A stretch of DNA of 64,000 nt from Amaurobius ferox (lineage: Eukaryota; Arthropoda; Arachnida; Araneae; Amaurobiidae), in NCBI GenBank assembly GCA_951213105.1, contig OX578142.1:8976149-9040148 (forward strand), given 5' to 3'. Both the position numbers and the translations under genes were made by a program. The notes below the pieces were generated by a model that was given only the letters and a program-made list of their open reading frames with translations, was not told the origin of the DNA and did no database searches. Below are positions 1-64,000 of the stretch, one piece after another. Positions within the stretch are counted from its first letter, which is position 1. Every line of letters begins with the position of its first letter.

Positions 1-2020
1 AATAATCTCTTTGTCAGGATAGACAGATAGCAACTGTACCAGCAAGGGTAAGAATGCGTCTGGCTATACACTGATGAACTTTTAAACTGACAAACGCATT
101 CTTGCCTGTGCTGGTGCGGTTGCTCTGTCCCTGTATCCTGAAGAAGGATTCTGCTTTTTGCTTCTGAAGCCGATTGATGCTTTTAATCAAGATTTTATGC
201 TGTTATTAATCCTACTTTTATTGCAGATTAATTTCCAGTTTTAAAGGCTATTAGATGGCCTTGTTCTCAATATTTGAAATGTTATAGTAAACAGAGGCAA
301 ATGTGCACCTACCCCCTATCACGCATCACACCCAAAGTCCCAATATTTGGGAATAATAATATTAAAATAAATAAATATAGTAATTTTTATGACACTTTAG
401 TGATCATGCTTTGGAATTAATTTATTTTACACAAAATGTGCAAAAACTTCAATCCATATACCAATTTATAGTACTTAATGGCATTTTTTATGATATTAGC
501 TCCAGTTTAGAGAAGGGTGTTTTTACCTAATATTATTTGCTTATTTTTGTCCTATGTTAAAAGCTTCATAATTTCTATTTAAGGTATTTTATGCCCAAAC
601 ATTCATTTACACTTTTTAATATATTACGGAAAGGTTTAACAATGTGATTATTTTTTTTTTGAGATACCGATTCCACTAAATAAATAAAAATAAAAGTTTT
701 AATCCATGTAAAATTTTAAGAATTATTAAGCTAATCCTTTATTTCTATATACAAATGTTTAACACATGTATTTTAAACTTTGTTTCTATAAATAGTGTTC
801 TTGCACCCATAGAAAAAAATATCTAGTATATTTTTTTTTAACAATAAAAGATATTTGCACATAATTTTGCAGTGTGTGGAATGCGCCCACAGTAAATTTA
901 TTTGGTAATTTCAAGTCCTTATGCACCTATATCTTATAATTTATTACAACTTATTTTAAGCAGGATTATCCTAAATGCACCCATGGTACCCATAGTCAGG
1001 CAAACAATGCCAGTGTCCGAACAATTTGCCTGATCGCTTAACTTTTCAACAACTCGAATTTTTAACCCGACCATCGACTTCACGCACCTTTTGAATCAAT
1101 GTTCGGAGGTAAAGGACGGCAGGATATGTGAGCAACTGCTTTTATCTAAATATTCACACCTGTTTCTGAACTGTGAGCTTGGATTCTTCATTCACGCTAT
1201 TTTTACTTCAACATTTTTCTGGAAAAAGTCTCATTCTAATACTTTTAAAGAAGATTGACAACAAAAAAAACTTAATTATATCTTCAAATTTCTGTGTGTG
1301 GAAGTCGCACCCATGGGTTCCAATGCCACTGTCCAACGATGTGTGAACCGAATCCTTTTTTTAAATACATCAAAACTTACATTTTTAGGTAATCTGATAC
1401 TTATTTTGCCACATCCAAAAGAGTAAGATTTGCACAATTCTGTAATTTGACATAAAGTTGTATGTGTATATTTGCATTCTAGCAAAAAAAAAAGTTTTGA
1501 ATTATTACTTTATTTTATTTTCTGTGATTTTTGAAGCAAATGCATAAAAATGTAAATTGTGCTTACTATAAATGCAGTGCATTCGACTTTTCTCCCAGAG
1601 GACTTTTCTGCGCATGCCTGCCTTGAGTGCAGTTCAAGCAATGCCTTCTCTCTTGTAGAAATGATCGTTTTTAAAAAAAAAATTTCCACATTTGTGGACT
1701 GTATAGGAAATTGAGCTGGTTTGAAGAGGCGATTCTGTCATTGTGCTATAATATACAACTGGAATGAGTGCTTTGGCTCCAGTCTTTTTCTGAGTTGGTG
1801 AAAATTGTGTGCATTTGAAGAGGCGATTATGTAAATGTATTACTTAAGTGTGTTTATTTAGAATCCAGGCAACATCCGGTAATTCATTGTAGTTAAGTTT
1901 AATATAATCATTGAAATATTTGAGATGAGATGCATAAACTGTATTTATTTGTTGTAGAATAATGTATATTAATCTGACATCTGATTTTATTGGTTTGTAA
2001 TATGTAATTTAACAATATAG
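1..2020. other. AT-rich non-coding, intron-like
   Basis: No open frame with coding character on either strand. Long A/T runs and short ORFs interrupted by stops dominate. The stretch ends at a splice acceptor in front of the SEC13 exon, so it is most simply read as intron. No recognisable transposon terminus was seen. Confidence 0.5.
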
Positions 2021-2161
2021 GACAAAAGAGTTATAATTTGGAATAAGACCAAAGAAACAAAATGGATTCCAAAAGTTCTTCATACATTCGATGATGTTGT
2101 GTGGCATGTTAGTTTTTCAACAACTGGAAGTGTTTTAGCTGTATCTGGAGGTGATAATGAG
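2021..2161 (+). CDS. SEC13: SEC13 internal exon (WD40 repeat region)
   Basis: A 141-nt exon, 47 codons in phase 0 at both ends, bounded by an AG acceptor (AATATAG) and a GT donor (GTACTA). It contains the diagnostic SEC13 run LHTFDDVVWHVSF followed by LAVSGGDN, and starts with a VIIW blade strand. SEC13 is a six-bladed WD40 protein shared by the COPII outer coat (with SEC31) and the nuclear-pore Y complex; in the human protein this segment lies in the last third. The frame is intact and the motif residues (D-V-V-W-H-V, S-G-G-D-N) are kept, so it looks functional. Neighbouring exons were not found: the preceding exon should end near the A-S-C-S-Q motif and the following one should begin V-T-L-W-K. 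They are probably outside the window or beyond long repeat-filled introns. Confidence 0.88.
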
Positions 2162-4150
2162 GTACTAATACTTAAAATAATTGTTATACTGTAAACTTAT
2201 ATGGGCTATTTTTAATTCAATCTATATGAATAAAATGATTTTAGTGATTTAGAAAATTGATAATATGTGTAAATGTTTTTTATTAGACATAACTTGAGAG
2301 CTTGTATAATTACAAGGCTAGAAGTGAACCACTAAATGTGACTTTTTCAGCAAAATTACTATAGCAGAGATCATATTCTACCTAAAACTCCTAGTAATTT
2401 GAAGCTGAATATCGTGTTTACAAAGCATCAGAGTTACTCTACTAGCCACCTAAGTCCATTCCATTCAATATTAAAAATGTCTTCAGAAATTAAAACAGAG
2501 CTCAAAATAGCATGCTTACTTATCAGAGATGACAAAAGGTGTCAATCATGACAGAATCAATGTTTCTTGTGACTAAGTCACAGGACTGCCACTGCTGATT
2601 CAAATGCAACTAAGTGCTACTCTTTTTGAGCTAAGGTGATTATCGTGACTTTATTAGCAAAAAATCCCTACAAAACAACTTTTTTCGCAAACTCGTGACT
2701 ATTTTTCATTAGCATTGAATTTTTATTTATTTTTCTAACAATCATATGAATAACAATCATTATAATGGCATTATGTCACAGACATTGCACTTGCTTCGTA
2801 TTACATCATAGGAAATTGCACCCACGTCATCGTTTCTCCTATACTGCGAGCCAATAGCTAACATTCATCTCACTTTATTTATCCCTTGGCATTCCGGAAC
2901 TGCTGTGGCCCAAAGGATGCAGCGTTTTGCTTCCGAACTGTTCCCAAAAGATGACACATTTTTTGCACTAAGCCTAACTCCTGAGAAAAATTCACTAAAA
3001 ATCACTCAATTCAACACAACATTCTACTTTTTTGAAGAGTAAAGAAAATACTTATTTTTCATTTGATGTATATGTTTAACACAAATAATCTTTTATAGAA
3101 ATATTAAAAATTTAAATTATTAAAAATGTTTGCTTAACTTGATATCTAATTATCTTATTGTTATCTAATATACAGAAAATCTTTATATAGTTAATAGAGA
3201 CCTCAAAATTTTATATAGTTAATAGAGAACTCAAAACTTTATATAGTAATAGAAAACTCAAAACTTTATATAGTTAATAGAGATTATGTACAATTTTTAC
3301 AAGAAAATAGCATTGCTATTTTCACTAATTAATACGCCTTTTACCTATGATACATTTCAAAACATAGAACCACACACAGGCCGATATTGCAATCTTTACA
3401 TTCATAAACACTGTATGTGAGCTCATTAGAAATACAACTCTTCACTATCTGCATTACTGTCCAGAAAGCATATATATTTGTGAGACGGGGCATTTTGATA
3501 TTAATGCATTCTGTTCTGATGATCAACTAAAAAATTGCTTAATTTTGATCTGAAGTTGAACTAAAAAGTAAGTAAAACATTTTTTCGGATTTAAATTTTT
3601 GAAGTTTCCCCACGTTAGATGTCTGCATAGGGGTCAAGTTGTATTTTTTTTTATAGAGCTTTTGGCAAGGTTGCAATTGAGCTGAGTTTGAAATTTTTAT
3701 GGACCAGACCGAATAGTTGTAAAAGGTTAATTTTTTTGAAAAGTTACAAATAAATATTAACACAAATTGTATGAAAATCTGTTAATCATCAATTTAAAGA
3801 AATAGGGTTAAAAGACATTTTATTAAACATAATTCTGCGCACATGGTGTCAGATTTATGATTTGAGAGGGGGGAGGGGATGACCAAGCAGATATGCAAAC
3901 ATTTTAAGATTGGGTTGGGCTCGCCAAACTTGATACAGGGAAACCAGATGCAGATGGAAATGGATATTTTTCTCTTGGTTGGAAATCATCTCATCAGCCC
4001 ATCTTGGATCATAGGGAAAATGTTGCATTCCAGTATTCAGTGCATTAGTTGGTGAAAAGCATTAAATTCGTGATAATAAATTATAGTAAATGATCTTTGC
4101 ATTAAGTCAGAATGTGTTTCAGTAGGAGAGCTTTTCTAATTCACGTCCCT
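2162..4150. other. AT-rich intron-like stretch
   Basis: Follows the SEC13 donor. Short ORFs have no coding character. It holds one small tandem repeat (3181-3285, annotated separately). No other gene or mobile-element terminus was recognised. Confidence 0.45.
3181..3285. repeat. ~33-bp tandem repeat, about 3 copies
   Basis: Unit resembles CTTTATATAGTTAATAGAGA followed by ACTCAAAA. Successive units differ by a few substitutions and one short deletion, as expected of local slippage in AT-rich DNA. Confidence 0.75.
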
Positions 4151-4210
4151 TTTCTTTTGACCCATACTATCCAAAGATGTGAGGTATCTGTTTATATAGC
4201 CAGGAGTAGT

Positions 4211-4219
4211 TATAAAAGG
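4211..4219 (+). promoter_or_regulatory. TATA box in GC-rich repeat
   Basis: TATAAAAGG, conserved in the second copy of the repeat on the minus strand (49394-49402). Conservation in both copies and position at the repeat edge suggest a pol II promoter belonging to the element. This is inference. Confidence 0.4.
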
Positions 4220-4595
4220 AGCGTTCTGCGGCGGATCGGGGAGGTGCAGCACATCCTCCGGGAGGAAGCTTCCTCTTTGGGAGGGGATTTCCCGAGGAAG
4301 CTTCCTCTTTGGGAGGGAGTTTCCCTCTTTTGGGAGGATCCTCTAAGAGGGTCTTTAGACCCCCCCAGGAGGATCCTCTCTTTAGACCCCCCCCCTCTTT
4401 TGGGAGGAAGTTTGGTGAGGTGGTACAGTACCGGAGGCATCTTTCGTAGTATTGCGAAAGAGGCTTGATGACTCATACCCTCGGAGTGAATTGTCTTGAG
4501 AGGGGATGACCCTTGACCTGAGGAACTTCGAAAGTGGTTTCAAGGGATATCGCAATCAGCGATTGCACAATCTGGAAATGACGTGTCGCTGACTG

Positions 4596-5866
4596 TCAGA
4601 CAGCTAAATGGAGACCTGTTCTGCCACACGGCTTCCAGGTTTGGATCTCCATCGCTGAGAGTCGCCCGCAGACGACCCGGCTGAGGTCCAGAAGAGGATA
4701 GGTGGTCTAAATCAGGACCGAGGAACCAAGGCTGGACAAATGCCAAAACTGGAGAAGCTACTTATGGACCCTTGACCACACACACCACGCCCAGAGAGCA
4801 GCCAAGATATCAGAACATAGCCCTGGACGCCTGTGCCAGGAAATTCCCAGCAGCAGCGTCCCGGGCAGCCTCCTACTCCGGCTGGAGAAAGTGAGGCACT
4901 GCGGTAGGTGCGTGAACGACATAATTACAACTGCAGTGACCGCCCAAAGTTCCAAAAAGAATGCCGTACTTACGAAAGCAAAAGTATTTAAGTCGTGATT
5001 TGCAGAGGATTCCAACTTTCTACCCCTCGGTAGTTATGCAGAGGCAGTATGCAACTTAAAGAGGCGCCGTCGTAACCCGGACTTATACCCGTACTGCCGG
5101 GTTAGCTTAACCTAGAAAAAAAGAAAAGTACGGAAAGAGAGACAGAAGAGAGGGCAAAACAAAGTAGGGTGAGCTGGCCAAGGAGGAAGATTATTTTAAT
5201 CTGAGACCCGGGAGGAGGAGCTTATTAGTCTAGTACCAAAGGGAAAGTTCTATGCTTAAGGAAGGAAGATGAGAGACTAACCAAGAGGACCAAGGGAAAA
5301 CTAACTAAGAGAACAGAAGGGACAAAATTAAAACTAACAGGAAGACTAACCTAAGCACAAAAAGGGCAGGGAGAGGGAAGAAACCCCCAAAACCAGGGGA
5401 AAACACCAGGAGGACCCTTAACACAGAGAAAAGGGAAGAACCAAGGAGGGAGGTGGTAAGCCATGGATGATAAGGCTGATAAAGACCACCGGACCGAGAA
5501 AGGAGAGCCTAGAAGACTATTACTAAAATAGGAACTAAACCTATTACTAACTGTATTTCTAAACTAAGAACTAAACCTCTTACCCTGGAGCTGGACCGCC
5601 CGTCGCTGGATCTGAAAGGGAAGGGTTAAGGACTGGGGACCCCCGAGGGGGCACGACAGCCAACCACCTACCAGATACCATCTGAGGCAGGCTGTCCCGG
5701 GCCTGGGAAGCTGGAGTCTTCATCCTAGGGGAGGGGGGAGGACTATTGTCCTTGGGGGAGTAGACATGAGGTGGGCTTCTCGCTTTATTTCATCCGAAGA
5801 ACCTGAAAAAATGAGGAGCCCTAACGAACGCGACTTACTATGCACACGATCAAAATGGCGACTACC
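4596..5866. mobile_element. 1.27-kb insertion flanked by 15-bp target duplication
   Basis: ACGTGTCGCTGACTG occurs at 4581-4595 and again at 5867-5881. The uninterrupted repeat on the minus strand near 48985 shows a single copy, so the intervening DNA is an insertion. The insert is purine-rich and GC-rich and has no long ORF, no poly-A tail and no obvious terminal inverted repeats. A target duplication of this length suggests target-primed (LINE-type) integration of an RNA copy. A run resembling a polypurine tract occurs near 5730-5745. Its source is unknown. Confidence 0.6.
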
Positions 5867-5997
5867 ACGTGTCGCTGACTGACCTTTCACCGGAGTACAT
5901 TGGAAGACGTGTCGCAATCGTCGATTGCACAATCGCAGGAGCTCTTAGCACACGTCCTCCCTCGACGCTGGTCAATGACAAAGTGATCGTTCTTATC

Positions 5998-6103
5998 AGC
6001 GTGACGTAGTTAAAGCGCCCTCTGGCGAAAGTTGATGAAGTGCTGCCATCTATCGGCATTTTTTTCCCAAAAGAATTTAATTTCTCACTTGTCAGATACG
6101 GGC
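5998..6103 (-). repeat. tRNA-derived SINE, body only (truncated)
   Basis: Matches the body of the SINE copies at 40841-41009 and 43576-43748, including the AGAGGGCGCTTTAACTAC segment on the minus strand. The homology stops where the tRNA-like head begins, so this copy has lost its promoter. Confidence 0.6.
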
Positions 6104-6239
6104 CCAAACAACACAAGGATGTCTTAAATCAATCCTGTGGAAGTCATATGCAGGATTATGCGACTTCCTAAGGAAGTCCTGAAATCTCCCAGAGTCATCC
6201 AGGGGGGCCCGTGGAAGTCAAAATGAGACACTTTTTGTA

Positions 6240-6760
6240 GTACTGTGGGCATCCTTTGTAGGATGCTTTCCGGAATTTTTAGTATGCGTTTAGGCTTACT
6301 ACGGGATTCTGTAGGAACTTGTTGGATGCTTCTTGACATATTACTGGACGCTTTTGGGATCTCTCAGGATAGTTTTTGGATGGATATAGGCATGTTTTAG
6401 GAATTCACTGGATGCTTTCGGACATATTACTGGACACTTTTGGGATTTTCCAGGATAGTTTTTGGATGGATATGGGATTTTTTAGGATCCTTTTAGGATT
6501 TTCCAGGATAGTTCTTGGATGGTTACAGACTTGTTATAGGAACTTATTGGACGCTTCTTGACATATTACTGGATGCTTTTGGGATTCTTCAGGATAGGTT
6601 TTGGATGGATATTGGCTTTTATAGGATGGTTCTTGACATATCACTGGACTCTTTTAGGATTTTTCAGGACTAATGTCAGCTGATTATAGAATTTGTTTTG
6701 GAACTTTTTAGATGGTTCTCAATATATTGCAGAATGTTTCTGGGGTCTTTTTTTCTTTGT
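6240..6760. repeat. GGAT-rich minisatellite, ~85-bp higher-order unit
   Basis: CTTGACATATTACTGGA-type motifs recur near 6330, 6415, 6555 and 6630, spaced by roughly 85 bp or an incomplete multiple, with AGGATAGTTTTTGGATGGAT between them. Internally it is built from short TTTNGGATNN words. A related stretch lies at 17760-17890. The short ORFs here are by-products of the repeat. Confidence 0.7.
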
Positions 6761-7044
6761 GTATATTTTGATAAATTTTGCTATTTATGATAAATAGCAA
6801 AAATAATAAACAGCCAAAATTTATCAATATTTTCTTTGTTAAAGTTTTTTATTATTTAAAAATTACTTTAAATAAAGATTAAATATTCCAAAATTATTTT
6901 CAAATAGTTTTATTATATTTCTACCAATTTCACACTCACTTTGAAATAGCCTAAAATTTAGTCAATAGTTAAATCAATAGTGCTTGTATCAGTACCAATC
7001 AATTTTACTAATAAGAATTTTAAAAAGCACTCATGTATTATAAG

Positions 7045-7889
7045 CAGTGGTTGGAAAAAATTGCTTTATTTTGTAGTGAACTAAAACTACTTTTTTTTTT
7101 AAAAAGTACTGACTACAAACCACTTTTAAAATGTATTCACTGCATAACTACTTTCATAAGATGAATTTGTCCACAGCTTCAATTTGCACAAAAAGTTGAG
7201 GATATGGGTATACTATACTTTAGTAATTTAACATATTTAATTTACTGATCAACTTACCATACCAACTTTAAGCTTTTACCCACTTCTGAAAACAATAAAA
7301 TAAAACAAAAGTATAAAGTAAAAAATATTTATTTAAAAATATGGTTGTTCATTTTTAGTAGAATTTGCAATCAGATAAGCAGGATCTTTTGGGACATAAT
7401 ACATCTGAATATATCCATATAAAAAATGAACTTCATGAGGCAATGGCCTTCCTAACCCTGCAGCATCGGAACTATTGCATAGTTAGTTTCTCCTTGTTCT
7501 CTCTCAGGAACAGGCATATGCATTCGACAGCAGAATGCATTGAGTTCCATCTCATCTTATTTGGTATTATGAGATAGGTAATTAGCTCCGAAGATATCTT
7601 GTCAGCTAAAACAGCCGACATTTTTGATTTATTCCAAAGAGCTTGGCACTTTACAAGTCGTACATCGTTGCACAGAACATCAAATTTCGTACAAAGGATC
7701 ACATATGTAGAATGGCACCTTGTTTGTTTATTGAAAGAATGTTAAAAGTAGGATCAAAACTTTATACAAACTAGTTATTTACCATATCGTTCTACTAGAT
7801 ACACTACTTATTTTTAAAAGTAGTGTGTTACACTACAAACTATGATGAAAAAGTAGAGACTACTGCAGTTTCGTTACTTCTGGCCACTG
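7045..7889. mobile_element. hAT-like non-autonomous element (candidate)
   Basis: The ends are inverted: CAGTGGTTGGAAAA on the left and TTACTTCTGGCCACTG on the right. Subterminal blocks around TAGTGAACTAAAACTACT and AAAAGTAGTGTGTTACACT are also inverted-like. CAGTGG termini with T/A-rich, CTACTTTTT-type subterminal motifs are typical of hAT elements. No transposase was found and the flanking 8-mers do not match, so either the target duplication has decayed or the limits are slightly wrong. Confidence 0.45.
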
Positions 7890-7975
7890 ATCTGTTAATT
7901 TTTATTGTCACTTTGGTCAGTAACTGTCATAAATTTTTACCATTATAGTAGTCATAAAATTTGGTAGACATATTT

Positions 7976-8090
7976 CATAAAATCTGAGGAGATGCATGGC
8001 ATGTATTCCTAAACTAAAATAACACTAGATATCATAAAATCTGAGGAGATGTATGGCATGTATTCCTAAACCAAAATAACACTAGATAAC
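7976..8090. repeat. 57-bp direct tandem duplication
   Basis: CATAAAATCTGAGGAGATG starts at 7976 and again at 8033 with few mismatches. A simple tandem duplication of non-coding DNA. Confidence 0.85.
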
Positions 8091-8147
8091 TCTAGATATA
8101 TCAATATCATTATTGTACAATAAAAACACAAAAGTTTGAAATCATTA

Positions 8148-8153
8148 TTTATT
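8148..8153 (-). promoter_or_regulatory. polyadenylation signal after DUF4806-like gene
   Basis: AATAAA on the minus strand, about 45 nt beyond the stop codon at 8198-8200. Its position supports the preceding exon as the true 3' end. Confidence 0.45.
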
Positions 8154-8197
8154 TGAAGCTTTCTTTACAGAATACAATCTTCTCTCTTTTGCATGTC

Positions 8198-8277
8198 TCA
8201 GTCAATTTTTTTTATGACATCTTCAATATCGGATCTTGTCACATTCTGACCACCACCTTGAATAGGCATTACAGCAT
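8198..8277 (-). CDS. DUF4806-like gene, last exon
   Basis: An 80-nt exon after the acceptor TTCCAAATAG. It begins with two nucleotides that complete a codon, runs 25 sense codons and ends TGA at 8200-8198. The peptide contains GGGQNVTRSDIEDVIKK. Its phase fits the donor at 9323 exactly: the join gives I-D-A-V. Together with the exons at 9323-9482 and 10184-10296 it makes a three-exon 3' end resembling the DUF4806 domain, a module of unknown function found in arthropod proteins, some transposon-associated. The family call is from motif memory and has moderate certainty. Confidence 0.55.
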
Positions 8278-8334
8278 CTATTTGGAATAAAAATTAATAT
8301 ACATTAAAGAAACAGATAAGGAGTTACCTACAGG

Positions 8335-8766
8335 GGCCCTGTTTGCAAAAAGATATCTGACATTTTATTTGAGGCTGTGTTACAGGAGCTTGAGAACAAG
8401 ATTTTGCTTTTTTTATTCCTTAAACCTAATCTTTGGTGCCGTTATATGGATGATGTATTTATTATTTGGAACCATAGTTTGAGTGACTTCCTTAATCTTT
8501 TGGATAATGTCAATGATTTTTACACCTCTATTAATTTTACTATTGAGTCTAATTTTTCTTTACCTTTTCTGGATGTTCTTGCTTCCCATAACTCTCTTGG
8601 GTTTCATACTTCTGTTTTTCGTAATCCTACTTTCACTAATTCTTGTATTCCCACTAACTCCTCTCACCCAATTTCTTCTAAAAAAGCCTTTTTTAATGCT
8701 TATCTTAATCGTGCATTTAATATTTATTCATCTATTTTATTCATCTATTTCAGCTTTAGTTATTGA
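8335..8766 (+). pseudogene. Penelope-like element reverse transcriptase fragment
   Basis: The open frame holds the RT core: S-D-I-L-F-E-A leading into the catalytic box RYMDDVFIIW (the Y-x-D-D motif), then INFTIE and LPFLDVL, and later HPISSKKA. The order RY-DD-F-IW, then I-F-T-E, LPFLD and a P-T-(H/F)-T-N block followed by HPIS-K is characteristic of Penelope-like RTs. The fragment is about 140 residues, a small part of a full RT plus GIY-YIG protein. Upstream residues are degraded and the end runs into non-coding repeats. It lies on the opposite strand within the intron between DUF4806-like exons. Confidence 0.75.
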
Positions 8767-8894
8767 GTTAGTTGTACAGAAAGCACCAACTAGAGTACAG
8801 AAAGCACCACATAGAGTACTTTTACAGAAAGCACCAACATTCATAACATTATTTACAATTTTAAAATTTTATTTAGAAGCTCTAACTTTGAGAT

Positions 8895-9110
8895 TTTAAG
8901 TGCTGAAATTCTCTATTTTTATGAAAAGTGCTAAAATTTGCAATTTGATTTAAAAGTGCTTAAATATTTATTTTATTTAAAAGAACTAAAATTTATAATT
9001 TTACTTGAAAGCAGATTTTTATGAAAAAGTGATAAAAATTGAGATGTTATTTAAGTGTTAAAATATGCAATTTTGTTTAAAAGCACTAAATTATATATTA
9101 TTTAAAAGTG
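8895..9110. repeat. degenerate AAAAGTGCTAAAATTTGCAA repeats
   Basis: Five or more diverged copies of a roughly 40-bp AT-rich unit containing AAAAGTGCTAAAATTT and ATTTTATTTAAAAG. Preceded at 8770-8850 by three ACAGAAAGCACCA repeats. No coding content. Confidence 0.6.
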
Positions 9111-9322
9111 CTTGAAATCACAATTTTAAACATATGAAAAGAGCACGACGTATACAATAGAATTACTGGCTAGACCATCAAACTGCACGACTGTAAATTC
9201 AAGAGTGAAATTTCAAGATGTAAATTTGTTTTTTCAAGAATTTAAAGACAAGTACTATCCCTGACATTTTCATATCTTAATTTAGAAAGCATAGTGTAAA
9301 TACTGATTGTAGTTATACTCAC

Positions 9323-9482
9323 CAATAGCAATATCAACAACTTTCAGAGCAGAGAATCAATCATCTTTTGGTGTTCCCATACCAGTTGTATTCTTCTGCT
9401 ACAGCATCTGCAATCGAATGTTGTATCAATGCCTAGTGTCATCAGCATAAATAGTCCCTCCTAGTCCTCTGAATCTGCTATA
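9323..9482 (-). pseudogene. DUF4806-like gene, penultimate exon, frame-damaged
   Basis: A 160-nt exon with acceptor TTCTTGCAG and donor GTGAGT. It opens in phase 0 with L-G-G-T-I-Y-A-D-D-T-R, then in another frame H-S-I-A-D-A-V-A-E-E-Y-N-W-Y-G, then in a third F-S-A-L-K-V-V-D-I-A-I. This order matches the DUF4806 core: G-G, basic helix, N-W/S-W then G, and F-x-L-K hydrophobic strand. At least two 1-nt frameshifts and one in-frame TGA separate the pieces, so the copy appears dead although both splice sites are kept. Assembly error is an alternative. Confidence 0.5.
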
Positions 9483-10183
9483 CTGCAAGAATATAATAAA
9501 AATTGCTGTAGTAAAATTTAAACTCAACATAATCAATAATTTGTACACTTTAGTAGAACAGAGCAACAATTAAATAACAAAGATAGGATATTCCCTAAAT
9601 ATAACATTGTTTAGATTAACTGGCTAATAAAATTAATGTGAACAATTTTCACACAAATTTGTTTCATAGCGATTAATCAGTATCTATCTTGACACCATCA
9701 TAAAAAAAAAAAAATTGAAAAATTATCTTTTCCAACTATAAACTGAATCGTTAGAATGCATGTGCATTATTATAGGATGTATATGCTGGGGGCAGCCACA
9801 TATGCATCCACACAGCGAGTTACTATACCTTTTGAAAACTTAATGAATGCAATTAATCTTTGCCATAAATAAAATCCCAGGCAGTGTTGTGTACATTTTC
9901 CAGTTTTGAATAAAACTGAAATAAATACATTTTAAAAATATATAAATACATGGTAGTCAATTTATTAATTACTTATAAGGGAAGAGCCACATACTTTTAA
10001 ATATATTAATAATCATTACTACAAAAAAGTGGCAAAGTGTAAATTAGATACATTTTTTTTTCTGTTTTGAAATAATGAATACCTGAACTTATTTTTGCTT
10101 TTAGTTTAAATTCTTGATTTTAATCATGCATTGTTAATCATTGAAAATTCATGAAACAAAATAGAAAAAAAAAAGAAACATAC

Positions 10184-10296
10184 AAGTTCAGTGCCACCAG
10201 CTGGAGTCATGGCGAATGCCTCAACATTTATCAGTTCTTCCTCACAGGTGGCTGGGAGGGAAAGGTCTATTAGCCCTTCTGCTTCTGGTCCTGATG
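10184..10296 (-). CDS. DUF4806-like gene, upstream exon
   Basis: A 113-nt open exon between acceptor TGTTTTCTTTTAG and donor GTATGT. It begins in phase 2 and ends on a complete codon, matching the phase-0 start of the exon at 9482. It encodes L-P-A-T-C-E-E-E-L-I-N-V-E, resembling the N-terminal L-P-x-x-(S/T)-E-E-E-L-x-x-(L/V)-E motif that opens DUF4806. The frame is intact here, unlike the next exon. Further 5' exons were not found. Confidence 0.5.
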
Positions 10297-10613
10297 CTAA
10301 AAGAAAACAATGTTTAACATTCATGCACATAATATGTACATAAAATACATTCGCATCACAATATAAATGATTCTTTTTAAAAATGAATACATAGAAGTAA
10401 CAAAACATCAGAAATTTCCATAGATAATGTGACCATGAAATCTAAGCTCTAGTGCAGAATTGATTATAGACAACTGTAAATACTTTCGATTATACAGACA
10501 ATTATATCCTGCTCATCCTCATAAAATATTTTCAAATGTTAAAGATCAGTTTCTTCCAGCAAACAAAAAATACTTTGAAACGTATCACTTTAAGCAAGTT
10601 TTTTAAAAAGTAC

Positions 10614-11545
10614 ATGCACTACCTGACACAGAAAAAGCAACACCACGGAGCTTTGGCCATATAATTATACAAATTGCGATACAAACGCAGCTGGCCGTGG
10701 CCGATGTATGTAAATGATATGCAAGTAGATCAGGTGATTAGAGTGGGGACAATAGGAATGAAAATGGCAGATGAGCCAACTACTGTCTGTCGCCTATGGA
10801 AACCTACTTTTTATTTCAGAAGACATATGCCTGGAGAGATGCCTGGCCAACGCTGCTGAAGTCTATTTCAAACAATTGGACGATCGTGCGATGGGATTCA
10901 TTTCAGGTCTAAGTATGGTAGAATGGTCATAACGGCACTGAAACACACGCAGATGTGTTTACTGTTCAAAGGATTTGGAGAAAATAGATTGAAGAAGGGC
11001 ATGTGAATTGTCGCAGTGGACAATTGTGTCCATTCAGAAGTACGTCAGCACACATTGATAGACACATTCGAAGGCATGCGGTGACGGTATCACAAATGAC
11101 AACTGTCACAAATGACAACATTGCAGAATTTGCAGGGTACATTGGATGTTCCAATATCAGCGAGAACAGCTTCTCAACGATTGGCCGAAAGCTGCTTGCA
11201 CTCAAACCATCCTTTACGAAGACTCACATTGACGACAAGACACTGATGTGAGAGATTGCAATGGTGTCAGATATGTCAAAGCTTCCTAGATGACTGAATG
11301 GAACAGGGTAGTGTTCAGCGATGTGTCTTGGTTCTGCTTGTCAAATGACAGTCATCATGTGAGAATCTGGAGACGACATGGAAACAGATCTAATCCTGCT
11401 GTGACTGTTGAACGCCATACTGCTTGACAATGTGGCATTATGGTTTGGGGTGCGTTGATAGCCAGTCACCTCTGGTTCACATCAGATACAATGGCAGCAC
11501 AATATGTGGATGATATGCTGTGGTCGGTTGGTGACCATTTTTGAA
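10614..11545 (+). pseudogene. Tc1-like transposon with decayed transposase
   Basis: The left end is CTGACACAGAAAAAGCAACACC, the style of a Tc1/mariner terminus in arthropods. Downstream, in shifting frames, are an HTH-like region (11050-11230), then W-N-R-V-V-F-S-D, V-R-I-W-R-R and C-G-I-M-V-W-G-A, which surround the second aspartate of Tc1 DDE transposases. Stops and frameshifts break the frame, and the homology ends abruptly near 11540 before the final catalytic residue, so the element is both decayed and 3'-truncated. Confidence 0.75.
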
Positions 11546-14500
11546 AGTCGTCTTTTCCAAAACAATTTTATTATCCCAAACAATTTTATTATTTCTTCCA
11601 AACAATTGAATTATTATATAACATAAATTAAGAAAATATTACTAACAATCTTTAATCTCTTCTGGTTCAATCTAATATTTACGAGCAGAACATAAGTTTA
11701 CAGCATATCAACAAGTCGCTAACTAAAGTGATTCCATCACAAAACACAAAGGGTCCTAATTAAAATTACTTTAGAATATTTATTACACTTTAGCAAGTCC
11801 CTTGTTTTTACAAACAATCATTTTCACAAATCATTAAATAAATTGACAGAATTTAGAAAATGAAATCTGCATACGCATTTTTTGTCTTACAATAATATTA
11901 AAACAACTTAATGTAAAGCTTTGGCTTGGATGGTAGAGAACTAGCAGTCTTCACAAATAAGGTCTTTGGTTCAAATCCAAGTGAATACTTAAATTTTACA
12001 ACTCATGCCGCCATCTGTTGCTACCATAACCAGAAACTAAGAATTACGTGAAAATTATAAATGAAAATTGTAGATAAATATTGGCATCTTGCGACATTAA
12101 ATAGTACAAGCTACTATTACAGCATTAAATTAACTTCCTCCATTAATAATGCACTGTATATCATTGTGATGACGAGAAAAATAAAGACAAATAATAAAAA
12201 TGCATTTAACATAAATATTGAAACTTAAATTTGCTGCAAACATCTTCAGTGTATAAAAGCAATAAAATAAGATAATTAACAAATTTCTAAAACATCTGAT
12301 AAAATAAGTATTTTATGTACATGCAGTAATACAATGACCCGATTCATAACTGTCTAAAATGCTAATTCAAAATTAGCCGAAATTTAGAGCATCTGTGTAT
12401 GTCTATTTTACAACTTCTGAGTATTATATAATCATGTGCACATCAATAATTTTATTTACAATTGTTTCTTAATGTGAATACTCCTATGCAACAATGCCTT
12501 TTGCATTTTTTTTAGCAAATGTTCTATTTTGATGAAATTCTGCAAAACACTTTCTGGCTTGATTTTCAGTTTTTTTTGGCAAATAATTAAAAATATTAAT
12601 TTTTATAAATTATTCTTTCAAAAATGCTAAAGGTTTCCTACAGAAAAAAGAAACTATTAGATGACAACAATGATTTTGAGGAATGTGAATTAGGTGGAGA
12701 AAAACTCTGTACAGTAGCATGTGTTTTAATTATTTAGACAATATGTTTTAATATTTTCATAACAATTGTGCCTTTGGAAAAATTTCTATCATATAACTTT
12801 TATTTTTAACACCATATGCATTGATTGCTACCTACTTTTGTATTTTCTAATAGATATTTCCTCTGGAATAAAAATCTTCTGTTCCAGAAAATAATCTTCA
12901 TTCATGTGAACGAGTATTTTAAAATATAGTTTAAAATGCAGTACCATAAATGCTAAAAATTTCAGAAAAGATGCTACTTAATGTAATAGTCTGACTTGGT
13001 AAAACATTCAAACTTCCTGATAATTACATTTTTGCATGCATAGTCAAATAAGGAACTGGTAAGTGACTACCTGTAGAGTAATATTTCTAAATTCACTAAC
13101 TTCTTGCAGGTTCCATATAATATATAATTTACTCAAAGTTGATACTTTATATTTGATGCAAAGCTGTTCTACAGCGTTTATTTGCAAAATTGCTTCAACA
13201 AGGCAATTGTGAATCCATTTCTTCCCTTACATTACATACAAATATTCAAAGCTCTATAACTATATAATTAGTTCTGGGACTCTTTTCTTGAACCCGAAAA
13301 CAAGTAATCTTTATTGCATTTATCCCTTTTCTCATAAATTTAGAAGGTAAAAGAGTAAATATAAAGCCTAATCCACATGTGAAGTTTCCGATATTGTTTC
13401 TGCAGTTCAAAATAAAGACTCTTCACCTACCTCCTAGTCTTGCTTCAATTACCTTATGGCACATAAACTTGTTATGTTGCAGTTAATGTTTATAAATAAA
13501 GTGCATTCGAAGGTCAGTCTCAACTTAAATTTAGGTTTAAAGATAACACAAACATTACAAACCATAATTGTATTTTTTACACGCCATTTCCTAAATTTTA
13601 GTTTTTATTTAGCAAACAATATTCAGCAATCCTGTTCCCAAGCAACATTAAGCAATCAACCATGCTGATAAGACAAGATTATAAAGAAAAGTTGTATACC
13701 CTAACTGTAAACATGAAAATTCATAACTTTCGCTTAATAGCAAGTGGCCAGTATGTAGTTTTAAGCTTAATGGCCACTATTGCAGAATTTTAGTAAAATC
13801 CATAAGTATGGTTATACATAATAAGGGCCTGATTATGTACTGAGGTGAGTGATGTCTATTTTCTGGACTACCTAACTGGAACATTTAGTTTACATTAAGT
13901 GTTACAATAACTGATAACATTAGCCGAATAAATCTACCATTCATGATTACAATAAGCTCTATTGTATCGGAGTTGAAAAAAAAACCACCTTAATTTAGGA
14001 AGAGATAGCCTACTTGAGTTTTTGTGCGTTTCTCCGTTTGTTTCTGAATTTTTGTTTTAGTACTGGTTCGGTATTATGCATGTTTTGAAATTAAAATAAA
14101 TTAACCATGTTTTCCTAATTATTATCATAAATATCTTTTAGATAAATGGTAAATATCAACATTAAAATTATGATCAATAGTAAATAAGAGCAAGAACAAT
14201 TTCATTTATTAATCAATAATATAAAAGTTATTGCCAATTATCCCTCTCCTAAGAGAATGTAAACATAAATGGTTATATGGTGCAAGTTTTGTAAATGTAT
14301 TCTACTAGTGAGTTTTCTATCCTTTTAAGAAGGAAAACAGTTTCCATATCAATTCTGCATTATATATTATACATGTGTAATATCAATATACCTTATACCA
14401 AATACAACCTGCAAATCTTGTGCACATTAAAACAAATTCTTGTTAAAAATTTATTTGTATTAAATTTAACATATAAATAAACGTAATACAACAAAAAAAC

Positions 14501-14669
14501 TGAATTTCAGGCAAAGAAAATTTATATTTGGTGATTGTGTAGAGAGGAAATATACACAACCCTTGTATATGAAGGTAAAAAAAAAATGAAATTGCCTTTT
14601 TTATATTAAAATTTATGCAACAATTTCATAACAATTGCAGCTGAAGAATTATAGATAGATTCATAGAGG
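11546..14669. other. AT-rich non-coding stretch
   Basis: Nothing resembling a gene or transposon terminus was found apart from the candidate exon at 12644-12737. Open frames of 60-70 codons at 13456 and 14295 have low-complexity composition and no splice or family support. Confidence 0.45.
12644..12737 (+). CDS. possible 3'-terminal exon of unknown gene
   Basis: After an acceptor-like TTTCCTACAG, one frame stays open for 30 codons to TAG. The composition is acidic/hydrophilic (L-L-D-D-N-N-D-F-E-E-C-E-L-G-G-E-K), unlike random AT-rich translation. An AATAAA follows at 12867. There is no family match and no partner exon, so this is a weak candidate. Confidence 0.2.
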
Positions 14670-14671
14670 TA

Positions 14672-17070
14672 CAGTGGAATCTCATTACAACGAATTTCTA
14701 GGGACCGCAGTAAAAATTCGTTATTTTGAAAACTTAAGTTAAAGTGAAAATTTAAAATGGGGGGCATTTAAAAAATTGAAGGTATAGGAAAAAACATAAT
14801 GAAACCATATTATATGCTACGATATATTTTAAATTATATACAAATACAACTATTTCGGTTTTTTGTTGTCATTAATCAAAGATGCATTTTAGAATAAAGA
14901 AGAATAAATTTATCACACATATATTTAAATTACGTAATTGTATTGATTGTAGCAGTAGATTCTTTATGTGAAGTGTGAAGCATAATATAAAGCAAATCAA
15001 ACATACCTAAAACTGCAAGTGGCCTTATTTCCAGGATAAGAAAAATCAATAACATATTCGAAAAATAGTCAGAAATTTTTGTTTGCACTGGAAGTGATAA
15101 AGAGTGTTTGTTAACAGTTTTCGATATCGCTTAACGAATAAAAATATTCAGTAACAGTTTTTTGCTGAGCTAAAATTCGATATTTGAAAGGACTGTTTGA
15201 AAAGACACTGGAGGGTCATCTGGTACACATTCATCATTGCCACTCATCACCTTCATCATCTTTTATGTCTTCGCAGTTGCTACTATCAAGACTAGCTATA
15301 ATATTACTAGTTGTCAAGTCTGAACATATAAAAGCTTACTCATTGTATCCAACATAATCAGAAGGTGATATTGTTAAAGGAAAATTAAGCTCTTTGGACG
15401 CTGTAGCTCATAGATCTTTAGGAAAATCGACAGCTGTAGAATCCTAAAACAAATATATCATTCTTATCACATTCTAAAGAGAATACCCAACTTCTTCTAA
15501 CAGTTCTGGATTATAGACTGGGACATATTTTGTCAAGCAACAAATATCATTGCAATGGCTTGTCTGAGGTTAATTGCCATACTAGTACTCATCATTCAAG
15601 TTCGCAAGTATTTTTTCAACAAGTAGTCAACGAAAATGAATTTAAACATTTTTTTATGATACCCTGATCGAGAGGCTGTAAAATTGAAATGCAGTTAGCA
15701 GGAATATTTTTTGTTATCCAGGCTCAGGTGTTGTTTTTGTAATTGCAGAGAAGCGATGAAACATTTTTAAAACAATGAGGTTTTGCGGATTTTCCAATCA
15801 CTAGTGGGGTTAGTTTTTCTGTGCCAGTTGCATTACAACAAAAGAGAACTGAGATGCAAACTTTTGATTTTTTTCCACCTTTACACTGTTCGCCTTATTT
15901 CGCCATAGTACGATTTGGTGGCAGCTGGTAGAAAAAGGCTATCTCATTAGCATTAAATATGTCTTCAGGTTCATAATCTTCCAAAATTTCCAGCAGTTTG
16001 TCTTCTTTCCATTCATGTGCAGCCGATAAATCAGTACATTTTTCATCTCCACTGACTTGTTTTCATGTTATTCCATATCTTTCATGGAAATGAAACAACC
16101 ATGCAGAACTAGCATCAAATTCTTTTACTTTCACAACTTCTGCAAATTCTTTCGCATTAGTTTGTATCATTGACATAAAAACAGGAATATTTTTTGGTCG
16201 AACATCTGCACACAGCTTCATCAATGTTTTAATGATTTCCTAAACAGTCTTTTCCTGTCGGGACACAAAACAGACTGCTCAGAAAGTTTTAAAATTTTGT
16301 TCTTTTTTTTAAAATCGCAGATAATGTAGAAGCAGCAATCCCACATTCCTTTGCAATATCAACTTGCTTTCTTCCGGATTGTACTGCTTCCAAAATTTCA
16401 ACTTTTTCTTTTAAACAGAACTAACTGCTTTCACTTCTTTCGGACATTTTAAATCAGAAACAGAAAAGTACAGCTGTACAGCCAAATAAACTAACTACAG
16501 TACATGTTTAATGTACTCAACAATACTGCTAATCTCAATTTTCTTATCAGTTCATATATGAAAGAATTTTCAGGGAAAATAATCACATGTCCCCCCCCCC
16601 CCCCGGATGCATTATCTATACACCTGGTCATGTAGACAAAAATATCTAGATAAGGGGTGGTTGCTTCAGAAACCCCTTTCAGTTGCACATTTATTTCCAA
16701 AAGGATTATAATTATGAAATACCCTACTTAAAAAGTATATCTTTCCTTTAAAAATAAACAACTTTATTGCAAGTAAAAATAGAAAGGAGTATTAAATGTT
16801 ATCATAGTGAAATATTAAAATGCAACGTTATACAAGAAGGCTAAAATAACGGTGGGATGTTATTTCTCAAATTTTACAACTTTTAGATCTAGAAAGGGGT
16901 TTCTGAGGTAAAATGAAAGAAAAAAATTCGTTAATGTGAAAAAATAAATGCTTTCATAGTTTAAATTCATTCGTTAATGTGAAAATATTTAATGAGGAAA
17001 GAATAGGAATTTTTTCAAAACATCGCGCAATATTCGTTAAACTGGTGTTCGTTGTAACGAGATTCCACTG
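14672..17070. mobile_element. Tigger/pogo-like DNA transposon, complete ends
   Basis: The termini are inverted: CAGTGGAATCTCATTACAAC at the left and GTTGTAACGAGATTCCACTG at the right. Both sides carry the TA target duplication (14670-14671 and 17071-17072). The 2.4-kb length and the coding strand (minus) fit Tigger elements of the Tc1/mariner superfamily. Subterminal blocks (AAATTCGTTA, AATTCGTTAATGTGAA) also repeat at both ends. The transposase within is decayed (separate entry). Confidence 0.9.
15150..16447 (-). pseudogene. Tigger/pogo transposase, decayed
   Basis: Starts at ATG 16447-16445. The N-terminus shows the CENP-B-type HTH: K-E-K-V-E-I-L-E, then G-R-K-Q-V-D-I-A-K-E-C-G-I-A-A-S-T. 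Towards the 3' end it has P-H-C-F-K-N-V and C-I-S-I-L-Q-P-L-D-Q-G-I, the LQPLDQG landmark of pogo/Tigger DDE domains. In between is a basic G-G-K-K-S-K stretch with the second-strand region (V-I-G-K-S-A-K-P). Several stops and frameshifts interrupt the frame, so it cannot encode an active enzyme. Confidence 0.8.
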
Positions 17071-17759
17071 TATACAAAAGAATAAAACCATAAAATGAAA
17101 ACTAACAAAAAATATAAAATGTTATTTTGTATAGCATTGTGAAAAGAAACACTGATATTAATAGATCGAATTCATTTAAAAAAATGAGTCCGTCCTTCAT
17201 TCATGTTTTTTCCAAATTTAATGCAATGGGATTTGATCGTTGCCTCGCATTTACAGCGTAAACAGCAGATTGAATCATGCTATTTCGAATGTAAATTCGG
17301 AACATAAAACGATCTTAAATGTTTAAAAATTGTGAATCTCTATAAAATATTCGTCATATTATAATTAATTTCTTTATATTGCTTTGTTAAAAAGTACGGC
17401 AGAATTAGAGGTATAGTTGAGACACTTTTGTCGATCGGGAAATCCGGGAATGTTTTGAATGGATGTTACGGCCAAATACACCTACAGTATGAAACATAGG
17501 CTACAAAAAAAAATGCACTTTTTACAACAAAAGCATAAAAACTTTTATACGTATAGAAAATAAAAACTTACTTACTTTGTACTTTAGTTGGAATACCATG
17601 CGGTGCACCTATGAATTCAAACAAGCCAAGCCTAACCAGTAACCGGTACGGTAGAGGAAGCACCGAATCACAAAGCCACGCATGCGCGAAAAACTCCATG
17701 CTCCAATAGCGGCGGCGTTTGAGCTGGCTCCTTTCGAAGCTTCCCACAATCATTCCTAA

Positions 17760-17972
17760 AGGAATCCTGTTAGAGTCATTCAGGACGGATCTTTTTAATG
17801 GCTCCTACGCAGGACGTCTCAAGACATCCAACTTAGGATAGGACGCTTTTAGGATCTTTGGGATCATTTTAGGATCTCCTGTGGAAGTCACTGGTTGTCT
17901 GGGGGACTCGAGCTCGGAACCATCCGATTACAAGACTCGCGTCTTATCTGTTATGCTACGGTGCACGTGCCC
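17760..17972 (-). repeat. GGATC-rich repeat and tRNA-like SINE head
   Basis: 17760-17890 is built of TTTAGGATCTTTGGGATC words related to the minisatellite at 6240-6760. 17902-17972 on the minus strand is the tRNA-like head of the SINE seen complete at 40841-41009: GGGCACGTGCACC start, A-box-like GCATAACAGATAAGACGCG, and T-arm-like GTTCCGAGCTCGAGTCCC. The SINE body is missing here. Confidence 0.55.
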
Positions 17973-18815
17973 AGTAGATTCTTAGTATCGAAATGATGAT
18001 TGTGAAAATAGAGGGAAGATAGAATATTTTTCGCTCAATGAACAGATTGAATAGTGATGTATTTTATAAAGGGATTTCGGTGCGCTTCAAAACAGAATGT
18101 TAAGTTACGAACTGAATATAAAATTGTGTTGTGAATTATAAGACTATGATTTTTTAAAACAAATTGAATACGGATTTCCAATGAACACAAAAATTGTATT
18201 AAGTGGATTCTAACACTACGATTTTTTTTATTTTATTTTTAAACGAATTGAATACTCAAGTATAACGTTTTCAAAATTGTGTTAAGTGAATAGGATTCAA
18301 CCCTTTTAAAAACATGAATGTAATACTTAGTTAAAATTGTATTAAGTGATATATACCAATGTGATTTTTTAAAAATAAATCTAACAGCATATATCGAAAT
18401 GATTTCGAATGTTTAAAAACAAAAATATAATAGATTACGGATTTCCAGTGAACACAAAAATTGTGTTAAGTGAACAAGATTCAACCTTTTTATGTGTTGT
18501 GCACTTAAAAACAAATTTAAACGCATCATACTTAGCTAAAATTAAGTGAACAAGATTTAACCCTTTTAAGTGTGTACTTAAAAACAAATTTATACACGTA
18601 CAAAATATATTTGGCAAGTTTTAAAATAGCGCATTATACTTAGCTAAAATTAAGTGAACAAGATTCGACCATTCCAGGATATATACCAATGTGATTTTTT
18701 AAAAATAAATCTAACTATCGAAATGATTTTTTTTTATAAAAATAATAATGAAATGATTTCGAATGAAAATTGGAACTCACATGCCACGTCTTCACAGCTT
18801 GGTGTCCACACTGCA
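17973..18815. repeat. AT-rich dispersed repeat block (third copy)
   Basis: Closely matches 41010-42120 and 43749-44860. It contains internal subrepeats based on AAGTGAACAAGATTCAACCC and TTTTAAGTGTGTACTTAAAAAC. It ends at GGTGTCCACACTGC, which is the empty insertion site of the CACAGA element described at 42135 and 44874. Confidence 0.75.
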
Positions 18816-18819
18816 AATG

Positions 18820-18905
18820 AGTTATAACCACAATATTAAAATGAGCTTATATCTATGACATCAGCATTTTAAGCTGTTGCCACCTATTTTTTATTATAGT
18901 ATATT
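18820..18905 (-). repeat. single inverted copy of the 98-bp repeat
   Basis: Contains, on the minus strand, GGCAACAGCTTAAAATGCTG followed by a CATAGATATAAG-like run, matching one unit of the tandem repeat at 31872-32170. Confidence 0.65.
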
Positions 18906-19043
18906 TTAATAACTGAATATTTTAAGGGTCTGATACTAAATAAACAAGTTTGAATGAGATTGATATATAATTTCAAATGTATATTCGATTTTTTTTTTAA
19001 TATATGCTTTAATTTTTTTTATGTGTTGTAAAATTTAGTTTTC

Positions 19044-19122
19044 GTGCCGGGGTTCGAACCCGGAACTAAAAAGCATCCATGGACCAGTTGGTGAACGCTC
19101 GGCCAACTGCTCCATAGACGCT
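19044..19122 (-). tRNA. tRNA-like sequence (class II-like), pseudogene or SINE head
   Basis: On the minus strand: A box with TTGGCCGAGCG and a perfect five-pair T arm (CCGGG-TTCGAAC-CCCGG). The acceptor stem (GCGTCTA start) does not pair well with the 3' side, and the D/anticodon region carries an extra CCAACTGG inverted block. It resembles a Ser/Leu-type tRNA but is probably a tRNA-derived repeat head. It lies 110 bp upstream of the Polinton-like cassette. Confidence 0.45.
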
Positions 19123-19231
19123 TGATAACAATTTGCTATTTAACCTTCTCTACCATATTTAAACTAGCGGCGCCCTCTATTGGCAGAGAACTTTATTATT
19201 TATTCAATAATTTTTTTTTTAATTTAGCGAG

Positions 19232-19423
19232 ATGAAGTGTGTGACATTTTCGGATTACGTACACATTGTGTACATACCCCACGATGAAGATCGCAAAGGA
19301 TTCTGGGAGATTGATGCATATCGATTTAAAGATAGAATATTAAGATTTGAAAAATTATTTTCATGTGTTTATAAGAAGAATAAAACAGAGGAACGTCTCA
19401 TTTCGAAAGATGGCTTCGCGTGA
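19232..19423 (+). CDS. PPP1R15/GADD34-like small protein (Polinton-associated)
   Basis: A 63-residue ORF. Residues 3-6 (CVTF) sit where PPP1R15 proteins carry the K-V-x-F motif that docks protein phosphatase 1. Residues 19-40 contain E-D-R-K-G-F-W-E, then A at 29, R-F, and D-R-I-L-R-F-E, matching the R-K-G-x-W-E-x-x-A-x-x-R-x-R-F/I-x-x-R-I pattern of the eIF2-alpha-targeting C-terminal module of GADD34/CReP and their viral counterparts. The family directs PP1 to phosphorylated eIF2-alpha and restores translation during stress; that role here is inference from motifs. The 3' end overlaps the next ORF by 14 nt. No upstream exon was found, so it appears to be a stand-alone viral-type gene rather than part of a host PPP1R15 gene. 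Confidence 0.6.
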   Translation: MKCVTFSDYVHIVYIPHDEDRKGFWEIDAYRFKDRILRFEKLFSCVYKKNKTEERLISKDGFA

Positions 19424-19562
19424 AGAGGTTATCGTTACGTGTGTATATTTTTTCTTACTGTTTGTGGTATACATTGTGTCGGAAGTCTTATTAGGAGTGA
19501 CACTACCGAGAAATATTTTATTACATTTGAATGATACTGTCAATATTTCCCTTGCAAGCTGA
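19410..19562 (+). CDS. small single-pass membrane protein
   Basis: A 50-residue ORF from ATG 19410. A short charged N-terminus (A-S-R-E-E) is followed by a hydrophobic helix at residues 7-30 (V-I-V-T-C-V-Y-F-F-L-L-F-V-V-Y-I-V), then a polar tail. It overlaps the preceding ORF by 14 nt, and its TGA overlaps the integrase ATG (TGATG at 19560-19564). Small membrane proteins are common in Polintons and adintoviruses but this one matches no family I recognise. The longer reading from 19347 is less likely because it reads through the upstream gene. Confidence 0.5.
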   Translation: MASREEVIVTCVYFFLLFVVYIVSEVLLGVTLPRNILLHLNDTVNISLAS

Positions 19563-20197
19563 TGGATTTAACATATCAAGACCCCCGACACCCTGCCAGC
19601 TTTGGTGGAGTAGATGCTCTATATCGCGCTCGTCACGGAAAAGTGAGCAAGAAGAATATAAAGGCATGGTTGGAGAGTGTAGACGCCTACACACTGCACA
19701 AGCCTGTTCAACGAAAATTTTTAATGAATCGTGTAATTTTACACGGCATAGACCATCAATGGCAAGTGGATTTAGCCGACATGTCTTCATTGAAAAATCA
19801 TAGTGACGGTTTCCTGTATATTTTAACCTGTATTGACATTTTATCCAAATACGCATGGGCAATACCACTAAAGCAAAAGTGTGGAGCAGATATTTTAGAG
19901 GCTTTTCAAACCATATTCGCAGAACGTATTCCCAAATCATTACAGACAGACCAAGGTACTGAATTTAAAAATAAACAATTTCAGAGGTATTTGAAAGAGA
20001 ATAAAGTGAAGTTTTTTACAACTTTTAACACAACAAAAGCCTCAGTTGTTGAGCGCTTTAATCGGACCTTGAAATCGAAAATGTGGAAATACTTTACCAG
20101 TCAAAATACATATCGTTATTTGGATGTGTTGGATTCGCTCATACACAGTTATAATCACACTTTTCACTCTAGCATTAAGAAAGCCCCGTTGAAGTGA
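19562..20197 (+). CDS. Polinton/adintovirus retroviral-type integrase, core
   Basis: 211 residues starting with D-P-R-H-P-A-S-F-G-G-V-D-A-L-Y, the usual start of Polinton integrases, so the N-terminus is complete. The rve catalytic core is present: D70 in W-Q-V-D-L-A-D, D130 in Q-T-D-Q-G-T-E-F and E164 in V-V-E-R-F-N-R-T-L. This is the D-D-E triad of retroviral-type integrases that insert linear viral or transposon DNA. The reading frame ends at TGA 20195-20197, where a frameshift separates it from its C-terminal chromodomain part. All three catalytic residues are kept, so decay is recent or limited. Confidence 0.9.
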   Translation: MDLTYQDPRHPASFGGVDALYRARHGKVSKKNIKAWLESVDAYTLHKPVQRKFLMNRVILHGIDHQWQVDLADMSSLKNHSDGFLYILTCIDILSKYAWAIPLKQKCGADILEAFQTIFAERIPKSLQTDQGTEFKNKQFQRYLKENKVKFFTTFNTTKASVVERFNRTLKSKMWKYFTSQNTYRYLDVLDSLIHSYNHTFHSSIKKAPLK

Positions 20198-20601
20198 ATA
20201 AGAATAATGAAGCGCAAGTGTGGAATACCCTTTATAGTAATTCTTCTACACGTATCTCAAAATGTATTTTAAACGCGGGAGATGTTGTGCGAGTATCCAA
20301 AGCAAAAATGACCTTTGAAAAGGGATACGAAACAAACTGGTTTGAAGAACTTTTTAAAGTTACAGAATGTGTTAAAAGAGAGCCTGCTGTTTACAGAATT
20401 AAATATTTACTAGGAGAAGAGATTCAAGGAACTTTTTACTTGCAAGAATTGCAGAAAGTGAGAATGAAAGAGGAATATCCGATCGAGCACGTTTTAAAGA
20501 AACGATATCGAAAAAAACATTTGGAATATTTTGTGAAATATCGTGGATACCCTGCCAAGTTTAACCAGTGGATTCCTGCATCTCATTTATCCACATTATA
20601 A
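20194..20601 (+). pseudogene. integrase C-terminal part with chromodomain, frameshifted
   Basis: Continues the integrase in another frame: N-K-N-N-E-A-Q-V-W follows the core as in the family. An SH3-like segment (G-D-V-V-R-V, then F-E-K-G-Y, W-F-E-E-L-F) spans residues 29-57. Residues 96-133 form a chromodomain with E-Y-F-V-K-Y-R-G-Y-P and N-Q-W-I-P-A-S-H-L. The chromodomain is thought to steer integration to particular chromatin. A single-nucleotide loss near 20194 explains the break. No independent start is expected. Confidence 0.75.
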
Positions 20602-20604
20602 AAG
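20597..20604 (+). promoter_or_regulatory. TATA box for the capsid-like gene
   Basis: TATAAAAG overlaps the stop codon of the chromodomain ORF (TAA 20599-20601) and lies 36 bp upstream of the next ATG (20640). The consensus sequence and tight spacing suggest a separate promoter for the downstream virion gene. Not tested. Confidence 0.45.
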
Positions 20605-20639
20605 AGGGGAACTTTACATTTAAAAAATCATTCGCCAAG

Positions 20640-21391
20640 ATGAGTTTCTACGTGACACTACCGAGCGACAGCTCGATGAGTTTTTTCCCGGAGAATAAAA
20701 TTTCACATCTTATTACAAGATTGCCCGCCCCTATAGAGCTAAAGGGCGCATGGGAGATAGGCCTAACAGAGTTTTATCCGCATACCTGGATGAATATCAC
20801 TGCTCAGAACAATTTTATTGGATTTGATCTAGGTGATGGGAAAATGATTGGCGAAGAATCCCACCTGGATTTTACGAAACCATTCCCGATGTTTTAAAGG
20901 CTATATTCATTAAAGAACACCAAAACAAGATATTCTTCAATTATAGTCCTATCACGAAACGAGTTCGCATTAAAGTAAAGAACAAGGCAAGAGTGATTTT
21001 ACAAGATGGCCTAGCCCAAGTGTTGGGTTTCGAGCCCATGGTGATTTCTTCAGAATCTGATCATGAAGTGATGAGCGAAGGAATCTATGTAGCAGATGTA
21101 AACGCACATTATCGTGTACTGTTTGTATATTCAGACATTGTAGAACCACAAATTGTGGGCGACGTAGTGGCGCCTCTTTTACGTATCGTTAAAGTCACTG
21201 GAAATGATAGAGAATTGGTTTCCATTAAATTCGATCGACCTCACTACCTACCCGTGAGTAGAAAAATGATCGACACTCTGGAAATCGTTATAAGAACGCA
21301 CACAGGAGCACTGACGCCATTTGAACGCGGAAGCTCATACGTGAAACTACACTTCGCCAAAAGTACCTCTCATAATGTATGTTCCTTATGA
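20640..21391 (+). pseudogene. Polinton/adintovirus capsid-type protein, frameshifted
   Basis: From ATG 20640 the protein begins M-S-F-Y-V-T-L-P-S-D-S-S, then P-E-N-K-I-S, G-A-W-E-I-G-L and P-H-T-W, a start that recurs beside integrases in Polinton-like clusters of many invertebrates. The first frame stops at 20897. The second part resumes at about 20993-21391 with L-G-F-E-P, D-I-V-E-P-Q-I-V-G-D, L-L-R-I-V, D-R-P-H-Y-L-P-V and the terminal T-G-A-L-T-P-F-E-R-G. At least one frameshift lies between 20890 and 20990. It is likely a virion component (penton or minor capsid type); which one cannot be settled by reading. Length, about 240-250 residues in all, is shorter than typical relatives, so an internal deletion is possible. 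Confidence 0.65.
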
Positions 21392-21470
21392 ATGCTGTAA
21401 AAAATCCTTCGAAGACTATTATGTTAACCAAACAGGTCAAGGCAGGGACGTAAGTACCCGGGGGGGGGGG
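21375..21470 (+). pseudogene. pX-like Polinton protein, N-terminal fragment
   Basis: ATG at 21375 overlaps the end of the capsid-type ORF by 17 nt in another frame. Early residues include D-Y-Y-V-N-Q-T-G-Q-G, resembling the Y-Y-x-x-Q-(A/S)-G-x-G signature that opens the small basic/amphipathic virion protein following the capsid gene in Polintons. Coding character is lost in a poly-G run at 21461 and the remainder is absent. A C-terminal part of such a protein occurs at 30912-31115. Confidence 0.5.
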
Positions 21471-21595
21471 TCACACCCCCCTGGCTCAAAAAACTCGGAA
21501 AAATTGGCAATCACTCGGAAAAAATCCAAATAAGAGTGGGTTTTATTTATTATAAATTTCACTTTGAAAACTTTTTTTTTACTTTAATTTTCTAA

Positions 21596-22165
21596 ATGTC
21601 CACTACAAAATCACAATTTTTCTTTGGTGAAACAAAATATAAGTCCATGTTGAAGCAAAGCCATCTGATGGACGTGGGACAATGGTTTCTTTACGGTGTC
21701 ATAAATCCCCTTCAAATGCAAATGGCTGGGGGCGAACGAGGGTGGTCCCAGAAGTCCCCAATCTTTGTCGGTATTTTTATTGAGGAAAGTCCGAGACGCA
21801 GATCTGGCACCCGGCGGGTGCAGATCATTTGTAGAACACATTTTCGCGGACAAAACCATCGAAGACCAATTAGGTTCTGATAAGAGCTCTTTGGACAAAA
21901 CCTCTTTTCTTCACTACATGCAGTCGAAAAAACAGCAGGAGAAAAATAGTGAAACCGTAGATGGATGAAACACATTGTCCAGGGATTTGGAAAGCAAGCC
22001 CAGTGTGTGCTCACTTAAAAGTGTCTTTAATTAGGCAAATAATTTATGACTCTCAGGAAAATGTCTGTAAAAAGCATATGATCTTCATTCAGTCAAGCCT
22101 AGATTCCTTCATTTCTTCGCAGACCAGAGTAAGTAGGCCAGCTTCTGTATGCGTAGTTTATTAAA
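21596..22165. other. coding-like debris of unknown origin
   Basis: Several overlapping open frames. The most protein-like is 21765-21968 (+), with F-V-E-H-I-F-A-D-K-T and H-Y-M-Q-S-K-K-Q. No family was recognised. It follows the point where the Polinton-like cassette breaks and may belong to a different repeat. Confidence 0.2.
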
Positions 22166-24640
22166 CACATTTCGTGTTCAACAGGAAAATAATGTGTAAC
22201 CGTGAAAGGTAAGGTAGTGCTTTTAAATTATTTAAAAGCATGCATAAGAATCGGTTATATATATTTCTCATATTTATTATTATTTAGTTTTATTGCTTTG
22301 TTTAATTTTGTTATAAAATTCATATGCTTTTTGAAAGCATCTTTTAACAATCCATAGCTAACACAAATAAATTTTTTGCGACAAAATAAAATCGCAAATT
22401 GAGAATGAAATACTGAACTAGATAAAAAATCAGCAGTGGCTTCAATAGGGCCAGAAAGGGCCAAAAATTAATCCTGCCCGACCGGACAATACCAATGCTT
22501 AAAGACCATTGAGTCTCTGTGTGATCCGGTCGGAAATAATTTGTATTCATATGTGTTAGAAATATGAATGCGTGAAATACTTCTACGAAGAATCGAGATA
22601 AAGTTTTTTTTTTAAATATTTATTTTTACATAGCTGAAATAAAGACAATAATTTCATGTATTCAATTAAAATTAATTTGAAAAGTTTTCAAAATTAAACA
22701 TGTTCGACTCAGTTGTACTTTTTAAAAGTCCGAACCCGGTCCGACACAGTGTTATAACACTCGGGCAGGGTCCTAGCCGAAATGATTTTACGTAAATACC
22801 ATTTTCCTATGTAGGTAATTTATTTTTCTTTGACTTTTCCAAAACAATTTTAAATATTAAGGTATCGAAAATAGAACCACTTTTTCAAAATAGTTCAAAA
22901 TATTAAAGCATCGAAATTAGAACCACCTTTTCAAAATAGTTTAAAATATCGAAATTAGAACGACCTGTTCAAAATGTTAAAATAAAGGAATTGTTGTCCT
23001 ATATTTCAAAAACTGATAATCCGATCCAAAATCTAATTATATACTCTTATATAGTTTTTAAAGGGCTACAGATTACCTAATGTAGTTCATAGCTACCTCT
23101 CTTAGTTTTCGAGAAATAAGAATTTATAAACTTGAAAAACGGTAAATTTTCAATCTCTTTCAACTTAATAAAACGATTTCTCGAAAATTATATTAGATCT
23201 TTAAAAACAAATTATTAATCTAGAACCTGGATTTCCTACTAAACATTCTTGTCGCTTAATGTTTATCTTTTATAATTTAGAAGAAAGTTCAAGTGAAAGC
23301 AAAAGGAGACTAAAACTGCTCTGACAAAATCTTTATAGTTTATCGAAAAAAAATGTCAATATATTAAAATGTTGAAATTATTTTTATATATATGTAAATG
23401 GTACTATATTTCCGACAAAATAAATAAAGGTTAAGTTGATATTTTTATGTATTAAGTTCGGAGATATAAGCGTTTAAAATGTTTATATTTTTCGTAACGT
23501 CTCGATTCCCGCCAACCATATATACCCGAATCATGCATGTTTTTCACATTAAAATTTATACAATGCTTTGTCATTTCATATTGTGATTATTTTTGAGGAG
23601 AATATTATATATATCAAATAATTGCGGGGGAAAAAACAATTCAAGGCTTTTTTTTTTTTTTTTTGGCGACTTGTTTTTCCTGATGATGTATTTTTTTTAT
23701 TTTTTTTTCTAAATTGAGAAATGAAAGAAATTGCATAAAAGTATGCAAGTGCGAAAACGGGTTTAATATTTTAATTCATATTTGCAACTAGTTATTTAAA
23801 ACAATTCATTATATTAGAAAGTTAGGCTTCCTAACCCCTGAAAGACGCTACTAATGTATAAAACACAGAACTCAGGAAAAATTTTGGGGATGATAGCAAC
23901 AAATAATTTCTACAAATATAAGAATTGAAAATTATTGTGTTTAACTTATGGCTGCATATACTGAAAAAATTGAAATAGGAAAAATACGAAAAATTGAAAG
24001 TTTGATTAACTTAAAATGTTATTAATTTTATAACTTAAATAAAGTTAATTAACTCTTAAATTGCAGTATTTTTTTAAGTTATAAATACTAACAGAACCGA
24101 CCAAAGAGACGTTTTCCAAAAGATAGGACAGCGCTTTCATTGCAGATTCCGACATCGATACTAGAGTTATTCTAGTTCTGGGAACGTCCCCTTCAGGCGG
24201 GTTCTGTAAACATTAACTCTTGGTTTTGACCATAGTCCATAGACAAATCGTGAAGTTTGACCGCAATCTTTGTAAAATTTAATACCAACTGCGTAATAAG
24301 ACTGAATGTGTCTGTCTCTATAAAAGTTCACGAATTTGTGGATTATAGCAAGTTTGTGTTTCCATTTCACATCAGATATATGTGTAGAGCGCTGAAAAGC
24401 GCAAAAGCGATCCACATATACTGTTATTTTCAATAGAAACGCATTTTTTATGGAAAATAATTGGCTGATATATTACCAGAAAAAATGAAAGTTATTTTAT
24501 GTTTGTATTTTAAACTATTTGTGATTGAATAATTTAAAGGATTTACAACTTTTTAAATGCAGTCGTCATTTGTATGAAATTTTATATGTTTTGAGTTGAA
24601 ATAAACATGTTTTATTAATTCCTTCGTATAAATTAAATGC
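22166..24640. other. AT-rich non-coding stretch
   Basis: No gene recognised. It contains a three-copy ~45-bp repeat around 22860-22980 (GAAATTAGAACCACCTTTTC-type units) and long poly-T tracts at 23645-23710. Confidence 0.45.
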
Positions 24641-24699
24641 ATGGAAATATTTATATTTAGAAAGTTGAATAAATATTATAATAGCGCCGAAAATCAAAA

Positions 24700-25010
24700 T
24701 TCAGTATTGCAGTCATGCCGAAAATCGCAACTCGAGTTTTCGACGGATCTACACATTTTGGGACCTCTAGAATACGAAAAAACTATTTTTAGCCTGACGT
24801 TTGTGTGTGTCTGTGCGTTTGTCTGTCTGTGTGTCTGTCTCTGCAATGTATGTATCCACTCTAACTCAAAAACTAATGAACCAAATTTTATAAAATTTGG
24901 TAAATAAGTCACGTGTGGGTTACTCTGGTGCTGATTAGATTTTGGTACGATTAAAAAAAAAATAGCCTGCCTTTTTTTGGGGAAATGGCCCGCAAAAATC
25001 TTCAAAATTT
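24700..25010. repeat. TGTCTG-rich dispersed repeat
   Basis: A TGTGTCTGTGCGTTTGTCTG tract is followed by a non-repetitive segment (ACTCAAAAACTAATGAACC, AAATTTTATAAAATTTGG). A similar design, TCTGTCTGTCTGTATG then ACCGAATTTAATGAAATTTT, recurs at 59605-59700, suggesting one dispersed family with a hypervariable microsatellite head. Class unknown. Confidence 0.5.
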
Positions 25011-27030
25011 AAAATAAAAACTACGCACGTTCAAATATATCAATTTAATACTTGTTTTATACGTAATGTTTAACGATGAAAAGAGTAAGACCAACCCCAT
25101 TGCAGGGACTAGCCGTTCTCGAGATTTTTATTTATTTATTTTTTTTTTTTTTACCTGAAGAATGCAAAGTGAATTAAGTCGCAAAATTTAATAACGAATA
25201 TGCAATAAAAAGGCAAATTTGATATAATATCAGAAAAGTATCCATGTTATTTTCAGCAATTAAACTCAATTTAGTTCACAATGAAATAGAAAATGACAAA
25301 GTGACTTTGAATCTGCAGGGAAAGTCAGGTGCTGTTCGCATTAGATTTTTTTAAATTACTGTAATTAAACCTTTTTGCATAATAATTATCATATTAGAAA
25401 ATTTTCACCTGCTGATATCATTACAGAAAGCACTTGTGCTGTGCATATTTTTAAAAGCTTTTTTTTTTTATAGAATACGATTTAAACATTTATTACATCC
25501 TACAAATTTTTATTAGAAAGTTAAATAATTTATATAAAGTTAACTTCCAGAGTTTTCAAATGCAATAAGTTAAAGAAAGGACAAACAGAATTATGTCAGA
25601 TAAGCTTTCAGGAAAAATGCTTTTCCATCGGACTTTCTAAAGGAAAGGAAATAACATCTTAGCTTACATGCTTGTCTTACAATTTTATAATAACTAGCAC
25701 AAAAATCATTGTATCAGAATTGAACGAGTAAACATGAGCGGTTTTAGTGATATGAAACATTAAGCGATGCAAGCTTTTCCATAAAATGTATTATTCTATA
25801 CTGTGAAGACAACCAATCCATTAGCGTTCCTGTTGAGTGCCGAGACTGCTGTTTGATAATTCCATTGTGGTAAGACTAATCTAAACAAAAATTGGATTCA
25901 GCTCCTATTGCAAATAACAATGATAGTTCACTGCGCGGCCGCACATGCGTTTGCACTCCACTCTCTACGCGGGCGTAATACGCCCTCGATAAACGCCCAA
26001 ATGATTACGATATGGGTTTGAATATGCGGGCGCGCATTTAATCCGCATATGCAAAACGTACGCCCTAAATAAGCGCTTAAACACACCTTCTCTCATTGCG
26101 CTGTGACACCCTCTGGATTGAACGAAAAGCAGGGAGGTAATGATCGGGATTATGATTTTTGTTATCTGATTCAAATGATTTTTTCACAAAATGCTTTTAA
26201 TGACAAAGAATTGTATTTTATTTTGAAAACTATAAGTCATATCTTTAAAATTCAAGAAATAAGAAAACTTCTCAATTTAAATCACTTCATGTCTTTCGTC
26301 TGCTTTGTTTCCGTGAATGGTGAAAAGTAAAATTAGAGAATTAAATGCTATCTCCGAATATTTTCCTGCTATAGAAGATATTTATCGAGCGAATTCTTAT
26401 AACAATTTGCACATTTAAAAAATCCAAATTATCTGTAAAATTCTGAAAGTTAGTATTTTTGATTTTATCACCCAAATCGTGTCGTGCCAATTATTTGTAA
26501 CTGTCTGACATATGTCTCTCATTCTTTAAAGAATTGTCTGCTAGGATAAATTGGTTTAAAAATGGCGAAATTTCGACTTTAAATATTCATAACCTTTAAA
26601 ATAATTGGAATTTAAAAAAAATCTCGGCGAGGTTTATATTTGCATAAGCTGAGATACCACCGCTATACAGATTTTCACAGCTGTTGAAAACTTGGATTTT
26701 CCGCTACGCGGTATATACACACAGAAAGAGACATCTTGCAAAATACCATAAATAACAATAATACAAATTTTACTCGACCGTTTGATATTAAATTGTGTAT
26801 AAATTAGAATGTTACACTAAAATGTTAACTATGTCGAATGGTTTTGTAAACCCATTATTAATCGAGAAAAATATGTTAATTAATTGCGTGCCCAATCAAT
26901 CAAAATTTGCATTTGTTATAATTCTGCTGTTGTACATTTTGTAGGCACAGTTTATATATTATATTTTTATTAATAAATAATCATTATTTTATTCATAATT
27001 ACTATTATTTTATTTTCAGAATCCAATTTT
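25011..27030. other. AT-rich stretch with one GC-rich island
   Basis: Mostly AT-rich. 25930-26110 is a GC-rich island with GCGGCCGC and repeated CGCCC/GGGCG words, but no terminal repeats or ORF of note. No gene recognised. Confidence 0.4.
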
Positions 27031-27044
27031 TCTTTCCCGTTCCA

Positions 27045-27088
27045 ATCCCCCCCCCCCACCCCCCCCCCCCCCACCCAAAAAAAAAAAG
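27045..27088. repeat. poly-C/poly-A tract
   Basis: Long C runs broken by single A residues pass into a poly-A run. Similar homopolymer C/G tracts occur at 16591-16604 and 50132-50149. Such tracts are prone to sequencing and assembly error. Confidence 0.8.
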
Positions 27089-27604
27089 AAAATATATATG
27101 TATATTATTTAAAATTAAACAGAGTTATTTCAAAATAATAAATCAACATTGATAGGTGCGAAATATTGTATTCAGATCTTTTGCGGCCATCATTTGGTAT
27201 TTGAATAGTCACAACCTCATTACTAAAGATATTCTTTGCTAAAGCTGTCCATGGTCCCCACAAGGGGGTGGATAGCAGGGCTACACCTAATAACTCTTTC
27301 TAAATACCTTGCGGCTACACCCAGGGGACCCGGCGGAACGGTGCGCCTTTCAGGGTATTTTCTGATTGACTAATTGACAGCTGCTTAAAAAAAAATAAGA
27401 AGGCACTGTTTTTTGTGATTTTGAGAAATTTGAAAAATAACAACTGTAATATGATTTTTTTTTTATCAAAGAGGGCCCCAATTCGTGGCTATATCATTAA
27501 CCGTCACTGTCTTTAAAAATATGGCGTGACAAATAAGATCAATCACGATCGCCGTCTCATCGCATCGTTTCCATTTTACCATGAAGAAACACTACTTGTA
27601 CTCA

Positions 27605-27840
27605 GGGGCGCTGACAAAATTTCCGGGCCCTTATGCAAAACCTTGGGACCCTATGCAACTCACGGTAGCGGCTCCTTACGCCCTCATGTATTATTAATGC
27701 TCAATTGTCCATGAATTTTTGGATACTCTTCTTTTTTTCAAGGTCCGCCATAAAGGGAGGGGATAAGTGGAACTAATATCCAAGGGCCCGCAGCTCATAG
27801 GGGGCCCTTAAAGAATTTTGGCCAGGAGGCCCGTCCTAAG
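27605..27840. mobile_element. possible hAT-type remnant
   Basis: Begins CAGGGGCGCTGACAAAATT and ends in GGGCCCTTAAAGAATTTTGG, which are loosely inverted (AAAATT with GGGCCC on each side). CAGGGGCGC starts are common in hAT elements. No transposase or target duplication could be shown, so this is tentative. Confidence 0.25.
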
Positions 27841-29096
27841 ATGTGGGGACCATGAAGCTGCCACTATAAGTGGGAAACAAGAAGGTGATGAAATTGATCT
27901 TATATATTAAATATCAATGAAGAAACCAGTAAAATTGATCAAAATAATGAATAACATAAATTTTTATTTTTGAAAATCAGCTGTTCATAAAATAGTAATG
28001 CTTTATGATATTTAAATCACTTCTGATTTTATTTGCGCCACTTAATATGCACTAGTTTCCTGTAATAATTTACCTATACTAAAAATGTTGATGTTCAATT
28101 CAAAAAATATTTTTTTTACATTTTGTGGACTTCCCTTCTCTGCAATTGGTTTATTTAATTTCACGTTCCTTCGAAGTATTTATTTCTCGGAGACTTTGAA
28201 CGAAGTTGAAGAATTTTTATAAACCAGCAAAGTCCGCGTACTTCGTGCGATACGCTCGTCCAAGTACACCACTGACATGCATGGGAAACAGGAACCGGCG
28301 GACATCAACTGCCACCGGTCCTCCCATCCACTCCTAATATCCACAGTCGCATGCGAATCATTCAGCCCTCCAATTAAATATTGCTATCTCTTATACGACT
28401 CCCTATTAAAACATACATACTATATCAACTCCTAACATAACGCAATGAATTTACGCTCCCCTGTAATTCTTAGCAAACCAATTTATCCAGTTAATACCTC
28501 AAACTATTCATCTCAAATTTTTAATTGGTCTGGCCATACCATGGAAGAAAAGAGGCTAAATTTATGGGCCATATAATTCAGCTCCAACCAATCTATCTAT
28601 AAACAAAGTTTGTATAATTGCATTATTTACAAAGTGATTTTGAAGATAAAGCAGAAAACAAGTCTCTCTAACTCCATGGCTTAGATATTCATGTTCTGAA
28701 TTTTTAAATTGGGATGACCTCTCAAAATGAACTTTCCTAGTCAGCTGAATCATGGAGGTGGTCTCACTTCTAACTCTATGAGCTGAATACAATTTTCCTT
28801 TTATTTCTTTAAGCATTGAGTTCTCATAACCATGCAAATGCATCATGTTGTGGCAACACCTTCGACCTGGGGTTATAAACACAAAAATAGCAAAAAGGCC
28901 AAACTTTAAGAGGTTATTTTCCCAGATCCAAGGATTAATTTGAAAAACAATTTTCAAATTTGGATTCAGCAGGGTAAACAGAAGTTTTTTCAGCCTTCGG
29001 TGTTGCATTCGGTGCTCTGACATACTGACACTGAGCTTTTAGAAACGTGATTAAAAATTCGTTCAAATCACTGCTGAAAAAACATTGAAGCTATAT

Positions 29097-29640
29097 ACAC
29101 TCTGTTGCAAAACATTATATGCACTAACCTACAACCGCGAAGCTCGGCATGTATATGTCGTTTGAGGAAATATGCAAATGATTAGAATGTGGGATCAATT
29201 AAAAACGTTTTATTAAGAAATGGTGACAAGAAGCTGACATTTTAGTAAGTGGTAATCGGCTATAAAAGTCGATATTCTGTGTGGCATATGGTCAGTTAGG
29301 TTGCTTATGTCCCTCTGCGGAAGATCCTACCACAAATGTTGCGACTGATCAGCTAATTCAGTGGTATTCAGGGAAGGCTGCAATTTCTGTCCCAGCATGT
29401 CCCAGACGTTCTCTATTGGTGATAGATCTGGGACCTGGATGGCCATAGGAGGGTATTAAATCTTTGAAGACATTGTTGAGAAAGTTGTGCAGTATATATT
29501 CGAGCTTTGTCTTGTTGGTAAATGTAACCTGGGCGACATGGCAACATAGGCAGAACAATCGGCTGCAGAATACCGTTGACGTACAAGCGAGTCATTAGAT
29601 TGGCTTGCAACAACTAGAGGAGATCTTTCTTCTTTCGACC
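29097..29640 (-). pseudogene. Tc1-like transposase C-terminal remnant
   Basis: On the minus strand: G-Y-I-Y-Q-Q-D-K-A-R, H-T-A-like I-Y-T-A-Q-L-S-Q-Q-C-L, W-P-S-R-S-Q-I, and in another frame E-N-V-W-D-M-L. These mark the second aspartate region (Q-Q-D-x-A-x-x-x-x-A), W-P-x-x-S-P-D-L and the E-x-x-W final catalytic block of Tc1 transposases. Frames are broken. The right end TTTTGCAACAGAGTG, next to TA, looks like a real element terminus. The 5' half is missing. Confidence 0.7.
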
Positions 29641-29649
29641 CAGACCGTA

Positions 29650-29880
29650 CGACCTACCCGAAAGTGTAAGGTATCTGTTTGGATGGTCGGGATATTCCCA
29701 TTCAATTTAGACTAGAATCCAGTGAGGGACACAACCACAGTTACCGTACCCTTCTCCTACCACCAACCTCTCGTAACCCACATATTTAGGTCTTAGATAA
29801 GCGTCCGCTTTACAGAATCGCACCTTCAAGCGCGGATGATTTTCGCCAACTCCGAAAGGAACCACGGCCGAACAATGTTA
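29650..29880 (-). repeat. SINE body (same family as 49.4 and 55.4 kb)
   Basis: The minus strand contains CGAGAGGTTGGTGGTAGGAG, then GGGTACGGTAACTGTGG, then TCTAGTCTAAATTG and CCAAACAGATACCTTACAC. These align in order with the body of the 5S-headed element at 55434-55560. No 5S or clear tRNA head is visible at this copy. Confidence 0.65.
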
Positions 29881-30797
29881 AAGTGTAATATGCACCCACT
29901 CCAGTTGTATATTATAGATCACTGTTATACGAAGTTTTTTGGCTTCGGAGCCCCTTTTTGAAATTTAATTTAATACCGGGACCCCAAAATGAGAAAAAGT
30001 CCAAATTGTGTGCATCAAAATTCTTTAATTTTCTGTAAATTTACACGAAACTATAACGCACGTTGAAAAACTCTGCATTGCTCAATGTTAATTTCAAACC
30101 AAATTTATACGCATACGATCCACACACCTGGAAAAAAATAAAGAAAATAAACGATCCTTTCTCTAGGAGAGCTCAGGTATGTGCAACCATCGGAGAGAAA
30201 CCGCAGTCCTCCCCACATCATTAAGGGAGATGCATTTTTTAAAAATAAAATGTAGTATTTAAAAAAAAATTGTTAGAATGCGATGATACACACAACTTTC
30301 TATAGAATTCAAACTGTAGAACTGAGCTAATCTTCCTGTTTAGGATGCTGCGAAATAAATATCAGATAACCTAAAAAATACAATTTAGATGTATTTAAGA
30401 ATATGTGTATATTCACATGCAGGTAGATTTTCTATTGGATCATTTTGAATTTTTTTTTTACGTACGAAATTTAATACTTTTTCAAATATATTTAAAATTT
30501 TGTTAATTCTTACCCTAGATACTTGCCTTGTTTTAAATGGTAGCTAAAGGTCTGGGCATTTGCACAACACATCCGATAATTAATAAAAAATGTATAATTA
30601 TTTATAAATAAACAAAGAAAACCCAAAAACAGTCTCAAAACCCAAAATTTGGTTTTGAGACTTTTTTTTTAATTGGGGCATGGGACATATGCACAAAACA
30701 TTCGAAAATTAAAACAAATAATTGCCGTGTAGACTTTGAACTGCACAAATGTCACTAGAACAGCAATTCACTCGTCCCAAAACAAAAGTTAACTCAC

Positions 30798-31115
30798 TTG
30801 TTTATACAGTCTGAAATTTTCAATATTAGTCGGAAAAATTCCCTTCACACACCCCCAGCCAAGATTGACCACTTACATCCCTGGGTCAAGGCCTTAATTA
30901 CTACCAAGGAAGCACTTTTCAGAAAGGCTATGGCTTTGGAAGCCTTTTTCAGAGCGGCTGTTCCACTTTTAAAGTTGGGGGCGAAAGCCGTCGGAAGACA
31001 AATGTGGCATAGCGGAATGAATGTGTTGAATGACGTAACTGGAGGAGAGAATTTTCAAGCGGCTGTCCAACGCGCCACCATGCCTGCTCATAACAGACAC
31101 AATGCCTGCTCATAA
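30798..31115 (+). pseudogene. pX-like Polinton protein, C-terminal part
   Basis: The open frame is convincing from about 30912: a helix with F-F-R-A-A-V-P-L-L-K-L-G-A-K-A-V-G-R-Q, then G-M-N-V-L-N-D-V-T-G-G-E-N-F. The pattern F-R-x-x-(L/V)-P-L-L-K-x-G-A-K-x-(V/I)-G-(K/R) followed by G-x-x-V-L-x-D-V-x-x-G-x-N-F recurs in the small virion protein of Polintons. The upstream ~38 residues are probably not genuine. The frame ends within a 22-bp tandem repeat. Its N-terminal half is not here; a matching N-terminal start lies at 21375. Confidence 0.6.
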
Positions 31116-31167
31116 CAGACACAATGCCTGCTCATAACAGACACAATGCCTGCTCATAACAGACCTG
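31080..31167 (+). repeat. 22-bp tandem repeat, four copies
   Basis: ATGCCTGCTCATAACAGACA begins at 31080, 31102, 31124 and 31146. Because 22 is not a multiple of three, reading into the second unit gives TAA. The first and fourth ATG are in the same frame, since 66 is divisible by three. Confidence 0.95.
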
Positions 31168-31562
31168 CTAACGCCACTCTACTCGCGGATGTTGAGCCAC
31201 TCCATACGTTCTCGGTGGGCTTTTTATATTTCATCAACATTTACATTTGGAACTATTCTGTGCGCCTGCACATTCGCATATACGCAGACGTACGCAGAGA
31301 ACTTGTCCGAACGAGACATGGCGTGCTCATGACACCTGCAACGTGGAGCGAATTTACAACGAAAATATTTAACTTTAGCGATGTGTACAAAAGTAGTGGC
31401 TTTGTGGCGAACAACCAACTCCTTGTTCTCAACACCGATGGTCAATGTCACATGCAGCAGCTCTACAAATCCGGTGATGGCCCTTTTCATTTAAAGCCAT
31501 TGGCAGTACAACTGTCGATGGAGCAAATAAATGTGCTAAGGGGGCTTCACAATACAGTGTGA
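31146..31562 (+). CDS. PC4-like (SUB1-type) ssDNA-binding domain ORF
   Basis: 138 residues from the fourth ATG of the repeat. Residues 35-65 read V-R-L-H-I-R-I-Y-A-D, R-R-E-L-V-R-T-R-H-G-V-L-M-T-P-A-T-W-S-E-F, matching the PC4 pattern (V-x-I-R-x-Y/F, G-x-(L/E)-x-P-T-(K/R)-(K/R)-G-(I/V)-x-(L/M)-T-x-x-x-W). PC4 folds bind single-stranded DNA and occur in transcription coactivators and in DNA viruses and mobile elements. The downstream ~70 residues (F-V-A-N-N-Q-L-L-V-L-N-T, V-L-R-G-L-H-N) match no family known to me. Given the adjacent pX-like sequence it is probably Polinton-encoded. Confidence 0.5.
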   Translation: MPAHNRPANATLLADVEPLHTFSVGFLYFINIYIWNYSVRLHIRIYADVRRELVRTRHGVLMTPATWSEFTTKIFNFSDVYKSSGFVANNQLLVLNTDGQCHMQQLYKSGDGPFHLKPLAVQLSMEQINVLRGLHNTV

Positions 31563-31871
31563 ATATATATTGTATATATCTGCATTGGAATATGTATTGT
31601 AAGAATGGTTTTAAGGCAAACTTGCAATAGATTTTAAACGTGTTGGTGTACTGTAAAAAATGGTACTAAAATTACTATGTGAAAACGATTAAATCATATT
31701 CGCTGGCTTTTATTTAAACTGAATGCTAAAATTTTGGGGCGTATCTGTGAAAATTCGTTAGCTTGTTAAATTCTAAACCTCGATATTTCAATTATACCCA
31801 CCACTTTCAAAATGGTCAAATCATATGCAATGCACTATTCAGATTATGCGCGACAAATCATTGGTTAGCAT

Positions 31872-32170
31872 AAGGAGGTTATTAAAATATACTATAAAAA
31901 AAATAAGTGGCAACAGCTCAAAATGCTGACGTCATAGATATAAGGTCATTTTTAATAGAGTAATGAGTGCGGCCAGTTATTAAATTATACTAAAAAAATA
32001 AGTAGCAACAACTTAAAATGCTGACGTCATAGATATAAGGTCATTTTTAATAGAGTAATGAGTGCGTCCAGTTATTAAAATATACTATAAAAAAATAGGT
32101 GGCAACAGCTTAAAATGCTGACGTCATAGATATAAGGTCATAATAAATAGCGTGGTTATAACTCATTTGC
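31872..32170. repeat. 95-98-bp tandem repeat, three copies
   Basis: Units start with ATTAAAATATACTATAAAAA at 31881, 31979 and 32074. Each contains GGCAACAGCTTAAAATGCTG-type sequence and ACGTCATAGATATAAGGTCA. A single inverted unit lies at 18820-18905. Confidence 0.85.
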
Positions 32171-32181
32171 AGTGTGGACAC

Positions 32182-32619
32182 CACAGAATACTATATTCAG
32201 AAGGTTCACTCCCATAGGACCCTATGGCAACATTTTTAACATGGGATGTCGCATAGACAATAGAGCTCGTGAGTTGGACCAACTGAACTACGATGCGTCT
32301 GCCAGATTTGGCGCGTTATCGCTCGCTTGGCTTTTTTTCTTTTATACGGGAGGGGAACAAAATGTTGAGGACTGTACTTTTATAATTTTTGAAACTTCAG
32401 GATTTAAAAATACATTAATCTGCAACATAAATATATTCATTAGTTTAAGAATATTTAAATAAACATAGTTATATATTTCATTCAAATAGTCATAAAATAG
32501 ATTAAAAAATAGACACATTGCATTGTCTCACTATAAAACATGATGCACAAAAAATTACAAGCTAACATACTCAAAAGACTGAAATATTATATAATATTTT
32601 CAGTCTAAAAAGTATACTA
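32182..32619 (+). mobile_element. CACAGA element, copy 1, 5' part
   Basis: Starts CACAGAATACTATATTCAG after GTGGACAC (32174-32181). The reverse complement of that 8-mer borders the opposite end at 42127-42134 and 44866-44873. Here the element is cut at a TA within GTATACTAGCGTG by the large CCCAGGTAGCAC element. ORFs in it are fortuitous. Confidence 0.8.
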
Positions 32620-32639
32620 CCCAGGTAGCACAAATACGT

Positions 32640-33325
32640 AATTCTTACGTATCAAGCAATACGTAATCTTTACGTGTCAGGCCATATGTAATTATTACGC
32701 AAAAATGGTACGTTAGAATACGGTATACCAACCGTTATAAAAAAGGTTATTATTACGTATCCTTATACATTATTATTACGTATCCTTATACGTTAATATT
32801 ACGTATATTCACATCATTTATTATTACGTATATGCACATACGTGTTTATTACGTATCCATATACGTTATTATTACATATACCCACATACATTATTATTAC
32901 GTATCTACATACGTGTATATTACGTATCCACATACGTTATTATTATGTATATCCACATATGTTATTATTACGTATCCAGATACATGTTAATTACATATCA
33001 CATACGTGTATATTACGTATATCCACATACGTTATTATTACGTATCCAGATACATGTTTATTACATATCATATACGTGTATATTACGCATATTCACATAC
33101 GTGTTTCTTATGTATATCCACATACATGTTTATAACGTGTTCCCATATGTATTTATGCGTTCCCATACGCATTTATAATGTATTCCCATACATATTTATA
33201 TTGTGTTTCTACATGTATTTATTACATGTTTATATTGTGTTTCTACACGTATTTATTACGTGTTTATATTGTGTTTCTACACGTATTTATTACGTGTTTA
33301 TATACATATTTATCACACATTGGAC
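32640..33325. repeat. TACGTA-rich subterminal repeat array
   Basis: About 25-30 units of the type TTATTATTACGTATCCACATACG, changing gradually to TTTATTACGTGTTTATATTG forms towards the right. Most units carry the palindrome TACGTA or its variants. Open frames through it (Y/I/H/T-rich) are by-products. Repeated at 60963-61670. Confidence 0.85.
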
Positions 33326-33437
33326 AACTCTACAGAATAGTGTATGTTGCAGACATGATATTTACAAAGTTTTATGCATCTTTGTAAAACAAAAATATTG
33401 AGCCAGGTGAATATATTTTTATAATAGATGTCAAATT

Positions 33438-33500
33438 TTCAGATTGTGTTGATTTCAATAATGTACTTGAATTTATAAATTTGAAATCAACACAATCTGA
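33438..33500. repeat. perfect short hairpin
   Basis: CAGATTGTGTTGATTTCAA and its reverse complement flank a loop of about 21 nt. The identical structure occurs at 61788-61848 in the second element copy. Confidence 0.85.
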
Positions 33501-34649
33501 AACAGTATCTTTAAAATTTAAAATACATTCATCTAAATCATATTTTTACAAAGGTACGATATATCAAATGTGTCATGTATGCAAAATTCACAATACTGTA
33601 GAATCACTCTGTTCATATGTAATAAAATTTTTATTTTAATTTATATTATATATTGTTAATACAATAATTTTAATGCAAAAATGTTTTTTTCCTTTATTTT
33701 CAGTTTATATTTAAATATATTTTTAATTCTAATTATTTCTAAATATTGCAAAAATTATAATCTACTACATTATGAAATATAATTTTAAATCTAAAAGATA
33801 AGCTATTTTAAATTGAAAATAACTTAAAAATACAGAATAAAATTTTGGGATATATTAAAACACATAATACTTAAAACATTTTTGCAATTTTTAAAGAGTT
33901 AATTTTTTAAAAGTAAACTTCAATACTAAAAATATATAAAAAAAACAATATTAATAATATTGTAATTAAGTTTATAGGCTATTTTAAATTATATACGTGC
34001 ATGCTAAAACTACACATCTCTGATCAATGGTGGTATCATGCAACTGTGATGATTTTTAAGAGTGAAAACAGTGAGTAAGGGCACAGAGCCCAAGTAGAAC
34101 ATGTTTCTAGATACACAGAAAACAAACTGTTTCACAATTATTTCTAAAAATTGCAAAAATTATAATCTACTACATTATGAAATATAATTTTGTGTGTAAT
34201 GTTTTTAAAAAAATTCCCAGAATTATGTGTGTTTTTATTTCTTGTACGTATTATGTTTATTTTCTTTTAAGTATAAGGCTTTTTTAACTTCTTCCAGGTA
34301 TTTTTTTTTATTTTCTTAAAGTATCAAATTATTTTAATTTAATATTGTGTTTTTTAACATTTCTCTCCTGTATCAACTTTTTTTTTTAATTTGTTCTAAG
34401 TAGCATATTATTTTAAAATTTCTTCCTAGTATATATTTTTTTTTAATTCTTCCAACTCATGTATTTAAAAAAATTATACCGAAATATCGTTTTTTAAATG
34501 CTTATAAATGAGACTTTTCTGTACAATTTTTTTTTTCTTTATGAAAATTCGACTATTCATGTTTTCACATTTCTTTCAGTGTCAATTTCAAAATGTACTT
34601 TTGTTCATAATGAAATCTTTTCCTTTTTAACACTTTACAACATAGTTGA

Positions 34650-35520
34650 AAAGTGTTTATTTACTGTAACTATAAAGACAACAGAAATTGCAAAATTTCA
34701 GATTTTTGGGGCTCTTAGTTTTTCAGTTATTGACTTTCAAAAAAGCGAAATCTGCCAAAGTTTTGAAATCTTTAAACAGCTGTAGATCAAAAACTATTTA
34801 ACCTAGAGAGCTTAAATTAGTGTCATTTTCTTTTGCTTTTAATGAGTCTTAATTTGATATATAACATGTCTATGCTATTTCAAATTTGAATTTTTTGAAA
34901 AGCTTCAAAAAAATTTTTTTTAAATCTCAAAAACACCCCTTTTAATTTTTTTGAAAAAAAAAATATATATGCTTTATGGACTACTTGTATGCCAAGTTTC
35001 ATAATGGGAAGCCAATGGGTTCCTATGAAAATTATTTTTTTTTTGTATTAAACTATAAGTGAAATTAGCTAAATTACAAAAAATTTAATTTCCATAGGAA
35101 CCCCTTAACGACCGACTATGAAATTTGGCACACAAATAGTCCCTTAATGTCTTTAATATATATATATATATTTTTTAAAGAAATCAGTTTTTTTTTTGGA
35201 TTTTCTAAAAAAAAAAAAATTTTTTTTTTTAGTTTGTAATTTTTTAAAAACTCAAATTTAAAAAAAAAAGAGTTAGAATACCGTAATCATGTTGTATTTC
35301 AAATTAAGGCTCATTGAAAACAAAAGCACGACACCAAATTGAGCTCTCTGTATAAAATATTTTTTGATTTACAACCGTTTAAAGATTTCTAAACTTTGCC
35401 AGATTTGGCTTTTTTAAAAAAGTAAATAACTGAAAATCTAAAAGCCCCCAAAATCTGAAATTTTACAGTTTTTGTAAACTTTACTGGTACTATCACTGTA
35501 CCAAAAATGATCAATTTCTG
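34650..35520. repeat. inverted repeat centred near 35065
   Basis: GGACTACTTGTATGCCAAG and GGGTTCCTATG on the left match, inverted, TTGGCACACAAATAGTCC and CATAGGAACCCC on the right. Further out, CAGTTATTGACTTTC pairs with AAGTAAATAACTG. Arms are roughly 400 bp and diverged. Confidence 0.75.
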
Positions 35521-35739
35521 AGGTATCAAGGTTCAAACCATTAATTGATTTGACACGGAATAACATATACTTAGTACATAACTCATTAACCAGTTGTTTC
35601 AAACATTCAGCCCACATATGTTCTTTTCAATTTTAACAATTTGCTACACACTTAATATTTCACATATGTCACTCAAAATTTAATTTTGTATTTACAATCA
35701 GTTACAAAACGTTACTTTTCAAGAACTTTTAAAATAAGT

Positions 35740-36243
35740 ACTTCTCCAAACAAGTGAAGACAATTTCATCTCTTCCTTGCTCAAGAGTACAAACTCTCCC
35801 AGTTGCAGTATCAGGCTCTACTTTTTGCGAAATGGTCTCACCTAGCACATTCAAATATTCAATACGTCACTTGGTTGAGGATAAAAGAAAGAAGGAGAAG
35901 GTCCTTTAGGATGTAGGAAGCTTACTTTATAGTCGCTCGTCTTTTCAAGAATACATGCAAGATACCAAGATCCTTTATAGAGTATAGTGACAAATCCAGA
36001 TTCAATTTTTGCTTAATTAGTTGGTGTAATATAGTCTAATGCTGTCACACGTTCAGTAAATTGGTGTTCACTACAGTAATTATGCTTAACATGAAGTATA
36101 TTTTCAGAAATTGGGTAAAAAGAATAAAGTTTTTGAGTACCCATGATTGCCTTAAAGTCATTCAACTGTGGCGACAGTATTTCTTTAACTTCTTCATACT
36201 CATCAACTGTGCTGTACTCAAAAACTTCATTCTTTTTACCCAA
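35740..36243 (-). pseudogene. transposon-type ORF remnant with HPxGPSPSF motif
   Basis: The minus-strand frame gives F-K-A-I-M-G-T-Q-K-L-Y-S-F-Y-P, H-V-K-H-N-Y-C-S, and after a TAA at 36015-36013, W-Y-L-A-C-I-L-E, V-S-F-L-H-P-K-G-P-S-P-S-F and T-A-T-G-R-V. A C-terminal module with F-L-H-P-x-G-P-S-x-S-F-x-(W/Y)-P and a closing T-x-T-G-R occurs in many invertebrate transposon-associated proteins of unknown role. The spacer between the inverted arms is coding here, which shows that the right arm arose as a secondary inverted duplication. A second copy is at 63557-64000. Confidence 0.5.
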
Positions 36244-36680
36244 TTTCTGAAAATCGGCTTCTTGTTAAGCATTATTACTGTAGTGAACACCGGTTTACCG
36301 AACGTGTGACAGCATTCGACTATATTACACCAACTAATTTAGTAAAAATTGAATCTGGATTTGGCACTATATAGTCTATAAAGGATCTTTGTGGCTTGCA
36401 TGTATTCTTGAGAAGAATAATGTTACGAGCGACTATAAAGTAAGCTTCCTACATTCTAAGGGACCTTTTCTTACTTTCATCCTCAACCGAGTGACGTATT
36501 GAATGTGCCAGGTGAGACCATTTTGCAAAAAGTAGATCCTGTTACTGCAACTGGGAGAGTTTATACTCTTGAGCAAGGAAGAAATGAAATTATCTTCACT
36601 CAGTTTGAAGAAGAACTTATTTTAAAAGTTCTTGAACGTTTTGTAATTATAATTGTAAATACAAAATTAAATTGAGTGGC
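36215..36680 (+). pseudogene. inverted duplicate of the HPxGPSPSF ORF remnant
   Basis: The right arm repeats the C-terminal coding remnant on the plus strand, with many more frameshifts and stops than the left arm. It is not a separate gene. Confidence 0.6.
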
Positions 36681-36691
36681 ATGTGAAATAT

Positions 36692-37436
36692 CAGGGTGGC
36701 CACTCTTCAGACACATTGAAATTCCCTGACTTTTCCAGGTGAATTGAAAAGAAATTCCAGACCAGTAATTTTAACATAAAATGCGTGCACATCCCTATTT
36801 AGTTACAAATTTGATTAAAGAATATTAACAATTTAACTCCAAAATTCAAAAAAAGTTATATTAAATCAGGAGAAAAAAATACACATTTTTTGTTTTTACA
36901 AATAAATTTTGACATTTTTAATAAAAAATACATGTAAATGCAGCAAAATTGAACTACTGAAATATTAAAAAGAATTTAATGTTTTTTTTCACTGAAGACA
37001 ATAAAAAGAAATTGTCTAAACTGATGTCCTTAAATATGGGCATTGCAAATTGTTCACAATGACAGACATTAAAGATATGCAAAAACTACACTGTAACAAG
37101 CCACAGCCATTGAATAATTAATGTCAATTCAGCAATGTCAAAAGAATGTCATTAAAATAGAAAAAATATTGTAAAATGTATATAATATTCTTGGCAACAG
37201 TTGTCCAAAATGGAGCACAAACTCTGCATTTTTGTTTTTATACGGAATCAAATGGACACATGGCAGCCTTTATTTAGAAGTTACGAGTACAGCATAATAC
37301 TTGGCGAAATTTTTTGAAAATGGCATACAAACTGGGCAGTCCTGTTTTTATAAGGACAACTAGTATAAAAGAAAAACAGAATTTGCACAAAATTCCCTGA
37401 TTTTTCCCGGTTGAGTGGCCACCCTGAATATTAAGT
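36692..37436. mobile_element. 745-bp element with CAGGGTGGCCACTC termini
   Basis: Ends are CAGGGTGGCCACTC and GAGTGGCCACCCTG (perfect 14-bp inverted repeats). AATAT lies on both sides (36687-36691 and 37437-37441). The left arm of the surrounding inverted repeat keeps the uninterrupted site around 35655-35670, proving insertion. No transposase inside. CAGGG termini suggest a hAT relative, but a 5-bp duplication is not typical of hAT, so the superfamily is left open. Confidence 0.88.
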
Positions 37437-38924
37437 GTGTAGCAAATTGTAAAAATTGAGAACATATGTGGGCTGAATGTATGAAAAAACTGGCTAATGA
37501 GTTATGTACTAAATGTATGTCATTTTGTGTCAAATCACTTAATGGTTTGATCCTTGATATCTAAAAAATTGATCATATTTGGTACAGTGATAGTTCCAGT
37601 AAAGTTTAAAAAAACTGTAAAATTTCATATTTTTTGGGCTCTTAAGATTTTCAGTTATTCACTTTTTTAAAAAAGCCAAATCTGGTAAAGTTTTGAAATC
37701 TTTAAACAGTGGTAGATCAAAAACTATTTGACCAAGAGAGCTCAAATTAGTGCAGTCTTGTTTTCGATGGACCTTAATTTGATATACAACATGATTATGG
37801 TATTTAACTCTTAAAATTGGAGTTTCTAAAATAATTACAAACTAAAAGAGAAATTGTTTTTAGAAAATAGCATAGTCATATCAAATTAAGACCCATTAAA
37901 AGAAAAAAAAATGACAACAATTTGAGATCTCTAGGTCAAATACTTTTTCTTTTGCCAAATTTCGCTTTTAAGAAAGTCAATAACTGAAAACTTAGAGCCC
38001 AAAAAATCTAATATTTACAGTTTTTGTCAGCTTCACTGGTACTACTATTGTACCAAAAATTATCATTTTCCATGATGTCAAGGTTCAGATCATTGGTTGA
38101 TTTGACTCGGAATGACCCTTGGATGAATATTCAATTTTGCAGTATTTTAATTTCTTAAGTTTTACACCATATGAAATATTGTTTAAAAACAAACTAATTA
38201 TTCTTTGTAATCAAAGTTAGAGGTAAGTTACGGTACAGGAAAATTAGGCGTTCTGCATTTTCAGGTTGCAGCCTATTAAGTTTTGGTTCATAAACATTCC
38301 TTGCTTCTTTCTGAAAATAAACGTTCACTATCAACGCTGGTGCAGACAAGTACTTTCTTGCTATCTTTGCAAGTATGGCACAAAATAGAAACATTTTCTA
38401 TTTTAAATTGGCATAAAATAGAAATATCACCTTTAAAAAAATTAATGGTGGTATCATAGGACTGTAATGATTTTTAAGAGTGAACACAGTGAGTAAGGGC
38501 ACAAAGCGCAAATAGAACATGTTTCTAGATGCACAGAACACAAATTGCTATATAATGAATTAAAAGAAATATAATTAGTCGAAAAAATTCGAAGTATATT
38601 TTTAATTCTAATTTCTAACAATTGCAAAAATTATAATTACTACGTTATGAAATATAATTTTGCGGTGTTTTTAAAATAATTCTAAGAATTATGTGTGTTT
38701 TTATTTCTTTTAAGTATCATGTTTTCTTTTAAGGCTTTTATTACTTCTTCCAAAAATTTCTTCCAAGTATCAACTCTTTTTTTATTTTCTTAAAGTATCA
38801 AATTTGTTTTAATTTAGTATTGTGTTTTTAAACATTTCACTCCTGTATCAACTTTTTCTAAGTAGCGTATTATTTTAAAATTTCTTCCTAGTATATTTTT
38901 TTTATTTCTGCAAATAACATTAAA

Positions 38925-39370
38925 TTAATTATAATATTTAACACTGTCTAAGCAGAGAATAAATGAAAACGTAGTCATATTGCATTTGTTATGCATGCAT
39001 GTTTATTTCAAATCCTGTAAAATCAAATTATTCTTTAACATGTTTTTTTATAGATTTTAGTTTTAGACATACATGTATAATTACACTAAATGAAAGTTGC
39101 TTCAGTTATTATTATATAGATTAAATTTATTTTATTATAAACACTAATCAACACTAAATAAGTATTTTTACTTGCAGGTAGGTTATACATGAAGCAACTT
39201 TCATTTAGTATAAGTATACCGTCTTTAAGTTTAAAATACATAAAAACATGCAAAAGAATAATTTCTGATTTTACAATATTTGAAATAAACATGCATGCAT
39301 GACAACAAATGCAATCTCGGACCACGATTTCATTTAATCTCCGCTTAGATAGTATTAAATGCAAGCATGG
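38925..39370. mobile_element. fold-back element, ~160-bp arms
   Basis: The left arm contains AACACTGTCTAAGCAGAG, GCATTTGTTATGCATGCATG and AAATGAAAGTTGCTTC. The right arm contains the reverse complements in mirror order: GAAGCAACTTTCATTT, CATGCATGCATGACAACAAATGC and CTCCGCTTAGATAG. Arms have diverged at several positions. There is no coding content; the 146-codon minus-strand frame across it is fortuitous. Confidence 0.75.
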
Positions 39371-39633
39371 ATGCACATACCACGATGCTGAAAACATGCA
39401 CTTTTCCCGTTTGCTTTTAAAGCAATATGTGCATACATACATCAAAGCTAGGAAGATATATAAAATAAAATAAAAGTTAAAGCTAAATATAATTAAATAA
39501 GTTAAAATATATAAATTAAGCAACATGTTAACCTAACACGGGAAAATCAAGTTCAAGATACAAACCTACAAACACGGAAGGAAAGGGAAGTAATGCCTGC
39601 AGTCAGTGTTGCCAGATACACAAAGCTTATGGC

Positions 39634-40840
39634 ACAGAATACTATATTCAGAAGGTTCACTCCCATAGGACCCTATGGCAACACTTTTAACATGGGATGT
39701 CGCATAGACACTAGAGCTCGTGAGTTGGACCAACTGAACTACGATGCGTCTGCCAGATTTGGCGCGCTATCGCTCGCTTGGCGATTTTTTTTAAACGGGA
39801 GGGTAACAAAATGTTGAGGACTGTACTTTTATAATTTTTGAAACTATAGAAAGGATCAGGATTTAAAAATACATTAATCTGCAACATAAATATATTCATT
39901 AGTTTAAGAATATTTAAATAAACATAGTTATATATTTAATTCAAATAATCATAAAATAGATTAAAAAATACACACATTGCATTGTCTCACTATAAAACAT
40001 AATGCACAAAAAATTACAAGCTAACATACTCAAAAGACTGATATATTATATAATATTTTCAGTCTAAAAAGTATACTAGCGTGTTGATCGTTAATTACTT
40101 GATCCTTAATTTATTCTGGGATACTGATAATAGACTTTTTTTTTTTAAATATAAAAATATTCATATAGTAAATATGAAATTTACATAAATGCACTATCGA
40201 AGTTGTGGAACTCAATCATTAATTACCCAAGGGGGGGGGGGGGAATTTTCCACCATAAGGCACTTAATAAAAATTTTACATAAATATATACACATACTAT
40301 ATCACATTCAACTAAGAAAAAGCTATCCAAATATTAATTATTTCACATTTTATAAAAATACGGAAAATATTTTTTAACTAATTATACCACTACCTCTTAA
40401 AATTTAGTCTAATCCGGCAGTAATAACACAGCACTAATATACTTATATGAACACGTGTATACTTATGAACACGTGTATACTTATAATGAACACGTATGTA
40501 GAATGGTGATAACTAAAATTATTTCAATTTTAATAAACATAAATTACATAACCTGTAACGCAACCAGTTTTCTTTTATCAATCCATTTCTATGAAATGAT
40601 CTTAACAAATAATCCTTTTTCACGTTACTCAAACCACGCTAGTCTGTTGTTCCAAGTTTTCGCCGAGCGAAATAGGGTTATAACATTGAAAATCGTCTTG
40701 GAACCAAACCAGACTATCGCCAAGCGCTCGGAACAAACCAGACCATCGTCAAGAGCGCGCCAACCCAATGTTTGGTCTATCTCTAATAGCCGCCGCGAAA
40801 ACGAAACTATCGAGAGTGACAGGTCTGTATAGTAGTCTGT
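39634..40840 (+). mobile_element. CACAGA element, copy 2 (full length)
   Basis: Runs from CACAGAATACTATATTCAG to CTGTATAGTAGTCTGT, imperfect terminal inverted repeats of about 14 bp. It is followed by AGTGTGAT, which also borders the 5' end of the minus-oriented copy at 48855 (as ATCACACT), while 5998 shows the related uninterrupted sequence. An 8-bp duplication and no coding capacity indicate a hAT-like non-autonomous element. It contains a hypervariable poly-G run. Confidence 0.85.
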
Positions 40841-41009
40841 CAGTGTGATGTAGTTAAAGCGCCCTCTGGCGAAAGTTGATGAAGTGCATCTATCGGCATT
40901 TTTTTTCCAAAAGAATTTAATTTCTCACTTGTCAGATACGGGACTCGAACTCGGAACCATCCGATTACAAGGCTCGCGTCTTATTTGTTATGCTACGGTG
41001 TACGTGCCC
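40841..41009 (-). repeat. tRNA-derived SINE
   Basis: On the minus strand a tRNA-like head (GGGCACGTACACC, A-box-like GCATAACAAATAAGACGCG, CTTGTAA anticodon-loop-like segment, T-arm-like GAGTTCGAGTCCCG) is followed by GAGAAATTAAATTC, GATAGATG and AGAGGGCGCTTTAACTAC. This is the usual layout of a pol III-transcribed SINE. The stems are imperfect, so it is not a working tRNA. Confidence 0.6.
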
Positions 41010-42134
41010 AGTAGATTCTTAGCATCGAAATGATGATTGTGAAAATAGAGGGAAGATAGAATATTTTTCTCTCAATGAACAGATATAATAGTGATGTATT
41101 TTATAAAGGGATTTCGGTGCGCTTCAAAACAGAATGTTAAGTTACGAACTGAATATAAAATTGTGTTGTGAATTATAAGACTATGATTTTGTAAAACAAA
41201 TTGAATACGGATTTCCAATGAACACAAAAATTGTATTAAGTGGATTCTAACATTACGATTTTTTTTATTTTTTTATTAAACGAATTGAATACTCAAGTAT
41301 AGTTACGCCATTTTCAAAATTGTGTTAAGTGAATAGGATTCAACCCTTTTAAAAACATGAATGTAATACTTAGTTAAAATTGTATTAAGTGATATATACC
41401 AATGTGATTTTTTAAAAATAAATCTAACAGCATATATCGAAATGATTTTGAATGTTTAAAAACAAAAATATAATAGATTACGGATTTCCAGTGAACACAA
41501 AAATTGTGTTAAATGAATAGGATTCAACCCTTTTATGTGTTGTGCACTTAAAAACAAATTTAAACGCATTATACTTAGCTAAAATTAAGCGAACAAGATT
41601 CAACCCTTTTAAGTGTGTACTTAAAAACATGAATGCAATACTTAGTTAAAATTGTATTAAGTGATATATACCAATGTGATTTTTTAAAAATAAATTTAAC
41701 TATCGAAATGATTTTGAATGTTTAAAAACAAAAATATAATAGATTACGGATTTCCAGCGGACACAAAAATTGTGTTAAGTGAACAAGATTCAACCCTTTT
41801 ATGTGTTGTGCACTTAAAAACAAATTTAAACGCATTATACTTAGCTAAAATTAAGTGAACAAGATTTAACCCTTTTAAGTGTGTACTTAAAAACAAATGT
41901 ATACACGTGCAAAATATATTTGGCAAGTTTTAAAATAGCGCATTATACTTAGCTAAAATTATGTTACGTGAACAAGATTCGACCATTCCAGGATATATAC
42001 CAATGTGATTTTTTTTAAAAAAATAAATCTAACTATCGAAATGATTTTTTTTTTCTTTTTATAAAAATAATAATGAAATGATTTCGAATGAAAATTGGAA
42101 CTCACATGCCACGTCTTCACAGCTTGGTGTCCAC
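41010..42134. repeat. AT-rich dispersed block (unit A)
   Basis: Homologous to 17973-18815 and 43749-44873. Multiple subrepeats of AAGTGAACAAGATTCAACCC and CGAAATGATTTTGAATG. No coding capacity. Confidence 0.75.
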
Positions 42135-42349
42135 CACAGACTATTATACAGATCTGTCACTCTCGATAGTTTTGTTTTCGCGGCGGCCATTCGAGATAGA
42201 CCAAACAGAGAGTTGGCGCGCTCTTGGCGATGGTCTGGTTTGGTCCGAGCGCTTGGCGATAGTCTGGTTTGGGTCCAAGACGATTTTCAATGTTATAACC
42301 CTATTTCGCTCAGCGAAAACTTAGAACAACAGACTAGCGTGGTTTAAGT
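42135..42349 (-). mobile_element. CACAGA element 3' fragment, inverted (unit A)
   Basis: Begins with the terminal repeat CACAGACTATTATACAG after the target 8-mer GTGTCCAC and stops at GTTTAAGT, where the next CACAGA copy has inserted. Its other half is missing from unit A because of the tandem duplication; in unit B the equivalent piece continues beyond 46325. Confidence 0.8.
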
Positions 42350-43575
42350 CACAGAATACTATATTCAGAAGGTTCACTCCCATAGGACCCTATGGCAACA
42401 TTTTTAACATGGGATGTCGCATAGACACTAGAGCTCGTGAGTTGGACCAACTGAACTACGATGCGTCTGCCAGATTTGGCGCGTTATCGCTCGCTTGGCG
42501 ATTTTTTTTTAAACGGGAGGGGAACAAAATGTTGAGGACTGTACTTTTATAATTTTTGAAACTATAGAAAGGATCAGGATTTAAAAATACATTAATCTGC
42601 AACATAAATATATTCATTAGTTTAAGAATATTTAAATAAACATAGTTATATATTTAATTCAAATAATCATAAAATAGATTAAAAAATACACTCATTGCAT
42701 TGTCTCACTATAAAACATAATGCACAAAAAATTACAAGCTAACATACTCAAAAGACTGAAATATTATATAATATTTTCAGTCTAAAAAGTATACTAGCGT
42801 GTTGATCGTTAATTACTTGATCCTTAATTTATTCTGGGATACTGATAATAGACTTTTTTTTTTAAATATAAAAATATTCATATAGTAAATATCAAATTTA
42901 CATAAATGCACTATCGAAGTTGTGGAACTCAATCATTAATTACCCAAGGGGGGGGGGGAATTTTCCACCATAAGGCACTTAATAAAAATTTTACATAAAT
43001 ATATACACATACTATATCACATTCAACTAAGAAAAAGCTATCCAAATATCAATTATTTCACATTTTATAAAAATACGGAAAATATTTTTTAACTAATTAT
43101 ACCACTACCTCTTAAAATTTAGTCTAATCCGGCAGTAATAACACAGCACTAATATACTTATATGAACACGTGTATACTTATATGAACACGTGTATACTTA
43201 TGAACACGTGTATACTTATAATGAACACGTATGTAGAATGGTGATAACTAAAATTATTTCAATTTTAATAAACATAAATTACATACCCTGTAACGCAACC
43301 AGTTTTCTTTTATCAATCCATTTCTATGAAATGATCTTAACAAATAATCCTTTTTCACGTTACTCAAACCACGCTAGTCTGTTGTTCCAAGTTTTCGCCG
43401 AGCGAAATAGGGTTATAACATTGAAAATCGTCTTGGAACCAAACCAGACTATCGCCAAGCGCTCGGAACAAACCAGACCATCGCCAAGAGCGCGCCAACC
43501 CAATGTTTGGTCTATCTCTAATAGCCGCCGCGAAAACGAAACTATCGAGAGTGACAGGTCTGTATAGTAGTCTGT
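42350..43575 (+). mobile_element. CACAGA element, copy 3
   Basis: Same termini as copy 2. Internal sequence near identical apart from the poly-G length and an extra TATACTTATATGAACACGTG unit. Confidence 0.85.
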
Positions 43576-43748
43576 CAGTGTGATGTAGTTAAAGCGCCCT
43601 CTGGCGAAAGTTGATGAAGTGCTGCCATCTATCGGCATTTTTTTTCCAAAAGAATTTAATTTCTCACTTGTCAGATACGGGACTCGAACTCGGAACCATC
43701 CGATTACAAGGCTCGCGTCTTATTTGTTATGCTACGGTGTACGTGCCC
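43576..43748 (-). repeat. tRNA-derived SINE (unit B)
   Basis: Near-identical to 40841-41009, with a 4-bp difference in the GAAGTGC(TGCC)ATC segment. Confidence 0.6.
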
Positions 43749-44873
43749 AGTAGATTCTTAGCATCGAAATGATGATTGTGAAAATAGAGGGAAGATAGAA
43801 TATTTTTCTCTCAATGAACAGATATAATAGTGATGTATTTTATAAAGGGATTTCGGTGCGCTTCAAAACAGAATGTTAAGTTACGAACTGAATATAAAAT
43901 TGTGTTGTGAATTATAAGACTATGATTTTGTAAAACAAATTGAATACGGATTTCCAATGAACACAAAAATTGTATTAAGTGGATTCTAACATTACGATTT
44001 TTTTTATTTTTTTATTAAACGAATTGAATACTCAAGTATAGTTACGCCATTTTCAAAATTGTGTTAAGTGAATAGGATTCAACCCTTTTAAAAACATGAA
44101 TGTAATACTTAGTTAAAATTGTATTAAGTGATATATACCAATGTGATTTTTTAAAAATAAATCTAACAGCATATATCGAAATGATTTTGAATGTTTAAAA
44201 ACAAAAATATAATAGATTACGGATTTCCAGTGAACACAAAAATTGTGTTAAATGAATAGGATTCAACCCTTTTATGTGTTGTGCACTTAAAAACAAATTT
44301 AAACGCATTATACTTAGCTAAAATTAAGCGAACAAGATTCAACCCTTTTAAGTGTGTACTTAAAAACATGAATGCAATACTTAGTTAAAATTGTATTAAG
44401 TGATATATACCAATGTGATTTTTTAAAAATAAATCTAACTATCGAAATGATTTTGAATGTTTAAAAACAAAAATATAATAGATTACGGATTTCCAGCGGA
44501 CACAAAAATTGTGTTAAGTGAACAAGATTCAACCCTTTTATGTGTTGTGCACTTAAAAACAAATTTAAACGCATTATACTTAGCTAAAATTAAGTGAACA
44601 AGATTTAACCCTTTTAAGTGTGTACTTAAAAACAAATGTATACACGTGCAAAATATATTTGGCAAGTTTTAAAATAGCGCATTATACTTAGCTAAAATTA
44701 TGTTACGTGAACAAGATTCGACCATTCCAGGATATATACCAATGTGATTTTTTTTAAAAAAATAAATCTAACTATCGAAATGATTTTTTTTTTCTTTTTA
44801 TAAAAATAATAATGAAATGATTTCGAATGAAAATTGGAACTCACATGCCACGTCTTCACAGCTTGGTGTCCAC
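43749..44873. repeat. AT-rich dispersed block (unit B)
   Basis: Near-identical to 41010-42134. Ends in GTGTCCAC directly before an inverted CACAGA terminus. Confidence 0.75.
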
Positions 44874-47002
44874 CACAGACTATTATACAGATCTGTCACT
44901 CTCGATAGTTTTGTTTTCGCGGCGGCCATTCGAGATAGACCAAACAGAGAGTTGGCGCGCTCTTGGCGATGGTCTGGTTTGGTCCGAGCGCTTGGCGATA
45001 GTCTGGTTTGGGTCCAAGACGATTTTCAATGTTATAACCCTATTTCGCTCAGCGAAAACTTAGAACAACAGACTAGCGTGGTTTAAGTCACAGAATACTA
45101 TATTCAGAAGGTTCACTCCCATAGGACCCTATGGCAACATTTTTAACATGGGATGTCGCATAGACACTAGAGCTCGTGAGTTGGACCAACTGAACTACGA
45201 TGCGTCTGCCAGATTTGGCGCGTTATCGCTCGCTTGGCGATTTTTTTTTAAACGGGAGGGGAACAAAATGTTGAGGACTGTAGTTTTATAATTTTTGAAA
45301 CTATAGAAAGGATCAGGATTTAAAAATACATTAATCTGCAACATAAATATATTCATTAGTTTAAGAATATTTAAATAAACATAGTTATATATTTAATTCA
45401 AATAATCATAAAATAGATTAAAAAATACACTCATTGCATTGTCTCACTATAAAACATAATGCACAAAAAATTACAAGCTAACATACTCAAAAGACTGAAA
45501 TATTATATAATATTTTCAGTCTAAAAAGTATACTAGCGTGTTGATCGTTAATTACTTGATCCTTAATTTATTCTGGGATACTGATAATAGACTTTTTTTT
45601 TTAAATATAAAAATATTCATATAGTAAATATCAAATTTACATAAATGCACTATCGAAGTTGTGGAACTCAATCATTAATTACCCAAGGGGGGGGGGGGGG
45701 ATTTTCCACCATAAGGCACTTAATAAAAATTTTACATAAATATATACACATACTATATCACATTCAACTAAGAAAAAGCTATCCAAATATCAATTATTTC
45801 ACATTTTATAAAAATACGGAAAATATTTTTTAACTAATTATACCACTACCTCTTAAAATTTAGTCTAATCCGGCAGTAATAACACAGCACTAATATACTT
45901 ATATGAACACGTGTATACTTATATGAACACGTGTATACTTATGAACACGTGTATACTTATAATGAACACGTATGTAGAATGGTGATAACTAAAATTATTT
46001 CAATTTTAATAAACATAAATTACATACCCTGTAACGCAACCAGTTTTCTTTTATCAATCCATTTCTATGAAATGATCTAAACACTTAACAAATAATCCTT
46101 TTTCACGTTTCTCAAACCATGCTAGTCTGTTGTTCTAAGTTTTCGCCGAGCGAAATAGGGTTATAACATTGAAAATCGTCTTGGAACCAAACCAGACTAT
46201 CGCCAAGCGCTCGGAACAAACCAGACCATCGCCAAGAGCGCGCCAACCCAATGTTTGGTCTATCTCTAATGGCCGCCGCGAAAATGAAACTATCGAGAGT
46301 GACAGGTCTGTATAGTAGTCTGTGGTTTGAGTAACGTGAAAAAGGATTATTTGTTAAGTGTTTAGATCATTTCATAGAAATGGATTGATAAAAGAAAACT
46401 GATTGCGTTACAGAGTATGTAATTTATGTTTATTAAAATTGAAATAATTTTAGTTATCACCATCCTACATACGTGTTCATTATAAGTATACACGTGTTTA
46501 TTTCATAAGTATACACGTGTTCATATAAGTATATATGTGTTCATCGTCATGTTTCGCATATATTGTTATCAGATTGGAGGTAAAAGCCAAAATGGCTAGG
46601 AACTCCGTGAAAATCCACATTACCTGGCGATACGAAATTAGTGCTGTGTTATTACTGCCGGATTAGACTAAATTTTAAGAGGTAGTGGTATAATTAGTTA
46701 AAAAATATTTTCCGTATTTTTATAAAATGTGAAATAATTGATATTTGGATAGCTTTTTCTTAGTTGAATGTGATATGGTATGTGTATATATTTATGTAAA
46801 ATTTTTATTAAGTGCCTTATGGTGGAAAATTCATCCCCCTCCCCCCCTCCTCGGGTCTTAATGATTGAGTTCCACAACTTCGATAGTACATTTATGTAAA
46901 TTTGATATTTACTATGTGAATATTTTTATATTTAAAAAAAAAAGTCTATTATCAGTATCCCAGAACAAATTAAGAATCACGTAATTAATGATCAACACGC
47001 TA
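44874..47002 (-). mobile_element. inverted CACAGA element split by a nested CACAGA copy
   Basis: The outer element starts at 44874 (CACAGACTATTATACAG), is interrupted at GTTTAAGT by the copy at 45089-46324, and resumes at 46325 (GTTTGAGT) running to the TA at 47001-47002. There it is cut by a CCCAGGTAACAC element. Rejoining across the nested copy restores the internal order seen in other copies. Confidence 0.8.
45089..46324 (+). mobile_element. CACAGA element, copy 4 (nested)
   Basis: A complete 1236-bp copy, CACAGAATACTATATTCAG to CTGTATAGTAGTCTGTG. Flanked by GTTTAAGT (45081-45088) and GTTTGAGT (46325-46332), an 8-bp target duplication with one difference. The target is internal sequence of another copy of the same family. 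Confidence 0.9.
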
Positions 47003-47639
47003 CCCAGGTAACACACATACGGTATTATAACCGTTGTTAAACCGTTTATACGTTATATTTTCGTATGTGTTATACGATAAACGGTAATACATCGGTTATA
47101 ATACCGTTATGAGTAAACGGTATATAAAAATACCGTATATCATACGTATGAATTACCGTGTATGAACATACCGTATGTAGAAATACCGTTTTAAATACGT
47201 ATGTATTACTGTTTATTTTACATTAAAATAACCGTTTTTAATACATTAAAAATACCAATTTATCATACGTAAAAATAACCATTAACGCTCCCCTCTTGCT
47301 CAAATCCTCTTTCAGCTTTGATCTCGAGCCCTTTTCTCGAAGGCATTTTCATGTATTACCGTTTAAAATACATTATAAATACCGTTTATCATACGTTATA
47401 AATACCGTTTATATTACATTAAAATTACCATTTTTCATACGTAAAAATAACCATTAACGCTCCCCCCTTGCTCAAATCCTCTTTCAGCTTTGTTCTCGAA
47501 CCTTTTTCCCGAAGGCATTTTCATGTATCCCTTCTTGTTTATTTTCACCCTCCCAAGTTCTAACCCCGCCGTGACGTCATGCAGTTCTGGAAGCTTCCAG
47601 AACGGACTCATTTCTACCTCAGGGGACGAAGCCATAAGC
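47003..47639. mobile_element. CCCAGGTAACAC element fragment with ATACCGTTTA repeats
   Basis: Starts CCCAGGTAACACACATACGG after TA, at the same internal TA of the CACAGA family that E1 uses, but on the other strand. It has ATACCGTTTATCATACG-type repeats instead of TACGTA repeats. A ~180-bp direct duplication carries CATTAACGCTCCCC and CTCAAATCCTCTTTCAGC at about 47280 and 47453. The right end abuts a CACAGA terminus without a recognisable terminal repeat. Confidence 0.6.
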
Positions 47640-48855
47640 CACAGACTACTATACAGACCTGTCACTCTCGATAGTTTCGTTTTCGCGGCGGCCATTAGAG
47701 ATAGACCAAACATTGGGTTGGCGCGCTCTTGGCGATGGTCTGGTTTGTTCCGAGCGCTTGGCGATAGTCTGGTTTGGTTCCAAGACGATTTTCAATGTTA
47801 TAACCCTATTTCGCTCGGCGAAAACTTAGAACAACAGACTAGCGTGGTTTGAGAAACGTTAAAAAGGATTATTTGTTAAGTGTTTAGATCATTTCATAGA
47901 AATGGATTGATAAAAGAAAACTGGTTGCGTTACAGAGTATGTAATTTATGTTTATTAAAATTGAAATAATTTTAGTTATCACCATTCTACATACGTGTTC
48001 ATTATAAGTATACACGTGTTCATAAGTATAGACGTGTTCATATAAGTATATTAGTGCTGTGTTATTACTGCCGGATTAGACTAAATTTTAAGAGGTAGTG
48101 GTATAATTAGTTAAAAAATATTTTCCGTATTTTTATAAAATGTGAAATAATTGATATTTGGATAGCTTTTTCTTAGTTGAATGTGATATAGTATGTGTAT
48201 ATATTTATGTAAAATTTTTATTAAGTGCCTTATGGTGGAAAATTCCCCCCCCCCCCTTGGGTAATTAATGATTGAGTTCCACAACTTCGATAGTGCATTT
48301 ATGTAAATTTGATATTTACTATATGAATATTTTTATATTTAAAAAAAAAAAGTCTATTATCAGTATCCCAGAATAAATTAAGGATCAAGTAATTAACGAT
48401 CAACACGCTAGTATACTTTTTAGACTGAAAATATTATATAATATTTCAGTCTTTTGAGTATGTTAGCTTGTAATGTTTTGTGCATTATGTTTTATAGTGA
48501 GACAATGCAATGTGTGTATTTTTTAATCTATTTTATGATTATTTGAATTAAATATATAACTATGTTTATTTAAATATTCTTAAACTAATGAATATATTTA
48601 TGTTGCAGATTAATGTATTTTTAAATCCTGATCCTTTCTATAGTTTCAAAAATTATAAAAGTACAGTCCTCAACATTTTGTTCCCCTCCCGTTTAAAAAA
48701 AAATCGCCAAGCGAGCGATAGCGCGCCAAATCTGGCAGACGCATCGTAGTTCAGTTGGTCCAACTCACGAGCTCTAGTGTCTATGCGACATCCCATGTTA
48801 AAAATGTTGCCATAGGGTCCTATGGGAGTGAACCTTCTGAATATAGTATTCTGTG
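47640..48855 (-). mobile_element. CACAGA element, copy 5 (full length, minus)
   Basis: Minus-oriented full copy with CACAGACTACTATACAG at its left edge and AGTATTCTGTG at 48855. The right flank is ATCACACT, the reverse complement of the AGTGTGAT that follows copies 2 and 3. The left flank (CCATAAGC) does not match, so this end has been rearranged. Confidence 0.85.
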
Positions 48856-48863
48856 ATCACACT

Positions 48864-49414
48864 GATAAGAACGATCACTTTGTCATTGACCAGCGTCGAG
48901 GAAGGACGTGTGCTAAGAGCTCCTGCGATTGTGCAATCGATGATTGCGACACGTCTTCCAATGTACTCCGGTGAAAGGTCAGTCAGCGACACGTCATTTC
49001 CAGATTGTGCAATCGCTGATTGCGATATCCCTTGAAACCACTTTCGAAGTTCCTCAGGTCAAGGTTCATCCCCTCTCAAGACAATTCGCTCCGAGGGTAT
49101 GAGTGATCAGGCCTCTTTCGCAATTGGCCTCTTGGCTGAGGCCTCTTTCGCAATACTAGGAAAGATGCCTCCGGTGCTGCACCACCTCACCAAACTTCCT
49201 CCCAAAAGAGGGGTGTCTAAAGAGAGGATCCTCCCTTCTAAAGACCCTTCTAGAGGATCATCCCAAAATAGGGAAACTCCCTCCCAAAGAGGAAGCTTCC
49301 TCCCCAAAGAGGGAAATCCCCTCTCAAAGAGGAAGCTTCCTCCCGGAGGATGTGCTGCACTTGCTGTACCTCCCCGATCCGCTGCAGAACGTCCCTTTTA
49401 TAACTACTGCCAGG
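48864..49414 (-). repeat. GC-rich dispersed repeat with TATA box (uninterrupted copy)
   Basis: Reverse-complement match to the 4203-4595 and 5867-5997 segments and shows them joined. It includes TATAAAAGG (49394-49402 on the minus strand), GGAGGAAGCTTCCTC blocks and the ATTGCACAATC/GATTGTGCAATC inverted motifs. An additional short duplication (GCGAAAGAGGCC) lies near 49105-49150. No coding frame of confidence. Confidence 0.65.
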
Positions 49415-49600
49415 GCAGTAACATCCACAGGGACCATACCCTCCTTCCCCTGCCACCATCAACCTCTCAGAAGGACAATCAGACTCATAAATGTAACATC
49501 CCTGCACTCCGTATAAACACAAGGATAGTTTGGGCATAATTGGGAATCGAACTCGGGTCGTGTGAGTGCAACCCCCGTGTCTTAACTACTAAACTATCCC
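49415..49600 (-). repeat. SINE with tRNA-like head
   Basis: The tRNA-like head occupies 49532-49600 on the minus strand: GGGATAGTTTAGTAGTTAAG (A box region), TTGCACTCA loop-like segment and CCGAGTTCGATTCCC T arm. The body has CTGAGAGGTTGATGGTGGC, GGAAGGAGGGTATGGTC and CTGTGGATG, the same core as the 5S-headed element at 55.4 kb and the copy at 29.65 kb. Confidence 0.65.
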
Positions 49601-49609
49601 ACCCATCTT

Positions 49610-50820
49610 TCATCATCTAATTGAAAATTCTCTCAATGTGTCACCATAGGATGGTTAAGTTCTAAATGCATGTCAACTGCAAGGTATCTATTTATGCATA
49701 ATGGTTTTATCCTGTTATCACATCGAATTCATTATCTTATTTCATTGCTAAAGTATATATTTGTAAATGTGGGCCCAAATTAAATGCTGTACTTGCCTCT
49801 AAACAGCATAAATTGTATATAATTTTTGGCTAAAGATTCTGCAATGAATTCTCAATGAAAGCAAACTATGCATTTTGAAAATTCAACATTGATATTTAAC
49901 ATTGCGTTGTCGCTCTACTTTTCTACTAATCTGAGTTCCAGAACTACATGCTAGCACAAAGTTTTATTACTTCTTAAACTACTTTATATCTGATAACATC
50001 AAAATGATGTCATAGGCAGTTCTGGAAGCAGCATATTTGATCTACTATTCTTTTATATGAAATTTATCATTAGAAAGCGAATAACACTCATTTATAACTT
50101 TTGTATGAACCATTCTCAAGGTATGTATCCTTCCCCCCCCCCCCCCCCCGAAATTTTTGATCAGTTTTATTTTTTATTTTCCATTATTTTGTTTAATAAG
50201 TTTTTTTATTGTTATATAGTATCAAATTTTAAACATTTCTTGAATTTTATAATTTTTGTCTTAGTGTGACCCCTCCTAAGTAACTAAATCTAGAAAAATT
50301 TGTAAGCCAAGTGAAATAAGAAAAATGAAGCAGATAAATAGACTTTGATGGGCAAAAGAAAATATTCAAATTTGTCTCAGCCAAAAGAGAAATGCAAAAC
50401 TTAGAGCCAATAAAATTATTATTTTCATTGTCTTATTTTTAAAAAATTCGCAAATGCTTAGCGTGCAGATGCTCTGTGCGGGTATAAAATGTAAAAAATT
50501 TCTTGAATTTTATATTTTTTGTCTTACAAGGAAGGTCTCCTGACCGACCCCCACTGATTTTAATGAAAAAATTACTGTGAATAGTATTGGTCTATCACAA
50601 CACATTGTGCAAGTACCAGCGGCCCTATAGCAACAGAAACGACACAATAAATTATTGAAAATTGGTTCTAGGTTACCAGAATCTATACGTTATCCCGATT
50701 TGGCGATTATTCAATATGATTACTGTTTTGACAATGGTGAAAGCTGAAAACCTCTGAAGGTATAATACTATAAAAATTCGGTTAATGCCTAAATCCCAGG
50801 CATACGAGCTTCGCATTTGT
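49610..50820. other. AT-rich non-coding stretch
   Basis: No recognisable gene. It contains a poly-C run at 50132-50149. AATTTCTTGAATTTTATA recurs near 50235 and 50495, a small dispersed duplication. Confidence 0.4.
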
Positions 50821-50824
50821 AAAT

Positions 50825-51155
50825 AAGGCCGGGTTTCCACTGACGCGTTCGTCCGTTGCATTGGCTATCCGTCAGAGGAGCAACGCAGAGTATCGATTTC
50901 CACTAATCCGTCAACGCATGGAGTTCTCCTCTTTTTCCACGCTGTATGAGGCGATGGAGGTGCAAATGGTGTGGGAAAGAAGAAATCTTTGTGTGGCTAA
51001 ACTTGATTGGTTAGGATTTGTTTGCTATTTGACAGCAGCTGTTCGATTGATTTTCATATTGTTCTATAACATATTCATTTTGAAGTCTGCTGTGGTCTGG
51101 TTCATTAGCGCAGATCCGAATTGTTCTGTGAGTCGGGTCGGGCTCAGTATTTAAA
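50825..51155 (+). other. possible DNA-transposon fragment with short ORF
   Basis: Begins GGCCGGGTTTCCACTGACGC, and TTTCCACTAATCCGTCAACG repeats the theme 65 bp later. An open frame (50861-51154) starts around M-E-F-S-S-F-S-T-L-Y-E-A-M-E and has W-E-R-R-N and hydrophobic segments. The TTTCCACTGACGCGT-like start resembles termini of PIF/Harbinger-type elements, but the far end and transposase were not found. Confidence 0.25.
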
Positions 51156-54100
51156 AAGTCGGGCCGGGCGTATTTAAGTTTGAAAAAAATTTAAGTAAAT
51201 TTTAATAGAGTACATGAGATTGCTGTGTTGAATTTAGCTATATGTAAATATAAATGTTTGAAAAACTTTTATTTTAGTTTTTGTACAAACACATTTGGAT
51301 AAAAATCATTTCGATCGTGACTTAAGGGTCTTTGGTCCGGGAACGTGTTCTAAATTATGACTGGCTTCATATTTCTGTTTCCCTTGTGAATATTTCATGT
51401 CTTCTCCAGCTTAAAAAAATTACTGGAGGCCTGGGCCTGCCGCTCGAGTGGTGTCCCCTCCCCCGGGCCGGGTAAAGGATGCAATCTCATATTTTCCAGG
51501 ATATGGCCATATCCCAGTATATATGTAAATCTGTTTTTTCAAATTCTCTATTTAGGGATTTTTCAAATAAAATCCTATTTTGGTAAATTCTTGAATTGAG
51601 CTTATGTGTATTTTTGACCACAATTCTCGTTTTATATATATATGAGATTATTTATTTGTGAAAGTCTCTCTCTGCCAATATTGTAAAAATCTTAATTATA
51701 TTTCTTCTTAATTATTTAGTAATTTCGAAATGCACTAATTTATCAACAATTGAGAATTGATATATTAGCATCTATTACATCTTCAAAATTAATATCTGCC
51801 AGTATAAATTTAAATAAACAGCCTGAGTTTATATATATATATATATAATTGTAAAAATAAAATCGTTTGAATTCCCATTCATTTTCTTATAAAAGAACTC
51901 AGATTTTTAATAGTATGTTGGCTGTGAAAAATCACCTAGTTTATGAGATCTTTACCAGATATGTTAGATTTTTTAAAAGTAAAGTTGAACGATACTTACC
52001 TTAAATATAAATGTTATTTTGCTTTCCAAAGTTTATAATTTTTGATCAAAAGGCTTCATGAACCTTGTGCACTAATTAAGAGGTTTTAGTGCATATGTTG
52101 GTAGATATACTATTTTGCAAATTTTGGGTGCTTCTTAATGACAATTTCGTGCCCATTCTGCTATACATATTTATTTTACATAATATTTTGTGTCTTTTGT
52201 ATATTCATCAGTGTTTGTTAAAGTATTGTTTGGCTACCAAGGTATACTATTTACAAAATACCTAGACTTTCTTGATATTTTAAGTTATACAACTTAGACA
52301 GTGAAAAATATTATCAAAACACAAAAAATTTAATCTACTTTTTTAAGCAATAAATTAATTTCATATCTGATTCAACTTAAGCTAATCCTGTTTCCTGATG
52401 TGGAATAATCAAATATTAACATGATTTAGCTTTAACTGACTTTACAATTATATTCTGCAACTGTCAGCAAATAATATTGAAATAGACAAATCTGATTAAT
52501 AAGCCACTGACTCACAGTTAATGAGAATAGTGTTAAAAAATTATTAAATCAGATGTCAGCATTTTGTGTGAAGTATAAATATAATCCAACAAGACAAATG
52601 CTTATTTCTCTCACATAAACCAATGCTCTTCCTACCTAATATCTTCAATAAAACAATGAACATTACTACAAATTCTTTTCACTTATTATTATTTGATCTT
52701 TGAAATATTAAATTGCTTCAACAGATTAAACTTGGTAAGCTGAAGTTTATGGAAGAAAAAATTGACATTTTAAAAAAATTGCAGTAACTTCTTTCTTATA
52801 ATATATATTTTACCTAACTTATTCTTCAAATAAAAAGAAGGAAATCTGAGTGATACAAATAGCCAATAAAGCACCAGTAAGCTTCCCAATATATTTTAGG
52901 AGTAAAATCAGCTTGCCTTTATAAATAAAACTATTTTCCCATAATATTGTAACTTTTTTCCACTTGCATTTATAATTTTTTTTTTCCTATTTCTTTAATC
53001 AGTTTAGAATGCTAGGCCAATAACTTTATAATACCAGCCAATGGCAAAAATTTTTGATAACCTCACTCAATTTCAAGCAGGATTTTACTGGGTATTTCAC
53101 ACTACTTCATGGAGAATACAAAATAGATAAAAAGGAATAATCCACATTGTCGTGTATTTTAAAATTATGTCGGTTTGAGAGCAATCAAAACAGACTGTTT
53201 GTTGGAAACCCAGACCAGCCGAGTACATATAGCAGCTGGTTGAGAAGCTGGTAACAAGCTGTTTGTTGCAATATCAATATATTTATATAGTTTAATTAAA
53301 TAAATAGTATTTATAAATATAAATAAAATTATCATCATTGATGATACAGCTTCATCAGGCCATCTTATAGGTTTTCTCTGTAGTTCCTCTTTGTGGCTAC
53401 TTCGCCAGTTTTGTTTTTCCCATCGACATCAAACCATCACAGTAATATGCAAATTATATTTAACAATGAAAAAAAATTTAATCCAATTGGACTTCCAGAA
53501 TTAACATTTAGTTAAAAAAATTAAATGTGCTCATTTAGTTAGAATTTGAGTTGTGATAATTTTTACATTTGTTTAAAATCTCAAAGCTGAGTTCAATAAT
53601 TGACATGTTCACAAAAACGCATTTTGATTTCATTAACATGATTTTAATAATGCTTTTTTAACTTTCAAACCTGTAATGTTATATTTTTTATATTAATATA
53701 ATAAAACTAGCTTATAACCATTGAAAATTAGTGATGCAAGATACCGTATGTGCTTGTATAATTTTTTTTCAGATATTGTTTTTACTTCCACTCAAACCAG
53801 AAAAATACTGAATAATGAAAAAAGGAAACGAAGAAATAAATTATCATTAAAGGAGAAAAATAATTATTTTTTATTAATGTATTAACATTAATTGAATAGA
53901 AATGAAAAACAGATGTTTCTTATAATAAATCTAATAGAATATTTCAGTATAAACCACATATTTTATAAATTTTTTTTTAGCAAATTAACTGAAATCCACA
54001 TTTGAATCCAAACTAAAAAACAATATAACTAACTGTGAATCCAGTTTTGAAAACATATCTAAAGAATTCCAAATTTGTTGATCAACTGCCCATTGCTGAA

Positions 54101-54520
54101 ATATTTTTCCTCTATACAGAAAAGTGTTGAACTTATTGGATCTTACCACAGCCCTTTTAGTTAGGTGACAGTTTACTTACAACAATGGTAATATGAATAG
54201 CCATTGTTATAACATATTTAAAAAAGAGTCTAATATTCAGCTTCGCTTCTACAGAGAACATTTTAATAAGAACAGTGTAGCTGAATATTGGACTTGTCTT
54301 ATTCAATATTTTTCACCAGATACTGGGGCCAGGATACCCCTCCAAAAAACTTTGCATCATGATTACTCGTGAACCCTTTTGGAGTAAGAATTAAATACTT
54401 ACCAAATTTCAGCTTCCTAGACTTAACGGTTTTTGAGACATTTTTGTCTCAACATTGAATCCCACACATATGGATAAATTCAAAACATACTAATTAACAA
54501 TAAAATCAAATACATAAATT
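51156..54520. other. AT-rich intron-like stretch
   Basis: No coding frames or transposon termini recognised. Contains a (TA)n run at 51828-51846. It could be intergenic or downstream of the candidate minus-strand gene ending at 54640. Confidence 0.4.
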
Positions 54521-54639
54521 TAATTTGTTTATTTTTCAAAAGTATACAGCTAAAATTCTTAGATATAAGAAATACAATATTTTATAACAGATTATGTTCA
54601 ACAAATATTAATATTTTTTTAAAACAAAACTAGATCCAG

Positions 54640-54686
54640 TCAAACTTTCTTTAAAATCTCTAGTCCATACTTCAATTCAGAAAAAC
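54640..54686 (-). CDS. possible last exon of unknown gene
   Basis: After the strong acceptor TTTTATTTTTTACAG the phase-1 frame reads F-S-E-L-K-Y-G-L-E-I-L-K-K-V and ends at TGA 54642-54640. AATAAA occurs on the minus strand near 54525. Its phase fits frame 1 of the upstream candidate exon at 58032-58143. No family recognised. Confidence 0.3.
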
Positions 54687-55200
54687 CTGTAAAAAATAAA
54701 ATGTATACAGTTTTAAAGAATTCTCATTTTTAACTATTTTACAAAATTAAATGAATGGAATATCAGCAAAGGCCTGACATAAACCACACATGTCTTCATT
54801 TTTTTTTTCTGTTAGGAATACTTTTTTTTAAACTTTAAAATTATATTTGAAATTTATGCATTTGGATTGATATATACCATAAAGTAGTAGATTTTGATCA
54901 CAAAAGTGAGGTTTTCAGTTCTATCATTAGTCGTACCTGATAAAAAAAAGTAACCACTGGCTGTCGGCTAGTTATACAAAAATGCAATTTTCTACAACCA
55001 AATATGACTTTTATGCAGGAGAAGCTGATTAAAAATAGTGTTGCTATCTTAGCTTATATGAAAATTTTCAAAAAATAATGTTTCATGGACAATCAAAATG
55101 CTTATAAAATATTGGAATGATATGAAGCTTTAACTTTAGTGGCAACAAGTTGCTAAATCTTAATCCCCATTAGCATGGCATATTTCACGTTATGTTTTGC

Positions 55201-55318
55201 GCCAACGGCCCTACAGTGCTGAAAACACCGGTTCTTGTTAGATCACCGAAGTCAGGCAGCATCGGGGGCAGTTAGTACTTGGTTGGGTGACCACCTGGGA
55301 ACACCGCGTGCTGTTTGC
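55201..55318 (+). rRNA. 5S rRNA-like head of a SINE
   Basis: Starts GCCAACGGCCCTACAG and holds the whole pol III internal control region: GATCACCGAAGTC and GGCAGCATCGGG (A box/IE), then TTAGTACTTGG and GGGTGACCACCTGGGAACACC (C box). Length (about 118 nt) is that of a full 5S rRNA. Substitutions in both terminal stems weaken pairing, and SINE body sequence follows without a terminator, so it is more likely a 5S-derived retroposon than a working 5S gene. Confidence 0.85.
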
Positions 55319-55640
55319 ACATTTCGAGCATGGTAGCCCGGTGGTTTGTGCTGGATTTACACGCTGCAACAACTGCCGCCGTGTTCATGCGGAGTACAAT
55401 CACGTTAAACATGTGGGTCCGAAAGTCCTTTCGAGAGGTTGGTGGTAGGGAAGGAGGGTACGGTCTCTATGGACGCCCCCCCCCCCACACTGGGTTCCGG
55501 TCTAAATTGTGTGGCACTTCCCGACTGTCCAAACAGTTACCATACACCTTTCTGGTACCGGCCGTCTAATTAGTTGCTCATGTTCTCTGGATGAGTCGGA
55601 CGGTCTGAGTCTCAACAACATGTTATGTTTCTATATATAT
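55201..55640 (+). mobile_element. 5S-derived SINE (SINE3-type)
   Basis: The 5S head is followed by a body with CGAGAGGTTGGTGGTAGGG, GGAGGGTACGGTCTCTATGG, GGGTTCCGGTCTAAATTG and CCAAACAGTTACCATACACC. The central part recurs at 29650-29880 and 49415-49530. A pol III head plus shared core plus unique tail is the SINE3 layout. The 84-codon frame through it (55315-55569) is fortuitous. Confidence 0.75.
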
Positions 55641-56280
55641 AATGGTCATTAGCAATTCTTCTTTTTATGCATTATGTTTACAAACTGATCATTGTGAAAC
55701 ACTCAGGGCTGTGCAGTCGTTAGTAAAAATATACAGATACTGACTCCTAAATTAAACTATGTAAAAGTAATTTTATCTTGGAATATTAAATTCTTTTATT
55801 AGTCAAAATAGTTTTAAAAAATCATTAAATATTTACCAATTAAAAAACTAATGAATTGAAAAATTAAAAATTGCTATCTATGACAGTCACTGTTTTAGCA
55901 ATAATTTTTATAAACAAATAATATGTGAGCACTGTTTTATTTAGATATAAGTTGCTATACTACACTACCTAAAAATAAAATGTGACCTGTGCAAACTAAA
56001 TATATGCACCCCCTATTCAGTAGAATAGGCTGTGCTAACAAAGAAAATATTAAAATGCAGCTTATCCATATTAAAAATATGGTATGTGCTACTACTTGGT
56101 ATCATAGCCTGCATATGTCCTTGTCGTGGGACAGTATTGGAATTTTCCTGTCGCCACTTCACTTCTAGAAAGTATTACCCCCCCCCCCCCTCTCTCTTTG
56201 GAAACGGTTGACATTCCATTGCTCTGAGTAGGAGACCAGCTGCAGTCGTGAAAAAGTGGCAAAGGACGCTATGTTATTTT
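55641..56280. other. AT-rich non-coding
   Basis: No gene or element limits recognised. Includes a C-run followed by CTCTCTCT at 56178-56198. Confidence 0.4.
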
Positions 56281-56299
56281 TAAATAAAATGGACACCTG

Positions 56300-56640
56300 C
56301 AAGAGGGCTTGAGCCCCCCCATTTTTTAGCCAACCCTTTGGAAGGGGCCAAATCCAGTGATTCGATGGAGCCCGGCCGCGTCACTGAATTTATGGGTTTT
56401 CGAACCTATAGCGACCAAGCGTCAGCTATGGAGCCCAGCCGGGGGGTTGTCCGTTTTCCCGACGAACAGAAGAAGAGTTGAGGGAGAACTCAGTTGGTAT
56501 TTTTTGAGAGTCAAGTGCTGGTCGTCAAAAATCGACGGAGGAGAGCTGTCCCGATGCCGTCCTGCCCGTGCCTTAAAGGAGTAAGTCCTTTTGTCCTCTC
56601 CCACTGCAGGCTGAGTATCAGAGAACAAAATTAGAGTTTA
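56300..56640. other. GC-rich segment of unknown origin
   Basis: Clearly GC-richer than the surroundings, with GGAGCCCGGCCGCG and GGAGCCCAGCCGGG about 65 bp apart. The two overlapping frames (one per strand) are equally long and carry no recognisable motif, so neither is called a gene. Probably part of a dispersed element that continues to about 57060. Confidence 0.3.
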
Positions 56641-56712
56641 ATAAGGAATCTAACTGCATAACTTGTTAGTTAATATGATAATTAAAACTAGAGAGAGGGG
56701 AGAGATCATGAT

Positions 56713-56825
56713 GAGCATTATTCAATGCCTACGACTTATCGAACTGTAATGTATTGTATGAATTTGAAATTGAGCATCATTCAGTGCCTACGACTTAGCG
56801 AACTGTAAATGTATTATATGGATTT
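56713..56825. repeat. ~60-bp direct duplication
   Basis: TGAGCAT(T/C)ATTCA(A/G)TGCCTACGACTTA followed by CGAACTGTAA and ATGTATT occurs twice in tandem. Confidence 0.8.
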
Positions 56826-57280
56826 AAGATGTTATTTTTGTGTTTTTAAATTTTAAGTAACAAGTTTAAATATAAGTATTTTAAAATAAAAGCTTTATTA
56901 ACTTTTAATTAGTATTTATTGTGTGTTCTCGTGATGCATTTTCCAATTGATCTGAACCTGGAGATATGCTCGGTAATCGAGCAAGTGGCTTGCAGAAATA
57001 TGATTAGCGGCCAAAGTGTAATTGTAAGATTTTTTCAGCGGAGCCACACCACAGTCCTAAATAAACACCTTGTGTGTGGGCAATAAATGTACTTGATATG
57101 TTGATGCATAGTGGTAGTGTCCCAAGCTAGCAGTAACTTTTTAAGACAAATGAGTTATGTATTACATGTGCAATATATGAAACAGATTAAATCCGTCTTA
57201 CGATGAATGCAGTTTAAATTCAATTTGATCCTTTTCACAATAGTTGCAATTTAATTTGAAACAGGTCATTTTCACAAGAT

Positions 57281-57541
57281 ACAATTTAAATCTAAAACCA
57301 GTAACCTTTACAGCTGATTTTAAATTGTTTAGCTTGCTTATATAAAACTGAAAATCAGAATAAAATTAGCATTTATTCTAAGAAGTTTTAGTTGACTAGA
57401 TTAATTATTGTACAATTTAAATCTAAAACCTGTAACTTTTACAGCTGATTTCAAATTGTTTAGCTTGCTTATATAAAACTGAAAATCAGAATAAAAATAG
57501 CATTTATTCTAAGAAATTTTAGTTGACTAGATTGATTATTG
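57281..57541. repeat. 131-bp tandem duplication
   Basis: ACAATTTAAATCTAAAACC starts at 57281 and 57412. Both copies contain CAGCTGATTT and TTGTTTAGCTTGCTTATATA and end in AGTTGACTAGATT. Few mismatches. Confidence 0.9.
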
Positions 57542-58031
57542 TAATGAAAATTAAAATTTTCAAAACTTTAATTTCAAAAATGCTAAATTAAATTTCTTGA
57601 ATATATGTTTTTACTTAGTGAGCTGCTTGCATGCCTACTGCACAGGTCAGGTGTTTCCAAACGATCATCGGAAAATCCTTGAAAATGAAATGACTAACCC
57701 ACATGTGTGTGTTTAAGAGACTGATAACCAAATCACGAGAATTCAAGTTGCAGATTATGAATTAAAATGACTACAGCAAGATAGTATTTATATGATAGAT
57801 GTGTTTGTCATTATAAAAATTTACTTAGCATATATTATAAATATGGAGCAGTTTACCCCACAAAGTCCTATATACAAGTATTTGACTTTTAACAGCATAG
57901 TAACATCAAACGTTTACTTAAATTCATCCATTTTACATTTTTTAATCACCAATTAAGGAATTTCTAATTTACAGTATATCAACTAGGAATAGTAAATGCC
58001 AAGCACTGAAATTAATGTGACAAAAACATAC

Positions 58032-58143
58032 CGTAACTTCTTCACAATCTTAAGGGATCAGAGCAGAGATGTCTGCTGACATCAGCAATAGATTTTTCAG
58101 TTCCTTCAAGAAATAGAGGGCTCTTTCTACACACTTTAAATTC
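58032..58143 (-). CDS. possible internal exon of unknown gene
   Basis: A 112-nt segment with a strong acceptor (TTTAATTTGTTACAG) and a strong donor (GTATGT). Two readings compete. Frame 1 (S-P-L-F-L-E-G-T-E-K-S-I-A-D-V) joins in phase with the exon at 54686 but has a TGA four codons from the end. Frame 2 (K-C-V-E-R-A-L-Y-F-L-K-E-L-K-N-L-L) stops at TAA after 30 codons. A non-coding or pseudogene exon is possible. Confidence 0.3.
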
Positions 58144-60942
58144 CTGTAACAAATTAAATCAGAATTAGTATCACTTTATAACCCTTGGTAAAAGAAGCAC
58201 ATCAAAACTGCTTGTACTCAACTATTAGAATGAATATTTTTAAATTATGGTATCTAGCTGTAGATAAAAATTCATGGTAATAAACATCAGACTTGAACTT
58301 GAATACCACACGCACCTTGAAAAATATTTCTAAATAGATTTTCTATCAATATTTCTGTTTATCAATATTGATAGAAAATATATGAAAACACGTATCCATC
58401 ACTTCAAATGAGAATTTGTAAAAAAAATTAAAACTTCAGAATCCAAATTTGTGGAAACATGAAAGAAAAAAAAAGGTCAAATAATACTATTTATTTTACC
58501 TGTTAAGTTTTTACTACAATTAAAATACAAATGACCGTTAATTTTTTACGATGATTAAAATATACATTTATAAAAAAATATGCACAGAAACTTTTGTAAA
58601 CTGGAATTAAACTATCTAGTGGTATAACGACACACATTAAGGGGCTTCATCAGTGGCAAGCTTCAATCTTCACCTTCCATGTTAATGTATGACCGTTTTA
58701 ATGCTGTTGCTGGATAGCATAGCTCCTCCAAAAATCAACCTATTTCAATTTTGTTTTCAGGATCTCAAAGCTAAAGAAATTTAAGTTTATTTGTAGTTTT
58801 AACTTTTCATTTAAATTATTGTCAAGTATTTTTAACAATTTATCGAAGTCGAGAGTCATTAATAAAAGTCAAAACTAAAAGTTTAATAGACTTTTAACAA
58901 TTTGCATTTCATAATACTCGAATTTGAAAAACGCAGTTCCTATGAATAGAATTCTAACTTTAGATAGATGCCTAAATTTTTGCGCTACCATAAATAGATT
59001 TCCAGCAACTTTTAATTGCAGCAAATATTGATCTGAAAAAAATTGTATTTTGCTTTCCCCCTCTTTCTTATTTCCTTCAGGGGTTGACAGGACTCCTGTG
59101 GGGAGAGGTTGTTTATGGTGTACAGGCACGTTTGTGGTGCTCATGAAAGGAAGAAGGGTAAAGGGTAAAGGGTGTGAAAATTGTTCTCACGTTACGTGGA
59201 GAGGCATTTCGAGTTGGTGGGAGTGGAGAACGGTTTAGATACTGGACCTTTTTATTTCAGTATGCTTACTCGATATAGAGCATCTCTTTCTTCATTCTCG
59301 AATTAGCTAGTCTTACCAATCACTATTTAATAATATTTTGCTGCAATGAGTGCTGATATTGATATGTATCTTATTAAAGTTGCAGACTCCAATTTATTGG
59401 AAATATAAAAATCACGTTATTTGCGGAAGATACGCGCCAATATATAAATTGGTTTTGCGATTTGGAGGGGGGGGGGGATTATGTATACGGCTTGCATGCA
59501 ATTTTCACTGTTATTTATACGAATAAAAATTATATATTTTGTTATTTTATATAATTACCTTACTTTAACTCCCGTGTAACACCGGGTGCATTTTCTGGTC
59601 TATATAAATAAAATTAAAAATCTGTCTGTCTGTCTGTATGTTTGTCTCATCACCACGGAAGAACGGCAGAACCGAATTTAATGAAATTTTGTGAGTAGCC
59701 TTGAAATATCCCCACTTAAAATGGAGTCCATGTTTCGAGTTTCGAGGATCAGAGGTTGTCTAGATATTAATTAAAAACAAACAATTAAACCTGCAATAGA
59801 AATAGCATTATGTAGACGATATTTTTTCCAGCCAATTTATTTAAAGAAAATTATATCATGCCGCTTAGCAACGGATTTAAATCCAATGTGTTTAGGCGGC
59901 AGACTATTTTTATTAAATCTTTTTGGATTTAAATAATAAAGATATAGGCATATAAAATAAATTTCACAGATATTGCATTTTTGACCGGATTATATCAATT
60001 ACGATCTTCAGGTTTAAACATTATTAATATTGATATTTTCAGGGATTATTGATATTTTCAATTTATTGCGTCATTGTTTTATTTTGACAAAAATTGTTAA
60101 AACTCATATATTGTACGTAGTACCTGTAATCTTTTACAAATGCACGGGTATATCTTCTAATCTATGAGAATATAAGTAGTACAGGTACATTGTCATATAT
60201 TTTGGCATATATTGGAAAGAATTACGGCCTTTAGGTTTAAAAATAGCGGGTTTATTGATATTTTCAATTTATTACGTCATCGGTTTTATTTTGGAAAATA
60301 TATTAGAAATTCATATGTTGTAGTACATGTAAATTTTCTACTAATACACGGGTATATCTTCTAATAACCGCGAATATAAGTAGTACGGGTCCCATACAAT
60401 TTTAGCACTTTTGTTGTTCCATCGACAGTTGTTCCATATTTTATACAAATGTTCGTTATATCCGAAAGGTCTTCTATTAGAAGCTTGTTCTAGGGAGATT
60501 AGATTTCAATAAGGGTTTAAACTGGTTTAAATCCTTAGGTTTTTAGCTAAAATCTCTGTATTGATTTAGCACTTTCTGGGCAAATCCAGATTTTCTTTTG
60601 CTATCTATTTGAAATAAATACAAGATTTTTGCCCCAAAACAAGTTTATGTTACTGTTACTAATTTACATATTTTCCATTATAATGTAATTTGATACACAA
60701 ATCATACTGAAATCTCAACTGTAAAACCGCACTACTGTCATTAAATATTTTCAATCAGGAATGGTAAAGCTATTATTTATTCCATTTGTCAAATAATAAA
60801 TAAAATCATGGACTAACGTGATAGTCTATTAAACCTAAAATCTAAACTGATAGAAAATTGTAGCAATGTTTACTTCCAAAAATGGCATTTGTTCAGATGA
60901 TGGTGAATTAATTTTTCTGAAATTGTTCCATATTGGTAACCA
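58144..60942. other. AT-rich non-coding stretch
   Basis: No supported gene. It holds the TCTGTCTG-headed repeat at 59605-59760, a GC-richer segment at 59080-59220 with AAAGGGTAAAGGGT, a poly-G run at 59466-59476, and twofold repeats of ACGGGTATATCTTCTAAT near 60143 and 60347. Confidence 0.4.
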
Positions 60943-63900
60943 CCCAGGTAGCACAAATACGTAATTCTTACATATCAAGCAATACGTAATCTTTACGTGT
61001 CAGGCCATACGTAATTATTACGCAAAAATGGTACGTTAGAATACGGTATACCAACCGTTATAAAAAAGGTTATTATTACGTATCCTTATACATTATTATT
61101 ATGTATCCTTATACGTTAATATTACGTATATTCACATACGTTATTATTACGTATATGCACATACGTGTTTATTACATATCCATATACGTTATTATTACAT
61201 ATATCCACATACGTTATTATTACGTATACCCACATACATTATTATTACGTATCTACATACGTGTATATTACGTATCCACATACGTTATTATTATGTATAT
61301 CCACATATGTTATTACGTATCCAGATACATGTTAATTACGTATCACATACGTGTATATTACGTATATCCACATACGTTATTATTACGTATCCAGATACAT
61401 GTTTATTACATATCATATACGTGTATATTACGTATATTCACATACGTGTTTCTTACGTATATCCACATACATGTTTATAACGTGTTCCCATATGTATTTA
61501 TGCGTTCCCATACGCATTTATAATGTATTCCCATACATATTTATATTGTGTTTCTACATGTATTTATTACATGTTTATATTGTGTTTCTACACGTATTTA
61601 TTACGTGTTTATATTGTGTTTCTACACGTATTTATTATGTGTTTATATACATATTTATCACACATTGGACAACTCTACAGAATAGTGCATGTTGCAGACA
61701 TGATATTTACAAAGTTTTATGCATCTTTGTAAAACAAACATATTGAGTCAGGTGAATATATTTTTATAATAGATGTCAAATTTTCAGATTGTGTTGATTT
61801 CAATAATGTACTTGAATTTATAAATTTGAAATCAACACAATCTGAAACAGTATCTTTAAAATTTAAAATATATTCATCTAAATCATATTTTTACAAAGAT
61901 ACGATATATCAAATGTGTCATATATGCAAAATTCACAATACTATAGAATCACTCTGTTCATATGTAATAAAATTTTTATTTTAATTTATATTATATATTG
62001 TTAATACAATAATTTTAATGCAAAAATGTTTTTTTCCTTTATTTTCAGTTTATATTTAAATATATTTTTAATTCTAATTATTTCTAAATATTGCAAAAAT
62101 TATAATCTACTACATTATGAAATATAATTTTAAATCTAAAAGATAAGCTATTTTAAATTGAAAATAACTTAAAAATACAGAATAAAATTTTGGGATATAT
62201 TAAAACACATAATACTTAAAACATTTTTGCAATTTTTAAAGAGTTAATTTTTTAAAAGTAAACTTCAATACTAAAAATATATAAAAAAAACAATATTAAT
62301 AATATTGTAATTAAGTTTATAGGCTATTTTAAATTACAATTATAGGCTATTTTAAATTTTAATTTAGCATGCTAAAACTACACATCTCTGATCAATGGTG
62401 GTATCATGCAACTGTGATGATTTTTAAGAGTGAAAACAGTGAGTAAGGGCACAGAGCCCAAGTAGAACATGTTTCTAGATACACAGAACACAAACTGTTT
62501 CACAATTATTTCTAAAAATTGCAAAAATTATAATCTACTACATTATGAAATATAATATTGTGTTTAATGTTTTTAAAAAAATTCCCAGAATTGTGTTTTT
62601 ATTTCTTGTACGTATCATGTTTATTTTCTTTTAAGTATAAGGCTTTTTTAACTTCTTCCAGGTATTTTTTTTTTATTTTCTTAAAAGTATCAAATTATTT
62701 TAATTTAGTATTGTGTTTTTTAACATTTCACCCCAGTATCAACTTTTTTTTTTAAATTTGTCCTAAGTAGCATATTATTTTAAAATTTCTTCCTAGTATA
62801 TATTTTTTTTTAATTCTTCCAAATCATGTATTTAAAAAAATTATACCGAAATATCGTTTTTTAAATGCTTATAAATGAGACTTACTATTTAACCTAGAGA
62901 GCTTAAATTAGTGTTATTTTCTTTTGCTTTTAATGAGTCTTAATTTGATATATAACATGACTATGCTATTTCAAATTTGAATTTTTTGAAAAGCTTCAAA
63001 AATTTTTTTTTTAAATCTCAAAAACACCCCTTTTAATTTTTTTGAAAAAAAAATATATGCTTTATGGACTACTTGTATGCCAAGTTTCATAATGGGAAGC
63101 CAATGGGTTCCTATGAAAATTATTTTTTTTTTGTATTACACTATAAGTGAAATTAGCTAAATTACAAAAAATTTAATTTCCATAGAAACCCCTTAACGAC
63201 CGACTATGAAATTTGGCACACAAATAGTCCCTTAATGTCTTTAATAAAAGTAAATAACTGAAAATCTAAAAGCCCCCAAAATCTGAAATTTTACAGTTTT
63301 TGTAAACTTTACTGGTACTATCACTGTACCAAAAATGATCGATTTCTGAGGTATCAAGGTTCAAACCATTAATTGATTTGACACGGAATAACATATACTT
63401 AGTACATAACTCATTAACCAGTTGTTTTAAACATTCAGCCCACATATGTTCTTTTCAATTTTAACAATTTGCTACACACTTAATATTTCACATATGTCAC
63501 TCAAAATTTAATTTTGTATTTACAATCAGTTACAAAACGTTACTTTTCAAGAACTTTTAAAATAAGTACTTCTCCAAACAAGTGAAGACAATTTCATCTC
63601 TTCCTTGCTCAAGAGTACAAACTCTCCCAGTTGCAGTATCAGGCTCTACTTTTTGCGAAATGGTCTCACCTAGCACATTCAAATATTCAATACGTCACTT
63701 GGTTGAGGATAAAAGAAAGAAGGAGAAGGTCCTTTAGGATGTAGGAAGCTAACTATATAGTCGCTCGTCCTTTCAAGAATACATGCAAGCTACCAAGATC
63801 CTTTATAGAGTATAGTGACAAATCCAGATTCAATTTTTGCTTAATTAGTTGGTGTAATATAGTCTAATGCTGTCACACGTTCAGTAAATTGGTGTTCACT

Positions 63901-64000
63901 ACAGTAATTATGCTTAACATGAAGTATATTTTCAGAAATTGGGTAGAAAGAATGAAGTTTTTGAGTACCCATGATTGCCTTAAAGTCATTCAACTGTGGC
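60943..64000. mobile_element. large CCCAGGTAGCAC element, copy E2 (runs off window)
   Basis: Starts CCCAGGTAGCACAAATACG and follows E1 closely: TACGTA array (60963-61670), hairpin (61788-61848), AT-rich segment, inverted-repeat section and the minus-strand HPxGPSPSF remnant (from 63557). It lacks two E1 segments, corresponding to about 34515-34790 and 35150-35415. The window ends in the loop between the inverted arms, so the right arm cannot be seen. Confidence 0.8.
63557..64000 (-). pseudogene. HPxGPSPSF transposon ORF remnant, second copy (partial)
   Basis: Matches 35740-36180 with few substitutions and shares the TAA between the I-T-P-T-N and K-I-E-S-G segments, so that stop predates the split of the two element copies. 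The N-terminal part lies beyond the window. Confidence 0.5.

Follow-up and report, generated by a model that had tools for sequence, protein, structure and literature searches.

A putative PPP1R15-like accessory gene in a decayed Polinton fragment of the spider Amaurobius ferox

The DNA analyzed here, a stretch of 64,000 nucleotides from the genome of Amaurobius ferox that is called the window throughout, carries a mini-ORF of 63 codons plus a stop codon (positions 19232 to 19423, + strand) with matches to the PPP1R15 core. The mini-ORF is likely an accessory gene of a decayed Polinton/Maverick (adintovirus-like) fragment, encoding a stripped-down PPP1R15 core that would serve as a PP1-actin-eIF2-alpha adaptor. 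The observations underlying this explanation are the homology to PPP1R15, the presence of most of the critical residues, the intact reading frame, and the packed position among neighboring genes. Beyond these, we infer expression, binding to PP1 and actin, dephosphorylation of eIF2-alpha, and an origin from a host PPP1R15 gene. All of the evidence on the mini-ORF comes from one copy at one locus.

Results

A packed mini-ORF ahead of a Polinton-type integrase

The mini-ORF starts with ATG, has an in-frame TAA four codons upstream, and is uninterrupted over its 63 codons. The original prediction had described a 63-residue ORF at this position with three motifs, and all three were present: V-T-F (the V-x-F motif) at residues 4 to 6, R-K-G-F-W-E at residues 21 to 26, and R-F-K-D-R-I at residues 31 to 36. 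It had also described an overlap of 14 nt with the next viral-type gene; the length of the overlap was correct, and the gene overlapped was a 50-aa hydrophobic ORF with one likely membrane span (19410 to 19562, + strand), not the integrase. This membrane ORF, which has a maximum Kyte-Doolittle value over 19 residues of 2.43 and matched no Pfam family, in turn overlaps the integrase by 1 nt (TGATG). The GC content by codon position of the mini-ORF (0.41/0.29/0.35) resembles that of the membrane ORF (0.44/0.28/0.36) and the integrase (0.42/0.34/0.38), and the values for the segment directly upstream of the mini-ORF (18920 to 19231) are flatter (0.35/0.30/0.32).

Gene order supported the predicted position ahead of a Polinton-type integrase. 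The integrase is present in two parts on the + strand, an N-terminal and rve part whose frame is broken near its end (19562 to 20197; rve, E = 1.1e-12) and a C-terminal part with a chromodomain in another frame (20179 to 20601; Chromo, E = 2e-9). Adjoining it on the same strand is a conserved gene for which the label “LPS” was coined in this analysis, denoting the Polinton gene behind the integrase; its frame is also broken, giving an N-terminal part (20640 to 20897) and a C-terminal part in another frame (20837 to 21391), each matched by tblastn in 6 of the 8 Polinton loci compared. Because both the integrase and the LPS gene are frame-broken, the locus was considered a decayed fragment.

The integrase ATG at position 19562 is where residue 1 of some relatives falls (P0003 and P0006, for example), and relatives such as P0001 to P0017 match both integrase parts in sequence. 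Integrase relatives at E ≤ 0.001 numbered 1385 among 1443 candidates, the best 35 of the 1385 being 65 to 73% identical. The named relatives among the matches listed included Lasius niger, Araneus ventricosus, Stegodyphus dumicola, and other spiders, and it is on these names, an ant and spiders, that the element lineage is provisionally attributed to arthropods. No integrase relative was found among the INPHARED phages.

To the left, positions 17903 to 18915 (no strand assigned) consist of repeats that blastn against the window also placed at about 40.9 to 42.1, 43.7 to 44.9, and 31.9 to 32.2 kb. Since these repeats have copies elsewhere in the window, the left boundary of the element fragment probably lies beyond about position 18,916, on the integrase side. 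Among the 25 longest of the 36 inverted pairs found between 15 and 25 kb, there was no convincing pair of terminal inverted repeats, and no Pfam family for PolB, capsid proteins, ATPase, or protease was matched by 16 selected window ORFs.

Comparison with eight distant Polinton contigs

The locus was compared with eight distantly related Polinton contigs (L001 to L008) taken from records filed as bacterial assemblies. These records stand under metagenome assemblies of Ignavibacteria, Limnohabitans, and Nomurabacteria and were taken for binning contamination. An LPS gene, matched in one part or the other, follows the integrase in 7 of the 8 contigs, and the eighth contig ends inside its integrase. 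A small hydrophobic ORF stands ahead of the integrase in five contigs (19-residue maximum, 1.81 to 2.86) and, weakly, in one more (1.43); the remaining two have none (0.95 and 0.71). The small hydrophobic ORFs of the contigs have no detectable sequence similarity to the membrane ORF of the window. Taken at the level of sequence, the window has the Polinton gene order around the integrase as well as an rve integrase with a chromodomain, and the integrase of this type and the LPS gene behind it are features shared with Polintons/Mavericks and adintoviruses.

The eight short contigs supplied 105 stop-to-stop ORFs with a minimum length of 80 aa; those with matches in the window at E ≤ 0.01 were confined to the integrase (both strands) and the LPS gene, and the window locus was for this reason taken for a fragment. 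Just past the LPS gene, positions 21392 to 21455 in another frame resemble by eye the beginning of the gene that comes next in the Polinton contig L003 (8378). A tblastn query taken from these positions, in one frame that differs from the frame with the resemblance, gave no match.

A survey of the ORF upstream of the integrase in other Polintons, suggested with the original prediction, did not extend the finding: the PPP1R15 motif occurred in 0 of the 8 distantly related contigs, and the best tblastn match of the mini-ORF in them (E = 0.057) fell inside the integrase region of L004. The contigs thus differ from the window in having no PPP1R15-like gene, and the window differs from them in holding only a fragment of an element. 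Because the region further upstream differs by eye from contig to contig, the mini-ORF may occupy a variable accessory slot.

Homology to the PPP1R15 core

In a search of Pfam-A, PF10488 (PP1c_bdg) matched residues 2 to 41 of the mini-ORF with E = 3.2e-5 and was the only family matched at E ≤ 10. A search with the PP1c_bdg profile had been suggested with the original prediction; the match scored 24.1 bits, just under the curated cut-off of 26.1. Among ten scrambled versions of the mini-ORF (one reversed and nine shuffled), none matched PP1c_bdg, and the best E value to any family was 0.032. NCBIfam gave one meaningless match (best E, 0.13).

Sequence searches of the Protein Data Bank placed PPP1R15B chains at ranks 1, 2, and 4 (E = 0.0014, 0.0019, and 0.023) and the asfarvirus protein DP71L (9NB9) at rank 3 (E = 0.0076); the next match was unrelated, with E = 0.98. 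For scale, in such searches the PPP1R15B core matched DP71L with 28.1 bits, and the mini-ORF matched PPP1R15B with 21.9 bits. The Smith-Waterman score of the mini-ORF against the human PPP1R15B core was 75, a value reached by 0 of 20,000 shuffles (largest, 50), and its local alignment with PPP1R15A scored 39, which 3 of 5,000 shuffles reached. With a 45-aa PPP1R15B core as the probe, the mini-ORF came first (E = 3.7e-5; next piece, 0.57) among six-frame pieces of at least 25 aa from the window and the eight Polinton loci. A motif pattern, composed with the mini-ORF in view, occurred once in the six frames of the window and the eight loci and in none of 60 Markov-1 random windows. In the alignment, the mini-ORF is 50% identical to the PPP1R15B core and 32% identical to the PPP1R15A core, and 12 columns are invariant between it and both human proteins. 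These profile, pairwise, and Protein Data Bank matches supported the PPP1R15/GADD34-like assignment: the mini-ORF product is related to the PPP1R15 (GADD34/CReP) core.

A protein search with the mini-ORF by itself gave no candidate with three 5-residue words in common. A search with a three-sequence alignment among candidates of 35 to 116 aa yielded 21 PP1c_bdg proteins. Eighteen of these have no source name and read as vertebrate, 10 being PPP1R15B-like and 8 PPP1R15A-like; the other three were shearwaterpox SWPV1-205 (P0139) and two named cellular or structure records. Their identity to the mini-ORF was 32 to 53% over at least half of the sequence, except that P0140 and P0141 matched over a shorter part. 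Protein, alignment, and DNA-pattern scans of viral_contigs, all limited by the patterns used, returned no relative of the mini-ORF or the integrase; these scans do not show absence, since they depend on short patterns and also missed known viral PPP1R15 proteins.

Docking residues, spacing, and predicted fold

From V4 to W25, the mini-ORF aligns with PPP1R15B without a gap, pairing V4 with V641, F6 with F643, I15 with I652, R21 with R658, and W25 with W662. The RVxF-type PP1 docking motif K-C-V-T-F (V4 and F6; 19235 to 19249, + strand) lies opposite K-K-V-T-F of PPP1R15B; the RVxF Val is immediately preceded by Cys, not Lys or Arg, and K2 is one step earlier. The positions equivalent to the phi-phi site are V13 and I15 (19268 to 19276, + strand), of which the first is substituted relative to Y650 of PPP1R15B. 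R-K-G-F-W-E (19292 to 19309, + strand) includes the Arg-site residue R21, and R-F-K-D-R-I (19322 to 19339, + strand), located past a 3-residue deletion, includes F32 and I36, which are aligned with F672 and I676.

According to PMC4394352 (eLife, 2015), V641 and F643 of PPP1R15B occupy the RVxF groove, Y650 and I652 lie near the phi-phi site, and R658 lies in the Arg pocket. The same paper states that changes at R658, W662, F672, or I676 weaken the actin response of PPP1R15 and that the C-terminal end of the core matters for actin. Judged against these positions, most of the PP1-binding and actin-response residues are kept in the mini-ORF. The cores of PPP1R15B/CReP and PPP1R15A/GADD34 have the same RVxF, second phi-phi, Arg-site, Trp, Phe, and Ile positions, and W25, D28, R31, F32, R35, and I36 of the mini-ORF, which go beyond plain PP1 docking, are common to both human proteins.

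The GADD34/CReP spacing claimed in the original prediction was found in part. It holds between V-x-F and Trp, a stretch aligned without gaps to PPP1R15B though not to PPP1R15A, and again between Phe and Ile; between Trp and Phe it fails. Here the mini-ORF has 3 residues fewer than PPP1R15B, with a spacing of 7; of the 21 PP1c_bdg proteins, 20 have a spacing of 10 (P0141 is too short to span it), a feature common to the relatives examined rather than a stated requirement of PF10488. SWPV1-205, an avipoxvirus protein with PF10488 in 100 aa, has the usual spacing of 10. The deletion lies where the core is believed to pack onto actin; the C-terminal end, important for actin in PPP1R15, is not clearly conserved in the mini-ORF.

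AlphaFold2, given 11 relatives in the alignment, modeled residues 1 to 23 as extended and residues 24 to 27 and 29 to 60 as helices. The mean pLDDT was 63.8 for the whole mini-ORF, with the best value at residues 31 to 40 (79) and lower values at residues 51 to 60 (52) and 61 to 63 (40). The model agrees with a PP1-binding part in extended form that leads into a helix facing actin, for which it is weak evidence. Folded alone, unlike in the model with relatives, the mini-ORF gave strands and short helices at a mean pLDDT of 51, a result that was uninformative.

Other features of the window

A tRNA-like stretch at about 19035 to 19125 (− strand), about 100 bases before the mini-ORF and with a B-box-like GGTTCGAACC, was rejected by ARAGORN and by Rfam (E ≤ 1). 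The only window match to Rfam at the gathering score was a full-length 5S rRNA match at 55201 to 55319 (+ strand; RF00001, 77.4 bits). A long AT-rich repeat of about 0.9 to 1.2 kb with short internal repeats is present in three copies (40940 to 42134, 43679 to 44873, and 17903 to 18809), and a reverse-transcriptase fragment at 8320 to 8766 matched RVT_1 under the cut-off (E = 2.1e-4). Two adjacent ORFs at 30759 to 31562 look like a second Polinton remnant; they matched no Pfam family, and a comparison with the eight Polinton contigs gave nothing significant.

Discussion

Proposed mechanism

We lean slightly toward a fuller account in which an arthropod Polinton/adintovirus lineage captured a host PPP1R15 core and, with this core in shortened form, maintains eIF2-alpha in the dephosphorylated state. 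In the mechanism proposed for the mini-ORF, the N-terminal half, in extended form (V4 and F6; V13/I15; R21), would lie along the host PP1 catalytic subunit at its RVxF, phi-phi, and Arg sites, and W25 with the following helix (F32, I36, and onward) would hold G-actin against PP1. The W25/helix part would also help to form a cradle for phosphorylated eIF2-alpha, the holophosphatase would remove the Ser51 phosphate, and viral translation could continue while host eIF2-alpha kinases respond to infection.

PMC10998612 states that a core of about 70 residues is common to the larger mammalian PPP1R15 proteins and their viral and invertebrate counterparts and that this core, combined with PP1 and G-actin, can dephosphorylate the N-terminal domain of eIF2-alpha in vitro. 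It also places an eIF2-gamma-binding helix of cellular PPP1R15s, features of which are kept in ICP34.5, outside the core. PMC7615683, which reports this helix in cellular PPP1R15s, ICP34.5, and DP71L, argues that substrate recruitment needs such a region N-terminal to the core. The mini-ORF, with its 63 residues, has no room for an eIF2-gamma-binding helix and, compared with cellular PPP1R15, has neither the N-terminal membrane region nor the eIF2-recruiting region.

Alternative explanations

It is unlikely that the mini-ORF is instead the last exon of a host PPP1R15 gene or duplicate, with a Polinton fragment inserted, or brought by rearrangement, directly behind it. An acceptor-like site (TTTAG), rich in pyrimidines, ends at position 19227, four bases before the ATG. 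Under a simple rule, this AT-rich window has 2.4 such sites per kb and strand, which gives a chance of about 6% for one within 25 nt. PMC4394352 gives the PPP1R15 core a separate exon, and 7 of the 10 PPP1R15B-like proteins (P0123 to P0127, P0132, and P0136) have Q directly before V-T-F, which we took to indicate translation of exons across a CAG acceptor. Against an exon, the stop codon of the mini-ORF lies 14 nt inside the next ORF, so that the element could not end between the two; the junction between the membrane ORF and the integrase is equally tight, making two successive overlaps on one strand, and an exon would require a breakpoint exactly where two reading frames meet. The Trp-to-Phe spacing is unlike that of any of the 20 relatives long enough to span it, which for the most part look cellular, and the codon-position GC is like that of the neighboring ORFs. 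A viral gene is clearly favored over a host exon.

If the mini-ORF is a Polinton gene, it could still have another job, either titrating PP1 or directing it at a different substrate, viral or host, with eIF2-alpha not being the target; we give this a somewhat smaller chance than the exon. The part best kept is the one that binds PP1, gapless against PPP1R15B, and the deletion affects the actin-facing part. The substrate-recruiting region that the argument of PMC7615683 requires is also missing, and if that argument is right, the mini-ORF product would bind PP1 yet have a weak effect on eIF2-alpha. The adaptor reading is still preferred because the six residues from W25 to I36 shared with both human proteins exceed what plain PP1 docking involves. 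A chance resemblance of a meaningless short ORF has very little probability: the mini-ORF is indeed short, present in one copy, and just under the Pfam cut-off, but two separate libraries (Pfam and the Protein Data Bank) agree, the scrambled controls fail, and the invariant columns are shared with both human proteins.

Relation to known PPP1R15 proteins and significance

The asfarvirus protein DP71L, the herpesvirus protein ICP34.5, the granulovirus protein coGV-gp036, and shearwaterpox SWPV1-205 are likewise PPP1R15 cores in DNA viruses. The carriers of these four proteins are large free DNA viruses, whereas the mini-ORF sits in an integrating Polinton-class element and has a shortened linker. 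The PPP1R15 proteins of herpes simplex virus and the insect granulovirus (coGV-gp036) are named in a figure legend of PMC4394352. As for cellular proteins, the mini-ORF differs from PPP1R15B also in the first phi-phi residue, which is Val and not Tyr.

A literature search, with most subscription papers outside its scope, found no report of a PPP1R15-type protein in a Polinton or adintovirus, in keeping with the original prediction, which knew of no described example in this position; GADD34, phosphatase, and eIF2 are not mentioned in PMC11071296 or PMC11071308. The PPP1R15 core itself is known in viruses, and what is new here is the class of element and the shortened linker. The latter poses a biochemical question, namely, whether a PPP1R15 core that is without three of the residues between Trp and Phe still works with actin.

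If the mini-ORF is part of the element, PPP1R15-type proteins would be carried by Polintons as well as by herpesviruses, asfarviruses, granuloviruses, and avipoxviruses. This would argue that arthropod Polintons meet an eIF2-alpha kinase response and so behave as viruses. On the fuller account given above, the lineage would provide the first known case of an integrating Polinton-class element that brings its own counter to translational shut-off, which would be a sign that such elements have a true infectious phase in which they face host stress kinases.
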